From Sulfuricurvum kujiense DSM 16994 (GTDB lineage Bacteria; Campylobacterota; Campylobacteria; Campylobacterales; Sulfurimonadaceae): a stretch of DNA of 64,000 bases. The DNA is taken from assembly GCF_000183725.1 (NCBI RefSeq), contig NC_014762.1:620001-684000 (forward strand), read 5' to 3'. Below are positions 1 through 64,000 of this stretch, piece after piece. The translations under genes were made by a program, and so were the position numbers. How positions within the stretch are numbered: position 1 is the stretch's first letter; each line of letters starts with the position of its first letter. The notes beneath the pieces were generated by a model. It was not told the DNA's origin. It ran no database searches and saw nothing but the letters and a program-made list of their open reading frames with translations.

Positions 1-1
1 A

Positions 2-526
2 AAAGATGAAGCGCTATACGATAAGTTGCTCGGATGGACTGTTCTTCTGGCTGTTCCGGTAACGTTGTATACGGCGGGTCTTATGGCGCAATCAACAGCG
101 CGTGAATTGTGGCAGATGCCGACCGAATCGGCGCAAATGATTTTGGCCGCTTTGTTGGCCGGAACTTCGGCAATGATCCTTTTGGGCGGAAACAAATTTT
201 CGGATACGATTAAAAAAGATCTTGCGATTATTTTGGGGCTTGCGGCAGCAGCGGCATTTATCCTCTATATGGCGGAACTTATTTTCGGCCCGATGAAAGC
301 CGAAGAAGTTGCTGCGGTCTTGCATTATATTAAAGGCGGCGAGTACACAGTCATGTTCTGGATCGGTCAGGCTATGGCATTTATTGTACCGATGATCCTT
401 GTATGCTTGAGTCTTAAAAACCAATCGTATTATTTGTTAAAAATCGCAGCCGTATCGGCATTAGTCGGTTTGTGGGTGAGCAAACACGTTTGGCTCGTTA
501 TCCCCCAATTGTTACCAATGAGCTAA
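2..526 (+). CDS. NrfD/PsrC-type membrane subunit of a molybdoenzyme, 3' part only
   Basis: The reading frame is open to the left edge, so only the last 174 residues are present and the start lies outside the window. The visible part consists of about five hydrophobic helices separated by short loops, such as the stretch around MILAALLAGTSAMILLGG and the C-terminal segment before the stop. NrfD/PsrC proteins are integral membrane subunits that exchange electrons between the quinone pool and a periplasmic Fe-S/molybdenum enzyme. The next gene starts 12 bases downstream and encodes the Mo subunit, so this is inferred to be its membrane anchor. A psrB-like ferredoxin gene would be expected just outside the window. 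The family call rests on hydrophobicity and context; the substrate cannot be told from this fragment. Confidence 0.75.
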   Translation, partial: KDEALYDKLLGWTVLLAVPVTLYTAGLMAQSTARELWQMPTESAQMILAALLAGTSAMILLGGNKFSDTIKKDLAIILGLAAAAAFILYMAELIFGPMKAEEVAAVLHYIKGGEYTVMFWIGQAMAFIVPMILVCLSLKNQSYYLLKIAAVSALVGLWVSKHVWLVIPQLLPMS

Positions 527-538
527 AGAGGATTAATT

Positions 539-3500
539 ATGATGTATTTAGAAAGCAGAAGAACATTTTTAAAAGGCACCGCACTTACCGTAGCGGGTGC
601 CGCAATTGCTAAAGGTGTATTTACGACCGATGCTGCTGCAGAATCGGTAAAAGCGAGTAAATTCACCAACACCCCTGATACTTTGTCCTTCTATCCACCG
701 TTGGATCAATGGGGACAATTTCAGGAACTTGACGGAGTAGATTGGAAACGGGGCGGTATCGATCGTCACGGTGTACAAAGTGAAAATAATCCGGATGGTA
801 TCTATGTTAATGACTATATGATCGTTCCGACGGCGTGTTCGAACTGTGAAGCGTCATGTGGGTTGACCGCTTGGATTGACAAAAAAACGTTTACGGTTAA
901 AAAATACATGGGTAACCCGCTTCATCCGGGTTCACGCGGGCGTAACTGTGCGAAAGGGTATGCGGTTCAATCGCAAATGTACGATCCGGATCGTATTCCG
1001 TTCCCGTTGAAACGTGCCCCTGGTTCTAAACGCGGTGAAGGAAAATGGATCCGGACCACGTGGGATGAAGCGATGGGGACTATCGGTAAAAAAATGGCCG
1101 ATACGATCCGTAAAGGGGATCTCCTTTCGAAAAAATCGGTTATGTATCATGTCGGACGTCCGAATGAAAACGGTTTCGTGCCTCAAATTTGGGAAACATT
1201 GGGGCTTGACTCCTATAACTCTCATACTAACATCTGTTCCTCAAACGGACGTACTCCTACGATTTGGACAGCGAATGATGACCGTACGAGTCCGGACTGG
1301 GCGAATGCGAAACTCATTTTCTTGAACTCTTCGCATGCCGCCGATGCAGGGCACTATTTTGCCCAATCGGCAGCGTTTATCGCTGATGCCCGTAAAAAAG
1401 GGGCAAAGATGGTCGTAATGGATCCTCGTATGTCAAACTCGGCAGGGATGTCCGATCTTTGGATCGCAGCATGGCCGGGAACGGAAACGGCGATTTATCT
1501 TTACTTAGCCAACCGTATTTTGAATGAAAATATGGTAGACAAAAAATTCGTAAAAAAATGGTTCAACTGGGAAACGTTGATGAACGATTCAGAACATCTG
1601 AATTTTATGGTAGAAAAAGGGCAAATTTCCAAACTCCCAGCAGGACGTGACTTTGAGAGCTATCTTGAGCTGCTAAAAGATATGTATTCTCCGTATACAT
1701 TGGAATATGCGGTCAAAGAGACTCATGTTCCGGCGTATAAACTTGAAAAACTTTATGAGATGTTTATTTGGGCTGGAGACGCTATTTCTACCTATATCTG
1801 GCGTGCAACGGCTGCGGGTAACCGCGGTGGATGGATGAGCGGTCGTGCGGCCTATTTTGCGATCGGTCTTCGCGGTGCGATCGGGACTGAAGGGGGAACT
1901 TTCTTCCACCACTGGCACGTTATATCCGTCTCCGGTAAAGGTGGGAGTGCAACCGTAGGTCAAGGGGTTTCGGGTGCCGATGTACCGAAGGTACAAGCAT
2001 GGAATGAGCTTACTTGGCCGCCGGAATGGCCGTTATCGACCTATGAACTTTCTTATCTTCTTCCACATCTCCTGACGGATAAGGCATGGCAGAAAAAATG
2101 GAATGATCGCGGATTGACGGTTCCAAGTAAATTGGCAGTCTATATTCCTCGTATGTATAACCCTGTTTGGATCAATCCGGACGGCTTCCGCTGGATAGAA
2201 GTGTTGAAAAATGAAGAGATTATGGAACTTACGATGAACCTCTCACCGGTATGGTCAGAGACCAACTGGTACATGGACTATGTTCTCCCTGTCGGGCTTG
2301 CGGGTGAGCGCCATGACCAACACTCGGAAGCAACTTTCCCGGCTCGTTGGACAACATTTCGTCAGCCGGTATTGCGTGTAGCGTTGGAAAAATCGGGCTG
2401 GAAAGCTAAAAATCCTGCACGTGCAACTCTCGAAGCGCACATCAAAGCGGGTCTGGGGGAAGTATGGGAAGAGAATGAATTCTGGTTCCAGCTTTGTACC
2501 GATTTCATTGATCCGGACGGATCTCTCGGAATCAAAAAAATGTGGGAGTCCAAACGTCATCCGGGTAAAACGGTTACTATTTCTGAATGGTACGATGCGG
2601 CGTTCGGAGACAATTTGCCGAAACTCAAAGAGACGGCAACGAATGATCCTCGCTATATGAATGAAGAGTTCCCAGTTTATTCGTATCTACGTGATCACGG
2701 GGTATGGATGGAAGAGGATAAAATCTACCATGCAATGGAACGCGAACTAAAAATGGAAGAGGGCGAAGTTATTTCACATGGTCATAAATTTGCCGCTTCC
2801 ACGATGAGTGTCGGTGCGGGCGGTATTATCTCTGCACAAGATCACAACGGTAAAGAGAAAAAAATCGGTGTTGAAATCGACGGTAAAAAAATGGAAGGGT
2901 TTGCAACACTTTCTAAAAAGTTAGAGTTCTATACTCAGTGGGCAACCGATTGGAAGTGGAGAGAGTACGCAATGCCGTTCTATCCGCGTAACGACAAAGA
3001 AAAAGGGGAGATGGTCCACATCGTTTCGCATGTCAATCATATGTATATGAAAGAGGAGAACTCATTTGCTCTGAATACCGTTTTCCGTTTGCCGTATAAC
3101 ATTCACACACGTTCAGCAAACTCGAAACACCTTATGGAGATCAGCCAAAACCATGACCCGATCTGGATTTCGACAAAAGATGCACAGCGTCTCGGATTCA
3201 AACGCGGTGATGCTATTCGTGTCAAAATTGTCGATACGGTTTCTGGATTAGAGAGCGGTCATTTTGTCGCTATGGCGGTTCCGACAGAGGGTGTTCTTCC
3301 GGGGACACTCGCGTGTTCTCACCATGGCGGACGCTGGAAACTGACCAATGCCGTTACGATTCCAAACGGTGTAAGTGACGGCAAAGTGGCACCGGGTGCT
3401 GCTCCGCGTGATTTAGGGAATAAAGAGTTCTTAGCTGAATCTCCGGCAAATGTCGGAAAAGCGGACGGACAAAGCATTATTGACGATTATGAAGGTACTA

Positions 3501-3931
3501 CGGGGCTAAACAGCTTTGGAGTTCCGGTTGCCGAAGTACAAATGGACGGCAAAGTAGGAAAACTCAAATACGTTGAGGGGATCAAACCGTTCCATACGGA
3601 GCGTTTCGGTGAATACAACCGTGATTCTGGTAATGTGTGGTGGGACGGTTTGAGCGGTTCATGGCAAAATGCCGTTGCCGCTCCGCATCCGGATCCGGTT
3701 TCGGGGATGCACTGCTGGCATCACAAAGTTCTTCTTGAACCGGCGCAAGCGGGAGACAAAATCGGAGATATTTTCGTAAACTACGATAATAACTTTAAAG
3801 TCTATCAAGCATGGAGAGATACATTAAGTCGCGGATTGGATGCTAATTCAACCCTCCGCCGTCCTCGCCATATAAAACGTCCGTGGGTCAACCTCGACCC
3901 GTCGGTCTACGATGTCAGTATCAAGTCGTAA
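539..3931 (+). CDS. Tat-exported molybdopterin oxidoreductase, catalytic subunit
   Basis: The 1130-residue protein begins with a twin-arginine signal (SRRTFLKG near residue 6) followed by a hydrophobic stretch, so it should be exported folded. Cys100, Cys103, Cys107 and Cys137 form the CxxC-x3-C-x(n)-C site for the N-terminal [4Fe-4S] cluster of the DMSO-reductase superfamily. Cys233, in the context TNICSSNG, is a candidate Mo ligand, as in PsrA/PhsA-type enzymes (inferred by position). A molydopterin-dinucleotide-binding region occupies the C-terminal third. The gene order membrane subunit, Mo subunit, TorD-like chaperone resembles psr/ttr/soe-type operons. Known relatives act on polysulfide, thiosulfate, tetrathionate, sulfite or arsenic compounds, and I cannot choose between them. 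An AAGAGG ribosome site precedes ATGATG; the second Met is an equally possible start. The protein is longer than typical PsrA. Confidence 0.85.
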   Translation: MMYLESRRTFLKGTALTVAGAAIAKGVFTTDAAAESVKASKFTNTPDTLSFYPPLDQWGQFQELDGVDWKRGGIDRHGVQSENNPDGIYVNDYMIVPTACSNCEASCGLTAWIDKKTFTVKKYMGNPLHPGSRGRNCAKGYAVQSQMYDPDRIPFPLKRAPGSKRGEGKWIRTTWDEAMGTIGKKMADTIRKGDLLSKKSVMYHVGRPNENGFVPQIWETLGLDSYNSHTNICSSNGRTPTIWTANDDRTSPDWANAKLIFLNSSHAADAGHYFAQSAAFIADARKKGAKMVVMDPRMSNSAGMSDLWIAAWPGTETAIYLYLANRILNENMVDKKFVKKWFNWETLMNDSEHLNFMVEKGQISKLPAGRDFESYLELLKDMYSPYTLEYAVKETHVPAYKLEKLYEMFIWAGDAISTYIWRATAAGNRGGWMSGRAAYFAIGLRGAIGTEGGTFFHHWHVISVSGKGGSATVGQGVSGADVPKVQAWNELTWPPEWPLSTYELSYLLPHLLTDKAWQKKWNDRGLTVPSKLAVYIPRMYNPVWINPDGFRWIEVLKNEEIMELTMNLSPVWSETNWYMDYVLPVGLAGERHDQHSEATFPARWTTFRQPVLRVALEKSGWKAKNPARATLEAHIKAGLGEVWEENEFWFQLCTDFIDPDGSLGIKKMWESKRHPGKTVTISEWYDAAFGDNLPKLKETATNDPRYMNEEFPVYSYLRDHGVWMEEDKIYHAMERELKMEEGEVISHGHKFAASTMSVGAGGIISAQDHNGKEKKIGVEIDGKKMEGFATLSKKLEFYTQWATDWKWREYAMPFYPRNDKEKGEMVHIVSHVNHMYMKEENSFALNTVFRLPYNIHTRSANSKHLMEISQNHDPIWISTKDAQRLGFKRGDAIRVKIVDTVSGLESGHFVAMAVPTEGVLPGTLACSHHGGRWKLTNAVTIPNGVSDGKVAPGAAPRDLGNKEFLAESPANVGKADGQSIIDDYEGTTGLNSFGVPVAEVQMDGKVGKLKYVEGIKPFHTERFGEYNRDSGNVWWDGLSGSWQNAVAAPHPDPVSGMHCWHHKVLLEPAQAGDKIGDIFVNYDNNFKVYQAWRDTLSRGLDANSTLRRPRHIKRPWVNLDPSVYDVSIKS

Positions 3932-4020
3932 GACTTGGTACCCCCTTTTAATCTACACCTCTTATACACTTTTCAGCCGTATAAGCTACAATCACACAAC
4001 TTTATAAAAGGTTTTTACGA

Positions 4021-4638
4021 ATGGATGAAATTATCGCACGCAGTAATTTATATGCGTTGTTATCACGAATATTACTCCAAGAGTTGGATGTTGAGCGTTT
4101 AGAAATTCTACGCAATGACGAAACAGTTTTAGAATTTATGCCTCATTGGCGTGATTGGGAACCTCGTAAAACTATCGAAGCACAACAACTTTTGGAAGAA
4201 TATTTAAATCCAGATTTTACCAACCTGTCATTACTCCATCTGGTACCGTACGAGACATTTTATACCCGGCCTGACCAAATGATCGAAACGGGAGGAGCAA
4301 ACCCCGTAACCGATATCTATAGTGCGTATGATTTTCTTGTTGATTATGAAGTGGCACGTGTCGTCTCTTCGGATCATATCGGTATCGAGATGGAATTTAT
4401 GCACCATTTGTGCGAAGCACAGCTCAAAGCATTCGAAGAATCGGATCATGATGCGGTACAAGAGCTGATTAATGTGCAGCATAATTTTTTAAATTCCCAT
4501 TTATTAAAATGGGCGCCGATGTATCTGATCAACATGAAATATGAGTCACGTACGCCACTTTATTACGATACGGCAGAGATGGCATTGGAATTTATCCTTT
4601 CGGATAACGAAACATTGAGTGCTTTGGTAGTGGCGTGA
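4021..4638 (+). CDS. TorD/DmsD-like redox enzyme maturation chaperone
   Basis: This 205-residue, mainly helical protein has the signatures of the TorD family: an N-terminal RSNLYALLSRILL segment, LVPYETFY in the middle, a DHIGIEMEFMHHL segment, and a C-terminal HLLKWAP. Family members bind the Tat signal of their partner molybdoenzyme in the cytoplasm and hold it until the cofactor is inserted. The gene lies 89 bases after the Mo subunit, which is therefore the likely client. A possible promoter -10 (TACAAT, near 3987) lies in the gap. Its stop overlaps the GTG start of the next gene (GTGA), indicating translational coupling. Confidence 0.85.
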   Translation: MDEIIARSNLYALLSRILLQELDVERLEILRNDETVLEFMPHWRDWEPRKTIEAQQLLEEYLNPDFTNLSLLHLVPYETFYTRPDQMIETGGANPVTDIYSAYDFLVDYEVARVVSSDHIGIEMEFMHHLCEAQLKAFEESDHDAVQELINVQHNFLNSHLLKWAPMYLINMKYESRTPLYYDTAEMALEFILSDNETLSALVVA

Positions 4639-5732
4639 GTCTTTTAGAACTTGCACCCGCACGATGCGTCCGCGCTTTGAGTATCAATTCGATCTGTTCT
4701 CATTGTGCTGATGTTTGCCCTACGAATGCTATCAACCTCTCTGCTCGTCTCCCCTCGATTAATCAATCACTTTGTGTCGGATGTGCGGGGTGTGTGGCGG
4801 TCTGTCCGAGTGAAGCGCTGGGATTGGATGATTTTAATCCGACGGAGTTTTTCTTTAGTATGGCTTCGGATGCGGAAAATGTGGTTTCGTGCCAAAAAAA
4901 TCTCCCCTGTATTGCCGCTCTTTCAGTCGAGCATTTAATCTCGTTGTGCAGTCTTAAAAAAGGATTGGTTCTGGATACCGGGCATTGCAACAGCTGCGAG
5001 ATCGGGGATAAAGTGCTTGAGATGATGGAGGGGAGAATTCAGAGTACGAACTATCTCCTTGAAGCGATAGAGATTGATGAGAGAGTTGTGTGCGAGAAAA
5101 TTGCCTACAGCAGCGGTGAGACGAATGAACCCAAAGAGAGGAGAGATTTTTTTAAAACCTTTCATCTGAGGGGGATCGCAAAAGTCAAACATGATTTTGA
5201 AAAAGAGGTACAAAGTACGACCGACGAGTTTATCGAAGCACATATTGACAGCTCCCATACCCAAGAGCTTAGGACGAAAAAAATCACCGACCGCCGTAAA
5301 CTCTTTTTTACCGCATTGAAAAGGGTAGAAAAACCGTCCCGATTTCATGTCGTTGATAGTTCTATGATCGATTTTACTTCGCAGAAAATCATGGATGAAG
5401 CTAAATGTACCGCTTGTCAGATGTGTTATCGCGTGTGCCCCACCGCGGCGCTCACTTCCGACATGCGGAATTCTAAAATCGATTTTGATCCGTTTTTATG
5501 TGTCAAATGCCACTTGTGCCATGACGTATGCGAAAGTGATGCGATTAGTGTTTCAACCTCGTATAATCTCACGGAATGGTTTGAACCTAAAGTGCAGAAT
5601 CTTATCACTTATACCGTGCGTCGATGCGATGAGTGTGACGGATTGTTCAGTTCGGTGGGGGGCGAGAAAATCTGTCATCGCTGTCAGCTTGAAGAAGAGG
5701 AAGCGTTGGAATTATGGGGATTAAATAAATGA
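4635..5732 (+). CDS. polyferredoxin with four [4Fe-4S]-type motifs and a C-terminal zinc ribbon
   Basis: The 365-residue cytoplasmic protein starts at GTG overlapping the torD-like stop. Four ferredoxin motifs are visible. Cys21/24/28 (with Cys11 a possible fourth ligand) and Cys47/50/53/57 form the first pair, and a second pair lies around CTACQMCYRVCP and CVKCHLCHDVC in the C-terminal half. Between them lies a Cys-rich region (Cys86, 92, 105, 118, 121) that is not a standard ferredoxin. The last 35 residues form a CxxC-x12-CxxC knuckle (Cys331, 334, 347, 350), probably a zinc ribbon. No signal peptide or membrane span is seen, so it is not the periplasmic electron-transfer subunit. A role in maturation of, or cytoplasmic electron supply to, the molybdoenzyme is inferred from position only. 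Confidence 0.75.
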   Translation: MSLLELAPARCVRALSINSICSHCADVCPTNAINLSARLPSINQSLCVGCAGCVAVCPSEALGLDDFNPTEFFFSMASDAENVVSCQKNLPCIAALSVEHLISLCSLKKGLVLDTGHCNSCEIGDKVLEMMEGRIQSTNYLLEAIEIDERVVCEKIAYSSGETNEPKERRDFFKTFHLRGIAKVKHDFEKEVQSTTDEFIEAHIDSSHTQELRTKKITDRRKLFFTALKRVEKPSRFHVVDSSMIDFTSQKIMDEAKCTACQMCYRVCPTAALTSDMRNSKIDFDPFLCVKCHLCHDVCESDAISVSTSYNLTEWFEPKVQNLITYTVRRCDECDGLFSSVGGEKICHRCQLEEEEALELWGLNK

Positions 5733-6187
5733 TGAATAATGATAATACCATTACGGTGGCTACTAAACTTTATGGCTATATTGCTGAAAATGCCCATAGT
5801 AGCCGATTTTCGTCGGCAGTCAATCAATTGTTTAAAGATTCCGGAACCAATGCGATGGTCATTCCGATGAATATTCGGCCGGACGACATCGTATTTACAT
5901 TATCGCAAATGCGCCATTCAAAACTTAGCGGTGCAATAGTCGCAACGGAGTATCAAGAAGAAGCGGCCGGATTGGTTGATACTGTTTCAGACAGTGCGGA
6001 AGAACAGGGGATAGTTGATTTGATTTTGATAGAGAATAATCAACTTTCAGGTGATTTGATCATGCCGAAGGCATTGGAGAAATATGCCGAAAATGAGAAT
6101 TTTAAAGACGATATTGCACTGCGCAGTTTATGTCACTATTTTTATGATTTAACTACAGGAGAAAAAGATGAAAGCAAACGATTTTAG
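5729..6187 (+). CDS. stand-alone shikimate-dehydrogenase (AroE) N-domain-like protein, catalytic residues lost
   Basis: The ATG overlaps the previous stop (ATGA). Residues 12-112 follow the AroE substrate-binding domain closely: LYGYIAENAHSS matches the G-x-I-G-x-P-x-x-HS opening, SAVNQLF matches the helix after it, and GAIVATEYQ sits at the NVTxPxK position. GIVDLILIENNQLSGD matches the GAVNT-x8-G-x-NTD segment. The residues that bind and protonate shikimate are replaced: the catalytic Lys is Gln76, the Asn of NVT is Ile70, and the Asp of NTD is Met112. The NADP-binding Rossmann half is absent, and the protein is only 152 residues against about 270 for AroE. It is therefore read as a non-catalytic relative. 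The homology is my own reading of motifs, not a search result. Its role in the operon is unknown. Confidence 0.6.
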   Translation: MMNNDNTITVATKLYGYIAENAHSSRFSSAVNQLFKDSGTNAMVIPMNIRPDDIVFTLSQMRHSKLSGAIVATEYQEEAAGLVDTVSDSAEEQGIVDLILIENNQLSGDLIMPKALEKYAENENFKDDIALRSLCHYFYDLTTGEKDESKRF

Positions 6188-6662
6188 CGATCTAAAGGCC
6201 GAATTTGATGCATTTGTACGGGAAAAATGCGATACCGGAAGCTGTGAGAGCGAAGGTAATGAAAATGATCCGGACAATGAGCCGGTACCGAGTTTCGTCG
6301 ATGAATTGACCGACAAACTTTTGGCTCCGTATCACTGCGGAGCCTATTTCTCGCGTCTGGACATCAAGCGTGTAGCCGAAGCGATCGATGAATCGATTCC
6401 GATCAAAGAACGTAAAAAAATGATCAAAGCCCTTTTCCGTCACACAACATCGAAGGAATATTTGCGTAAAGCTTTTGATGAGTTTAACCGTCACTTTGGC
6501 GGACGTATTTTGATCTATCAGGAACTCTCAGAAGCATTTCCCGCTTCTAAAGAAATATTTGATGATAATATCGCTAAAATCAAAAAAACACAAAAGATAT
6601 TAGATCAAATTGTTGAAGACTTTGAAGAGATAGAGTCGACTTTTGATCCGATGATGATTTAA
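6168..6662 (+). CDS. small acidic, helical protein of unknown function
   Basis: The 164-residue protein overlaps the end of the AroE-like gene by 20 bases and has a GGAGAAAAAG ribosome site inside that gene, so the two are probably co-translated. It is acidic and predicted mainly helical, with a possible coiled coil near the C-terminus (IAKIKKTQKILDQIVEDFEE). Two close cysteines (KCDTGSC) lie near residue 23. No signal peptide, membrane span or recognisable domain is seen. As the last gene of the molybdoenzyme operon it may be an accessory protein, but this is inference. Confidence 0.7.
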   Translation: MKANDFSDLKAEFDAFVREKCDTGSCESEGNENDPDNEPVPSFVDELTDKLLAPYHCGAYFSRLDIKRVAEAIDESIPIKERKKMIKALFRHTTSKEYLRKAFDEFNRHFGGRILIYQELSEAFPASKEIFDDNIAKIKKTQKILDQIVEDFEEIESTFDPMMI

Positions 6663-6685
6663 AATAAAATGAAAAAAGGGTAGCT

Positions 6686-8494
6686 TTGAGTTTTAAACGC
6701 CGTATACAGCTCTTTGTTACCTTTCTTATTCTTTTAGTCTCATCGATTTTAACGGTGTCGTTTCTGTATCATGAAGATAAAATAGCGACTGAAAAAGCAC
6801 TCACCTCTTCTCAAAATATCAAAACGATTTACGATTCCATTCGCAAAGATTTAGAAGATTTTTACACACATCGTGCGTATGCAAATCTTCGTTCATACGG
6901 GATTAAAGAGGCTATGATGGCCCGCGATACGGAAAAACTGTATGCATTAACCTTTCCTCGATATACAACCCTTCGTGAAGAAAATCCTAACCTTATGATT
7001 ATGCAGTTTCATGCGCCCGATGGACACTCAATCCTCCGTATGCATCGAAAAGAGGTTTTCGGAGACGATATCGGCGCACGGCGCCCGATGGTTCATTTGA
7101 CACACGATACGCAAACCGTGCATACAGGGTTTGAAGGGGGGATTGAGGGAATCGCCTATCGTATTATCGTCCCTTTTGTCGAGAATAAACAGTATATCGG
7201 AGCCGTCGAATTCGGCGTTGATCCTGATTTTATTATCAATAAGCTTGTCCAGATAACCAAAATGGATACGCTGTTTATGCTGCATGAGAGCCGTATGGCT
7301 GCGGCCGATTCTCAAAAGTATCAGGCAGGGTACAGCGGATACCGCTTTGCCCATTTAAATCCGCTGCAACGCCCTTTGATTGAAGCATTTGTCAAAGATA
7401 ATCCCGCATTAAATCAACGTATTATCCATCATAACGGAAAAGATTATGATGTCATTCCGATTTATTTAGTCGGTAATGAAGGGAAACCGATCGGCCTCTT
7501 TTTATCGTTTAACGATGTGACGATGGGCTATCAAGAAAAATTGCAGATTATTATCCAAAGTATAGTGGTTACATTCATTATCATCATAATGCTTTTAGGC
7601 ATTATTGAATACGCGTTTGCCCGATTGACCAAAAAAATCAGCTATCAAGATAAATACATATCAACTATTTTGAATTCTCAAAAGAATATTATCATCGTTA
7701 TTGATGACGGAGAGATCGTATATGTCAATACTGCATTTTTTAACTATCTTCACTATCGCACTTTAGAGGAGTTTACGCAAAAACACCGTTGTATCTGTGA
7801 ATTGTTTGAAACGACGGATAGTGAAAACTATCTGCAGCCGAAGATGGATGGAAAGACATGGAGCGAATATATTCTAGCCCATAAAGAGATTGAGCACAAA
7901 GCAAAAATTACCCGAAACGGCAAAACATCGATATTTACAGTGGATGTACAAAAAATAGAGTATGAAAATGTATTCCGACAAGTTGTGGTATTAAGCGATA
8001 TTACAAATCTGAACAATTTGGCAACGGTTGATATGCTTACTCAGGTGACCAATAGGTTTGAGTTCGATAAGATGCTCGGACATTCGATTTCGGTATCTAA
8101 GCGCTATGGAAGAACGCTTTCGGTGCTGTTAGTCGATATTGACCATTTCAAATTGATCAATGATAATTTCGGTCATTTGGTAGGAGATGAAGTGCTTAAA
8201 TCGTTCAGCAGTCTGTTGCGCCAACAGATTCGACAAAGTGATATAGTCGCTCGGTGGGGAGGGGAGGAGTTTATTATCCTTCTTCCGGATACCGCCCTCT
8301 CTTCTGCCATTATAATGGCTGAAGCACTGCGTCAGAGAATTGAAGTGAACCCGTTTGAAGCAGTCGGGAATATTACCTGTTCTATCGGTGTGGCCGAATT
8401 TAATAGTGTTGAAGAAGCGGACGATTTATTGCAAAGAGCCGATGAAAACCTTTACCGTGCCAAACATAGCGGACGTAATCGTGTCGTTGCTTAA
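6686..8494 (+). CDS. membrane diguanylate cyclase, Cache-PAS-GGDEF
   Basis: The 602-residue protein starts at TTG with an AAGGG site upstream. An N-terminal membrane helix (about 9-28) leads into a periplasmic Cache-type sensor, including the segment LMIMQFHAPDGHSILRMH. A second membrane helix (about 290-310) is followed by a PAS domain (about 325-440) and a GGDEF domain. The active site is GGEEF at 525-529, and the inhibitory site RQSD at 516-519 is intact, so it should make cyclic-di-GMP under product inhibition. The sensed ligand is unknown. It lies just after the molybdoenzyme operon and 81 bases before a paralog of identical length. Confidence 0.9.
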   Translation: MSFKRRIQLFVTFLILLVSSILTVSFLYHEDKIATEKALTSSQNIKTIYDSIRKDLEDFYTHRAYANLRSYGIKEAMMARDTEKLYALTFPRYTTLREENPNLMIMQFHAPDGHSILRMHRKEVFGDDIGARRPMVHLTHDTQTVHTGFEGGIEGIAYRIIVPFVENKQYIGAVEFGVDPDFIINKLVQITKMDTLFMLHESRMAAADSQKYQAGYSGYRFAHLNPLQRPLIEAFVKDNPALNQRIIHHNGKDYDVIPIYLVGNEGKPIGLFLSFNDVTMGYQEKLQIIIQSIVVTFIIIIMLLGIIEYAFARLTKKISYQDKYISTILNSQKNIIIVIDDGEIVYVNTAFFNYLHYRTLEEFTQKHRCICELFETTDSENYLQPKMDGKTWSEYILAHKEIEHKAKITRNGKTSIFTVDVQKIEYENVFRQVVVLSDITNLNNLATVDMLTQVTNRFEFDKMLGHSISVSKRYGRTLSVLLVDIDHFKLINDNFGHLVGDEVLKSFSSLLRQQIRQSDIVARWGGEEFIILLPDTALSSAIIMAEALRQRIEVNPFEAVGNITCSIGVAEFNSVEEADDLLQRADENLYRAKHSGRNRVVA

Positions 8495-8575
8495 CATTAC
8501 TTGCTTAATAGTATTATGCAATAGATACATTTGATAAAAATATAGATAGAATAAGAAAAACATCATAGAAGTTAC

Positions 8576-10384
8576 ATGAATTTAAAATTACGTGCTCAGT
8601 TGATAATCGCATTCATTGTTATCGTAACTTCAGCGGCGTTAACCTTCTACCATATTTCGCAGGAAAGACGTTATATCAAAGAACGAACCGAACGTTCGTC
8701 TGAGAATATCAAATTGGCTTTTGATACTATTGTCGCAGATACCGAACAGCTCTACCGTTTTCGGACACGTGTGACCATGGAGACAGAAGGTGTCATGGAC
8801 GCGATGAAGAGACGTGACAGCGATGCACTGTATCGCGCCGTTCTCCCCCGTTACAATGCTTTGCACGAAGAGAATCATCATCTTATAATCATGCAATTTC
8901 ATGCTCCGGATGGGCGTTCCATTTTACGCGTCCATCTTAAAGAAAAATTCGGTGACGATATTGCCGCAAAGCGGCCGATGCTTCGTGAAATACACAGCGA
9001 ACATAAAATGGTTACCGGGTTTGAGGGGGGGCTCGGAGGAATCGCATTTCGGGTTATAATGCCTATTTTTGATCACGGGGAGTACATCGGTGCATTGGAA
9101 TACGGTGTAGACAGCGGTTATTTTGTAGATCGAATCAAGCATTTGACCGGATCAGACAGTATGGTTCTGATACATAAGGACTGGTTCGGTGCGGCGGATA
9201 AGAAAAAATATACTGATGGAATCGGTCAATATTATTTCAGCAATGTATTGAACGAACGCAAAGAATTAATCTCCCGTTATGCCTTTAAAAATCCCTCTTT
9301 GGAACCCCGTCATATTGATTTAGAGGGCAACTCTTATGAAATCAACCCCTTATTCTTAAAAGATGCAAAAAATCGAAATTTAGGGATGATCATTGCCATT
9401 GACGATGTGACGGGGGTCAGTCAGAATACAGCAGATACTATCATTGATTCTCTAACGGTCACTGCGATTATGCTGATTGTACTGTGGGGATTAATCGAAT
9501 ACACATTCGGAGGACTGATCAAAAAAGTAAATTTGCAGGAACGGTATATTAAAACGATTCTCGATTCCCAAAAAAATATAGTTGTGGTAACAGACGGCAA
9601 AGCACTCATCTTTGCGAATCAAGCTTTTTATGATTATTTCGGATATCACTCACTGGATAAATTTAGAGATGATCATTCCTGTATCTGCGATTTTTTTGAA
9701 TCGGGTGAATCGGATGAATATTTGCAGCCGAAAATTGACGGCCTGCTGTGGACCGATTATCTGATTCAATACGATATGAAAGAGCAGAAAGTCAAAATGA
9801 CCGTCGGAGAGAAGACCTCCATTTTCACCGTACACGCAAAGCGGATGGAATACGCGGGTGAAATACGCCATGTTGTTGTTTTCACCGATATTACAAAGCT
9901 CAACCAATTGGCGACGCAGGATGTTTTGACCCAAGTCGCCAACCGGTTTCAATTCGATAATGTATTGGAACATTCGATCAGCTTGGCTCAAAGATATGGA
10001 CGTACTTTATCGATTCTTTTGATCGACATTGATTTCTTTAAAGAGGTGAATGATACCTACGGCCATTTGATCGGTGATGACGTATTAAAAAAGTTAGCCC
10101 ACACGTTGAATGAGGGAATTCGTAAAAGCGATGTGATAGCCCGATGGGGAGGGGAAGAGTTTGTAATTTTGCTTCCGGATAGCGAGCTCTCTTCAGCGCT
10201 GAAGCTGGCAGAAACTCTTCGTGCCAAGGTGGCTGAAACCGATTTTGAACCCGTTGTTAAAATCACATGTTCGATCGGTGTTGCGCGGTGGAATGAGGGG
10301 GAGAACAGCGATCAGCTTTTAAAACGTGTCGATGAAAAATTATATACGGCGAAAGAGAACGGAAGAAACAGGGTCGTTAGTTGA
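8576..10384 (+). CDS. membrane diguanylate cyclase, Cache-PAS-GGDEF (tandem paralog)
   Basis: This 602-residue paralog of the preceding gene keeps every domain at the same position: membrane helix, periplasmic Cache sensor with LIIMQFHAPDGRSILRVH, second membrane helix, PAS and GGDEF. GGEEF is at 525-529 and the inhibitory site RKSD at 516-519, so it is predicted to be active. The GGDEF half is more alike between the two copies than the periplasmic sensor half, which suggests duplication followed by change of input signal. It ends 7 bases from the convergent kdpE-like gene. Confidence 0.9.
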   Translation: MNLKLRAQLIIAFIVIVTSAALTFYHISQERRYIKERTERSSENIKLAFDTIVADTEQLYRFRTRVTMETEGVMDAMKRRDSDALYRAVLPRYNALHEENHHLIIMQFHAPDGRSILRVHLKEKFGDDIAAKRPMLREIHSEHKMVTGFEGGLGGIAFRVIMPIFDHGEYIGALEYGVDSGYFVDRIKHLTGSDSMVLIHKDWFGAADKKKYTDGIGQYYFSNVLNERKELISRYAFKNPSLEPRHIDLEGNSYEINPLFLKDAKNRNLGMIIAIDDVTGVSQNTADTIIDSLTVTAIMLIVLWGLIEYTFGGLIKKVNLQERYIKTILDSQKNIVVVTDGKALIFANQAFYDYFGYHSLDKFRDDHSCICDFFESGESDEYLQPKIDGLLWTDYLIQYDMKEQKVKMTVGEKTSIFTVHAKRMEYAGEIRHVVVFTDITKLNQLATQDVLTQVANRFQFDNVLEHSISLAQRYGRTLSILLIDIDFFKEVNDTYGHLIGDDVLKKLAHTLNEGIRKSDVIARWGGEEFVILLPDSELSSALKLAETLRAKVAETDFEPVVKITCSIGVARWNEGENSDQLLKRVDEKLYTAKENGRNRVVS

Positions 10385-10391
10385 AAATTCA

Positions 10392-11075
10392 CTATCCGAC
10401 AAACCGATACCCAATTCCTGTTTCGGTCACAATCCGTTTCGGACGGGTGGAATCGGTTTCGATCTTTTGACGGAGCTGATTGATAAAAACGCGTAGATAA
10501 TGGGTTTCGTTTTGATACCCGATTCCCCAAATCTCTTTGAGAAGCCATGCGTGGGTGAGAACCTTGCCGCTGTTTTGCATCAGGATTTTGAGGAGGTCAA
10601 ACTCTTTGGGGGTGAGTTTTAACTCTTCATTATTCAACATCACTGTGTGCGAAGCAATATCCAACGAGAGATTACCGCTTATCAAACCGGAAGTATTATC
10701 TCCCATGCTGATACCGCGACGACGGAGGGAAGCTTTGATACGAGCTAGTAGCTCACCTGTCCCAAAGGGTTTGGTGAGATAATCATCACATCCCCCCTCC
10801 AGTGCTGCTATTTTTTCAGCCTCACCGGAGCGGGCAGAAAGGACGATTACGGGGGATTGGCTCCATTCACGAAATTGTGAGAGAAACTCTTTCCCATCCA
10901 TGTCGGGTAATCCAAGATCAAGCAATACTAATGCGGGGGCTTCGATCGCGGCGCGGTTTAATCCCTCTTTTCCCGTTGCAATTGTTACCGGGTGATACCC
11001 TGCCGCATCCAGTGCGACTTCGAGCAGTTTACGAATGGCACTGTCATCGTCGATGATTAAAATGGTCTCTTTCAT
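10392..11075 (-). CDS. kdpE: KdpE-like OmpR-family response regulator
   Basis: The 227-residue regulator has an N-terminal receiver with the acidic pair D10/D11, phosphoacceptor D53 (LVLLDLGLPD) and the conserved Lys in LTKPF. A C-terminal winged helix follows, with the KdpE-like features LTPKEFDLLKIL and THYLRVFINQLRQKIE. KdpE normally activates high-affinity K+ uptake genes. Its ATG overlaps the stop of the kinase gene upstream (ATGA), so kinase and regulator are translationally coupled. No kdpFABC genes are in the window; the linked transporter is Kup. Confidence 0.88.
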   Translation of the reverse strand: MKETILIIDDDSAIRKLLEVALDAAGYHPVTIATGKEGLNRAAIEAPALVLLDLGLPDMDGKEFLSQFREWSQSPVIVLSARSGEAEKIAALEGGCDDYLTKPFGTGELLARIKASLRRRGISMGDNTSGLISGNLSLDIASHTVMLNNEELKLTPKEFDLLKILMQNSGKVLTHAWLLKEIWGIGYQNETHYLRVFINQLRQKIETDSTRPKRIVTETGIGYRFVG

Positions 11076-12061
11076 CCCTCACCCCTATACGGAAGTCTCA
11101 TCGTTGCGCAAAATTGTACGCCATCGCTCATTGTTTCCACATTTCCATCGTGCATTTGAGCGATTCGGTATGCCACATACAACCCCAATCCGATCCCCTC
11201 TTTTCCTTGGACATTGCTCAACCGCGAAAAAGCTTTCCACGCCATTGAAGCTTCATGAACGGGGGGAATAGAACCTGTATTGCAGATTCGAATCTTAATC
11301 CCTATCGGCTCATTTTCTACTGTTACATTGACTGCATCCCCGTATTTAAAAGCATTTTCAAGCAGATTAAAGAGTGCCTGTTCGATCAAAACAGCGTCAC
11401 CTTGAACTGAGCCAATAGTATCCTTTATTGTTAGCGTTGCCGGGAACGTATGCTCTGTTTTTGATAATGTACTTCCCAAAAGTTCAGGGATATCGCACTC
11501 TTGGATTTTGAGTTTTAACATACCGCTTTGGAGCCGTGCGGTATCGAGAAGATTATCGATCAGCCGCCGCATCCTAAAAGCACCGTTGTCAATCGTATGA
11601 TAAAGCTCTTTTTTTTGCTCACTGTTTAGATCCAGTTCTTCAGTAAGTAACCCCGATGATGCCCCCATAATCGCTGAAAGAGGTGTACGCAATTCGTGGG
11701 AGAGGGAGCCTAAAAGTGTCTCTTGGAGCCGTTCGGATGTCTCTAACTCTTTGGCAACGGCTGCTCGCGCACTCAACCATGATACGATCTGTCCGACGAC
11801 AATCATAATCACAAAACTAAAGAGATAGCGCAAATCATGGACGGTGAAGGTAAAGGTTGGCGGGATAAAAAAGAAATTAAAAGATAGCACCGAACCCAAA
11901 GAGACAATCAGCGTATCTCTGCGTCCTAAACGCATCGCAGCATAGAGAATCGGAATGAGATGGATCATACCTATGTTGACTAACTCCAGCTCTTGACTAA
12001 AGAGTTTGGAGATCAGCGCAAGAGCAATCAAGAGCAAAAAGGGCGGGATAATCGGGTGCAT
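11072..12061 (-). CDS. kdpD: short KdpD-like sensor histidine kinase lacking the KdpD/Usp N-terminal half
   Basis: From the ATG at 12061 the protein has 329 residues, about a third of full-length KdpD. It contains four closely packed membrane helices (DUF4118-like, residues 5-95, including FNFFFIPPTFTFTVHDLRYL), a HisKA domain with the phosphorylated His122 (SHELRTPLSA), and an HATPase domain with GIGLGLYVAYRIA. The cytoplasmic KdpD and Usp domains, which respond to K+ and other cues, are absent. An upstream in-frame extension exists, but it would overlap the end of kup and lacks a start of its own, so the start at MHPIIPP is preferred. The KdpE-like partner follows directly. Confidence 0.85.
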   Translation of the reverse strand: MHPIIPPFLLLIALALISKLFSQELELVNIGMIHLIPILYAAMRLGRRDTLIVSLGSVLSFNFFFIPPTFTFTVHDLRYLFSFVIMIVVGQIVSWLSARAAVAKELETSERLQETLLGSLSHELRTPLSAIMGASSGLLTEELDLNSEQKKELYHTIDNGAFRMRRLIDNLLDTARLQSGMLKLKIQECDIPELLGSTLSKTEHTFPATLTIKDTIGSVQGDAVLIEQALFNLLENAFKYGDAVNVTVENEPIGIKIRICNTGSIPPVHEASMAWKAFSRLSNVQGKEGIGLGLYVAYRIAQMHDGNVETMSDGVQFCATMRLPYRGEG

Positions 12062-12083
12062 GGCTACATTATACCATCCAATG

Positions 12084-13904
12084 TTAAATCTCCGCCCGAC
12101 GGGCAACACCGATGAGTTTTTCATGCGGGAAATGGTAAAAGCTGACAAAATTTGGGGAGATATCTTTGATCAAAGCAAAAATTTTCCATACTAAGCTATC
12201 GGAGACAATCTCCTCATCCCCGTAAAAAATTGTCCGCTCATCGATATTTCGTTCACGTAAAATCTTTTCTACGTTTAGGGTTTCCATATATCCCGATCGG
12301 ATGCTGAGGAGATCCAGCCCTTCTCCAAGTGGTGAAAGTTCACTCGTAACCCCATGTGGTTCATACGAGGGGTGGACGGTCACGATGATATTGCGCTCAT
12401 AGATGATCCCGTTTTGGAACATGGTTTTGGAGATATAAGCGGGTATTGCATCCGCATTGCGGGCAAAGAAAAGTGCCGTACCCTCGACATGGAATCCTAG
12501 CGCATAACGTTTGAGATATTCGCTCAAAAATAGCTCTTTGTCGATTGGGATAAACGATGCATAGAGCCGCTTTTGCCCTTGGGTGTAGAGGATTACAATA
12601 AACAAAGGAACGGAAGCGATAATGAGAGACCAATATCCGCCATGAGGAATTTTGAGCCAGCAAGAGATGAAGAATATCAAACTTGTGAGTCCTGCGATGA
12701 TAGAAACTGCCATTTTAAGGTATTGATGTTTATACATGAAAATCATGCTCATCAATATCCCCGTGATACTCATCGCCCCCGCAACCGAGAGACCGTATGC
12801 CGCCGCCAGTTTCCCCGATTCACCGAAGATAAAGAGCATCGCGACGACACAGATAAACAAAAACCAGTTGATAGAGCCGACATAGATTTGACTGCGCAGT
12901 TCATTGGAGGTATAACTTACATTGAAGTGAGGGAAAATACGGGTGGTCATCGCCTGATAAAGGACAGAAAAAATCCCGCTGATCATCGCCTGAGAAGCGA
13001 TAATCGTCGCTACGACTGTTAATAGCAACATCGGAACATACAAATCAGGGACGAGGGCATGATAGAGCTCAAAAAACGGACTTTTAGCTGCTTCGGGATG
13101 AGAGAGCAAAAATGCCCCTTGCCCGTAATACGACATGAGCAATGCTATCGAGGCAAACAGCCACCCTTTGAGGATCGGAAGACGACCTAAATGCCCCATA
13201 TCGGCGTATAACGCTTCACCCCCCGTTGCACAAAGCAATACATCAGCTAAAATGATGAATGCGATGTAAGGGTGTTGATAGATAAACTCAATCGCGTAGA
13301 GCGGTGAAATCGCCTTTAGCACTTCGGGTGATTGAAGGAGATAATATCCTCCCCCAAATGCAAGAGCGAAAAACCACACGACCATAATCGGACCGAAAGC
13401 ACTGGCGACCTTTTCAACCCCTTTTTTCTGAACAGCAAAGAGGGCAAACGCGATCCCTGCCGCGATAACGAGTAAGGTTAGTTTCGGCGTATCCTCATAT
13501 CCGGGGATCAGTGCGATCCCCTCCACGGAACTCAGAATACTAATGGCGGGGGTGATAACCCCATCCCCAATCATCAGTGATATACCGACAAAGCCAAATG
13601 CCCCTACCAAGGCGGTGATACGTGCCCCTTTAAGATATGGGAGCAACAGTTGCACCAACACAACCGTCCCCCCTTCACCCCGTTTGGAGAGGCTGGTCGC
13701 TAACCATGCGTATTGGACGGTTACCAACATCAGCATCGTCCAAAAGACCATTGATAAGATTTGAAAGATGGTCTCAGTTGTCGGTTGAACCAACAGTAAA
13801 ATGACGGCAAAGGTATAAATGGGGCTGGTTCCGATGTCTCCATAGACAACTCCCAGTGATTTGATCACCATCATCTCATTTTTGATGCGTTCACGTAACG
13901 TCAT
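12084..13904 (-). CDS. kup: Kup-type low-affinity potassium uptake protein
   Basis: The 606-residue membrane protein shows the Kup (KUP/HAK/KT) opening LGVVYGDIGTSPIYTF and GDGVITPAISILSSVEGI, then about twelve membrane helices and a soluble C-terminal domain, as in the family (about 620 residues in E. coli). It imports K+ with protons at the inner membrane. The gene is first in a three-gene operon with the short KdpD-like kinase and KdpE. Its leader holds a perfect 9-base inverted repeat whose proximal arm contains the AAAGGG ribosome site, suggesting control at initiation. Confidence 0.93.
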   Translation of the reverse strand: MTLRERIKNEMMVIKSLGVVYGDIGTSPIYTFAVILLLVQPTTETIFQILSMVFWTMLMLVTVQYAWLATSLSKRGEGGTVVLVQLLLPYLKGARITALVGAFGFVGISLMIGDGVITPAISILSSVEGIALIPGYEDTPKLTLLVIAAGIAFALFAVQKKGVEKVASAFGPIMVVWFFALAFGGGYYLLQSPEVLKAISPLYAIEFIYQHPYIAFIILADVLLCATGGEALYADMGHLGRLPILKGWLFASIALLMSYYGQGAFLLSHPEAAKSPFFELYHALVPDLYVPMLLLTVVATIIASQAMISGIFSVLYQAMTTRIFPHFNVSYTSNELRSQIYVGSINWFLFICVVAMLFIFGESGKLAAAYGLSVAGAMSITGILMSMIFMYKHQYLKMAVSIIAGLTSLIFFISCWLKIPHGGYWSLIIASVPLFIVILYTQGQKRLYASFIPIDKELFLSEYLKRYALGFHVEGTALFFARNADAIPAYISKTMFQNGIIYERNIIVTVHPSYEPHGVTSELSPLGEGLDLLSIRSGYMETLNVEKILRERNIDERTIFYGDEEIVSDSLVWKIFALIKDISPNFVSFYHFPHEKLIGVARRAEI

Positions 13905-13909
13905 AACGT

Positions 13910-13933
13910 CCCTTTAAAGTAGGATTTAAAGGG
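13910..13933 (-). promoter_or_regulatory. inverted repeat in the kup leader covering the ribosome-binding site
   Basis: CCCTTTAAA (13910-13918) and TTTAAAGGG (13925-13933) are perfect complements separated by six bases. Read on the minus strand the arm nearer the gene is TTTAAAGGG, and its GGG lies five bases before the ATG, so base pairing would hide the Shine-Dalgarno sequence. A -10-like TATAAT lies at 13936-13941 on the same strand. If it is used, transcription would begin inside the far arm, and the repeat would then act as a DNA operator rather than an RNA hairpin. Confidence 0.5.
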
Positions 13934-13935
13934 GT

Positions 13936-13941
13936 ATTATA
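13936..13941 (-). promoter_or_regulatory. putative -10 element of kup
   Basis: Read on the minus strand this is TATAAT, 32 bases before the kup ATG. No clear -35 is seen, which is usual for sigma-70 promoters in Campylobacterota. It is the best promoter candidate in the 107-base gap before pgpA. Confidence 0.4.
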
Positions 13942-14011
13942 GGTGCTATAGTATCAGTGAAGTCTCAGGATGTATGCGAGATGTATCAAGAAAGTATAAA
14001 GAGCGGTGGCT

Positions 14012-14518
14012 TTAGCCGATCAATCCGCTTTTGAGAATGATTTGCCATACGAGTGCGGAAGATATCCCGGCGGCAAAACCGGCGATAATATCATCACCCA
14101 TTACCCCGATTCCCCCTTTTGCTTCGCGATCGATCCGACCGATGATCGAGGGCTTTTTAATATCATAAATTCTAAAAAATATAAAGCTCAGAGCGATTTG
14201 TAGGGCGATACCGTTTTCCCAGTGCATCAGCGTCGCCATATCAAATCCGATTCCCGGTGCAATGGAGAGGGCAAACCACATCCCTACCAGCTCGTCGATA
14301 ACGATGCGGCTGTCATCATGCTCATTGGAAGTACTTTCGTGTTTATCGATACTTTTAATCGCGATCAATGTAATCAGAATCGTCGCCAGAAACAGAGTCT
14401 GCGGCCCGAAATAGAGGAGTATCGCGATTCCCAGCGGAAGTGATGCGATGGTCCCCATGGTTCCCGGTGCTTTAGGAAAAAGGCCGCTGTAGCCTACGGT
14501 AAGAAAAAACCAATTCAA
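14012..14518 (-). CDS. pgpA: phosphatidylglycerophosphatase A
   Basis: The 168-residue protein has the PgpA signature GLFPKAPGTMGTIASLPL near the N-terminus and the acidic motif DDSRIVIDELVGM. A second conserved block around GGIGVMGDDIIAGFAAG follows, and there are several membrane helices. PgpA removes the phosphate from phosphatidylglycerophosphate to give phosphatidylglycerol at the inner membrane. It lies 10 bases after sat on the same strand and is probably the last gene of the ispDF-regulator-sat-pgpA transcript. Confidence 0.9.
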   Translation of the reverse strand: MNWFFLTVGYSGLFPKAPGTMGTIASLPLGIAILLYFGPQTLFLATILITLIAIKSIDKHESTSNEHDDSRIVIDELVGMWFALSIAPGIGFDMATLMHWENGIALQIALSFIFFRIYDIKKPSIIGRIDREAKGGIGVMGDDIIAGFAAGISSALVWQIILKSGLIG

Positions 14519-14528
14519 TTTTTGTCCC

Positions 14529-15719
14529 TTACGTTAATGATGTTGTTTGGTATAGGCGCATTAGTGCGACGTAAAAATCTTTTTCCGTATGCTCTTCAAG
14601 CAGGCCGTTAACGGGCATAATGTCATAGTAGAGTTTAGAGAGATTTTTAAATCGGTTGGGATAGAGCGAAGCCACGATCATCGCCGATATCTCTTTGCGT
14701 ACTAAAACGGCCGGAGGGAGGAGCCCCTGACGCATCAGTTCCAAAATGGATTCAGAGTGATATGAGATGTGGTGGTGATGTCCGTGCGGGCAGGTTTGAA
14801 TACTTACGAGTGTTTTACATTGATTGCAGTAGACATATTCGCTGGAAATCCCTACTTCGATATCAATACCGATGAGACGGTCTAAAATCGATTTATTGGC
14901 ATTATGATCGTAATACATCCCGATTCCGGCATGGTTTTGCCCGATCATAAGGCGATCGCATCCGTAGTTTTTAGCCACAATCGCATCGAGGATAACTTCG
15001 TTGCTTCCGGCAAATATGTAACTGCTCTCTAACGGTACGATAACGACGCGGTTATGCGGAAGATAGTTATCGATGAAAAATTTTAATGTCTCATAACGCA
15101 ATTCGTATTTCAAATCGGCATTATTGTAGGGTTTGAGGAGAAAAATAACGATGAGATCGGTGCGTTCCAAACTTTGGCGGATGAGACGTTCATGGGCACG
15201 GTGAAGCGGATTGGCAGCCATAAACAATGCGGTCGTGTGCTGCGCACCGATTTGCTCTTTTGCCTGTGCGAGCATTTCCTGAATCGATTGAACGGAGGTA
15301 AGATCGATAGAATAGTCGCCGCAGATAGCGTATTTTCCTAATCGTTTATGGGTAGCACTGACGCCGGGGTGTGAAAGATCTTCGGTGCCGTATATCTGGT
15401 GCAGCCGTTCACGCGGATCGATGGGATATACTTCATCGACGCATAGCTCTCCTACAATGACGTTATCACAGATCAGATCAAGTATCTCACCTTTAACTGC
15501 CGTCGTAAGAATGGTTTCGTTCACTTTTCCGCTGGGGGAGAGAATCAGGGGAAAGGGAAATGTTTTGCCCATAAACATTCCGCTGCTTAAAACCTCTTTG
15601 CTCTGCTTTTCGTTCATGAGCGCCGTTACGGGGCTGAGCATGCCGGATTTGAGTAAGGTGAGGGCTGAAACAGCCTCTTGGTCAATGTAGAGGGCTCTAT
15701 TTTTTCTTGACGATGCCAT
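14529..15719 (-). CDS. sat: ATP sulfurylase (sulfate adenylyltransferase)
   Basis: The 396-residue protein is a Sat-type homomeric ATP sulfurylase. ANPLHRAHERLIR carries the HxxH nucleotide-binding motif, a DYSIDLTSV segment lies before it, and the C-terminal part has a CNQCKTLVSIQTC-PHGHHHH metal-binding region followed by ISAMIV. It interconverts sulfate plus ATP with APS plus pyrophosphate, serving either sulfate assimilation or, in reverse, energy conservation from sulfite via APS. No aprAB or cys genes lie in the window, so the direction cannot be judged. Its start overlaps the 3' end of the regulator gene upstream by 23 bases. Confidence 0.9.
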   Translation of the reverse strand: MASSRKNRALYIDQEAVSALTLLKSGMLSPVTALMNEKQSKEVLSSGMFMGKTFPFPLILSPSGKVNETILTTAVKGEILDLICDNVIVGELCVDEVYPIDPRERLHQIYGTEDLSHPGVSATHKRLGKYAICGDYSIDLTSVQSIQEMLAQAKEQIGAQHTTALFMAANPLHRAHERLIRQSLERTDLIVIFLLKPYNNADLKYELRYETLKFFIDNYLPHNRVVIVPLESSYIFAGSNEVILDAIVAKNYGCDRLMIGQNHAGIGMYYDHNANKSILDRLIGIDIEVGISSEYVYCNQCKTLVSIQTCPHGHHHHISYHSESILELMRQGLLPPAVLVRKEISAMIVASLYPNRFKNLSKLYYDIMPVNGLLEEHTEKDFYVALMRLYQTTSLT

Positions 15720-16596
15720 ATTTCTTTCTCTTTTCCCATAAACTTTTGCGTGAAATACCGAGTTTTTTGGAGAGTTCCGTATCCGGAAAACGGTTTTGGA
15801 AATGGATCATGATATATTTGACATACTCTTCAATCGGGAGAATCTCTCCTTGGTCGAAGAGGTGGCTTTCACTTTCGATTTCGATCACTTTAAAAGGGAG
15901 ATTATCGATCGGATCGGTACTGGCGACGATGCATTTTTTTCCGCTAATCAATTCATAAAACGGTTTATGCTCGGACTTTTTGAGATTTTGGAAATCGGTG
16001 ATAAAAAGGATGGCATCATCGTTTTGTGCCGCAATGTCACTGAACGCTTTAACCGAAGAGAGGGAGATAAACTGAAGCGTTTTGTCGTGATGGGCCGCAT
16101 AGCGGAAGGCAAAAGCATCGGCGTATTTTTGATACCCGCTGCAAATAAAGAGAGGGAGTTCGACTTTGTCCAGATCCTCATCCATATTGATTGAATTAAA
16201 AGTATGCGAGAGATAGCGTTCATACGTTTGATTTTGGCGGCGTAGACGTTCATGATTCTGAAAATGTTGGATTTTACGGATCAGCTCTTCAATCATAAAC
16301 GGTTTGAGGATGTAATCTTTGGCACCGGCAGCGAGCGGCTTTGATACGGTATCGTTACTGACGTAGCTCACCATCAAAATGACGACGGCATTTTTATACG
16401 CCTCTATGACGGGGTAGATGTCTTGACCGCTGATGTTTGTTGAGAGGAGGACGACATCGTACGGTGTTCCGCGAAGCCCCTCTTTGGTAGAACTGGAAAT
16501 ATCACAGTTATGGCTTAGATCACTAAGCTTGGAAGCGATACTTTGCGCTAAATAAATTTCATTTTCGATAATGAGTATGTTCATCCGTTTTTCCAA
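15697..16596 (-). CDS. degenerate NtrC-like regulator: receiver without phosphoacceptor, vestigial AAA+ region, Fis-type HTH
   Basis: The 299-residue protein opens like a receiver (ILIIENE) and keeps the LKPF lysine, but the phosphoacceptor position is Ser52 (VVLLSTN) instead of Asp, and the acidic pocket is Glu11-Asn12-Glu13. Residues of about 145-245 resemble a shortened NtrC ATPase domain, with LPLFICSGYQKYADA where the Walker A motif should be and DDAILFITDF where Walker B is expected. Neither GxxGxGK nor GAFTGA is present. The C-terminus is a clear Fis-type helix-turn-helix (LSKKLGISRKSLWEKRKKYGI). It may therefore bind DNA without phosphorylation and without activating sigma-54. It lies between ispDF and sat with overlaps at both ends. 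Confidence 0.75.
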   Translation of the reverse strand: MEKRMNILIIENEIYLAQSIASKLSDLSHNCDISSSTKEGLRGTPYDVVLLSTNISGQDIYPVIEAYKNAVVILMVSYVSNDTVSKPLAAGAKDYILKPFMIEELIRKIQHFQNHERLRRQNQTYERYLSHTFNSINMDEDLDKVELPLFICSGYQKYADAFAFRYAAHHDKTLQFISLSSVKAFSDIAAQNDDAILFITDFQNLKKSEHKPFYELISGKKCIVASTDPIDNLPFKVIEIESESHLFDQGEILPIEEYVKYIMIHFQNRFPDTELSKKLGISRKSLWEKRKKYGIVKKK

Positions 16597-17702
16597 TCAA
16601 AATAGTGTACTGATGCGGTGGCTAAAACGCCGACTCCCTCTTTACGGCCGATAAATCCCAAGTGTTCGGTCGTTGTCGCTTTGACATTGAGCCTGGCAGG
16701 TGGGATATGAAGCAGTGAGGAGAGGGTGTGGCGCATTGTTTCTTTATAAGGGGCGATTTTCGGTGCTTGGGCGATAATGGTAATATCGGCATGCAGAATA
16801 ACAAACCCGAAATGGTGGAGCTTTTCGACACAGCGTTGCAATAACAGCTTCGAATCAATATTTTTGTACGACTCGTCGGTATCGGGAAACAGCATGCCGA
16901 TATCGCCTAAGCATGCCGCACCCAACAGTGCATCAATGAGGGCATGTATAGCCACGTCTCCGTCACTGTGAGCTTTGAATCCGTAGGAGCTTTCAACCTC
17001 TACCCCTCCGAGGACCATAGGTTTCCCCTCTTCAAACGGATGGACGTCAAACCCGTTGCCGGTGAAAAGATAAGGACTCGGCGCAGCAAGACACTCCAGT
17101 GCCGTGATATCCGAAGCATGGGTGATTTTGGCGGCTCGAGCATCCCCCGGTACAAAATGACGTGTACCCCCGCACGCTACGATTGCACTGCTCTCATCGG
17201 TATATTCGGTATCGGTGTCCAATGCGCGGCGAAGGATATCCGTTCGTGAAAGCTGAGGTGTCTGAATCCGTTTAACCTGCTCACGTTCGATAGTTTCTTC
17301 TTTGTATGCGACGGTGTCATGGACATCCAAGGCGGGGACAATAGTGTCGGCACGCTCTTTGGATTCCAACAAACGCTGAATAAGATCGGGATCGATACAG
17401 GCACGGGCGATATCGGTAACCATTACATATGGGGTTTTAACTTCTTTGAGGGCATTTTTTAGAGATTGCTGACGCGTTGCTCCCCCGGAGACGACGGTAA
17501 AGTCGCACATGGATGCGATAAAGGGGATTTCATCCGGATGGGCCGAGAGGATAACCGCGGCATCGGGGAGATGCTCTTTGATACGGTTAGTAACATAAAG
17601 CCACAAAGGATCATGACCGATACGTAGCCACTGTTTTTTTACGGGGACTTTGAAACGGCTAGAGTTACCTGCTGCAAGTAAAATAAGCGTCAAATCAGAC
17701 AA
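16581..17702 (-). CDS. ispDF: bifunctional IspD/IspF enzyme of the MEP isoprenoid pathway
   Basis: The N-terminal half is IspD (LTLILLAAGNSSRF with the nucleotide-binding loop, and VMVTDIARACI). The C-terminal half is IspF, starting at GNGFDVHPFEEG with the metal-binding DxH, then AHSDGDVAIHALIDALLGA and the KATTTEHLGFIGR block. The fusion makes 4-diphosphocytidyl-methylerythritol and methylerythritol cyclodiphosphate. Fusion of the two enzymes is typical of Campylobacterota, which lack free IspE-flanking copies. I chose the TTG at 17702 (373 residues), which has AGGA six bases upstream; an in-frame ATG at 17741 would add 13 residues. Confidence 0.9.
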   Translation of the reverse strand: MSDLTLILLAAGNSSRFKVPVKKQWLRIGHDPLWLYVTNRIKEHLPDAAVILSAHPDEIPFIASMCDFTVVSGGATRQQSLKNALKEVKTPYVMVTDIARACIDPDLIQRLLESKERADTIVPALDVHDTVAYKEETIEREQVKRIQTPQLSRTDILRRALDTDTEYTDESSAIVACGGTRHFVPGDARAAKITHASDITALECLAAPSPYLFTGNGFDVHPFEEGKPMVLGGVEVESSYGFKAHSDGDVAIHALIDALLGAACLGDIGMLFPDTDESYKNIDSKLLLQRCVEKLHHFGFVILHADITIIAQAPKIAPYKETMRHTLSSLLHIPPARLNVKATTTEHLGFIGRKEGVGVLATASVHYFDWKNG

Positions 17703-17882
17703 AATGTATCCTATTTTGGAAACTGTTACGAAATTATACACTTAAAAAGCTTTTTTTTATCTTGTTTGCGATAAATTATAGAATAAATCATGAGGGAATA
17801 GGGGAGCCTTTTCCTAAATCCTCTTGAAGTTTTTAACTTACATTAAAAGAGAGTCTACCCTTTTAGGGGGTCTTATTTATAA

Positions 17883-19298
<1,416 letters not shown>

Positions 19299-19318
19299 AA
19301 ATTAAGGAGAATATTTAC

Positions 19319-20482
19319 ATGACTGAAGAAATTGTAAAATCGGCATTATCAAAAGTTACCTATCCGGGGTTCACGAAAGACATCGTGACGTTCGGATTCG
19401 TTAAAGAGATCAAAATCGACGGAAACATCGTTAATGTAACTGTTGATATCACCTCAAGCGCTCCGGAAGTGGCGCATCAAATTACGCTCGAAGCGACCGA
19501 GGAGCTAAAACGCGCCGGAGCCGGTGAGGTCGTGGTCAATATTACCGCTCCTAAAATGCCAAGAGAGAGTTCATCGAAGGGGAAAAACATTGCCCCTCAG
19601 GTAAAAAACTTTATCATGGTCAGCTCCGGTAAGGGTGGGGTCGGTAAATCGACGACATCGGTTAACCTTGCGGTAGCGCTTGCGATGCAAGGGAAAAAAG
19701 TAGGTCTTCTTGACGCCGATATCTACGGTCCTAACATTCCGAGAATGCTCGGTGTTGAGGGGATCAAACCTGAAGTCGTCGGAAACAAAGTCCTTCCGAT
19801 CAAAGCGTACGGTATTGAGATGATGTCCATGGGTTCATTGATGGAAGAGGGGCAATCGCTGATCTGGCGCGGTGCGATGATCATGAAAGCGATTGAGCAG
19901 TTCTTACGCGATATCATGTGGTCTGATCTGGACTGTCTTGTTATCGATATGCCTCCGGGTACGGGTGATGCTCAGCTTACATTGGCTCAAAGCGTTCCGG
20001 TGACGGTAGGTGTTACGGTAACAACCCCTCAAATGGTTTCACTGGACGATTCACGCAGAAGTCTCGATATGTTCAAAAAACTTCATATCCCTATCGCGGG
20101 TGTAGTAGAGAACATGAGCGGATTTATTGCGCCGGATACCGGAGTCGAGTATGACATTTTCGGTAAAGGGACATCCAAAGCGATGGCGGATCAGTTTGAG
20201 ACGTGTATTCTTGCTGAAATTCCGATCGAGCCGGCAATCCGTACGGGCGGTGACGAGGGTAAACCGGTCACCTATTATGCTCCTACGTCTGAAACGGCAA
20301 AGCGTTATATGAAAGCGGCGGAAGATCTTTGGGCAACGATTGAGAAAATTAACGAAGAGGGGGGTGTCGATAATCAAGCGATCCAACCCAATACACCTCC
20401 GGGCGTATCGGCATGTTCGACTGCCGCTGCTCCGAAACAAGAGACAAGCGGAAGCTGCGGCACCGGCTGCGGCTGTCACTAA
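19319..20482 (+). CDS. mrp: Mrp/ApbC family iron-sulfur cluster carrier ATPase
   Basis: From the ATG with AAGGAG upstream the protein has 387 residues. Residues 1-80 form a DUF59/MIP18 domain (VTYPGFTKDIVTFGFVKEI), followed by the deviant Walker A GKGGVGKST at 104-112 and the Mrp block DADIYGPNIPRMLGV. The C-terminus ends in a Cys-rich tail (GSCGTGCGCH), a possible cluster-binding site. Mrp proteins carry [4Fe-4S] clusters to apoproteins in the cytoplasm. The gene follows thiC by 20 bases; ThiC needs a cluster, so co-expression makes sense. Confidence 0.92.
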   Translation: MTEEIVKSALSKVTYPGFTKDIVTFGFVKEIKIDGNIVNVTVDITSSAPEVAHQITLEATEELKRAGAGEVVVNITAPKMPRESSSKGKNIAPQVKNFIMVSSGKGGVGKSTTSVNLAVALAMQGKKVGLLDADIYGPNIPRMLGVEGIKPEVVGNKVLPIKAYGIEMMSMGSLMEEGQSLIWRGAMIMKAIEQFLRDIMWSDLDCLVIDMPPGTGDAQLTLAQSVPVTVGVTVTTPQMVSLDDSRRSLDMFKKLHIPIAGVVENMSGFIAPDTGVEYDIFGKGTSKAMADQFETCILAEIPIEPAIRTGGDEGKPVTYYAPTSETAKRYMKAAEDLWATIEKINEEGGVDNQAIQPNTPPGVSACSTAAAPKQETSGSCGTGCGCH

Positions 20483-20494
20483 AGCAACCTCATA

Positions 20495-20510
20495 CCCCCG
20501 AATCCGGGGG
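20495..20510 (+). terminator. GC-rich hairpin after mrp, possible terminator
   Basis: CCCCCG (20495-20500) and CGGGGG (20505-20510) pair around the loop AATC, 12 bases after the mrp stop. The T-run at 20521-20526 is ten bases further on, so this is not a textbook intrinsic terminator. Confidence 0.4.
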
Positions 20511-20586
20511 GAAACACTCCTTTTTTAACAACTCTAATCTTTTTTTCAGTATAATCGATCTATTTACGTCAATTAAGTCAGGAATA

Positions 20587-22380
20587 ATGAAAAAAGAAAA
20601 AACATTTTTTACACTCGTTTTCAGTATTGTAGCGGTGATGGTACTATTTATTGCCGTATTAACGGCCACTTTCCGATATATGGGACTTCAATCGGCAGAA
20701 AGTAAGGCTAATTTAGCGGCCCATATCGTTCAAGAATCATTAACGTCCCATATGATTACCGGAAGTTCCGATTACCAAAATGACTTAGTAAAACAAATTG
20801 AAACCTTAGAAGGGATGAAAGGGGTATGGATCGTCCGTTCCGATGCCCTAAGCCGCCAGTACGGAAAAGGGATTCATCCCCAAGAAGCGGCAGATGATAT
20901 CGACCGTGCCGTTTTACGTGACGGAAAAGCGATAAAAAATGTTTCGGGCACATTATTCTCTGATACCCTCTATCGACTTTCGATCCCCTATATTGCAACC
21001 GAAAACGGGAAGATCGATTGTTTGAGCTGTCATGATGCAAAAGTCGGCACGGTATTGGGAGCGGTCTCTATTGAGATGGAGATAAACGATCTGAAGATAA
21101 CCGGATTGATAGCTGCCGCCACTGCTATTATTGTTTTGGTTATTTTAACGATTTACTTGCTCAAAATGATTCGCCATTATATCTCGTCTTACAAAGAGAC
21201 TTTAGACGAAGTAGCCGTTACAATGGAAAAAGCAGAGGGAGGCGATTACTCTCATCGAGTTGAACAGTCTGAATCTTCGGATGGCTACAAGGCCGCCATG
21301 TGGACTAATGCCGTGATGGAAAAACTCGACACGACACTCAGTGAAAGCGGCAGGAAAATGGCTTCACTCATTCGGCTTGACCAGCAAAACAGCGATCCCC
21401 TTTATACCCTTCAGATGGGGGTAGATCAACTTTACGAAGTCGAACGTTTCCGGGCGGAAATTGAAAAAGATCAAAATCTCGAAGAAGTTTACGCACGGAT
21501 CGTTGCGTTGCTTCGTACCCGTTGGAATTTGAGCAATTTTAATATTCTGGAACTCAACCCGCTTAATAAAATAACGCAGGTCGTCCATACGGAAAAAACG
21601 CTGCTTTGCGACGCTATAAGTGGCTGTCGGGCTGATCGTACGAGCGGAATGGTGGATTCAAGCGGATGTGAAATCGCATGTCCTAAAATGATTGATCCTG
21701 AGGCTCATTATGTCTGCCAAAGCTACTCGATCGTCGATGATCTGGATATCGTTGTCTCGTTGGTTACGTATGAAGCGCGAGAAATAGGAAAGATACGCTT
21801 GGCTCTTGAACAATTAGGCAATTACATTAATGCGTCAAAACTGCAAATCATTAATAAAAAGCTGCAGCAGACGGTTCGGATCGATCCGCTTACGCAACTT
21901 TATAACCGTGCATACCTTGAAGAGATGACGAAGCTTATCATGGCTCAGTCCACACGGACGATGATACCGTACGGCATTTTGATGATAGATATGGATCAGT
22001 TTAATCTGATCAACCATTCCTATGACATCACAGTCGGCGATGAGGTGATTAAGTCTATGGCACATAACATTCTTGAGCATATCCGCCAAGGGGATATGCT
22101 CATTCGATACGGCGGTGATACGTTTGCCGTAATTCTTTATGATTATGAGGGTGAAGAAGTGCTTCAGGTGGCCGAAGCGATACGCCTTTCGTTCAAGAAA
22201 AAAATCAGAGTCAATACCTATGCTATCCTCAAAACGGTGAGTATCGGAGTTTCATTGTTCCCTGCGCAAACGTCTAATATGCTTGAGGGAGTCGAGTTCG
22301 CCAAGAGAGCACTGTTGGAAGCAAAACATCAAGGGGGGAATTCATCTTTGATGTATGACCCGAAATCGATGCCGGTTTAA
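20587..22380 (+). CDS. membrane GGDEF protein with periplasmic CxxCH haem motif; active site degenerate (GGDTF)
   Basis: The start is the ATG after AGGAATA (597 residues). Two membrane helices (about 9-27 and 172-193) bracket a periplasmic domain with CLSCH at 145-149, a c-type haem motif in a DUF3365/Tll0287-like setting (LSIPYIAT before it, GTVLGAVSIEM after it). A HAMP-like linker leads to a GAF-like region with five cysteines (341, 347, 361, 365, 377), then a GGDEF domain. The signature is GGDTF at 509-513, lacking the catalytic Glu, while the inhibitory site RQGD at 500-503 is kept. It is therefore probably a cyclic-di-GMP receptor rather than a synthase. A convergent paralog lies next to it. 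Confidence 0.85.
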   Translation: MKKEKTFFTLVFSIVAVMVLFIAVLTATFRYMGLQSAESKANLAAHIVQESLTSHMITGSSDYQNDLVKQIETLEGMKGVWIVRSDALSRQYGKGIHPQEAADDIDRAVLRDGKAIKNVSGTLFSDTLYRLSIPYIATENGKIDCLSCHDAKVGTVLGAVSIEMEINDLKITGLIAAATAIIVLVILTIYLLKMIRHYISSYKETLDEVAVTMEKAEGGDYSHRVEQSESSDGYKAAMWTNAVMEKLDTTLSESGRKMASLIRLDQQNSDPLYTLQMGVDQLYEVERFRAEIEKDQNLEEVYARIVALLRTRWNLSNFNILELNPLNKITQVVHTEKTLLCDAISGCRADRTSGMVDSSGCEIACPKMIDPEAHYVCQSYSIVDDLDIVVSLVTYEAREIGKIRLALEQLGNYINASKLQIINKKLQQTVRIDPLTQLYNRAYLEEMTKLIMAQSTRTMIPYGILMIDMDQFNLINHSYDITVGDEVIKSMAHNILEHIRQGDMLIRYGGDTFAVILYDYEGEEVLQVAEAIRLSFKKKIRVNTYAILKTVSIGVSLFPAQTSNMLEGVEFAKRALLEAKHQGGNSSLMYDPKSMPV

Positions 22381-22594
22381 TCTAATGAGCCGGTTTCCCT
22401 TTTCTTAGGAAAAGAGATCCTATAAGACGTCTTAGCATCCGTATAACGATCAGCCTTTTATGAATGAGTGATGTGTGTAGCTCTTTATAGGATAAGGAAA
22501 TTACGGACACTCAAGAGAAAACATACTATGAAGAGAGAAAACAGAAGAATAGATGTTCCTCCTTGCTGAGGAACAATCTTTGGATACCGGAGCG

Positions 22595-24433
22595 TTAGAA
22601 TTGATCTCCGCCGCTAAACATACGATCTTCAAATTCGATGACACGGTTACGTCCTGTATGTTTGCCTTCGTATAGGGCGATATCGGCAAATTTTATCACT
22701 TTCCATATCGAATCGGCTTGGGTCGGGAAGTGGGCAATCCCGATACTCAATGTTTTTTGAATCGAATCGTTTCCGAACTGGAATTTTTTATCATTGAAAA
22801 CCGTCCGTATTTTTTCGGCGACTCCCAATGCACCTTCCGGCGTTGTATTGTGAAGCAATACTAAGAATTCCTCTCCGCCGTAACGTACCGGCAGATCCGC
22901 TTTTCGAATACTTTGCACTAAAATCTCTGAGAGCGATTTGATAACAACATCTCCTGCATCGTGTCCATACGTATCGTTGACCATTTTAAAGTAATCTATA
23001 TCGATCATTAAGACGGCATAGGTGATATGAGATCGTGCAGCCTGCTCGGAACTCTTATCGATGAATTCTTCCAAGAAACGGCGGTTATAAAGGCCGGTTG
23101 CGCCGTCTCTGAGGGAAGAATCCCGGAGTTTATCCATAAGGCTTCGGCTCTCGATGACCGCTTTTGCCGCTTCGAAATAGTTTCGGATACTCGGCAATGC
23201 GAGGTTCATTCTCTCAATGGTTTCCGTATCTTTGGCTGAATAGGAGAGAATCAACGACAAATCGTCATTAATATTGAACGGAATACACGAGTACTCTTTA
23301 TCTTCCGCACAATTGGCACAGATATTCGGGAAATCGGTAGAATAAACGTCACTGGCGGTTCTGTAACCTCTGCATTCGTTGGCATCTTTATCCACGCTTG
23401 GGAGACAAAAACTTTTATGATCGGTGATATGTATGAGTTTTCGCTCTTTGGAGTTTTTATCCACTTCATAGAGGGCAAAATGTTCGAACAGGAATTTTTC
23501 TTTTAAGACGTAAATAAATCGCTCATACACTGCGTCTTTATTGGCATCGTGTTCTATCGTCTTTTTGAACTTATAAACGTCGGAAAGTTCCTGAATGATT
23601 ATGCCCGCAGTACTGAGAGGATCATTGCTGGAGATATTGGAACGGGATGCAAACGTATTAAGATTATGTTTGATTCCGCCGAACGTCTCTTCCATTTTTT
23701 GAAACAGGGTATTCATTTGATCGGCTACTTCACTTCCGGCATCTTTGAGTGTCGTTGTAAAACGGAAACTAAAATCACCGGTACGGGCGCGTTTGATCCC
23801 GTTTTGGAGGTTTTCAAAAAGCTTCATATACGGTTTGAAATAATGGTTTGTCACCCACAATGCGATAATGATAAAGATAACGTTGATACCGAAAATTTTG
23901 GCGATAGTCATGGCACCGGTTTGACGGATATCGTTGATATTGAATTCCATACTGATGGCACCTAAGACGTCTCCTTCTTTGGCGTTATGGCAGGCGAGAC
24001 AGTTAGGATTGCCGTAAGCGGTCGCAATATAAGGGATCGTTACCCGCAAGACGGCATTTTGTGCATCTTCACTTATATTACGAACAGCTACTCCGTCTTT
24101 GAGGACTTGTCTGTCGATGGCGTCTCTTGGGCGTTCATTTTCAAGCCCTTCCCCATGCTGTGCAACGACATTTTCAGAACGGACGATCCAAAGTTTTTGA
24201 ACGTCTTTGATATTGGCAATATTGGCTAGAAAAAATTCCCTTTTATCCATAATGCCGTTGACCATGTGAGCGGTTAGACCGTCGCGGACGATTTCGGCGG
24301 TCATTTTTGATTTCTCGATAGCATTGTTGTATCCGTAGTCACGGAAGTTGAGCGCGACGTTGGTAATTGTGGCAACTGCAAGTCCGATGAGCATCAATGC
24401 GACTATAAATAATATTTTCCGGTTAGCATTCAT
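22595..24433 (-). CDS. membrane diguanylate cyclase with periplasmic CxxCH haem motif and Cys-cluster domain
   Basis: This 612-residue protein is a paralog of the gene facing it. The N-terminal membrane helix (about 7-27), periplasmic domain with CLACH at 145-149 and second membrane helix (about 178-194) are at the same positions. A GAF-like region with Cys343, 354, 372, 375 and 383 follows. The GGDEF domain has GGEEF at 519-523 and RKAD at 510-513, so it should be catalytically active. The haem motif suggests sensing of redox state, oxygen or NO in the periplasm; the second cysteine cluster could bind metal or an Fe-S centre. The 214 bases between the two genes hold only a weak hairpin. Confidence 0.88.
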   Translation of the reverse strand: MNANRKILFIVALMLIGLAVATITNVALNFRDYGYNNAIEKSKMTAEIVRDGLTAHMVNGIMDKREFFLANIANIKDVQKLWIVRSENVVAQHGEGLENERPRDAIDRQVLKDGVAVRNISEDAQNAVLRVTIPYIATAYGNPNCLACHNAKEGDVLGAISMEFNINDIRQTGAMTIAKIFGINVIFIIIALWVTNHYFKPYMKLFENLQNGIKRARTGDFSFRFTTTLKDAGSEVADQMNTLFQKMEETFGGIKHNLNTFASRSNISSNDPLSTAGIIIQELSDVYKFKKTIEHDANKDAVYERFIYVLKEKFLFEHFALYEVDKNSKERKLIHITDHKSFCLPSVDKDANECRGYRTASDVYSTDFPNICANCAEDKEYSCIPFNINDDLSLILSYSAKDTETIERMNLALPSIRNYFEAAKAVIESRSLMDKLRDSSLRDGATGLYNRRFLEEFIDKSSEQAARSHITYAVLMIDIDYFKMVNDTYGHDAGDVVIKSLSEILVQSIRKADLPVRYGGEEFLVLLHNTTPEGALGVAEKIRTVFNDKKFQFGNDSIQKTLSIGIAHFPTQADSIWKVIKFADIALYEGKHTGRNRVIEFEDRMFSGGDQF

Positions 24434-24542
24434 ATTCGGTTACCTTATATAATTGTTGGATAAAACAAAGAGACTTCTAAAGTAACTACATTATCTAAAT
24501 AAATTTTAAAATTAGATGAAAGAAGAGTATAAAGGTTACGGT

Positions 24543-26357
24543 TTATTCGACCGTAACGCTTTTTGCAAGGTTTCGAGGCATATCGACGTCATTGCCCAGA
24601 CGGATAGCGATCTCCATGGACAGGAGCTGCAAGACGACCATCATCTCAAAAAATTCGAGCATATAATCTTCATGTAAATGGGTCCGGATATGATCATCTG
24701 CTTTGTCAAAATCGAGAGGGCTGATGGAGCAGATTGTCGAATCGCGTGCACTGAGCTCTTCAATATTGCTTTTGGTTTTATCGTAAAGCATATGCTGCGG
24801 AAGCAGGGCAATGGTGAAAAGTTCGGGATCGGCAAGAGCGATCGGACCGTGCTTCATCTCACCGCTCGGATACCCTTCCGCATGCAGATAGGAGATCTCT
24901 TTGAGTTTTAATGCCCCCTCAAGCGCCAGAGGATAGAAAACATCACGTCCGATAAAAAAGAAGCCGTGTCCGTGAAGGTAGCGTTTAGAGAGACGGCGCA
25001 GCTGCTCATGCAAAACATTCTCGACATTGACGGTTGAGGGGAGGGCGCGTAAGAGATGGATTTGTCGTTTGATCTCTTCGGTTGCAAGTGTTTTTCTTGC
25101 CCCTCCAAGGAAGAGGCTAAGCATCCAGAGTACGCAGACTTGGGTAGCGAATGCTTTGGTAGACGCGACCCCTTTTTCGATTCCCGCACGGGTGAGAATA
25201 GAGGCATCAGCAAGACGTACCATAGAGGAATTGTCTACGTTACAGATCACCATTGTTTTAAGGCCGCTGCGTTTGGCCATTTTGAGGCTCTCTAGCGTGT
25301 CGGCGGTTTCACCGCTTTGACTGATGACGATAAAGAGGGTATCCGCGGTCAAAAACGGTTCGCGATAGCGAAATTCGCTGGCGATTTCAACGGATACACG
25401 GATTTTTGAGTGGCGTTCAAACAGATAGCTGGCAACGAGAGCGGCATGATAGCTGGTGCCGCATGCGCAGAGTTTGATCTCATTTATCCCCTCAAACAGG
25501 TTATTATCAAGCTCTTCAAAATAGATGCTTTCATCCCGTAACCGTCCAAGCAATGTATCGGCGAGGACTCGGCTTTGCTCGTAAATCTCTTTTTCCATGA
25601 AAAATCGGAATCCCTCTTTTTGGGCAGAGAGTTTATTTTCGGAAAGGGGAGTGTATCGGAGAACTACCGGATTGTTATTTTCGTCAAAAAGGGCAACGCT
25701 ATCGGCGGATGCATAGCCGTAATGGCCGTCTTCGAGATAGATGACTTCATGGCATTTGCCGATGAGCGCGGCATCGGAAGAGCCGAAAAGGGTTTCATTT
25801 TCGCGGTTGCGGCCGATAATCATCGGTGAACCGTGTTTGGCGAAGAAAATTGTCCCCTCCGCATCGGCATTGACGAGCAAAATCGCATAAGCTCCGTGAA
25901 GTTGGGAAAGGGTTTGTTGAAACGCTTCAAACGGAGTGGCAGCTGTTTTGAGCTGATATTCGAAAAGATGAACGATCACTTCCGTATCGGTTTGGCTTAA
26001 AAACTGTATTCCCTGAGCGGTCAACATCGTTTTGAGTTCTTGGTAATTTTCGATAATACCGTTATGGACAACGTAGGAGTTTTGCCCTAGATGAGGATGG
26101 GCATTAAGCTCGGTCGGTTTGCCGTGTGTTGCCCAGCGGGTATGACCGATCCCGACAGAGAATCCCGTACTCTCATAGTTTTGGGCTTTTTCTTCGAGAT
26201 TGACCAGTTTCCCTACCGCTTTGAAAAGAGAGAAATGGCCTTCTTGCAATACGGCGATTCCTGCAGAATCATAACCGCGGTATTCAAGCTCGCGAAGTCC
26301 GTCGATCAATATTTTTTTAACCGGTTTGACTCCGATGTAGCCAACAATACCGCACAT
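24543..26357 (-). CDS. glmS: glutamine-fructose-6-phosphate aminotransferase (isomerizing)
   Basis: The 604-residue protein begins MCGIVGYIG, exposing the catalytic Cys2 of the N-terminal glutaminase domain, with ELEYRGYDSAGIA and GHTRWATHG following. Two SIS sugar-isomerase domains come after it, with the SQSGETADTL substrate loop and the C-terminal PRNLAKSVTVE ending that is conserved in GlmS. The enzyme makes glucosamine-6-phosphate for peptidoglycan and lipopolysaccharide. The gene starts two bases after glnD ends, so the two are co-transcribed. No glmS ribozyme would be expected with so short a gap. Confidence 0.96.
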   Translation of the reverse strand: MCGIVGYIGVKPVKKILIDGLRELEYRGYDSAGIAVLQEGHFSLFKAVGKLVNLEEKAQNYESTGFSVGIGHTRWATHGKPTELNAHPHLGQNSYVVHNGIIENYQELKTMLTAQGIQFLSQTDTEVIVHLFEYQLKTAATPFEAFQQTLSQLHGAYAILLVNADAEGTIFFAKHGSPMIIGRNRENETLFGSSDAALIGKCHEVIYLEDGHYGYASADSVALFDENNNPVVLRYTPLSENKLSAQKEGFRFFMEKEIYEQSRVLADTLLGRLRDESIYFEELDNNLFEGINEIKLCACGTSYHAALVASYLFERHSKIRVSVEIASEFRYREPFLTADTLFIVISQSGETADTLESLKMAKRSGLKTMVICNVDNSSMVRLADASILTRAGIEKGVASTKAFATQVCVLWMLSLFLGGARKTLATEEIKRQIHLLRALPSTVNVENVLHEQLRRLSKRYLHGHGFFFIGRDVFYPLALEGALKLKEISYLHAEGYPSGEMKHGPIALADPELFTIALLPQHMLYDKTKSNIEELSARDSTICSISPLDFDKADDHIRTHLHEDYMLEFFEMMVVLQLLSMEIAIRLGNDVDMPRNLAKSVTVE

Positions 26358-26359
26358 AG

Positions 26360-28867
26360 TTACTCTCCTACCAATTTTGCAATTATTTCGCGCGCATTAT
26401 CGCACATCCTGTTTTGTTTTTCAATTAAGAAGTGGTCTCGTGCCATATTTTTATTGGTATGGATTTTTGCGGTAGCAATATTGATCTGTGCTTCGTCAAA
26501 ACATTGGACAAAATAGGCTAAAAGACCCCGCTGATTCGTCGTATTGAGGTTAAGCTGCGCGTAATGGATGGAATGTTCGCAATCGAGGGTAATTTCGTTC
26601 GGTTTGATAACCGGTTTTGGGAGGTTGAGTTTTTTTGTCATATCAAACGCCTCTTCGACAATAATCTCAATCTGCTCCATCGTCCCATCTAACGGGCGTT
26701 GCAGAAATTCGATCTTAAAGTATTTGATACCGTCGAACAGAGTGAAAATGTCCATCGACGCGACATCCAGATAACTGAGTTTTCCGAGCAGATAGCCGAG
26801 ATTCAAAGGGATGCGTCGGAAGATATGGATAACCAGCCCCCCTTCGATATTGAGCTGATAGGTGAAAGTTTGGCATTCAAACGCCTCTTTGGAGATATTG
26901 ACAATCTCACTGGGGGTGTGTTTGAAAAAGAAAAGATTCGATTCGATAGAGAGCACTTTTTTTTGTTCACTTTTCGAAAGCAGGCAAAATTCAGGATCGT
27001 GATTAAGACGTTTTTCTTTATTAACCCGCTTGATAGCATCGGTGATCCGATCATTTTGGGAAGCAATTTCAAGTGAAGCTTCATACAGTTCATGAAGCAA
27101 ATTGGCGCCGAAACTGGTATAGGTTCCGCTTCCGACGCCGTTGATATCGGCATAAGTCAAGATGTAAAGCAGAGTCAAATTTTCAGGAGTTTTGACTTTG
27201 GACATAAATTGATAGAGCGTTTTTTCGTTGTAAAGGTTTTCGCGATAAGCGACATTGCTCATTAATATATGATGGCGGACGAGCAATGCTCCCCGATCCA
27301 ATTGCTGGGAGGGGAGCTTGAGGTTTTTAAGAAAAGGGATAATGAGTTTTGCACCCACTTCCGAGTGATCTTGTTTACGTCCTTTGCCTGTATCATGCAG
27401 TAATATTACGGATTTGAGAAGGACTTTATCCGATGTGCTCAAAGGCAGATAGAGCGCTTCGACATACGGGTCTTTAATATTTTCAAGGGCTTCAATGCAT
27501 TTAATGGAGTGTAAATCGACCGGATAATGGTGATAGCCGTCAAACTGCGGCAAATGAAGTACTTTTTTAAAGGCGCCGATGAGGTGATGCAATATTCCCG
27601 CATCATAAAAAAGTTTAACAATAACATAAAAATGGCGTCGTTCAAAAAGCTTCCGAAGCAACGTATAGGTTTTAGCCCTCAACGGATGTTTAATAGCGGT
27701 ATAGGTGAAATGGAAAAGGACGCTTGAATCAAATATCCATTCTCGGTCGTCTAAGTTTACAAGCAGTTCCAAAAGGAAATCGATCGAAGGTGTTGCAATG
27801 TTATAAGAGGCGTATAATGCATCGTCGACACGGTAAAATCCTTTTTGTATTCTCCCCGACCGGAGAACGGAAACCTGTGACGCATCATGAAGGTAGAGGC
27901 GTGCCATTTTTTTAACATAAATCTGAGTGAAGTTGTTAATTCGCCATTGCGCTTCCAATAAACGGCTGACCAGTTTACGCTCATCAGAGAACCCGAGCAT
28001 TTGAGCGATGCGCGGCATATAATCGAGGACGAGCTGGTCTTGCTGCTTGCCGCTGAGCAAATGCAAAGCACTTCGGACACGAAATAAAAGTTCTAAAGCG
28101 ATTCGGTATTCACGGTATTGATCATCATTAAAAAGCTTTCCGCTCAACTCTTTGAGACTATTGACCCCGTAAATAGTTTTGGCAATCCAATACAGCAGCT
28201 GCGAATCGCGTAATCCGCCAACTCCCTCTTTAATCTGAGGCTGCATCGAAAAAGGAAATTTACGACGGCGGGCATCAGCTTCCTCGATTTTGGCCATAAT
28301 AAATTCTTTGGGGCTATCGTGACGGATAGCCGTAAGTTTATTTTGTACCGTACTCCAGGTAAAAGGTGAACCTATGATAAGGCGTGATTCCATCATTGCC
28401 GTTTTAATGGTTATATCTTCGCGCGATGCACCCAGCAAATCGCCCGCTTCATGGACGCGGTGCCCCAGTTTTAGCCCTGCGTCCCATGCCAGGTAGAGAA
28501 ACTTTTCGATAATGGCGGACGTGTTGTAGCCGTCGTTTTTTTCATACACGATCATAAGGTCGATATCACTGTGGACGCACAGCTGTTCACGTCCGTAGCT
28601 GCCGAGTGCGATAAACGCGACAGGAATCGAACTGCGCATCGGCAAATAGTTGCCGAAAAGTCGACGCAGCACTGTTTTATACATCAGGGAGATAATCGAA
28701 TCGAGCGTTTTAGTATGGATAACGAGAAAATCTTTTCCCTGATTGCGCTCAAAAAGTTCGGGAAGAGAGTTCGTGTAATCGGAAATATAAAGCTTAAAAA
28801 CTTTGGATATCTCAAAATCGCTCGCCTGACGTTCGATGAGGTCTTCAATCTGTTCTGTAATGCTCAT
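26360..28867 (-). CDS. glnD: PII uridylyltransferase / uridylyl-removing enzyme
   Basis: The 835-residue protein has the nucleotidyltransferase motif ALGSYGREQL with Asp101 and Asp103 (DIDLMI), a central HD domain (ILLHDTGKGRKQDHSEVG) for deuridylylation, and ACT-type regulatory sequence at the C-terminus. GlnD senses glutamine and modifies PII proteins, linking nitrogen status to metabolism. It is slightly shorter than the 890-residue E. coli enzyme. A possible -10 (TACAAT read on the minus strand, 28887-28892) precedes it. The operon with glmS couples nitrogen sensing to a glutamine-using enzyme. Confidence 0.9.
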   Translation of the reverse strand: MSITEQIEDLIERQASDFEISKVFKLYISDYTNSLPELFERNQGKDFLVIHTKTLDSIISLMYKTVLRRLFGNYLPMRSSIPVAFIALGSYGREQLCVHSDIDLMIVYEKNDGYNTSAIIEKFLYLAWDAGLKLGHRVHEAGDLLGASREDITIKTAMMESRLIIGSPFTWSTVQNKLTAIRHDSPKEFIMAKIEEADARRRKFPFSMQPQIKEGVGGLRDSQLLYWIAKTIYGVNSLKELSGKLFNDDQYREYRIALELLFRVRSALHLLSGKQQDQLVLDYMPRIAQMLGFSDERKLVSRLLEAQWRINNFTQIYVKKMARLYLHDASQVSVLRSGRIQKGFYRVDDALYASYNIATPSIDFLLELLVNLDDREWIFDSSVLFHFTYTAIKHPLRAKTYTLLRKLFERRHFYVIVKLFYDAGILHHLIGAFKKVLHLPQFDGYHHYPVDLHSIKCIEALENIKDPYVEALYLPLSTSDKVLLKSVILLHDTGKGRKQDHSEVGAKLIIPFLKNLKLPSQQLDRGALLVRHHILMSNVAYRENLYNEKTLYQFMSKVKTPENLTLLYILTYADINGVGSGTYTSFGANLLHELYEASLEIASQNDRITDAIKRVNKEKRLNHDPEFCLLSKSEQKKVLSIESNLFFFKHTPSEIVNISKEAFECQTFTYQLNIEGGLVIHIFRRIPLNLGYLLGKLSYLDVASMDIFTLFDGIKYFKIEFLQRPLDGTMEQIEIIVEEAFDMTKKLNLPKPVIKPNEITLDCEHSIHYAQLNLNTTNQRGLLAYFVQCFDEAQINIATAKIHTNKNMARDHFLIEKQNRMCDNAREIIAKLVGE

Positions 28868-29031
28868 TGGATCTACTTTTTATTTTATTGTAGCGTATAA
28901 TCATTTTTTTTTGGCGTTATGACAGGGTTAAAAAAGAAGCAAATAGCTGTAGTCGTAAACGGTGATTTTAGAAATGGGGCGCGTTGATAAAATAATGATA
29001 CAATTATTCATTAAAGAAAGGGAGAGTGAGG

Positions 29032-29970
29032 ATGGATAGCAGTAGTATTTATCAGAAAGTTTTAGAAATTCATGATCATGCGATGGGTTTATTGCGTTCC
29101 ACCAAAATTCCTCCGTATCCGTCACAATATAAAAAGTTTTTTGATCAGCTTTTTTCAGAAATTGCCGACGAACAGCTCCGTAAAGATCAGGAGAATGTAG
29201 ATCAAAAAGTTCTCGGCGATTCGAAAGAAGATGTAACCAAATACCTTGATATGGTTGAACATTCCGTTGTCTCTTTTATCCAAGCGCATTCGGGCATAGC
29301 ATCCGTTGCTGAGCTGCAGCGCCAATACATCGATACCGCTTCCTCCGAGTCAGCCGATAAATTCGTGACGTTTATCGAAGGGTTGAGTGCACTTAATCAA
29401 ACGATGTCTGATGAACTCGGCAAAGCTCAATTGCAGATTGATTATTTGACGAAAGAGCTGCATGAAGCCCGTTCCGCCCTTACGACCGATCCGTTGACCA
29501 AAGTCGGAAACCGTCAAGGTTTTTCCGAGGATATTGAATCTTCAATCGAAGCGGGCGCGAGCAAACAGCTCTCCATGGTGCTCATGATGATGGATATAGA
29601 CAATTTTAAATTTTTAAACGATGAATACGGTTATGTGGCGGGAGATAAAGTACTTTATTTTATTGCCCAGACGATAAAAGGGATGATCCGCTCCGGAGAT
29701 AAAGTTTACCGTTTCGGAGGAGAAGAGTTCGCCGTTGTTCTTAACCGTTGCGATGTAGCGCAGGCACAGGCGATTGCCGATAAAATTCGTTTAAAAATCG
29801 AAAAAAGCCGTCTGATATATTCGGGTAAAAACGTCCATGTGACGGTTAGTGTCGGAGTAACGGTCCATCAGGCGGGGGATACGTTGGACGATCTTATCGG
29901 ACGTGCCGACAAAGCGCTTTACTGTGCTAAAAAATCGAATAAAAACTGTACGGTACTATTTGATTGGTAA
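29032..29970 (+). CDS. soluble diguanylate cyclase with helical N-terminal module
   Basis: The ATG at 29032 with AAAGGGAGAG upstream gives 312 residues; a GTG six bases earlier is an alternative. The N-terminal 140 residues are helical with no membrane span and contain PPYPSQYKKFFDQLF, a module also present in the minus-strand gene at 49167-50108. The GGDEF domain has GGEEF at 229-233 and the inhibitory site RSGD just before it, so activity and product inhibition are expected. A possible -10 (TACAAT) lies at 28999-29004. No partner gene is evident. Confidence 0.85.
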   Translation: MDSSSIYQKVLEIHDHAMGLLRSTKIPPYPSQYKKFFDQLFSEIADEQLRKDQENVDQKVLGDSKEDVTKYLDMVEHSVVSFIQAHSGIASVAELQRQYIDTASSESADKFVTFIEGLSALNQTMSDELGKAQLQIDYLTKELHEARSALTTDPLTKVGNRQGFSEDIESSIEAGASKQLSMVLMMMDIDNFKFLNDEYGYVAGDKVLYFIAQTIKGMIRSGDKVYRFGGEEFAVVLNRCDVAQAQAIADKIRLKIEKSRLIYSGKNVHVTVSVGVTVHQAGDTLDDLIGRADKALYCAKKSNKNCTVLFDW

Positions 29971-30004
29971 GTTTTAAAATTAAGATGAGCCTTTTTTCTT
30001 TTGC

Positions 30005-30010
30005 TATAAT
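30005..30010 (+). promoter_or_regulatory. putative -10 element of the mqnE-pabA operon
   Basis: TATAAT with an upstream TGC extension and T-rich sequence before it, 31 bases ahead of the mqnE ATG. Confidence 0.5.
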
Positions 30011-30040
30011 GCGCTCAAAATAAAGCACTAAAGATTTACT

Positions 30041-31102
30041 ATGGATTTGATAGCAAAAGTAAAAAATCATGAGAGGCTGAGTTTCGACGAAGCGGTCGCT
30101 TTGTATGATTTAGATCTCTTTACTCTCGGGGGCCTAGCCGATGAACGCCGCAAAGCGTTGCACGGCAAACGTACCTATTTTAATATCAATCGCCATATCA
30201 ATCCGACTAACATCTGTAAAGACGTCTGCAAATTCTGCGCCTACAGTGCCAGCCGAAAAAATCCGAATCCGTACGCGATGAGCCATGAAGAGATTTTATC
30301 AATTACCGACGACATCGTTGAGCGGGATATCAAAGAGGTACACATCGTCTCCGCCCATAATCCCGATACAGGGTTAGAGTGGTATCTGGAAGTGTTCAGC
30401 AAGATCAAAGCGCGTCACCCGCAGCTCCATATCAAAGCCCTCACAGCGGCAGAAGTTCACTTTTTAGCCGAAGAGTACGGCAAAAGCTACGATGAAATTA
30501 TCGATTTGATGATAGCCAACGGTGTCGATTCAATGCCGGGCGGCGGTGCAGAGATTTTCGATGAGAAAGTACGTGATTACATCTGCAAAGGGAAAGTCAA
30601 TTCGCAGCAGTGGCTGGAGATTCACCGCAAATGGCATGAACGTGGGATGAAGTCTAACGTGACGATGCTTTTCGGTCATGTCGAAGAACGTTCGCACAGG
30701 ATCGATCATATGATCCGTATCCGTGATTTGCAAGACGTTACGGGAGGATTTAACTGTTTTATCCCTCTTGTATATCAGATGGAGAACAACTTTTTAAATG
30801 TCAAAGAACCTATCACGGCGCATGAAATTCTTAAAACGATGGCGATAAGCCGAATTGTTCTCGACAATGTTCCGAATCTCAAAGCCTACTGGGTAACTTC
30901 GACGGTCAATTTGGCGCTTGTCGCACAAGAATTCGGGGCGAACGATCTTGACGGAACGATCGAAAAAGAGTCGATCAACTCCGCAGCCGGTGCTAAAAGT
31001 GCGCATGGGGTTAATCTAAGCGAATTTGTTGCCTTGATAAAGAACAGCGGATTCGAGCCGATTGAGCGTGATAGCTTGTATAATACAATTAAAGCATGGT
31101 AA
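30041..31102 (+). CDS. mqnE: aminofutalosine synthase (futalosine menaquinone pathway)
   Basis: The 353-residue radical-SAM enzyme carries INRHINPTNICKDVCKFCAY, with the cluster-binding CxxxCxxC (Cys at IC, VC and FC). It also has the MqnE-like PGGGAEIFDEKVRDYIC and SNVTMLFGHVEE blocks. It joins chorismate-derived 3-enolpyruvyl-benzoate with SAM to give aminofutalosine. Campylobacterota use this route for menaquinone, the quinone on which Nap and the molybdoenzyme in this window would draw. MqnC is the nearest alternative, but the PTNIC and GGAEIF contexts favour MqnE. The next gene begins 10 bases after its stop. Confidence 0.88.
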   Translation: MDLIAKVKNHERLSFDEAVALYDLDLFTLGGLADERRKALHGKRTYFNINRHINPTNICKDVCKFCAYSASRKNPNPYAMSHEEILSITDDIVERDIKEVHIVSAHNPDTGLEWYLEVFSKIKARHPQLHIKALTAAEVHFLAEEYGKSYDEIIDLMIANGVDSMPGGGAEIFDEKVRDYICKGKVNSQQWLEIHRKWHERGMKSNVTMLFGHVEERSHRIDHMIRIRDLQDVTGGFNCFIPLVYQMENNFLNVKEPITAHEILKTMAISRIVLDNVPNLKAYWVTSTVNLALVAQEFGANDLDGTIEKESINSAAGAKSAHGVNLSEFVALIKNSGFEPIERDSLYNTIKAW

Positions 31103-31112
31103 GGAAAACGCA

Positions 31113-31682
31113 ATGATATTAATGATCGACAACTATGATAGTTTTACCTATAACATTGTGCAGTATTGCTTAGAACTCGGAGCCGATTTGAAAATCATCC
31201 GAAACGATGAGATGAGTGTTGAAGAGATTGAAGCGCTTCATCCGGAGAAAATCATTATCTCTCCGGGACCCGCAACGCCTGATGATGCGGGAGTAACGCT
31301 CGATGTAATCCGCCATTTCGCCGATAAAGTTCCTATTCTCGGGATCTGTTTAGGGCATCAAAGCATTGCCCAGGCGTTCGGTGGCAATGTTGTGCGTGCA
31401 GGGCGTATGATGCACGGTAAAACCTCGAAGATGGTACGGGAAGGTGAAACGCCGATTTTTAATAAACTTCCTGAGATGTTTACCGCTACCCGCTACCATT
31501 CCTTGATTGTAGAGCAGGAAAATCTTCCGGAAGTGATTATTCCTACGGCTTACAGTGAAGATGATCATGAGATTATGGCATTGGAAATTAAAGACAAACC
31601 GATTTACGGCGTTCAGTTCCATCCTGAGTCGATCATGAGTGAATTCGGACATGAGATACTGAACAACTTTCTAAAACTATGA
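31113..31682 (+). CDS. pabA: glutamine amidotransferase subunit of anthranilate / aminodeoxychorismate synthase
   Basis: From the ATG with AAGGAAAACGC upstream the protein has 189 residues. It has the class-I amidotransferase motifs: SPGPATPDDAG, the nucleophile in GICLGHQSIAQAFGG, and the His-Glu of VQFHPES. It supplies ammonia from glutamine to chorismate-using enzymes. TrpG and PabA cannot be told apart by sequence alone. There is no trp gene nearby, so the pabA label is tentative; the chorismate link with mqnE upstream is noteworthy. The stop overlaps the next start (ATGA). Confidence 0.85.
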   Translation: MILMIDNYDSFTYNIVQYCLELGADLKIIRNDEMSVEEIEALHPEKIIISPGPATPDDAGVTLDVIRHFADKVPILGICLGHQSIAQAFGGNVVRAGRMMHGKTSKMVREGETPIFNKLPEMFTATRYHSLIVEQENLPEVIIPTAYSEDDHEIMALEIKDKPIYGVQFHPESIMSEFGHEILNNFLKL

Positions 31683-32863
31683 GAGAAAAGGTCTTTTTAT
31701 CCTTAATACTGGGGATTAACTTTTTAATCCTGCTGTTACAGGTTAAAGGACTCTCCATCGGCTTTCACGAAGCAAAAATTTTGTACGGTGAACCTTCGCC
31801 GCTTCAGCTTCTGATCTCTTCTTCTCTCCATTTCTTCGGGCAAAACGATTATGCGCTCAGAGTGCCGATGATCAGTTTGCATCTGCTCTCAGCCCTGTTG
31901 CTTTACGGTATATCCAAACATTACGTTTCGCGTACGGGTGATCGATTATGGATTATACTTATTTATGTCCTTTTACCCGGTGTAACCAGTGCGGCATTGG
32001 TGGTAGATAATGCCGGATTGCTCATTGCATCGCTTTTTTTATTCGGTTATCTGTATTTGAATTACGGCCGCTATGCATTAGGCTTGGTTCCATTTCTCAT
32101 CGGTATCGATCCGGCGTTCGCGTATCTGTTTTTTGCAATAGCAATGTATGGCGTCTATCGAAAAGAGTATGTTTATATCGGGGTAGGGTTAATTTCATTA
32201 TCCATATCGCTCTATTTTTACGGTATTCATATCGGAGGACTGCCCGAAAGTCGTTTTTTGGATGTTTTGGGCGTTTATACGGCTATTTTTTCTCCTATAG
32301 TGTTTCTCTACCTGTTTTATGTTCTTTATCGTCGGATGATTGCCAAAGAATGGGATTTGATTTGGATGATATCCATGAGTGCATTTCTCATTTCCTTGCT
32401 CCTCTCGTTTCGTCAAAAAGTGGAAGTGCAAACATTCGCACCGTTCTTGCTTTTAGCGTTGCCTCTTGCCGCACAAACTTTTTTGCACACCTATCGGATT
32501 CGTTTGCGCGAATTTAGAAGACGCTACCGCATCCTTTTTTACAGTGCATTTTTCCTTTTGATAGTGAATGCGTTGGCCGTCTTTTTCAACCACTACTTTT
32601 ATCACTTCATAAAAAATCCGACACACCATTTTTCGTATTCGATGCATGTTGCTAAAGAGCTCTCAAACCAATTACATCGTAATGATATTCACTGCATAGA
32701 TGCAGACAATGAAAAGCTCCAATTACGGCTTCGGTTTTACGGAATCACTCACTGTGAAAATTATCGTTTGGATAGCGAAAAGGTAAAAGGGGCCAAAAAG
32801 GTTACAATAAGTTACATAAATACACCCATCTATAGAGCGTATGTTACTAAAGTAAACAAATAA
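31679..32863 (+). CDS. polytopic membrane protein, possible family-39-like glycosyltransferase
   Basis: The 394-residue protein has about nine to ten membrane helices. The first loop, between helix 1 and the LLISSSLHFFGQNDYALRVPM segment, contains FHEAKILY; an acidic residue there is typical of the GT39/PMT-like catalytic loop. A short soluble C-terminal tail with two cysteines (HCIDAD, HCENYR) follows. GT39-like enzymes move sugars from polyprenyl carriers on the outer face of the membrane. Translational coupling to pabA is structural; no functional link is apparent. The assignment is a fold-level guess. Confidence 0.6.
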   Translation: MREKVFLSLILGINFLILLLQVKGLSIGFHEAKILYGEPSPLQLLISSSLHFFGQNDYALRVPMISLHLLSALLLYGISKHYVSRTGDRLWIILIYVLLPGVTSAALVVDNAGLLIASLFLFGYLYLNYGRYALGLVPFLIGIDPAFAYLFFAIAMYGVYRKEYVYIGVGLISLSISLYFYGIHIGGLPESRFLDVLGVYTAIFSPIVFLYLFYVLYRRMIAKEWDLIWMISMSAFLISLLLSFRQKVEVQTFAPFLLLALPLAAQTFLHTYRIRLREFRRRYRILFYSAFFLLIVNALAVFFNHYFYHFIKNPTHHFSYSMHVAKELSNQLHRNDIHCIDADNEKLQLRLRFYGITHCENYRLDSEKVKGAKKVTISYINTPIYRAYVTKVNK

Positions 32864-32917
32864 TCATCTTCTTTTTCTTAAATCCCCTCAGAAGTCATTC
32901 AAATTCTCTATAAGTGA

Positions 32918-32923
32918 TATAAT
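32918..32923 (+). promoter_or_regulatory. putative -10 element of aclBA
   Basis: TATAAT preceded by TGA, 31 bases before the aclB start. The gene has a strong GAAGGAG ribosome site. Confidence 0.5.
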
Positions 32924-32954
32924 TTTCGTTAAATAGATTTTCGAAGGAGTTGCA

Positions 32955-34271
32955 ATGGCTCAAAGAGCGATTCGTGAATACGACGGTAAAGCAATTTTCT
33001 CTAAACATTGGGAAAAATACTTCAGTGGGTTTCATTACGGTTTTAAATCAGTATTGGTAACCAATGGTGATGAATTACGTGCATGTGCGCAAAAACACGG
33101 TTTTGAATGGCTAAAACAAGAAGCTTTGGTTGCTAAACCGGATATGCTATTCGGTAAACGCGGTAAAAATGACTTGGTATTGTTCAAAACCAACAAACCG
33201 GGCGATGTAACTCTTGAAGATGCGGCAAAATGGATTGACGAAAAAATTTCTCACGAAACGACTCTTCTCTCGGGACAACACGGAACTTTGACACACTTTA
33301 TCATTGAGCCGTTCACTCCTCACTCACAAGATCAAGAGTACTATATTTCAGCAACGACAGTCGGTGAAGACGATGTTCTTTATCTATCGGCTGAGGGCGG
33401 TATGGAAGTTGAAGAAGGATGGGAAGAGAAAGTTAATGAAGTAACGATTCCTATTACGATGGACGATGCAAACATCGCTCACCTTATCCGTGCCAATGTT
33501 CCTGCGGGAATTCCGGCGGAAAATAAAGAGCGTTTTATCACATTTGCAGAGCAATTTTATAAATTTTACCGTGATTTGAATTTCGCATATCTTGAAATCA
33601 ATCCGATCGTTATGATCGGTAACGATATGCACATCCTTGACCTTGTTGCACGTCTTGATGATACGGCAGGCTTCATGATGGGTGAGTCATGGTGCGGTGC
33701 AGAATTCCCGACGGCATTCGGAATGGAAGACCAATCTCCGGAAGAAAAAGCGATCGCGGAAGCGGACTCGAAATCGGGTGCTTCATTGAAATTGACTATC
33801 CTTAACCCTATGGGACGTATCTGGACGATGGTTGCGGGCGGTGGTGCATCGGTTGTTTATGCCGACACCATTGCTGACCTTTCAGGAAATGTTGCTGATC
33901 TTGCGAACTACGGTGAGTACTCCGGCGGACCGACAACGGGTGAAACGAAATTCTATGCCGACACGGTTTTGGATTTGATGACTCGTCATAAGGATCCGAA
34001 AGGGCGCGATAAAATTCTTATCATCGGCGGTGCGATTGCAAACTTTACCGATGTCGCGAAAACCTTTACCGGTATTATCCAATCGTTTGAAACCTATGCA
34101 GAGAAAATGAAAGCGGTCGGAACCCGTATTTACGTACGTCGCGGCGGACCGAATTATGAAAAAGGTTTGAAAGACATCAAAGAAGCGGCAGACCGTTTGG
34201 GTCTCTATATCGAAGTTTATGGGCCAGAAACACACGTAACGGATATCGTACGTATGGCTCTAGAGAAGTAA
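32955..34271 (+). CDS. aclB: ATP-citrate lyase, small (beta) subunit
   Basis: The 438-residue protein corresponds to the ATP-grasp/citrate-binding part of ATP-citrate lyase: the N-terminal KAIFSKHWEKYF and KPDMLFGKRGKNDLV segments, YLEINPIVM (ATP-grasp acidic pair), and the C-terminal VAGGGASVVYADTI and GPTTGETKFYADTVLDL. With AclA it splits citrate into acetyl-CoA and oxaloacetate using ATP and CoA, the key step of the reductive TCA cycle. The order aclB-aclA is that of Chlorobium and other Campylobacterota. AclA starts 11 bases downstream. Confidence 0.95.
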   Translation: MAQRAIREYDGKAIFSKHWEKYFSGFHYGFKSVLVTNGDELRACAQKHGFEWLKQEALVAKPDMLFGKRGKNDLVLFKTNKPGDVTLEDAAKWIDEKISHETTLLSGQHGTLTHFIIEPFTPHSQDQEYYISATTVGEDDVLYLSAEGGMEVEEGWEEKVNEVTIPITMDDANIAHLIRANVPAGIPAENKERFITFAEQFYKFYRDLNFAYLEINPIVMIGNDMHILDLVARLDDTAGFMMGESWCGAEFPTAFGMEDQSPEEKAIAEADSKSGASLKLTILNPMGRIWTMVAGGGASVVYADTIADLSGNVADLANYGEYSGGPTTGETKFYADTVLDLMTRHKDPKGRDKILIIGGAIANFTDVAKTFTGIIQSFETYAEKMKAVGTRIYVRRGGPNYEKGLKDIKEAADRLGLYIEVYGPETHVTDIVRMALEK

Positions 34272-34281
34272 GGAGAAAAAT

Positions 34282-36099
34282 ATGGGTGCTTTATTTACCA
34301 AAGATACACAAGCAATTTTTTGGAACAACAACGCAAGCGCTATCCAACGTATGTTGGATTACGATTATGTTATCAACCGCACAAAGCCTTCGGTGGCGGC
34401 GATTGTTGCTCCGACATCAGGGAATAAATTTGAGAAATTTTTCTATGGTCCTGATGAGATCATGGTTCCTGTATTTCGTAATACAACAGACGCGGCTGCA
34501 GCGTTTCCTAATGCCGACGTTTTATTGAACTTTGCATCGTTCCGTACAGCATATGATGTAACGATGGAAGCGATCGCTATCAAAGGTCAATTCAAAACAA
34601 TCATGGTAACGGCTGAGGGGATACCTGAGCGTCTTGCACGTAAAATGAACCAGCAGGCACGTGATGCGGGTGTTATCGTAATCGGGCCGGCAACGGTCGG
34701 CGGTATCGCTCCGGGCGGATTTAAAATCGCTAACGTCGGCGGAACGATTGAAAACATCATTAACTCAAAACTTCACCGTGCGGGTTCATGCGGACTTGTA
34801 ACCCGTTCAGGCGGTTTGTTCAATGAACTTTCAAACATCATCTCTATCAATGCCGACGGTATTGCCGAGGGTGTTGCGATCGGTGGAGACCGATTTGTCG
34901 GTTCTGTATTCATTGACAACCTTCTTCGCATGGAGAGCAACCCTGAAGTTAAATATATGGTTCTTCTCGGTGAAGTCGGTGGTACGGAAGAGTACAAAGT
35001 GATCGAAGCGGTAAAAGCCGGAAAAATCAAAAAACCGATTATCGCATGGTGTATCGGTACGATCGCTAAACACTTCAGCTCAGGCGTTCAATTCGGTCAC
35101 GCGGGCGCTTCGGCAAATGCGGATGCGGAAACGGCAGCGGCTAAAAATGAAGCGATGGCTGCAGCAGGTATCCATGTTCCTGCAAGTTTTAATGATCTTC
35201 CTCACACCATTGCGGAAGTTTACGGAAAACTTCGTGCAGCGGGTACAATCGGAGAAATCGTTGAACCTGAATTGCGCTCAGTACCGAAAGTACGCCGTAA
35301 AAAAGAGTTCATTTGTACGATCTCTGATGACCGCGGTGACGAAGCGACTTATGCCGGTTATCCGATCAGCTCAGTTGCTACTCCGGAAACCGGTTTTGGA
35401 ATCGGTGATGTTATTTCATTGCTATGGTTTAAAAAACGTTATCCGAAATGGGCGACGGATTACCTAGAGACGGTTATCAAAACCGTTGCCGATCACGGTC
35501 CTGCCGTTTCGGGTGCGCACAATGCAAAAGTTACCGCGCGTGCGGGTAAAGACGTTATCAGTTCATTGGTAACAGGTTTGCTGACTATCGGACCGCGTTT
35601 CGGCGGAGCGATCGATGATGCGGCAAAATATTTCAAATACGCGAATGACCGCGGTATGAGCCCGGCTGAATTCATCGATTACATGAAAAAAGAGGGTAAA
35701 ACGATTTCAGGTATCGGTCACCGTATCAAATCGGTTCGTAATCCTGACCTTCGTGTATCGGGATTGAAAAAATATGCGGCAGAGCACTTCCCAAGTACTC
35801 CGTTGCTTGATTTCGCTCTAGAAGTAGAAAAATTGACGACGTCTAAAAAAGATAACCTTATCTTGAACGTTGACGGTACTATCGGTATCTTGATGGTTGA
35901 TATGTGGCGCGCACTCGGATACTCTGAAGAAGAGATCGACGGTTTCATCGAAGCGGGTGCGTTGAACGCATTCTTCGTTGTCGGCCGCTCTATCGGATTC
36001 ATCGGACATATTCTTGATGAAAAACGTCTCGGTATGCCGATGTATCGCCATCCGACTGACGATATCCTCTACAACGTCGAACTCGCAGACGAAATTTAA
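34282..36099 (+). CDS. aclA: ATP-citrate lyase, large (alpha) subunit
   Basis: The 605-residue protein has a succinyl-CoA-synthetase-like half with the phosphorylated His273 in FGHAGASANA, and a citrate-synthase-like C-terminal half with GIGHRIKSVRNPD and GFIGHILDEKRLG. AAGGAG precedes the ATG. The subunit carries the phospho-histidine transfer and the citryl-CoA cleavage of the reductive TCA cycle. Its presence with AclB is strong evidence of autotrophy by this route. Several hairpins lie between its stop and the next gene. Confidence 0.96.
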   Translation: MGALFTKDTQAIFWNNNASAIQRMLDYDYVINRTKPSVAAIVAPTSGNKFEKFFYGPDEIMVPVFRNTTDAAAAFPNADVLLNFASFRTAYDVTMEAIAIKGQFKTIMVTAEGIPERLARKMNQQARDAGVIVIGPATVGGIAPGGFKIANVGGTIENIINSKLHRAGSCGLVTRSGGLFNELSNIISINADGIAEGVAIGGDRFVGSVFIDNLLRMESNPEVKYMVLLGEVGGTEEYKVIEAVKAGKIKKPIIAWCIGTIAKHFSSGVQFGHAGASANADAETAAAKNEAMAAAGIHVPASFNDLPHTIAEVYGKLRAAGTIGEIVEPELRSVPKVRRKKEFICTISDDRGDEATYAGYPISSVATPETGFGIGDVISLLWFKKRYPKWATDYLETVIKTVADHGPAVSGAHNAKVTARAGKDVISSLVTGLLTIGPRFGGAIDDAAKYFKYANDRGMSPAEFIDYMKKEGKTISGIGHRIKSVRNPDLRVSGLKKYAAEHFPSTPLLDFALEVEKLTTSKKDNLILNVDGTIGILMVDMWRALGYSEEEIDGFIEAGALNAFFVVGRSIGFIGHILDEKRLGMPMYRHPTDDILYNVELADEI

Positions 36100-36117
36100 C
36101 ACCTATTTTTACACGCC

Positions 36118-36217
36118 ATCGGAAAAAAGTTCCGATTGGCTACGTTAACACTGGGTTTCCTTCGGCAGGAAGCCCATGCACACTTGTGTGCTTTCATCAT
36201 TCACGCAAATCGTGAGT
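36118..36217. repeat. cluster of four short inverted repeats after aclA, including intergenic element copy 1
   Basis: Four separate stem-loops follow each other: 36118-36136 (ATCGGAA/TTCCGAT), 36152-36176 (nine pairs, one of them G-U), 36178-36191 (GCACAC/GTGTGC) and 36199-36217 (TTCACG/CGTGAG region). None is followed by a clean T-run. The segment 36136-36157 (TTGGCTACGTTAACACTGGG and two more bases) matches, with a few transitions, a segment at 53729-53750 and more loosely one near 60575, each preceded by an inverted repeat. Confidence 0.5.
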
Positions 36218-36251
36218 CCCGCTTCTTCTCTCAAAATCTTCTTTCTTTTGT

Positions 36252-36257
36252 TATAAT
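36252..36257 (+). promoter_or_regulatory. putative -10 element of the pseudopilin gene
   Basis: TATAAT after a T-rich stretch, 38 bases before the ATG at 36296. Confidence 0.45.
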
Positions 36258-36295
36258 CGTTTTTTAATGAATTTTGTTTTCTAAAGGTTTCAATT

Positions 36296-36919
36296 ATGAA
36301 ACGATCTGCGTTTACAATGCTGGAATTGGTATTTGTTATTATAGTAGTAGGGATTTTGGCCGTGCTTGCCATGCCGGATTTCAGATCTAACCTATTGCAA
36401 CGGGCTGCAGAGCAAGTTGCCGCTCATATTCGGTATACGCAGCATCTTGCAATGATTGACGATAAATTTGATCAAACTGATCCTACGTGGTGGGAGAAAC
36501 GCTGGCAAATCAGATTTCCTCACACTACTGTCAATGGAACAGTAGTATATTATTATGAAGTTTTTTCAGATGATAATAAAGCAGGTAATTCTAATTTAAA
36601 TGAAGAAGCGGTGGACCCATTAAGCGGACAGACAATTGGAGATGGTGTTACAGCTGTAGCTGCTATACCAGATAGTTCGTTAGTTAATTTGACAAAGAGA
36701 TTTGGCATTACGAGTGTAACCGGCACATGTGTGATTGGCGGTGCCTATCGAACAGTTGCTTTTGACTATCTAGGGCGTCCTTATTTGGACGTATATACCG
36801 GCATCTATTCAAATCTAGTTCCCGCAGGCGGTTGTACCATAATTTTAAATCATCCTGACGGTACCGCTACAATTACGGTTCAAGAAGAGACAGGTTTCGT
36901 TTCAATTTCCTATCCTTAA
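36296..36919 (+). CDS. type IV pilin-like / GspH-type pseudopilin
   Basis: The 207-residue protein begins with a class-III signal: a short basic leader, then AFTMLELVFVIIVVGILAVL, with the Glu at position 5 of the mature protein and a hydrophobic helix. The residue before the cleavage site is Ala rather than the usual Gly. The rest is a Ser/Thr/Asn-rich globular domain with two cysteines near the C-terminus (TGTCVIGG and GGCTIIL), perhaps a disulfide loop. It would need a prepilin peptidase, not encoded here. It stands alone between aclA and the rRNA operon. Its codons look more AT-rich than those of acl, so acquisition is possible. Confidence 0.8.
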   Translation: MKRSAFTMLELVFVIIVVGILAVLAMPDFRSNLLQRAAEQVAAHIRYTQHLAMIDDKFDQTDPTWWEKRWQIRFPHTTVNGTVVYYYEVFSDDNKAGNSNLNEEAVDPLSGQTIGDGVTAVAAIPDSSLVNLTKRFGITSVTGTCVIGGAYRTVAFDYLGRPYLDVYTGIYSNLVPAGGCTIILNHPDGTATITVQEETGFVSISYP

Positions 36920-36961
36920 ATACTAGGAAAAGAGAAAAATATAAATTCTTTCGAAAACCTC

Positions 36962-36990
36962 TTGACATCTATTCTATTTTCCCCTATAAT
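36962..36990 (+). promoter_or_regulatory. consensus sigma-70 promoter of the rRNA operon
   Basis: TTGACA (36962-36967) and TATAAT (36985-36990) are both perfect and 17 bases apart. They lie about 240 bases before 16S rRNA. A perfect -35 is unusual in Campylobacterota and fits the strongest transcription unit of the genome. Confidence 0.9.
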
Positions 36991-37044
36991 TCCCGTCCAC
37001 AAACGCTGATAGGCCTTGAGTTAAGGTTTAGAGTTTGAGTTTGC

Positions 37045-37074
37045 GATCATTGAAAACTAAGTAGGTTTAGCGGT
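37045..37074 (+). other. left arm of the 16S rRNA processing stem
   Basis: This segment is complementary, over nearly its whole length, to 38808-38836 just after 16S, with G-U pairs and two small mismatches. Such stems enclose 16S in the precursor and are cut by RNase III. About 156 further bases separate the arm from mature 16S; they hold no gene. Confidence 0.75.
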
Positions 37075-37230
37075 TTCGAGACAATCTCGAAGACGTTGAC
37101 CTTTAATGTCAACACAATACAACAACCGTCTATTTACTTTGGTTGGGTTAACCAATCACCAAAAAGTAAAATAGATAACAATTTATGAAGCCAATGATTT
37201 TAACATCTTGGGTCATAGGATTGAACACCA

Positions 37231-38742
<1,512 letters not shown>

Positions 38743-38807
38743 CTAAGAGTAACGACGAGTCATTCATTTGACTGCGTCATCTTAAAATCTCACAGAGTAT
38801 TGTCTTG

Positions 38808-38836
38808 ACCGTTAACCTACTTAGTTTTCAGTGATC
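38808..38836 (+). other. right arm of the 16S rRNA processing stem
   Basis: Complement of 37045-37074 on the other side of 16S; see that entry. It lies between 16S and tRNA-Ile. Confidence 0.75.
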
Positions 38837-38858
38837 CATGTTATTTGATTTAACAATT

Positions 38859-38935
38859 GGGTTTGTAGCTCAGCTGGTTAGAGCACACCCCTGATAAGGG
38901 TGAGGTCGATGGTTCGAGTCCATTCAAACCCACCA
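38859..38935 (+). tRNA. tRNA-Ile (GAT anticodon)
   Basis: The 77-base cloverleaf has acceptor arms GGGTTTG/CAAACCC, the anticodon loop CTGATAA with GAT, the T-loop TTCGAGT, and an encoded CCA end. It is in the usual place in the 16S-23S spacer. Confidence 0.97.
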
Positions 38936-38951
38936 TATGTATCACTTATCT

Positions 38952-39027
38952 GGGGAATTAGCTCAGCTGGGAGAGCGCCTGCTTTGCACGCAGGAGGTCA
39001 GCGGTTCGATCCCGCTATTCTCCACCA
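38952..39027 (+). tRNA. tRNA-Ala (TGC anticodon)
   Basis: The 76-base cloverleaf has acceptor arms GGGGAAT/ATTCTCC (one G-U pair), the anticodon loop TTTGCAC with TGC, the T-loop TTCGATC, and an encoded CCA. It follows tRNA-Ile by 16 bases. Confidence 0.97.
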
Positions 39028-39039
39028 GAGATCAGAATA

Positions 39040-39086
39040 AAAAGTCTGATTCAAGTACAAGTTTGTTGTATTTGAATTAGACTTTT
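39040..39086 (+). other. long hairpin in the tRNA-Ala to 23S spacer
   Basis: Positions 39040-39060 pair with 39066-39086 over 21 consecutive base pairs, two of them G-U, around the five-base loop GTTTG. It is probably an RNase III or maturation signal within the rRNA precursor. Another palindrome overlaps its end at 39079-39093. Confidence 0.7.
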
Positions 39087-39109
39087 AAAGTCTAACGTTA
39101 TTTGAATTA

Positions 39110-39242
39110 TTATTGTTAAGTCGTCAACTAAATATGTTTGACATAGAGAAATCTATGACGAATACATTTACAGTATAGTGAATAACTATACAACGTAACT
39201 ACAAACACATTTCACCGCTTTATTCTTAATAAGGCGGTGAGC
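39110..39242 (+). other. left arm region of the 23S rRNA processing stem
   Basis: Two perfect blocks pair with sequence after 23S: 39110-39126 with 42224-42240 (17 bases) and 39225-39242 with 42172-42189 (18 bases). Weaker matches lie between them. This encloses 23S in the precursor for RNase III cleavage. Confidence 0.8.
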
Positions 39243-39250
39243 GCAAATTA

Positions 39251-42168
<2,918 letters not shown>

Positions 42169-42171
42169 TAT

Positions 42172-42240
42172 GCTCACCGCCTTATTAAGCATAAATGGTG
42201 GAATGTGCATGAAGTTACGTGTCTGACGACTTAACAATAA
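42172..42240 (+). other. right arm region of the 23S rRNA processing stem
   Basis: Contains the complements of 39225-39242 and 39110-39126. A separate hairpin (AGAGTGA at 42260-42266 with TCACTCT at 42285-42291) follows before 5S. Confidence 0.8.
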
Positions 42241-42297
42241 CAATCAACTCTAAGCACTTAGAGTGAAGCTCATTTCGATGATCCTCACTCTGAGTGT

Positions 42298-42413
42298 TCA
42301 GGTGGCTATAGAGAGGGGGAAACGCCCGGTCCCATTCCGAACCCGGAAGCTAAGACCCTCATCGCTCATAATACTGCATCTTTCAGGTGTGGAAACGTAG
42401 GTCGCCGCCTGGC
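42298..42413 (+). rRNA. rrf: 5S ribosomal RNA
   Basis: The conserved block CCCATTCCGAACCCGGAAG, the closing helix CAGGTGG/CCGCCTG and a length of about 116 bases identify 5S. It is the last gene of the operon. No classical terminator hairpin with T-run was found after it, only a T-rich stretch at 42432-42437. Confidence 0.92.
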
Positions 42414-42522
42414 TCTCAGAATTTACTCTTCTTTTTATAATCCCCCTTTAAATAATCAATCGAAACCTTTTCTACAATATTTAAAACCGTCCTCTTAGCC
42501 TCGCTGCTGTATACTTTCTTTT

Positions 42523-43077
42523 ATGAAACCGACACTTTATTTCTTACGTTCATCCGAACAAAAAATAGTTACCGATATGCTCCATTACGCGCTGCGCTTG
42601 GATCAAGTCAATAAAACACTCTCCGATATACCCAAACTTGCTATCTACGAAGAGTTCTACGGCTTTACCAGTAAAGATCTCGGACTCTATGCCCTTATCG
42701 ACAATAAGATCGCTGGGGCGGTATGGATACGCCGTCTTAATGCCGATCATGGCTCTAACGGCTATATTGATGACAACACCCCAATATTAAACATAGCTGT
42801 CCTTCCAGAATACAGAGGACAAGGCTTAGGCTCACAGATGCTGGAGCAGTTGTTTGTCGAAGCGGGGGCATTATATGAGAATATTTGTGTCTCTGTTGTA
42901 TTAGATTCCCCGGCAGTTCATTTTTATGACAGACACGGATTTGTACGTCACGATAACGGCTCTGTAGAGCAAAGTTTTGTTGATGGAAAGAAAGTTATTA
43001 CATTGATTAAAAAACTTCAAAAAGTGGCAGTAATACGACCTACAGACGGATATGATCCGAGACGTTGGATGGATTAA
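42523..43077 (+). CDS. GNAT-family N-acetyltransferase
   Basis: The 184-residue protein has the acetyl-CoA-binding motif VLPEYRGQGLGSQML after the beta-strand NTPILNIAV, and the C-terminal AVHFYDRHGFVRHD typical of GNAT enzymes. The substrate is unknown. Its stop shares the four bases TTAA with the stop of the convergent protease gene. Confidence 0.85.
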   Translation: MKPTLYFLRSSEQKIVTDMLHYALRLDQVNKTLSDIPKLAIYEEFYGFTSKDLGLYALIDNKIAGAVWIRRLNADHGSNGYIDDNTPILNIAVLPEYRGQGLGSQMLEQLFVEAGALYENICVSVVLDSPAVHFYDRHGFVRHDNGSVEQSFVDGKKVITLIKKLQKVAVIRPTDGYDPRRWMD

Positions 43078-44369
43078 TTCAGGCTACTGTAGCCTTTTAA
43101 TGCTGTTTTGGTTCCGATAGGGAGAACAAGCGAATTGCCATTGCGATCTAGTCTTATTAAAGCTATCTCTCCATCTTTTAGTCTGCTCAGATGCGCATTA
43201 AATTCTTGTATGGTGTTGACGTTAACACCATTGATTTCTATAATAGTATCTGTAGGATCAAAACCGATATTTTTGGCTAATCCGTAGCTTAATGCAACTT
43301 CAATCTTATTTTTTTTCTCCCTCAATATTAAGCCCATTTTTTCACTGGCATCGGCAGTTCCGACATTGGTAGTCTCTTTTTTTTCTGTTGATTGTTTACC
43401 CAATTTGATATTCTGTCTTTTTTGCTGCTTGTCACGAATCAATGACAATATTATTGTGTCACCGGGACGAGACTGTTCAAGGCAGCGATGAAGTTCTCCA
43501 CCGTCATCAAGAATCGTATCGTTAATACCTGTAATTATGTCACCGCTTTTCAAACCGGCTAAATCTGCCGGAGAATTCGGCTCAATACGGCTGATAAATA
43601 CCGATGCCTTATATCCAAGTTTGCGTGAAAGGCGTTCAGAGAGAAAAAACTCTGCACCGAAGTATCCCCTTTCAACTTGCTTGTTTTTTATTAGTGCCGA
43701 TGCGATACGGTGGACATCGGCTATCGGAAGTGCGAATGCGATATTGGTGTAATTACCTTGTTTTGAAAAATAGGTAGTAACCATGCCGATTAATTCACCG
43801 TGTAAATTGAAAAGCCCTCCTCCTGAATTTCCGGGATTTACGGCTGCATCTATTTGAATGAATCTAATATAGGGGTAGTTTGGCAAAAAACGATTAAGTG
43901 ACCCAGCAATTCCGTACGAGACGCTGTGCCCTAACGAAAATGGGGACCCGATGGTAAAAACACCTTCACCTAAAGATACCGATGTATTGCTTTCTGAGAG
44001 AACGGCAGTATTAAAATTGTCAGATTCTAAAACAGCTATGTCTGTTTTGTCGTCTTTAGCAACAAGAACAGCAGGGTACTCTTTGTTTTGATAATCGATA
44101 ATTACAATTTTTTTGCCATCTCCTATAACATGTGCATTAGTGGCAATATGGTGTTGATCATCGAGAATAAATCCTGAACCACCTGTATCGGTTGCGGTTA
44201 ATTCACTTGCATCATTGCTAGGTTCGCTTTTTTGCACTTTTATTTTGACAATTGAGGGAAGAACTTTTTTGACCTGGTCGGTGATATTGAAAACGGCTTC
44301 ATGCGCCGATAAAGAGTATGAGAGAACAGTGGCAGAAGCCAATAAGAATAAAAGTTTCACAGAATACAT
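43074..44369 (-). CDS. periplasmic Deg/HtrA-type serine protease
   Basis: The 431-residue protein has an N-terminal signal peptide (VKLLFLLASATVLSYSLSA) and a trypsin-like domain with the catalytic triad His80 (TNAHV), Asp110 (DIAVL) and Ser182 (GNSGGGLF). Two PDZ-like regions follow: GYKASVFISRIEPNSPADLAGLKSGD is split here around residue 260, and a weaker one lies near the end. Deg proteases degrade or refold damaged periplasmic proteins. The ATG at 44369 is only one base from AGGA, so the GTG three codons later (44360) may be the real start. The gene has an AT-rich codon choice. Confidence 0.87.
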   Translation of the reverse strand: MYSVKLLFLLASATVLSYSLSAHEAVFNITDQVKKVLPSIVKIKVQKSEPSNDASELTATDTGGSGFILDDQHHIATNAHVIGDGKKIVIIDYQNKEYPAVLVAKDDKTDIAVLESDNFNTAVLSESNTSVSLGEGVFTIGSPFSLGHSVSYGIAGSLNRFLPNYPYIRFIQIDAAVNPGNSGGGLFNLHGELIGMVTTYFSKQGNYTNIAFALPIADVHRIASALIKNKQVERGYFGAEFFLSERLSRKLGYKASVFISRIEPNSPADLAGLKSGDIITGINDTILDDGGELHRCLEQSRPGDTIILSLIRDKQQKRQNIKLGKQSTEKKETTNVGTADASEKMGLILREKKNKIEVALSYGLAKNIGFDPTDTIIEINGVNVNTIQEFNAHLSRLKDGEIALIRLDRNGNSLVLPIGTKTALKGYSSLN

Positions 44370-44433
44370 TTCCTAAGCGAGTTAAGAAGAATATTATAGC
44401 GGAGGAATGGGAGAGAATTATTAAAGGCGAAGT

Positions 44434-44452
44434 TGTCGGCAAAGTGCCGACA
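44434..44452 (-). terminator. hairpin after rpsR, possible terminator of the rpsF-ssb-rpsR operon
   Basis: TGTCGGC (44434-44440) and GCCGACA (44446-44452) pair around AAAGT, just after the rpsR stop on the minus strand. The following sequence is only moderately U-rich, so termination is uncertain. Confidence 0.4.
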
Positions 44453-44462
44453 CGGGGATGGC

Positions 44463-44720
44463 TTAACCTTCGAAAGAAGCGCCGGCGATCACTTTGCGTG
44501 ATACTGTGTATGGAATCAACGCAGCTGCGCGTGATTGTTTGATAGCGATTGTAACCATGTCTTGGTGACGTTTACAGTTACCTGTAAGACGGCGTGGCAT
44601 GATTTTGAAACGCTCAGAGAGTGAATATTTCAATGAAGCTACATCTTTGTAGTCAATGAAATCAACTTTTTGCTCGCAGTATTTGCAATAACGTTTTTTG
44701 TATTTTCTTTTTTCTGACAT
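44463..44720 (-). CDS. rpsR: 30S ribosomal protein S18
   Basis: The 85-residue basic protein has the S18 core ([21 protein letters not shown] is split around the SLK block, then LTGNCKRHQ and [12 protein letters not shown]). The cysteines in YCKYC near residue 12 with the later NCKRH cysteine recall the zinc-binding form of S18. It binds next to S6 on the 30S platform. It is the last gene of rpsF-ssb-rpsR, the normal bacterial arrangement. Confidence 0.95.
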
Positions 44721-44741
44721 GGTTCTATCCTTGTGCTTATT

Positions 44742-45260
44742 CTAAAACGGAATTTCGTCTTCGTTAATATCAATCTCCGGGAGATTGTTTTCCGGCATTC
44801 TTACCGGCGCGGGTTTAGAATACGACGGCGGAGGAATGTAAGCCGCTTTCGGAGCAGGAGCATCATAGCCCCCGCCGTAGCTGCTGTTTCCGGCATCGCT
44901 GTATTCGTTATAACCGCCCTGAGAACCACCCTCGCCGCGTGAATCGAGCATTTGCATCGTTTCGACGATAACGGAGTGTTTAGAGCGCTTTTGGCCGTTT
45001 GTTTGGTCAACCCATTGTTCAAAACTAAGTCTCCCTTCGACTAGGATTTTAGAACCCTTGCGAAGGTATTGGTTGGCTACTTCACCTGAGCGGCCGAAAA
45101 AAGTGATGTCGACAAAACATGTCTCCTCTTTTTTCTCACCGTTTACCGTAAACTTACGGCTGGTTGCAATAGCGGTTTTGGCGATTGCCGAACCGTTTTG
45201 TGAATAGCGAAGCTCGATATCTCGGGTAAGATTTCCAACCAAAATGACTTTGTTATACAT
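44742..45260 (-). CDS. ssb: single-stranded DNA-binding protein
   Basis: The 172-residue protein has the OB-fold opening MYNKVILVGNLTRDIELRYS and FVDITFFGRSGEVANQYL. A Gly/Ser/Tyr-rich linker and an acidic tip (INEDEIPF) follow, which recruits replication and repair proteins. It coats single-stranded DNA. It sits between rpsF and rpsR with short gaps. Confidence 0.96.
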   Translation of the reverse strand: MYNKVILVGNLTRDIELRYSQNGSAIAKTAIATSRKFTVNGEKKEETCFVDITFFGRSGEVANQYLRKGSKILVEGRLSFEQWVDQTNGQKRSKHSVIVETMQMLDSRGEGGSQGGYNEYSDAGNSSYGGGYDAPAPKAAYIPPPSYSKPAPVRMPENNLPEIDINEDEIPF

Positions 45261-45278
45261 AGGTTTTCCTTAAAAGGG

Positions 45279-45662
45279 TTAAGAAGCTGCTTCTTCTTTT
45301 TTCTCAGCAACAGCAGCAGTCGGAGCAGGTTTTTTGGTTTTTTCAACCATACCGTTCCATGCTGCAATTTCACGTTTTGAATCGTATTTCATTGTTACGA
45401 AACGCAAAATTTCCTCGTTGATACGGAAACGACGTTCAATTTCAGCAATAGCAGCAGGTGCCGCTTTGTAATACATAACGTAGAAATAACCGCGAGCGTT
45501 TTTCTCGATCGGGTAAGCTAATTTTTTCATTCCCATTGCGTCGCGAGCAACGATCTCACCGCCGTTTGCAGTGATCACTTCTTCAACGAGTGCGATGGTG
45601 TTTTTAATCTCTTCTTCTGTAAGAGTAGGTTTTACGATTACTAGGTTTTCGTAATGTCTCAT
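45279..45662 (-). CDS. rpsF: 30S ribosomal protein S6
   Basis: From the ATG at 45662 with AAGGAG upstream the protein has 127 residues, beginning MRHYENLVIVKPTLTEEE, with the S6 segment KKLAYPIEKNARGYFYVMYY. An upstream in-frame extension is leader, not protein. The leader holds two copies of ACCATAAGG and a hairpin (CACGA/TCGTG, 45709-45721); in many bacteria the S6-S18 complex represses its own mRNA through the leader. Confidence 0.95.
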   Translation of the reverse strand: MRHYENLVIVKPTLTEEEIKNTIALVEEVITANGGEIVARDAMGMKKLAYPIEKNARGYFYVMYYKAAPAAIAEIERRFRINEEILRFVTMKYDSKREIAAWNGMVEKTKKPAPTAAVAEKKEEAAS

Positions 45663-45741
45663 AGCGTATGTCTCCTTATGGTGTTCGCCCCTTATGGTAT
45701 TAATACAGCACGACAATCGTGTTGCAAAGAGCAAGGAACGC

Positions 45742-45763
45742 GCGGATTATACTAAAAATCCGC
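45742..45763 (-). promoter_or_regulatory. rpsF promoter -10 inside a perfect 7-base dyad
   Basis: Read on the minus strand TATAAT lies at 45746-45751. It overlaps the repeat GCGGATT (45742-45748) and AATCCGC (45757-45763), separated by eight bases. The dyad could be an operator for the ribosomal protein operon, or a remnant terminator of holA just upstream. Confidence 0.45.
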
Positions 45764-45779
45764 TTAATTTAAGTTTTGG

Positions 45780-46745
45780 TTATAAAACACTTTGCAGCTT
45801 CAAGAGGGCGGAGAGAAGCAGTGATTCCTGATCGGGAGAGCCGGTCGATTTCATCTTTAACTCGGTATCGAGGAGGAGATTTATCCCTCTTTTATACCCC
45901 TCGGGAGAGATTTTGATCGAGAGGGCGGCGCGCTCTTTTTCGACAAATCCGGGAAGTTTATATCCTAATACCATAGCCGAATCAGCGACACCGTGAATTT
46001 TGATAGCAGTATTGAAAAGGTACAACTGGGTCAGAAAACCGCTGATGGCGGTGAGGAGCTGAATCTCGTTTTCTCCCGATTCGAGGAGATGGCGCAGAGA
46101 GGGGAGGAACTCTTTTTTCTCGATGACGCGGGCGATAAAATGATCCAGTTTGATTTCGCTCAGTCCGAAGACATGTTCGTCGATCTCTTTCATCCCGATC
46201 GGCTTGCCCAAGATAGAGAGTTTTGAAAGCTCGTTGCAGGCGAGGGCGAGGTCGTTGTTGTGGATGTCGAGGAGATGAAACGCCGCCTGGTTATCGAGCT
46301 GAACACCGATCGCTTGCGCCTCTTGCATCACGATGGCGCGCGCTTCGGCGGCAAAGGGGTGGAAGAAACGAACCGATCCGGTATGGGAACCTTTGAACGC
46401 CGTGTCGGCCCCTTTGACATCGTCGCCGTAATAGCAGTAGATGAAGGTATTATCGCTGTTTTTTCCGACCAGTTCGACAAGGGTATCGAGTTCGGCTTTG
46501 GGGAGTTTCTTCTCGTGTTTGACAATAAGGAGGTTTTGATCGCCGAAGAGAGAACCTTGGGAGAGGTGTGCTTTGGCGGTATTGAAATCGTACTCGTCAT
46601 GGTAAAGGCTCAGAACCGATGCCCCCTCGATTTGGGAGAGTCTGTGGGCATAGCGGTCGATGAGAAAATGGCTCTCTCCGAACAGCGCCATGGCACGCGG
46701 TGCACTGTTGTTTTGGAGATGGCGGTCGAGTTCTTGTCTATTCAT
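45780..46745 (-). CDS. holA: DNA polymerase III delta subunit
   Basis: The start chosen is the ATG at 46745 with AGGAAAATTGT upstream (321 residues, MNRQELDRHLQ); it overlaps the rnr stop by eight bases. The protein shows the HolA pattern: MALFGESHFLIDRYAHRL, a strand with LLIVKHEKKLPKAELDTL, and a helical C-terminal half with ALACNELSKLSIL. Delta opens the beta clamp within the clamp loader. Sequence conservation in this family is low, so the call rests on overall pattern and length. Confidence 0.85.
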   Translation of the reverse strand: MNRQELDRHLQNNSAPRAMALFGESHFLIDRYAHRLSQIEGASVLSLYHDEYDFNTAKAHLSQGSLFGDQNLLIVKHEKKLPKAELDTLVELVGKNSDNTFIYCYYGDDVKGADTAFKGSHTGSVRFFHPFAAEARAIVMQEAQAIGVQLDNQAAFHLLDIHNNDLALACNELSKLSILGKPIGMKEIDEHVFGLSEIKLDHFIARVIEKKEFLPSLRHLLESGENEIQLLTAISGFLTQLYLFNTAIKIHGVADSAMVLGYKLPGFVEKERAALSIKISPEGYKRGINLLLDTELKMKSTGSPDQESLLLSALLKLQSVL

Positions 46746-48720
46746 ACAATTTTCCTGCGTGCTCGCTTGGGTGCTCGCTCTCTTCTTTTTCGATTCGGCG
46801 GACGAACGAGGCGGTGATTTTTGCGGTGGCGAGGTTGGAACTCTCGATTTTAACGATAATGTCGTCAAAGAGCATCAACCCAAACTGCGACGTGATGGCT
46901 ACTTTGGCCCCCGTGATGGTATCGTGGATCTCCGCCATCACCGGCTCTTCGGCACGCATGATACGGGCTTTGAACTCTTGACCGATCACGGTGGCCGCCC
47001 AGCGGGCAAATTTGCGCTCATGGAAGCGGATTTCGATGTCGCTCGCTTCGCGCTCTTTTTCGCTGATGGAGGTACAGAGCGACTCGATATTGCGCAATAC
47101 GTAGGAACCCTCTTCGGTATCGTGCGCCGCAATCGCTTTGAGGAGGCGATGGACGATCAGGTCGCTGTATCGGCGGATCGGAGAAGTGAAGTGGGTGTAT
47201 CGCTCAAACCCCAGACCGAAATGTCCCATATTGTACGGTGCGTAGCGTGCCTGCATTTGTGCGCGGATGATGAGGGTATCGACTTCGCTGATGAGATCGC
47301 GTCGCTCCGCTTCGGCTTGGATAGCGGTGATCGTCTCTTTGATAGAACCTTGCGACTCGACGAAAATACCGATGGATGCCAACTCGGTATAGAGGCTTTG
47401 GAGTTTGAGAGGGCTTGGGGATTCGTGGATACGGAAAACACCTCTCTCATACATCGATGCCGCCGCTTTGTTGGCGAGAAGCATACAATCTTCGATGAGG
47501 GCATGGGACGGGGTCTCGACGGCAAATTCGGTGGAGACGATATTTTGCTCTTCGTCAATCCGCATCTCCAGTTCGCTGGAGCGGAAGTTGTACCCTTTTT
47601 TCATCCGCTCGGCACGGAGTTTTTCGGTGAGTTCATTGAGGGCAGGGATGTAGGCTAAAACCTGAGCCTCTTTGTCATTCTCTGCGTGGTGATTCCCCTC
47701 GAAAAAAGCATCGATCTGCTCGTAGGTAAAGCGGCGGTGGGAGTGGATGATCGATTCATACAGCGTATAAGAATCCATCTCATAGGTGACCGGATCGATA
47801 TGCATCTCAAACGTATAGGCAAGACGATCGACGAGGGGCTGAAGCGAACAGAGCGTTTCGCTGAGTTCACGCGGCAGCATCGGGATCGAGCGGTGGGGGA
47901 GATAGATCGAGAAACTGCGGTAAATTGCCTCGGCATCGATCGCTCCGAAAGGATGGACATATTCGCTCACATCAGCGATGGCGACATAGAGGGTGGAGGT
48001 CTCGGGGACAAAGCAGATTGCATCATCGAAGTCTTTGGCGGTAACAGGATCGATGGTGCAAAAGGGGAGGTGGCGAAGATCGCGGCGGTTAGGGTACTGT
48101 GATGCGTCGACCTCTTTGGGAAATTCCCGTGCCATTGCCAGTACATCGTCTTCAAATTCGTCATGTTTGTTGTAGAGGGCAAGGACGATTTTCTCATCCA
48201 CTTTCGGATCACTGAGGTTTCCCAGATAGGCGGCGATCGTTCCGCTTTGGTTGTTGATCTGATAAAGCGATCCCTCGGCGCTCTCGGATAGATCACTAAT
48301 GGCAAATCCTGCAGGATGGTCGGTACGGATATCGTAAAGGCCTAAATGACCATTTTTGGAGGATACAACCGCAACGCTGAACGTTTCGCTCCGTCCGGCG
48401 ATGACGACAACTTTGGCCTGAGGGCCGCCTCTGCGTCCCAACAGACGCTGCGCAATGACCAGATCACCGCTTTTTGCCCCCATGAGGTTATTGGTTTCGA
48501 TAAAGTGGTCTCGGATGCTCTCCCCTAATGTCTGCAGATAGGCTCCGCTATCGGAAGCCAGAGAGACAATGCCGGCACGATATTGAGAAGCAAATTGATA
48601 TTTGTTATCTTCAAGAGTGAGGAGTTTCATCGCAAACCACTGGTTGACGTTTTCACGCTCTTCAGCTGCAATATCTTGGTCATAAAGACCGTGGGTAAGA
48701 CGAATTAGGAGTGATTTCAT
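46738..48720 (-). CDS. rnr: ribonuclease R / RNase II family exoribonuclease
   Basis: The 660-residue protein has cold-shock-like N-terminal domains, then the RNB domain with TIDPVTAKDFDDAI, where Asp224, Asp230, Asp232 and Asp233 supply the metal ligands, and the late block FTSPIRRYSDLIVHRLL. A C-terminal S1-like region follows. It degrades structured RNA 3' to 5'. At 660 residues it is shorter than E. coli RNase R (about 810) and of the size usual in Campylobacterota. The promoter position suggests a leaderless message. Confidence 0.92.
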   Translation of the reverse strand: MKSLLIRLTHGLYDQDIAAEERENVNQWFAMKLLTLEDNKYQFASQYRAGIVSLASDSGAYLQTLGESIRDHFIETNNLMGAKSGDLVIAQRLLGRRGGPQAKVVVIAGRSETFSVAVVSSKNGHLGLYDIRTDHPAGFAISDLSESAEGSLYQINNQSGTIAAYLGNLSDPKVDEKIVLALYNKHDEFEDDVLAMAREFPKEVDASQYPNRRDLRHLPFCTIDPVTAKDFDDAICFVPETSTLYVAIADVSEYVHPFGAIDAEAIYRSFSIYLPHRSIPMLPRELSETLCSLQPLVDRLAYTFEMHIDPVTYEMDSYTLYESIIHSHRRFTYEQIDAFFEGNHHAENDKEAQVLAYIPALNELTEKLRAERMKKGYNFRSSELEMRIDEEQNIVSTEFAVETPSHALIEDCMLLANKAAASMYERGVFRIHESPSPLKLQSLYTELASIGIFVESQGSIKETITAIQAEAERRDLISEVDTLIIRAQMQARYAPYNMGHFGLGFERYTHFTSPIRRYSDLIVHRLLKAIAAHDTEEGSYVLRNIESLCTSISEKEREASDIEIRFHERKFARWAATVIGQEFKARIMRAEEPVMAEIHDTITGAKVAITSQFGLMLFDDIIVKIESSNLATAKITASFVRRIEKEESEHPSEHAGKLYE

Positions 48721-48726
48721 GCGGAT

Positions 48727-48732
48727 ATTATA
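48727..48732 (-). promoter_or_regulatory. putative -10 element of rnr, six bases before the ATG
   Basis: TATAAT read on the minus strand ends six bases before the rnr ATG, which would place the transcription start at or next to the A of the ATG. No Shine-Dalgarno sequence is visible in the gap. Confidence 0.45.
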
Positions 48733-48789
48733 GTCAATAAAAACTTCTATGATAGAATAACCTCTTTATTTTTACAAAGGAACACACCT

Positions 48790-49116
48790 ATGACACATGA
48801 AGCGATTCTCAATCAGCTCGGATATACCCCTAATGAAGCATTAAGTCTCCAACTCAGCCGAATTGAGGAAAATACGACAGGGTATGAAAAAATCATCAAA
48901 CACATTTTGGATTTACATGAAGCGCTTAAACCCTCTGAATCGTATGTGGCATTATCAAACAGCAATGACTATTTTAAAATCAAGATCGATGCGACCAGTG
49001 ATATCAGCGCTACGGAAGCATTGGAAAAAATCAACCATTTTGCCGACAAATACAAAGTCAATCTCCAAAAGGTAGATGGAAAACCGACCTATTATATTCT
49101 TGGATTTGCAGCGTAA
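48790..49116 (+). CDS. small conserved-looking protein of unknown function
   Basis: This 108-residue protein has AAAGGA upstream of the ATG and a possible -10 (TAGAAT, 48752-48757). It is predicted alpha/beta, with two helices near the N-terminus (NEALSLQLSRIEE, KIIKHILDLHEAL) and a strand-helix-strand C-terminus ending TYYILGFAA. There is no signal peptide and no cysteine. I do not recognise the family. It is divergent from rnr with 69 bases between. Confidence 0.75.
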   Translation: MTHEAILNQLGYTPNEALSLQLSRIEENTTGYEKIIKHILDLHEALKPSESYVALSNSNDYFKIKIDATSDISATEALEKINHFADKYKVNLQKVDGKPTYYILGFAA

Positions 49117-49166
49117 TTACTGGAATCGATAGAATGCATGCAAGTATTCTATCGGCTATAAAAATA

Positions 49167-50108
49167 TTAATCCGACACATCGGTAGAAGCAGATGAATGC
49201 ATCGCTTCTACCGACTGCTCTATTATCTCTTCCGCACTTAAGCACGATTCCAACTGTACAATACCCATTAAGATAAATTTATTTTTCGAATCCGCTTCGT
49301 GTTCAAGAAAAATAGATTCGGAAATGAGGCGATGAAAGCGTTCGGCGGCAATTTCCGCCAGTTCGTCATTGGTATGACGCAATAATATTAAAAATATCCC
49401 GTCTCCGTAATAGGCTATCGAGTCACTTCGGCGCAGGGCATTGGTGAGTATTTCCGCCATGTCGCGTATAAGCTGGGCATGTGTTTTTTTATTCTCCGGC
49501 ACTATTGTTTTTGTGGATAACGAGAGGGAAATTAATGAACTTTCATACGAAGAACTGATGCATGACTCGCGTTCTTTAGCAAGGAGGGTTATAAAATAGT
49601 TTTTGTTGAAAACCCCAAGACTAGCATTGTATATACTTGAATCCTTTGCATTTTTGATCGAGTTGGCAACGGTTCCGTATAGCTCTTTAATGGCGGTAGA
49701 GTGTTTTTCCAGCGATATTAAGAACCTGTCCAGCACCTGTTCAACCGAAGAGGTGACTTCCACGAATGTTTCAGGATTTGTATTCGCATTTACGGAATCT
49801 TTTTTGGTTTGTATTATTTTTTTTAACAGAGCCGTATTTTTATAGACATTTGAGCCTTGTTTTAAGATCAATTTGACAGCTTTTGTCCCCTGATTCAGTG
49901 ATCGTTCATATTCAAACCCGTTGTGGAGCTTTTCATCAAAACGGGAACTGATGGAGACAATTTGTTGACGTAAATCATCATTTTTAGACTCTAACAGTTT
50001 GTCAAAATAAAATCGAAAATTTTCGGGGATGGGGGGCAAATCGTTCTTTTTGAGTTCGATGATGATTTCATCAACAAGAGTATATAGATCATCTTTTATA
50101 TTTTGCAT
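49167..50108 (-). CDS. degenerate GGDEF protein (GDGIF) with retained inhibitory site
   Basis: From the ATG at 50108 (AAGAAG upstream) the protein has 313 residues; a TTG at 50132 is an alternative. The N-terminal module with LPPIPENFRFYFDKLLE matches that of the GGDEF protein at 29032. A helical stretch follows, then a GGDEF-like domain whose signature is GDGIF at 235-239, so it cannot be a cyclase. RRSD at 226-229 sits at the exact spacing of the cyclic-di-GMP inhibitory site. It is probably a cyclic-di-GMP-binding effector. Function is otherwise unknown. Confidence 0.72.
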   Translation of the reverse strand: MQNIKDDLYTLVDEIIIELKKNDLPPIPENFRFYFDKLLESKNDDLRQQIVSISSRFDEKLHNGFEYERSLNQGTKAVKLILKQGSNVYKNTALLKKIIQTKKDSVNANTNPETFVEVTSSVEQVLDRFLISLEKHSTAIKELYGTVANSIKNAKDSSIYNASLGVFNKNYFITLLAKERESCISSSYESSLISLSLSTKTIVPENKKTHAQLIRDMAEILTNALRRSDSIAYYGDGIFLILLRHTNDELAEIAAERFHRLISESIFLEHEADSKNKFILMGIVQLESCLSAEEIIEQSVEAMHSSASTDVSD

Positions 50109-50312
50109 AGGACATATCTTCTTATCTATCAACGGTATACATTGTTGACGAGATTTAAATTATAAAAGAAATTATCTCATGTTAGCGTTGCAAACGTGTT
50201 GCGATTTGAAGTTGCCGTATCAGCAGCAGTGATAATTAGAGAATAACCTATCTTCAAACCAAGTATGTATACGGTATATTTTCCAAAATATATATTTGAC
50301 GGATAAACGTAA

Positions 50313-50843
50313 ATGAGCCAAAACGAGCCGATGAGCCCCAGAGGGTATGATGAACTTTTACGTGAGTTTAAATATCTTAAAGATATCGAAAAACCGCGTG
50401 TCAATCAGGAAAAGCAGCGGGCTGCCGAGCTGGGTGATCGGAGCGAAAACGCCGAATACCATGCGGCAAAAGAGAAACTTCGCCATATCGACAAACGTCT
50501 TTTTTATCTCAATTCGATGATCGAAAAAGCGCAGATTATCGACCCCTCCGTTTTAAATCACTCCCGTGCCCATTTCGGAGCGACGATTACGATTGCGGAC
50601 ATAAACAGCGATGAAGAGTTTTCGTATACGATCTGCGGTACATTGGAAAGCGAACCTGAAAATGGATTGATTTCGGTTCATTCTCCGCTGGCAAAGGCAA
50701 TGTTAGGAAAAGAAGAAGGTGATGAATTCAGCGTCCATCTCCCCGGCGGAAAAAAGAGCTATGAAGTAAGTGCGATTACCTATACGGATATCTTTTCCCT
50801 TAAAAAAAATATCCGCACCGAAAAAGACTTCGGGTTTAAATAA
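50313..50843 (+). CDS. GreA/GreB family transcript cleavage factor, GreB-like
   Basis: The 176-residue protein has an N-terminal coiled coil with GDRSENAEYHAAKEKLRHIDKR, whose GDRSENA, LR and IDKR features are nearer GreB than GreA. The C-terminal FKBP-like domain contains SPLAKAMLGKEEGDEF and HLPGGKKSYEV. These factors insert their coiled coil into the RNA polymerase secondary channel and stimulate cleavage of backtracked RNA. The start has no strong ribosome site. Two-thirds of the 181-base gap before it is featureless AT-rich sequence. Confidence 0.88.
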   Translation: MSQNEPMSPRGYDELLREFKYLKDIEKPRVNQEKQRAAELGDRSENAEYHAAKEKLRHIDKRLFYLNSMIEKAQIIDPSVLNHSRAHFGATITIADINSDEEFSYTICGTLESEPENGLISVHSPLAKAMLGKEEGDEFSVHLPGGKKSYEVSAITYTDIFSLKKNIRTEKDFGFK

Positions 50844-50845
50844 TC

Positions 50846-51331
50846 CTACTTAATCTCGATTTTTTTAGAGGCTTTTTTACCCCCCGTTTTCGGAACGGTT
50901 ATTTTAAGCACGCCGTTGGTCGATGTCGCGGTAATGGCTTCGAGATTGGCATCATCAGGAAGTGAAAAGCTCTGATTGAATTGTCGATACGATTTTTTCG
51001 ATCCCTCTTTATTCTCCGATTCTTCTTTCCGTTCTCCCGAAATTATTAACCGATTGCCTGAGGTTTCGATAGAGATATCTTTTTTATCCATCCCCGGCAG
51101 ATCGATGCTGATGAGGTAGGCTTTATCGCTCTCTTTCATACTTGAAGCGCTATACATGCCGTTCATTCTGGGAAACGGTCGGTTGAAAAAGTTTTCCATC
51201 TCTTCCATATTCCAAAACGGACAACCCTGCTCACACGGTTTTTCGGGTTTAGGTTGTACAGATGTGGCCGCCGCACTGAGAAAAACAGGGGCAGCCATCA
51301 ATGCGATCAAAAGACGTTTTGAGTGAGTCAT
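50846..51331 (-). CDS. exported Hsp20/alpha-crystallin-type small heat-shock protein
   Basis: GGAGG six bases before the ATG at 51331 sets the start (161 residues). The N-terminus MTHSKRLLIALMAAPVFLSA is a Sec signal peptide, with likely cleavage after the Ala-rich stretch. A CxxxC pair (Cys33, Cys37) and NMEEMENFFNRPF follow. The alpha-crystallin domain has YLISIDLPGMDKKDISIE, LIISGERKEE and the GVLKITVPK ending; a short KKASKKIEIK tail closes it. Most bacterial Hsp20 proteins are cytoplasmic, so a periplasmic chaperone is unusual. It converges on the greB-like gene with two bases between. Confidence 0.85.
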   Translation of the reverse strand: MTHSKRLLIALMAAPVFLSAAATSVQPKPEKPCEQGCPFWNMEEMENFFNRPFPRMNGMYSASSMKESDKAYLISIDLPGMDKKDISIETSGNRLIISGERKEESENKEGSKKSYRQFNQSFSLPDDANLEAITATSTNGVLKITVPKTGGKKASKKIEIK

Positions 51332-51420
51332 GATAAACCTCCGATACAAATTTATCGTATAAATTTAAATCGATTTTGTAAATGGACAGCAAATTAAGGG
51401 GGGGCTTTTGTACCCTTTGG

Positions 51421-51426
51421 TATAAT
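51421..51426 (+). promoter_or_regulatory. putative -10 element of purL
   Basis: TATAAT with TTGG before it and a T-rich upstream region, 35 bases before the GTG start of purL. Confidence 0.5.
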
Positions 51427-51461
51427 CGCGGAACTATTATTATTTAACTAAGGAAACTGCC

Positions 51462-53675
51462 GTGAGCACTCCCCTTCCAGACATCGAAAAAGTTCTCAAA
51501 CAGCATAAGCTCTCACTCGGAGATTATGACCATATTAAAAAAATCCTCGGACGCGAGCCGAATCTCGTCGAAATCGGGATTTTTTCGGCAATGTGGAGTG
51601 AACACTGCAGCTATAAATCGTCTAAAAAACATTTGAGCGGCTTCCCGACCAAAGCACCGTGGGTTATTCAAGGACCGGGTGAAAATGCGGGTGTTATCGA
51701 TATCGGCGGCGGATATGCGGCGGTTTTTAAAATGGAGAGCCATAACCATCCGAGTTTCATCGAGCCGTATCAAGGTGCGGCAACGGGTGTCGGCGGTATT
51801 ATGCGTGACGTATTCACGATGGGTGCCCGTCCTATCGCCAACCTCAATGCGCTTCGTTTCGGAAACGTGTTGAACCAAGACGATATCAGTGCCCATCAGC
51901 GTTATTTGGTACGCGGTGTCGTATCGGGTATCGGCGGATACGGCAACTGTATGGGGGTTCCGACAATCGGCGGCGAAACGAGTTTTGATGAGTGCTATAA
52001 CGGGAATATCCTCGTCAACGCATTTACCCTCGGATTAGCGAAAAGCGATGAGATTTTCTACGGAAAAGCGGAAGGGATCGGCAATCCGGTTATCTATGTC
52101 GGAAGTAAAACGGGACGTGACGGTCTCGGCGGTGCGGTAATGAGTTCGGACAGCTTTACCGAAGCATCAAAAGGGCTTCGTCCGACAGTGCAAGTGGGCG
52201 ATCCGTTTACCGAAAAGCTTCTTTTGGAAGCATGTCTGGAACTTTTCAAAACCGATTATGTCGTCGGGATTCAGGATATGGGTGCTGCGGGGTTGACCTC
52301 AAGCTCGTTTGAGATGGCGGGACGCGCGGGGAGCGGGATGATTATGCACCTCGACAAAGTCCCTGCCCGCGAAGAGGGGATGATGCCGTACGAATTCATG
52401 CTCTCCGAATCGCAAGAGCGTATGCTTATCTGTGCGAAAAAAGGGTCCGAGCAGGCGATCATCGATATTTTCGAAAAATGGGATCTTGACTGTGCTGTAA
52501 TCGGAGAAGTAACGGCTACGGGAAAAATGGAGTTGTTCTGGCACGGTGAAAAATGTGCGGAAGTCCCTGTCGATCCGGTGAGCGAAGAGGCTCCGGTATT
52601 GGATCGTCCGATGAGTCGTCCCGCTTATCTTGATGAGATTGCCCATGTAACATTGAACGATTTTGAAGCGGTTGATAACCAAAAAGCGTTTGAAAAACTC
52701 CTCTCATCTATGGAAGTGGTGGATAAAGGGTGGATTTATCAGCAGTACGATTCGATGGTACAGACCAATACGGTTAAAAAAGGGGGCGAGCTCGATGCTT
52801 CAGTAATCCGTATTAAAGAAAACGGCGTAGCATTGGCGATGAGTGCCGATTGTAACGTCCGTTACTGCTATATCGATCCGAAAGCGGGAGCGGCGGCTGC
52901 GGTTATCGAGAGCGGACGTAACGTTGCGATGAGCGGTGCGACACCTAAAGCGATTACCGACTGTCTCAACTACGGTAATCCTGAAAACCCGGAAGTAATG
53001 TGGCAGTTTGGCCAAGGATGTCTGGGAATTAAAGAGGCGTGTGCCGAACTTAACACACCGGTTATCGGCGGAAACGTATCGCTGTACAATGAAACCAACG
53101 GCAAATCGGTTTTCCCGACCCCTTCAATCGCTATGGTCGGTGTCAATGAAGATCAACACAAAGTATTGATGTCCGCCTTCCAAAAAAACGGAAATGTAGT
53201 GTATCTTGTCGGTGAAAACCGATCGGAGTTCGGCGGATCACTCTATATGAAAGAGCTTTACAATGTCGTGGCGGGAGTAATCCCTGCGATCAATTACGAT
53301 AAAGAGCGTGCATTATGGAATCTCGTTATCGAAGCGAATAAAAAAGGTCTATTAGCGTCTGCTAAAGACTGCAGTTCGGGCGGTGTGGCAATTGCACTTG
53401 CCAAAATGGCATGTGTGAGCGATAAAGGGGTGAATGTTACCATTACCGTTGATGATAGCCGTGATATCTTCGCCGAGAGTATGTCTCGTGCGATCATCGA
53501 AGTAGCCCCTGAAAACTGCGGGGCATTTGAAGCGATGGTCGGTTCATTGGCCTGCCAAAAAATCGGAACGATCGGCGGTGATACCTTCACCGTGAACGAT
53601 GTGACGATGAGACTTCCTGAGATGCAAAACATCTACTACAACACCTTCAAAAAAGTGATCGAAGGCGATCTGTAA
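51462..53675 (+). CDS. purL: phosphoribosylformylglycinamidine synthase II
   Basis: The 737-residue protein starts at GTG with AAGGAAACTGCC upstream. It is the small-type PurL of the PurLQS complex: [18 protein letters not shown] with the catalytic His, [21 protein letters not shown] split over the ATP site, and later SVSLYNE-type sequence ([12 protein letters not shown]). It converts FGAR and glutamine-derived ammonia to FGAM in purine synthesis, with PurQ and PurS partners outside the window. It appears to be monocistronic. Confidence 0.96.
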
Positions 53676-53690
53676 AAATCTTTTAGAACG

Positions 53691-53750
53691 CATGTGGAGC
53701 AAACACCCAAAGGGCACGTGAGCCCCACATGGCTACGCTAACGCTGAGTT
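53691..53750. repeat. intergenic element copy 2: inverted repeat followed by the GGCTACGCTAAC motif
   Basis: CATGTGG (53691-53697) and CCACATG (53725-53731) form the arms, and the 22-base segment 53729-53750 is nearly the same as 36136-36157. On the minus strand it lies inside a 76-codon open frame that I take as non-coding. The element fills the first part of the 328-base gap between purL and murA. Confidence 0.5.
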
Positions 53751-53866
53751 CTACCCGCTTCACAATGTCTTCAGCAGAGCGCTCACGCACAGTAAACTGC
53801 GCTATTTTCTTTATAATTTTAGATGAAACTACATAAATTAGGAATACTTTTTGCATGCAGTAGGGT

Positions 53867-53959
53867 ATGAAAAAGTTACTCAAAAAAATATTTCGAATCC
53901 GATCGAAAAACAAATGTGAATTTTATATTACGAATCTTAGTTATCGATGCGGGGAGTAA
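53867..53959 (+). CDS. possible 30-residue basic small protein
   Basis: ATG at 53867 opens a frame of 30 residues, MKKLLKKIFRIRSKNKC and a C-terminal part with a second Cys, strongly basic. A -10-like TATAAT at 53812-53817 lies upstream. A 15-codon frame (53823-53870) overlaps the start by ATGA, as in a leader peptide. No good ribosome site is seen, so this is speculative. Confidence 0.2.
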   Translation: MKKLLKKIFRIRSKNKCEFYITNLSYRCGE

Positions 53960-53976
53960 AGGGAAGAAAGATGCTT

Positions 53977-53997
53977 TGAACGGGTAATTCCCGTTCA
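53977..53997 (-). terminator. hairpin after murA, probable terminator
   Basis: TGAACGGG (53977-53984) pairs perfectly with CCCGTTCA (53990-53997) around TAATT, six bases after the murA stop. Downstream on the minus strand the sequence is T-rich but interrupted (CATCTTTCTTCCCTTT). Confidence 0.55.
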
Positions 53998-54003
53998 GCG
54001 AGG

Positions 54004-55266
54004 CTACTCTTTTAGACGCTCAATTTTGGCGCCGAGAGCCTGAAGTTTTAATTCGAGATTTTCATATCCGCGATCAAGGTGGTAAATGCGGTGGACATTG
54101 GTTGTCCCCTCAGCTGCCATAGCGGCAAGAACGAGCGCACTCGAAGCACGCAGATCGGTCGCCATGACATCGGCTCCAAAGAGCTCGCACGGTCCGATAA
54201 CGGTCGCAACGTGGCCGCTTAGCTTGATATCCGCACCCAAACGCTGTAATTCGCTCACGTGCATAAAACGGTTTTCAAATAAACGTTCATCGATCGTGCT
54301 TGCCCCTTTGGCGAGGGTAGCCAATGCTAAGAACTGCGCTTGCATATCGGTCGGGAATGCCGGATACTCTTGTGTAATAATATCGACGTGTTTGAGTTCG
54401 GTCGCTGGGTATATCGTCATAGTGTTTTCAGTGCTCTCGATACGGCACCCCATTTGCTCTAATTTGGCGGTAACGGCGTCAAGGTGATCGGGACGAACAC
54501 GCTCTAATGTAATGACAGAGTTGGTGATCGCACCGGCACACAGATAGGTTCCTGCTTCAATACGGTCAGGAATGACCTCGAAATCGACCATATCGATTGT
54601 CTTTCCGCCGGTACCGACAATGACAAGCTCGGAAGTTCCGATTCCGGTGATGTCTATGCCGCTGTCACGGAGGATTTCGCACAATTGAACGACTTCGGGC
54701 TCTTTTGCGCAGTTGACAAGGACGGTTTTTCCGTGCGCCAAAGCGGCTGCCATAACGATATTAGCCGTTCCGGTAACAGTGATTTTGTCAAAAATGATAT
54801 GGGCACCTTTAAGCCCCTCAGGCGCTTGAGCATGGACGTATCCGGCATGGATGGTGATTTGTGCTCCCATTTGCTCAAGTGCTTTAAGGTGTAGATCGAT
54901 CGGACGCTGACCGATAGCACATCCGCCCGGCAAAGAGACTTCACAGTGTCCGAAGCGGGCAAGTAAGGGTCCGAGGACGAGGATAGAAGCACGCATTGTT
55001 TTGACGATATCGTAGTTTGCCATCGTATGATTGACCGTAGAGGTATCGATATTCAGAACATGATTTTCTAGCGTACAGCTCGCACCGAGGTTCTGAAGAA
55101 GTTTTAGAAGTGTTTTGATATCGGCTACTTCAGGCATATTGGTGACTTTTAGCGGATTATGGGCCAAAAGTGCCAATGTAATTAGGGGTAAAGCGGCATT
55201 TTTTGCGCCGGAGATGGTAACGGTTCCGCTAAGTTTAGTCGGCCCTTGAATTCGTAAATAGTCCAT
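54004..55266 (-). CDS. murA: UDP-N-acetylglucosamine 1-carboxyvinyltransferase
   Basis: The 420-residue protein has the EPSP-synthase-like fold signatures of Mur[18 protein letters not shown] with the substrate Lys22, and [16 protein letters not shown] with Cys116, the residue attacked by fosfomycin. It also has the late [17 protein letters not shown] block. It commits UDP-GlcNAc to peptidoglycan synthesis in the cytoplasm. A -10-like TATAAT (55295-55300, minus strand) lies 29 bases before the ATG. Confidence 0.96.
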
Positions 55267-55294
55267 TAAATTCCCGCTATAATTAAAGTTTGAT

Positions 55295-55300
55295 ATTATA
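55295..55300 (-). promoter_or_regulatory. putative -10 element of murA
   Basis: TATAAT read on the minus strand, 29 bases before the murA start codon, with AT-rich flanks. Confidence 0.45.
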
Positions 55301-55413
55301 AGCCAATATCCTTAAGTTCCTGTTTTATTGACGTATTTAGCGTAAAAGAAATGCATATAAAAATCAACGAAACGTATCAGATTTATAATATTTAAAAAGA
55401 GGGAGGAAAGCTC

Positions 55414-56931
55414 ATGCATGTATCGGCAAAACTTGTAAAAGTAAAAATGCTATGGACGTTGATGCTAGTCGCTTTTTTCCCGATGCTCCTTATCGCTTTT
55501 TACAGCTATTACAATATAAAAAATCAAATTATTGCTTCGGAACTGGCTCATTTGGAAGCAATCGCAAAACTGAAATCTCTTCAGATCGAAAACTTTTATT
55601 ATGAAATCAAAGGCGACTTGCACACGATTCAGTTTTCTCCCTATACTAAAAATCTGATACTGAACAGAGACATCAATCTGAATGAAGCGAAAACCCTGTT
55701 TGAACAGCAGTTAAACGAATATATTGTTGAAGAAGAAATCAATAAAATTTTTATTATCGGATTAGACGGGAAGATTCTGGCCAGCTCTTTAAAGGTACAA
55801 GAAAACCATACCGATTCATTTAATAAGACGGCATTCGAAGAGGGAAAGTCAAAAATCTATTTTTCCGATATTTATAAATCCGATATTCATCGCGGCTCTT
55901 CAACTGAGCATAATAATTATTTGTTTACTGCTTCGGCACCAATTTTGGATTACGACAATAGGTTGATCGGTGTCATCGTCGCTGAATTTTCCGCTGATAA
56001 CTTTTTTAATCAAATTCAGGATTATTCGGGGTTAGGAGAGAGCGGGGAGACGCTGCTCGGTAAAAGATCAGGTGATAAGATTATTTTTCTCAATCCCCTT
56101 AGACATGACCCGAATGCGGGGATGAAGCGAAGCGCATCCATAGACGGAAAGTTGGCAAAACCCGCTATCTTTGGTGCTACAGGTCATAACGGTTCAGGAG
56201 TGTCGGTTGATTATAGAGGGATTTCGGTTCTTGCCGCATGGAGGTATGTACCGACGGCAGGTTGGGGTATGGTAGCCAAAATTGATCAAAACGAGGCACT
56301 GCGACCGTTGGAGACGATTAGAAACAGTATTCTATTGACGGTGGTTGTATTATTGGTGATCGGAGCCGTATTTTCGTTTTTAATGGTCAAAAATATCACC
56401 GAGCCTATAGAGACGTTGGCCAATGAAGCGCATTTGGATGCCTTGACAGGTTTGCCGAATAGAAAATATTTGAAGGAGCTTTTGGACCAGGTTCTTTCCA
56501 AAGCAAAACTTGAAAATTCTTTGATAGCCGTTATGTTTTTGGATCTCGACGGCTTTAAAAGTGTCAATGATACGTATGGGCATGAGACAGGTGATTTGCT
56601 GCTTAAAGAGGTAGCCTTCAGACTGAATAGCTGTGTTCGGCAAAGTGATACCGTCGCACGATTGGGCGGGGATGAATTTATCGTATTGATTCCGGGTACA
56701 AAAGAAGCAAGAAATGTGGAAACCATAGCTGAAAAAATCATTCAGGTATTGACAAAAGAGTTTGATTTAGACGGCATTAGCGTCACGATCAGTGCTAGTA
56801 TCGGTATATGCGTCTTTCCGGATCATGCTTTAGATGCCGAGGAAATGCTTCATAAAGCCGATAAAGCCATGTACGAAGTAAAAAATGCGGGAAAAGGCAA
56901 TTATAGATTTTGTGACGACTCCCCGTTGTAA
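55414..56931 (+). CDS. membrane diguanylate cyclase with double-Cache sensor
   Basis: The 505-residue protein follows GGAGGAAAGCTC. A membrane helix (about 12-31) opens a large periplasmic dCache_1-like domain (about 35-300), with LKSLQIENFYYEIKGDL and AAWRYVPTAGWGMVAKID as its typical edges. A second membrane helix (about 310-330) leads directly to the GGDEF domain with GGDEF at 418-422 and RQSD at 409-412. It should be an active, product-inhibited cyclase. The dCache edges are like those of chemoreceptors that bind small organic molecules; the ligand is unknown. Confidence 0.9.
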   Translation: MHVSAKLVKVKMLWTLMLVAFFPMLLIAFYSYYNIKNQIIASELAHLEAIAKLKSLQIENFYYEIKGDLHTIQFSPYTKNLILNRDINLNEAKTLFEQQLNEYIVEEEINKIFIIGLDGKILASSLKVQENHTDSFNKTAFEEGKSKIYFSDIYKSDIHRGSSTEHNNYLFTASAPILDYDNRLIGVIVAEFSADNFFNQIQDYSGLGESGETLLGKRSGDKIIFLNPLRHDPNAGMKRSASIDGKLAKPAIFGATGHNGSGVSVDYRGISVLAAWRYVPTAGWGMVAKIDQNEALRPLETIRNSILLTVVVLLVIGAVFSFLMVKNITEPIETLANEAHLDALTGLPNRKYLKELLDQVLSKAKLENSLIAVMFLDLDGFKSVNDTYGHETGDLLLKEVAFRLNSCVRQSDTVARLGGDEFIVLIPGTKEARNVETIAEKIIQVLTKEFDLDGISVTISASIGICVFPDHALDAEEMLHKADKAMYEVKNAGKGNYRFCDDSPL

Positions 56932-57016
56932 CTATGTGCATCAACAGCTCATTTTGTTGCTATAAGTCAATATTGGCTAAAATTATCGAAATTATGCGAT
57001 ATCAGAAGGAGAAAAT

Positions 57017-57451
57017 GTGAGTTCGGCACTTGATCGTTTGAAAAACCTGACGGCACAAATCTCCAGTTATGAGTTGGAACGCAAAAGTAATTTGAAATCA
57101 CTCGAAGAACTCTATAGTAAACTCGGTATTAGCGCCAAAGTGGAGTGTTTTGAAGAACTTTTCTCTTTTAAGGCGATCAATCTCTCCGGACTCTCCCTCT
57201 CTGAGGATGATTTAGGTGCGATCAAAGAGGGGAAATATGCACAAATTATCGCTATTATTTACGATAAAGAAGCCAAAGTCAAAAATAAAAACATTTCGTT
57301 AGCGTATTACGGACGTGCTGAAAAACTGAGCCCTCTTCAGAAAAAAGATATTATCTCATTCGTCTTGGGATGGCGTTTTGAGAAAAGTTTCCGTACGTTA
57401 GAACATTATCATAATCTCATGGCAAATCTTAAATCTTTTCCGACAGAGTAG
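57017..57451 (+). CDS. protein of unknown function upstream of an exonuclease gene
   Basis: The 144-residue protein starts at GTG with AAGGAGAAAAT upstream. It is mostly helical, with an N-terminal coiled-coil-like segment (TAQISSYELERKSNLKSLEELYSKL) and a C-terminal helical part (LSPLQKKDIISFVLGWRFEKSFR). There is no signal peptide, membrane helix or known motif. The exonuclease gene begins three bases after its stop, so the two are almost certainly co-translated. Confidence 0.75.
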   Translation: MSSALDRLKNLTAQISSYELERKSNLKSLEELYSKLGISAKVECFEELFSFKAINLSGLSLSEDDLGAIKEGKYAQIIAIIYDKEAKVKNKNISLAYYGRAEKLSPLQKKDIISFVLGWRFEKSFRTLEHYHNLMANLKSFPTE

Positions 57452-57454
57452 AGT

Positions 57455-58153
57455 GTGATTTTTCTCGATACCGAAACAACCGGATTAGAGGCTAAAGACA
57501 GAATCTGTGCCCTTGGGATGATAACGGAGGATGAAGCCCATTATGAACTGATTAACCCCGGTAAAAAGATCCCTCCGAGTTCTTCCGCTATCCACCATAT
57601 TACGAATGAGATGGTCAAGGATGCCCCCGCATTCGCCGAATCGCTAAGTGCCGAAAAACTCAAATTGCTCAATACTCCCGAAACTATTTTGGTTTCCCAT
57701 AATGCTCCGTTTGAATTGGATATGCTGCAAAAAGAGGGCTTGGCCTGGCAGGGGAGAATTATCGATACGCTTAAGTGCTCAAAATCTTTGATGGACGATC
57801 TGGAAGGGTATGCGTTGCAGTTTTTGCGGTATGAACTCAGACTCTACCGTGAAGAAGCAAACGTTTTTAAAGAGCATGAGATACCGATCGTCCCCCATCA
57901 TGCACTGAGTGACGCACTGCATACGAAAATGGTGCTGGAGTATCTTCTGGATTTGGCAGACATAGAGAGACTGATAGAGATATCCAAAAGCCACGTATTG
58001 CTGACACGTTTGCCGTTTGGAAAATATGCCAAAAAACGGATAGAGGAGATTGCCCTAAAAGATCCCTCTTATCTAAAATGGATGGTTGAGAGCTTGATGG
58101 ATATGGATGAAGATCTGCGCTACAGTATCGAGCACTATTTGCTTCAACGCTAA
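57455..58153 (+). CDS. DnaQ-like 3'-5' exonuclease with C-terminal DUF3820-like segment
   Basis: The 232-residue protein starts at GTG. It has the DEDDh exonuclease residues: Asp5 and Glu7 (FLDTETTG), Asp89 (SHNAPFELDML), and His149 and Asp153 (HHALSDALHT). The C-terminal part (LPFGKYAKKRIEEIALKDPSYLKWM) resembles DUF3820, a short domain found alone in other bacteria. It may edit or degrade DNA or RNA ends. It is not the replicative epsilon subunit by context. It converges on napD with six bases between. Confidence 0.85.
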   Translation: MIFLDTETTGLEAKDRICALGMITEDEAHYELINPGKKIPPSSSAIHHITNEMVKDAPAFAESLSAEKLKLLNTPETILVSHNAPFELDMLQKEGLAWQGRIIDTLKCSKSLMDDLEGYALQFLRYELRLYREEANVFKEHEIPIVPHHALSDALHTKMVLEYLLDLADIERLIEISKSHVLLTRLPFGKYAKKRIEEIALKDPSYLKWMVESLMDMDEDLRYSIEHYLLQR

Positions 58154-58159
58154 ATGATA

Positions 58160-58507
58160 CTACTTATCTTTTAGATCTCCGTTGTAGACGATATCTGCAG
58201 CATCCACGTCCTCAGCGTTCAACCGTTCCATAAGAGATTCATCGACACGTTCCAGTTTACCCTCTTCGTCACAGAACTCATTTTCGCTGAATGCCATTGC
58301 CATTTCGGCTGAGAGGATATGGGGAATTTCTTGGATTATACGGAGTTTTTCAGACTCTTCTTCGGTGCTATCCCCCTCCAGAATGATGATAATCCGACCT
58401 AGCTCATCGTGAGCGTATACTTCGCATTGGTGACTTGCACGTAGTTGTTCTAACACAAATGCAACGTATTCGGGTGCGCATTTAACGACGACACTGGATA
58501 TATTCAT
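58160..58507 (-). CDS. napD: NapD, chaperone of the periplasmic nitrate reductase
   Basis: GGGAG five bases before the ATG at 58507 sets the start (115 residues, MNISSVVVKCAPEYV). The protein has the NapD fold pattern: CEVYAHDELGRIIIILEGD and IPHILSAEMAMAF, with an acidic C-terminal extension (about 35 residues). NapD binds the Tat signal of NapA in the cytoplasm during maturation. It overlaps the end of napL and closes the nap operon. Confidence 0.92.
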   Translation of the reverse strand: MNISSVVVKCAPEYVAFVLEQLRASHQCEVYAHDELGRIIIILEGDSTEEESEKLRIIQEIPHILSAEMAMAFSENEFCDEEGKLERVDESLMERLNAEDVDAADIVYNGDLKDK

Positions 58508-59439
58508 GGTAACTCCCAAAATAGAATTTTATTTTCATCGGCACACGAGACGAACCGTTTTTCATCAAGAAATAAAATCCGGTTCAGAGTCGCAGTATGC
58601 CCTTTCGCCGTAGCGATTTTTTGCCGTTTGATCGTATCATACACGGTAATCAGGTTTTCTTCATCCATAGACGCCGCCATACGCTCCGCTTTGGGAGAAA
58701 GTGCCGCCGCATAGATTAAAAATATTCCATCATATCGAGTATACTTTTTTCCATCAAGGGTATAAAGGATGGCGCGGCGATCTTGTCCGGCTGTGATTAT
58801 ACGGCTGTTTTGGAGATCGAGTTTGTAGATGTTATCGACATTGCCGCCTCTGATAGTGCGTTTGATTTCCATAGCATCGGTATCGATCAGTGAAATCACT
58901 CCCGCCTCACCTCCGATAACGGCTATTTTTTGAGTGCGTGAGAGCGACATGTCACTCAGCGGAGAAGTGCCGCCGCTAAGGGTTTTGAGCACTTTATTGG
59001 TAGGAATATCGAAAAAAACCACTTCATTGCTGAGGAGTGCAAGGATGACCCGTGTTTGTGTGACAAATCCGATTTTTTTGACTACTGTTTTCGTCGAAAA
59101 AGATGTTTTAACCAGTTTTCCTTCCCTGAAGAGATAAAGGCATCCGTCTTCGCCTGCGAGAAGTAATGTTTTCCCATCGGGGGCGACATCGATGCTCAAT
59201 ATCTTCTGTGCCCCTTTCTCCCCCCATGAATCGATGATAGGCGGTAATAGAATTTTTGAGAGAATTTTACCTTTGGTATTGATGTGCAGGACTTCACCGT
59301 CGGCGGTTCCTGCCCAAATACTTTTGCCGTCGAATACAAAATCAAGAACAGGCGATGAAACAGTGATTGAGCGTTTAGGGGTAATCACGGCTCCCCAGCT
59401 ACTCAAAACCAATAAGATGGCAAGGAGTAAGTATTTCAT
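58504..59439 (-). CDS. napL: NapL, WD40-like periplasmic accessory protein of the nap operon
   Basis: The 311-residue protein has a signal peptide (MKYLLLAILLVLSSWGA) and repeated beta-propeller-type units, for example KILSIDVAPDGKTLLLAGEDGCLYLF and the C-terminal ATLNRILFLDEKRFVSCADENKILFWEL. NapL is found in the nap operons of Campylobacterota, between napF and napD. Its exact role is not known to me beyond an effect on nitrate reduction. Overlap with napF (four bases) and napD supports co-translation. Confidence 0.88.
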   Translation of the reverse strand: MKYLLLAILLVLSSWGAVITPKRSITVSSPVLDFVFDGKSIWAGTADGEVLHINTKGKILSKILLPPIIDSWGEKGAQKILSIDVAPDGKTLLLAGEDGCLYLFREGKLVKTSFSTKTVVKKIGFVTQTRVILALLSNEVVFFDIPTNKVLKTLSGGTSPLSDMSLSRTQKIAVIGGEAGVISLIDTDAMEIKRTIRGGNVDNIYKLDLQNSRIITAGQDRRAILYTLDGKKYTRYDGIFLIYAAALSPKAERMAASMDEENLITVYDTIKRQKIATAKGHTATLNRILFLDEKRFVSCADENKILFWELP

Positions 59440-59939
59440 CCGTTTTCTTTAGCGGGGTGTACACTGATCGAATAGGCGGGGCACACCCCGATACAAAATC
59501 CGCATGCGGTACATGCACTGGAATCGATTTCAGGATTCCATAGCCCTGTAAATTGTATCGCCTTATCGTTACACACATCGGCACAGCTGCGACAGATTGT
59601 TTTGTTCCATGCCAAACAGGTCAAAATACCGATTTCGATCTCAGCTTTTATGACCGTTACCGGCTCCGCAACAAAACAATCGTTTTCACAAGCGCGTTGA
59701 CATTCACTACAAAACGTACACCCGCGGCGTGAAAAGTCGAGATAGGGAGCGGCAGAGCCTTCCCGAACGACGATGTTTTCTTCACATATATTTTTACATG
59801 CGGATGTTACGCAGGTTAAACAGTGTTCACTATTTTGAGGAATAAACCCGGGCAAGAGAGGATGAAAAGCTTCTCTCTCATCCGTCTTTCCGGTGGCTAA
59901 CGATGCCAATGAAGCAAAAAAACCGCGGCGTGAATCCAT
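59436..59939 (-). CDS. napF: NapF, cytoplasmic ferredoxin of the nap operon
   Basis: The start chosen is the ATG at 59939, giving 167 residues (MDSRRGFFASLASLA); a GTG one codon earlier is possible. Four cysteine clusters are present, with CTFCSECQRAC, CRSCADVC and CTACGFCIGVCP as clear ones; the first (CLTCVTSACKNIC) is less regular. NapF is thought to help mature NapA in the cytoplasm. The RR at its N-terminus recalls a Tat motif, but there is no hydrophobic segment, as in other NapF proteins. Confidence 0.92.
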   Translation of the reverse strand: MDSRRGFFASLASLATGKTDEREAFHPLLPGFIPQNSEHCLTCVTSACKNICEENIVVREGSAAPYLDFSRRGCTFCSECQRACENDCFVAEPVTVIKAEIEIGILTCLAWNKTICRSCADVCNDKAIQFTGLWNPEIDSSACTACGFCIGVCPAYSISVHPAKENG

Positions 59940-60523
59940 CACTCTTCCAATAAATCTTTATCGAGATCGAAAGAACCCGATTTGTCTTCCAGAACACCTT
60001 CTCGAAGCGTTTGAATCAAGTTGGTCTTGTATTCCCCGCCGATTTTTTTACGATAAGCACCTTTGAATCGGTTCATGACCGCCGGATCGAGTTCGGCCTG
60101 CGGTGCGTGGCACTGCGTACAGTTCCATCGTCCCTGATACAGTTCCCCTTTGAGGTCTTTCATATTCCGAAGGTTGGTCATATGCGTTTTCGGAATGGCA
60201 ATCGCCCCTACACTTGAGGCTACATCGGGCATATGGCAGGAGATGCAGCTGTTCTCCTCTTGGGTAATAATCGGTAATTCGTTAATATCGTGGGGAATCA
60301 TCGGAGGACAGTTGTCATACGCCCTCGGGATCCTTTTGTTTCCCGCACCCGGTGCCGTCCCTTTATAGACATAAGGTTTTTCCTTTAAGCCGCTGTCGGC
60401 CTCTACGCTCACTTTGCAAAGGCCGAGTGACTCATCCGAAATAAGAGCTTCTTTGGATGCACCCATTACCCATGTTGTTCCCAACACCAATGCCGTTACG
60501 ACACCTATCACTTTGCGTTTCAT
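59939..60523 (-). CDS. napB: NapB, dihaem cytochrome subunit of periplasmic nitrate reductase
   Basis: AGGAG eight bases before the ATG at 60523 sets the start (194 residues). A Sec signal peptide (MKRKVIGVVTALVLGTTWVMGA) is followed by the NapB pattern: IPRAYDNCPPMIPHDI and two haem sites, CISCHMP and CTQCHAPQ. NapB passes electrons to NapA in the periplasm. The gap before it (60524-60608) contains a repeat-like element. An in-frame upstream extension encoded by that element is not part of the protein. Confidence 0.95.
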   Translation of the reverse strand: MKRKVIGVVTALVLGTTWVMGASKEALISDESLGLCKVSVEADSGLKEKPYVYKGTAPGAGNKRIPRAYDNCPPMIPHDINELPIITQEENSCISCHMPDVASSVGAIAIPKTHMTNLRNMKDLKGELYQGRWNCTQCHAPQAELDPAVMNRFKGAYRKKIGGEYKTNLIQTLREGVLEDKSGSFDLDKDLLEE

Positions 60524-60550
60524 GTGGTTACTCCTATACATTTGTTTTGA

Positions 60551-60600
60551 ACGCCTAAGGAACACGTCCCTAAAGGCTTCGCTAGCCGCTATGGCACTAA
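60551..60600. repeat. intergenic element copy 3, between napH and napB
   Basis: GCCT-A-AGG (60553-60560) can pair with CCT-AA-AGGC (60569-60577) and is followed by GGCTTCGCTAGCCGCTATGG. That layout is the same as in the copies at 36118-36157 and 53691-53750: an inverted repeat, then GGCT(A/T)CG(C/T)TA(A/G)C. The similarity is short, so membership in the family is tentative. Confidence 0.4.
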
Positions 60601-60608
60601 AGTTTGCC

Positions 60609-61433
60609 TCAGAGTGAGGCAGATTTTTTTTGATTCAAAAAGCGAATATCAAAGTGCAAAGCGTCACTCTCGCACACTTCGATACAGCGGGCGCAATTGC
60701 TGCACTCACCCATCGTGACAAATTCGCTCCGTTTTCCGATCATATGCAAAACCGGTTTTTCAGGACAAATTTCCGTACATTTCATGCACACCGTACATTT
60801 TTCCTGATTGTGTTTCACTCGGATCAGACTGAATCGTCCGATAAGCGAATAAAATCCTCCCAGCGGGCACAGATGACCGCAAAAACCGTTTTTAGCTCCG
60901 AAGAGATCGAAGAGAAAAACGCCCGCAATGACTGCTCCGCCGAACCCGATCCCGAAAATGAGTCCCCGGTTCAGGATACCGATCGGACTGACAAATTCGA
61001 ATGCGGCAACGCCGAAAATCGCCGAGAGGACGATACTAAGGGCCAAAATCCAGTAACGGAGATGACGACTGAGCACATAACGGTACTCTACTTCGTTTAT
61101 CCGCAAAAGACGGCGAAGTCCGTTGGCCGCATCGGTAATCATGTTCACTGGACAAACCCAGCTGCAAAACGCCCGTCCCCCGATAAGGGCATAGAAGAGG
61201 GTAATAATACCCGCCCCGATGAGGAGATCAAGCCCTAACAGCGCCCCCGCTGCAGACATTTGCACGACGGCAAACGGATCGGACAGCGGGAGTGTCTCAA
61301 AAAGAAGCGAACTTCCGAGGTTCCCTTGGAGTATTTTCCATCCCCACACATTGGCAGCGAAATAGAGAAAAATCATCCCTATTTGACTCAAACGGCGAAG
61401 AATTAAAAATCGGTGTTTGAACAGCCATGTCAT
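60609..61433 (-). CDS. napH: NapH, membrane quinol-oxidising ferredoxin
   Basis: The 274-residue protein has four membrane helices, the two CxxxCP motifs typical of NapH on the helices (FCSWVCPVNM and FCGHLCPLGG), and two C-terminal [4Fe-4S] sites (CTVCMKCTEICP and CSNCARCIEVC). With NapG it oxidises menaquinol and feeds NapB-NapA, replacing NapC in Campylobacterota. The start overlaps the napG stop by one base (TGATG). Confidence 0.94.
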   Translation of the reverse strand: MTWLFKHRFLILRRLSQIGMIFLYFAANVWGWKILQGNLGSSLLFETLPLSDPFAVVQMSAAGALLGLDLLIGAGIITLFYALIGGRAFCSWVCPVNMITDAANGLRRLLRINEVEYRYVLSRHLRYWILALSIVLSAIFGVAAFEFVSPIGILNRGLIFGIGFGGAVIAGVFLFDLFGAKNGFCGHLCPLGGFYSLIGRFSLIRVKHNQEKCTVCMKCTEICPEKPVLHMIGKRSEFVTMGECSNCARCIEVCESDALHFDIRFLNQKKSASL

Positions 61434-62245
61434 CAGAACTCCTCACTGTTGAGATAATCGATCGGTTTTTGCGAACTCTTCGGGGTTAGCGTCGTCTCAC
61501 CGCCCCCTTTTTGATCTTTTAGGCGGTTCTCGTCCTGTGCGTCCCACCCTTTGATGTAGTTGCTGCCGGCTCTCCCTTTCGCAACAGCAAGCGGCAGAAC
61601 AAAGATAGAGGCTTTGTCGGTCACGCACGCTTTTTCGCACATGCCGCACCCCGTACAGACATCGCCGATGACGCGCGGAGCCATAAAGGCGTGTTTGCCC
61701 GTCCGATCATTTCGGCTGGCATCGATCACGATCGCTTCATTGATGAGGGGACATGCACGGTAACAGGCATCGCACTGGATACCCCAAAACGCGATGCATT
61801 GATCCGCATCAATGACGGCAATCCCCATTGCGGCCAGAGTGATGTCAAGCTCTTTGTCCCCATTTTTTGTTATTGTACTAACGAACGATTCATCCAATGC
61901 ACCGCTTGGACACACTGGAACACAGGGAATATCTTTGCACATATGGCACGGTATTTCGCGCGCTCTAAAATAGGGTGTTCCGATCGGAATATTATCACCT
62001 GCGCGGGCAAGCTTGAGGGTATCGAAGGGACACGCCTCGACACACAGCCCGCACCGTATGCAGTGGGATAAAAAATCCTCTTCCTTCAGTGCCGCCGGCG
62101 GCCGTAATACAAGCGATGCGGCACTGGCCTCATCGATATAGGCACTCCACGTCAATGCACCAAGCGTCGCCAGTCCGATCCCCTGAAGGGTCTGGAGCAA
62201 AAAGCGGCGACGTTCGTTTAACGGAGGGAGTTTATCTTTTGCCAT
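61433..62245 (-). CDS. napG: NapG, Tat-exported ferredoxin partner of NapH
   Basis: The 270-residue protein has a Tat-like leader (ERRRFLLQTLQGIGLATLG) and four [4Fe-4S] motifs, for example CIRCGLCVEACP, CHMCKDIPCVPVCP, CDACYRACP and CTGCGMCEKAC. It faces the periplasm and works with NapH. It starts three bases after the napA stop, as expected for napAGH. Confidence 0.94.
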   Translation of the reverse strand: MAKDKLPPLNERRRFLLQTLQGIGLATLGALTWSAYIDEASAASLVLRPPAALKEEDFLSHCIRCGLCVEACPFDTLKLARAGDNIPIGTPYFRAREIPCHMCKDIPCVPVCPSGALDESFVSTITKNGDKELDITLAAMGIAVIDADQCIAFWGIQCDACYRACPLINEAIVIDASRNDRTGKHAFMAPRVIGDVCTGCGMCEKACVTDKASIFVLPLAVAKGRAGSNYIKGWDAQDENRLKDQKGGGETTLTPKSSQKPIDYLNSEEF

Positions 62246-62247
62246 GA

Positions 62248-63999
62248 TTACGCCTTATAGACCTTGACCGCGCATTTTTTGAAATCGGTCTGTTTGCTGA
62301 TCGGGCACGTTGCATCTAAGCACACTTTGTTGATGAATACTTTTTCATCAAACCACGGTACATAGACCAAGCTTTTCGGCGGGCGGTTTCGCCCCCGTGT
62401 CTCTACCCGCGCTTTTACTTTTCCGCGTCGGCTCTCAACCCATACGAGCTGACCGTCTTTTACCTCCATATCTTTTGCCGTATCGGGGTGCATGTAACAG
62501 AGTGCTTCGGGAACGGCGCGATAGAGTTCGGGAACCCGCATCGTCATTGTCCCCGAATGCCAGTGTTCTAACACACGTCCGGTACAGAGCCATAACGGAT
62601 ACTCTTTACTCGGTATTTCCGGAGGATCCATATACGGGTGGATGAAAATTTTTGCTTTGTTGTGCAGATCGATTTTCGGTTTGGTAAGATCCGGACCCTC
62701 TAGTCCCCCTTGCGGGATCACTTTGGAAAATTCTCCGTAGAAAGCGAAATCACGTCCTGTTTTTTTCGCATACGGATCGTATTTCGCATTGAAACGCCAT
62801 TGGGTTTCTTTGCCGTTGACGACCGGCCATTTCAAACCGCGTACACGATGATAGGTATCGAAATCGGCCAAATCGTGTCCGTGTCCGAGGCCGAATTTAC
62901 GGTACTCTTCCCAGATATATTTGTGGACGAAAAAGCCGTACCCTTTGAATGGCTTGCCGTCGCTTCCGAGGACGTTGCGTTTGTCGCCGCCCGATTCGGT
63001 GTTGTAAAACCCTTTTCCGATCGGATCGGGCCATTTGTAGCTGCGTGCCTCCGTATTGGCAAACAAGACCTCAAAGAGGGTATCGGTCGGTTTGTATCCC
63101 ATCGCTTTGGCGTGATCCAAAACATCGGGGAGTTCGGTGCCGTTAGGGAGTTTCCACCCTTTCCACACCTCAGCGAGGGTAAAGCGTTTGGAAAACTCCA
63201 TCGTTTGCCATAAATCTCCCATCGCTTGACCGACCGGAGTGACCTGCTGACGCCATTGCTGGGTTCGGCGCTCGGCATTGCCGTATCCGCCCCATTTTTC
63301 GTAGATCATCGCACTCGGCAGGATCAAGTCGCCCACTTTCGCGCTGATTCCCGGATAGGCATCGGAGACGACGATGAAGTTATCCATCTCGCGCGCCGCT
63401 TTGATCCAGTGGTTTGCGTTTGCCGTATCCTGCCACGGATTGTTGACCTGAACCCATGCCCATTTTATTTTGCCGTCTTCGAGATCACGCATGATCTGGA
63501 CAAAATGGCTTCCGGGGACACCGTTGAGCGTACCCTCAGGAAGTTTCCAGATTTTTTCCGTCACGTCACGGTGTTTCGGATTGGCAACGACCATGTCGGC
63601 CGGGAGACGGTGGCTGAACGTCCCCACCTCACGCGCCGTACCGCAGGCTGAGGGTTGACCTGTGAGGGAAAACGCACCTGAACCCGGTTTGGATTGTTTG
63701 CCCAGAAGCATATGGACCATGTAGGATTGGGAATTTACCCAGGTACCTCGGGTGTGCTGATTCATCCCCATTGTCCAGAAACTGACCACTTTACGATTTT
63801 TTTCGATGTAAAGATCGGCGAGGGCTTTGAGCTTCTTTTTAAAGGTTTCGATATCTTCGTCAGGGTTCCCTTTAGCAACCGATGCGACATAATCGAGGGT
63901 GTAGGGGGCGAGTCCCCGCTTGAACTCTTCGAAACTGATAACCCAGTTCTCGCCTGCTGTGGCGTTGTGGGTCATTTTCATCGTTTCACCCGTTTGGTA
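62248..63999 (-). CDS. napA: NapA, catalytic subunit of periplasmic nitrate reductase (5' part outside window)
   Basis: The frame is open to the right edge, so the Tat signal, the N-terminal [4Fe-4S] site and the Mo-ligand Cys lie outside the window. The 583 visible residues contain NapA-specific blocks: [51 protein letters not shown] and the C-terminal [17 protein letters not shown] and [15 protein letters not shown]. NapA reduces nitrate to nitrite at a Mo-bis-MGD centre in the periplasm. The window holds the operon napAGHBFLD in the arrangement typical of Campylobacterota. Confidence 0.96.
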
Positions 64000-64000
64000 T

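Follow-up and report, generated by a model that had tools for sequence, protein, structure and literature searches.

Gene Organization of the Locus

The window analyzed here is a stretch of 64,000 nucleotides (620001-684000) from the 2.8 Mb genome of Sulfuricurvum kujiense DSM 16994, and it opens within an operon for a molybdopterin oxidoreductase whose genes are all on the forward strand. First among these is an NrfD/PsrC-like membrane anchor of 299 amino acids (1..526, PF03916), the initial 374 nt of which precede the window (full ORF L019:13627-14526); immediately upstream, and thus also before the window, we recognize by eye a ferredoxin-like Fe-S subunit of 211 amino acids (L019:12992-13627). 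There follow the 1130 amino acid catalytic subunit (539..3931; PF00384, PF04879 and PF01568), referred to below as MoA, with the Tat motif SRRTFLKG near its N-terminus, a TorD/NarJ-type chaperone of 205 amino acids (4021..4638; PF02613 at 60 bits against a cut-off of 22) and a 365 amino acid polyferredoxin (4635..5732) in which PF00037 matches four stretches and no signal peptide is apparent by eye. The gene of main interest comes next, at 5729..6187. It encodes a protein of 152 amino acids that is assigned by PF08501, phmmer and hhalign, that lacks an NADP domain and, by eye, a signal peptide, and for whose family we have coined the name AroEN. Downstream of it is unk164 (6168..6662), an unnamed protein of 164 amino acids with no Pfam match above cut-off and no NCBIfam match up to an E value of 1, for which structure prediction gives a low-confidence, mostly helical model (pLDDT 61). 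As the first-pass annotation of this DNA had pointed out, AroEN is tied to its neighbors by overlapping starts and stops: its start overlaps the stop of the polyferredoxin ORF by 4 nt and its stop overlaps the start of unk164 by 20 nt.

In one annotated public copy of the cluster, on a 395-kb plasmid of Sulfurovum mangrovi, the genes at the AroEN and unk164 positions are labelled 'hypothetical protein'. On this plasmid the MoA gene matches in pieces that lie in different frames (L119:7862-11160) and is absent from the CDS entries of the (incomplete) table, among which the accessory genes do appear. In the window, two tandem dCache/PAS/GGDEF-type sensor genes of 602 amino acids each (6686-10384, the first checked against Pfam) lie 3' of the operon. 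A GGDEF gene directly follows unk164 in 8 of 16 loci from a first scan of relatives and in 4 of 37 further loci; being variably present, such genes do not belong to the conserved block. Sulfate-adenylyltransferase-like and PgpA-like genes (14012-15719) are located a few kb away from the operon; several relatives have similar genes beside the cluster, so annotated on the S. mangrovi plasmid and otherwise identified by eye.

No NCBIfam model reaches its cut-off on MoA, the best being PhsA with 133 bits against 694, nor is the identity of the enzyme settled by the passages of the literature that deal with Sulfurovum Psr clusters (PMC10045233), the MOLY cluster (PMC12998232) or mine-water sulfur oxidisers (PMC11294248). 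Outside Campylobacterota MoA matches eight plasmid records, six of them at 35-38% over 91-98% of its length and two only in part (one at 27%). Gene contexts were examined in four of nine plasmid records (Rhodococcus, one Natrinema, Thermomicrobium and Sulfurovum): the Rhodococcus and Natrinema copies adjoin sulfur-handling genes (TusA, DsrE, rhodanese, TauE), and the Thermomicrobium copy is without them. That the substrate of MoA might be a sulfur compound is a guess.

Descent from Shikimate Dehydrogenase

Residues ∼8-108 of AroEN correspond to the substrate-binding domain of shikimate dehydrogenase (AroE), with PF08501 scoring 31 bits against a cut-off of 27 (E 3e-7). In a phmmer search the window protein matches the AroE of PDB entry 2hk9, which we take to be that of Aquifex, also at E 3e-7, in an alignment that is ungapped across residues 6-107. 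Twelve NCBIfam shikimate dehydrogenase models match as well, every one below its cut-off, and none of 10 scanned AroEN relatives reaches the PF08501 gathering score of 27, the best having 26. Comparison of whole families by hhalign gives an E value of 1.3e-7 for the close AroEN family (A1, 17 rows) against 17 of our 25 true AroE sequences (A5), and 1e-13, with 228 columns aligned, for a broad family against true AroE (A4, comprising 51 of 61 AroEN rows and omitting nine near relatives of the window protein together with L087). AlphaFold2 run on the 17 close relatives of A1 returned a model with a pLDDT of 45, too low for a fold search. The substrate-binding domain of AroE that the first-pass annotation had perceived is thus found again in sequence and profile searches, and at the level of sequence these matches show that AroEN and AroE share common descent.

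A separate, normal AroE of 264 amino acids is encoded elsewhere in the genome from which the window derives, and housekeeping AroE was detected in all 61 Campylobacterota genomes searched with this protein. We considered whether AroEN could be a recent copy of its own genome's aroE. BLASTP fails to match the two to any meaningful degree, and AroEN is therefore not such a copy; it matches 2hk9, by comparison, at E 3e-7. Directly 3' of the housekeeping aroE in this genome, and in the same orientation, is a gene that by eye is ModE-like (of the molybdate regulator type; L017:191-967). Among the papers listed in a literature search over open-licence PMC papers there was no relevant account of a shikimate dehydrogenase as a pseudoenzyme.

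Residues Lost and Residues Conserved

In the window protein Gln76 replaces the catalytic Lys, Met112 the Asp of NTD, and Ile70 and Ala72 the Asn and Thr of NxTxPxK, so that the loss of catalytic residues that had been read from the single sequence is confirmed by alignment to AroE. In order to gauge the extent of this loss over the family we aligned 61 AroEN with 25 true AroE sequences and scored ten signature positions (SxS, NxT, P, Lys, Asn and NTD), presumably all with a role in AroE catalysis. Each of the 25 true AroE proteins keeps 10 of 10 signature residues; 59 of the 61 AroEN are left with 0 or 1, and the other two, L057 and L062, with 3 or 4. The catalytic Lys and Asp occur together in 25/25 AroE and in 0/61 AroEN. 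The residue most often left is the first Ser of SxS, found in 27/61 AroEN including that of the window.

Other positions have become fixed, or very nearly so. N48 and S64 are present in 61/61 AroEN, I45 and I49 in 60/61, E74 in 59/61 (Pro there in 25/25 AroE) and Asp97 in 50/61 (Asn there in 25/25 AroE), with N32 common to both families (60/61 AroEN and 24/25 AroE). Among the window protein and its 16 close relatives 50 of 152 columns are invariant. Across 13 Sulfuricurvum-type loci, taking for each gene those of the 78 pairs whose dS was below 2 (15 pairs for AroEN, 14 to 23 over the four genes), the median dN/dS was 0.14 for AroEN and 0.08-0.09 for its three neighbors; AroEN thus evolves somewhat faster than they do. 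As judged from the alignments, these data show a family that has lost the catalytic residues of AroE, conserves a different set of residues and is under purifying selection. Tested for the catalytic residues and the NADP domain, and found to have neither, the protein of the window is not an AroE but is descended from one.

Two-Domain Forms and Loss of the NADP Domain

A Pfam scan finds no NADP domain in the window protein, and in this the first-pass annotation was correct; what it could not see from a single sequence is that there are relatives with two domains and that the absence is secondary. Eighteen of the 61 AroEN are 244-286 amino acids long, with a second part that is the AroE Rossmann domain (six of these were scanned), and the remaining 43 are too short to hold one. 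L054 matches TIGR00507 across residues 13-278 of 285, and the other five scanned proteins match over shorter stretches. Visual inspection of the glycine-rich motif shows little or no change in L051, L052, L054 and L066, an altered motif in L063 and a degraded one in the remaining two-domain forms.

In a polyferredoxin tree of 54 rows, which does not include every locus, the short form of AroEN is scattered, so that five changes are needed, all of them forced by well supported branches. With AroE as the ancestor, most of these changes are in our reading repeated losses, numbering at least four, subject to the position of the root; the genus of the window represents one domain loss, nested among two-domain forms. 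The family did not start out without an NADP domain; some of its lineages have lost it. Because several lineages are without it the domain cannot be essential, and since the Rossmann domain has been lost repeatedly, NADP-dependent chemistry is not what selection keeps.

We also asked whether the tail of the window protein might be the old C-terminal helix of AroE, a proposal that is unsupported: among 12 Sulfuricurvum-type tails only that of L013 exceeds the 95th percentile of shuffled scores, and it does so with two of three profiles. A C-terminus profile built from four two-domain forms of family f11 does match the tails of nine short f4 forms and of L057 (10/10 exceed the 95th percentile of shuffled scores and 4 exceed the shuffled maximum), but none of these ten passes with a profile of AroE alone.

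Distribution and Gene Order

The first scan of relatives produced 16 AroEN loci, in records all titled Sulfuricurvum or Campylobacterales, with the operon order preserved as far as the stretches extend. When 298 Campylobacterota genomes were then searched with a profile, 45 had matches, of which 42 were solid and 3 weak. Judging by frame length and score we took the weak matches in G213 and G261, along with a second weak match in G254, to be true AroE and excluded them, and we retained the weak match in G279, which adjoins unk164. MoA and unk164 are each found in 52 of the 298 genomes. Inspection of the 11 MoA genomes without a solid AroEN match revealed that seven from family f8 (G279 included) have a short, divergent AroEN at the expected place, recognized from its position and from a profile search of the ORFs in 17 fetched stretches (E 2e-5 to 4e-7), and that in G047 the contig ends. 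The three others, G139, G250 and G251, belong to one genus and have the rest of the operon, with 11-15 nt between the polyferredoxin and unk164 genes and no AroEN, so that AroEN is dispensable there. In all, AroEN is present in 49 genomes (42 solid and 7 from f8), 48 of which have MoA, a Tat-signal enzyme of ∼1100 amino acids, and 48 of the 52 MoA genomes have AroEN; in the lone AroEN genome without a MoA match, G199, the contig begins inside the polyferredoxin gene. The survey that had been suggested along with the first-pass annotation, of whether the gene travels with this molybdoenzyme, therefore comes out positive, although the counts here and below include related species and are not independent.

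Gene order was examined at 61 loci (the window, 16 from the first scan, 37 from the profile search and 7 more), which encode 60 distinct proteins as L005 and L071 are the same; four of the 42 solid genomes (G239, G266, G289 and G295) were left out of this count. The polyferredoxin gene is directly 5' of AroEN in 60/61 loci, unk164 is 3' in 59/61, TorD is upstream in 57/61 and MoA lies within the same cluster in 47/61. One or other of polyferredoxin and unk164 adjoins AroEN at all 61 loci, and we thus encountered none of the unrelated contexts that would have spoken against an association with this operon. In 14 loci MoA is not in the cluster: two are at contig ends (L004, L066) and 12 are detached, with MoA elsewhere in the same genomes. 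Nine of these 12 belong to genus g2, in which TorD, polyferredoxin, AroEN and unk164 mostly stand alone (the surroundings of MoA were obtained for two g2 genomes, as L092 and L093). In G037 it is the polyferredoxin-AroEN pair that is isolated, with TorD and unk164 remaining beside MoA, and in G177 AroEN and unk164 occur without polyferredoxin or TorD within the fetched stretch. Separately, in G176, from the genus of the window, a broken second copy of unk164 with two TGA stops lies 3' of the operon (L073:11690-11890). As we read them, the 12 detached loci point to trans-acting accessory genes rather than to subunits of the enzyme. The family is both more constrained and more widespread than could be seen from the window sequence on its own.

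Possible Function of AroEN

We propose, and rate the chances of the proposal as about even, that AroEN is a repurposed, catalytically dead AroE that would serve as a dedicated cytoplasmic accessory (maturation) factor for a single family of Tat-exported, NrfD-anchored molybdoenzymes in Campylobacterota. TorD, polyferredoxin, AroEN and unk164 would form a four-gene maturation module that, by analogy with NapD/NapF and FdhD, works on MoA in the cytoplasm before export; AroEN may partner the polyferredoxin, its tightest neighbor, in Fe-S or cofactor loading, and the old substrate cleft may now be occupied by a new ligand or by part of the client. Among the possibilities raised by the first-pass annotation was molybdoenzyme assembly, which has gained the backing of genomic context, that is, of co-occurrence and gene order. 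We favor maturation because TorD is a maturation chaperone by family, because the accessory genes can be detached from those of the enzyme and because a paralog of unk164 lies by Mrp-type Fe-S carriers, near a second Tat molybdoenzyme.

This paralog occurs in 12 of the 298 genomes, and six of its places (L123-L128) were examined. It is flanked there on one side by an LRV-repeat-type protein and on the other by an Mrp/ApbC-type Fe-S carrier, the Mrp/ApbC-like gene adjoining it in 6/6 cases, and in 5/6 a second Tat molybdoenzyme lies within a few kb, beyond a rhodanese-like gene; in the sixth place, L126, there is no molybdoenzyme ORF in the stretch examined. The neighbors confirmed by Pfam are the molybdoenzymes of L123 and L125, the Mrp-type proteins of L125 and L126, the rhodanese of L124 and the LRV-repeat protein of L127, with the others identified by eye from similar N-termini. 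The one second molybdoenzyme scanned against NCBIfam, that of L125, is of the DMSO reductase type II kind.

Several observations count against a maturation factor. The usual chaperone role is already covered by TorD, three genomes of one genus manage without AroEN, and its dN/dS (0.14) is above that of its neighbors (0.08-0.09). Gene neighborhood, moreover, cannot distinguish between maturation, regulation and electron transfer as the role of AroEN.

Precedents for dedicated cytoplasmic factors of molybdoenzymes are NapD, NapF and FdhD (PMC10609526). NapD and NapF, the maturation factors of nitrate reductase, are cytoplasmic proteins serving one Tat-exported molybdoenzyme, as AroEN would be. 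NapF has four [4Fe-4S] motifs, like the polyferredoxin partner of AroEN, and some operons likewise lack it; the fold of NapD is of the ferredoxin type (PMC10609526), whereas AroEN descends from AroE. FdhD, the sulfurtransferase and cofactor carrier of formate dehydrogenase and also a dedicated factor, has a Rossmann-type fold and nucleotide motif and binds GDP, and binding of Mo-bisPGD in vivo has been reported (PMC10609526); however, no match links FdhD to AroEN, and the Rossmann domain is missing from 43/61 AroEN. Mo-MPT is bound by XdhC (PMC2997495). The window protein has no NapD, FdhD or TorD match in Pfam or NCBIfam up to an E value of 1. The redox enzyme maturation proteins of the TorD/NarJ kind have a helical fold; here TorD is in the same operon as AroEN and probably serves the same purpose, but it is a separate gene with a different fold. 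AroE itself has the homologous N-terminal domain, and two-domain AroEN match beyond it, L054 over nearly the whole length. AroEN differs from AroE in that Lys/Asp, NxT, P and Asn are replaced, SxS mostly so, in an NADP domain that is degraded or absent and in a gene that is bound to an operon, with a separate housekeeping AroE present. As dedicated maturation factors are, it is encoded with and co-occurs with one molybdoenzyme (47/61 loci and 48/49 genomes).

An unlikely alternative is that AroEN and the polyferredoxin make up a soluble, electron-passing redox complex in which AroEN is a scaffold or docking subunit, its link with MoA being metabolic and not one of assembly. The adjacency of these two genes is the tightest at the 61 loci, and in G037 they stand alone as a pair, as such a complex would have it. 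MoA, however, already has a ferredoxin-like Fe-S subunit (by eye) and an NrfD anchor, and TorD and unk164 are mostly in the same cluster (57/61 and 59/61). It is rather less probable that AroEN is a ligand sensor, with a shikimate cleft that binds a small molecule (a cofactor precursor, or a quinone-like or aromatic compound) and gates assembly or expression of the operon. The substrate-binding domain is indeed the part retained when the NADP domain is lost, with a new conserved residue set in place of the old, but Pfam scans of the window protein and relatives show no DNA-binding or signalling domain. We regard as quite improbable an enzyme with new chemistry that would use the conserved Asn, Ser, Glu and Asp and, in the two-domain forms, NAD(P). 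Although the glycine-rich motif is retained in L051, L052, L054 and L066, and an AroE model covers almost all of L054, the motif is degraded by eye in most other two-domain members, 43/61 AroEN are too short for a Rossmann domain and no member has the catalytic Lys and Asp together. Finally, a decaying aroE leftover carried along by the operon, as might be imagined from the loss of catalytic residues, of a whole domain in many members and of the gene itself in three genomes of one genus, is disfavored by the results to the point of being scarcely credible, given the median dN/dS of 0.14, the 50/152 columns invariant in 17 close relatives, the positions fixed across 61 sequences and a place retained in 60/61 loci.

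Implications

For Tat-exported enzymes the loading of cofactors (molybdenum, Fe-S) is understood only in part, and few folds are represented among the helpers known so far. Returning to AroEN as a maturation factor, we suggest tentatively, and with somewhat less than even confidence, that an AroE was recruited as a maturation factor for a molybdoenzyme family in Campylobacterota, giving up its chemistry and, in several lineages, the NADP domain as well, and that its old substrate cleft would now bind part of either the molybdenum cofactor or the client protein. The case adjoins a molybdoenzyme, MoA, that no NCBIfam model names. An enzyme of core metabolism thus appears to have been converted into a molybdoenzyme helper, and intermediates survive, from two-domain forms through a degraded NADP site to loss of the domain, so that what the helper does, and how its repurposing came about, would both be directly testable.
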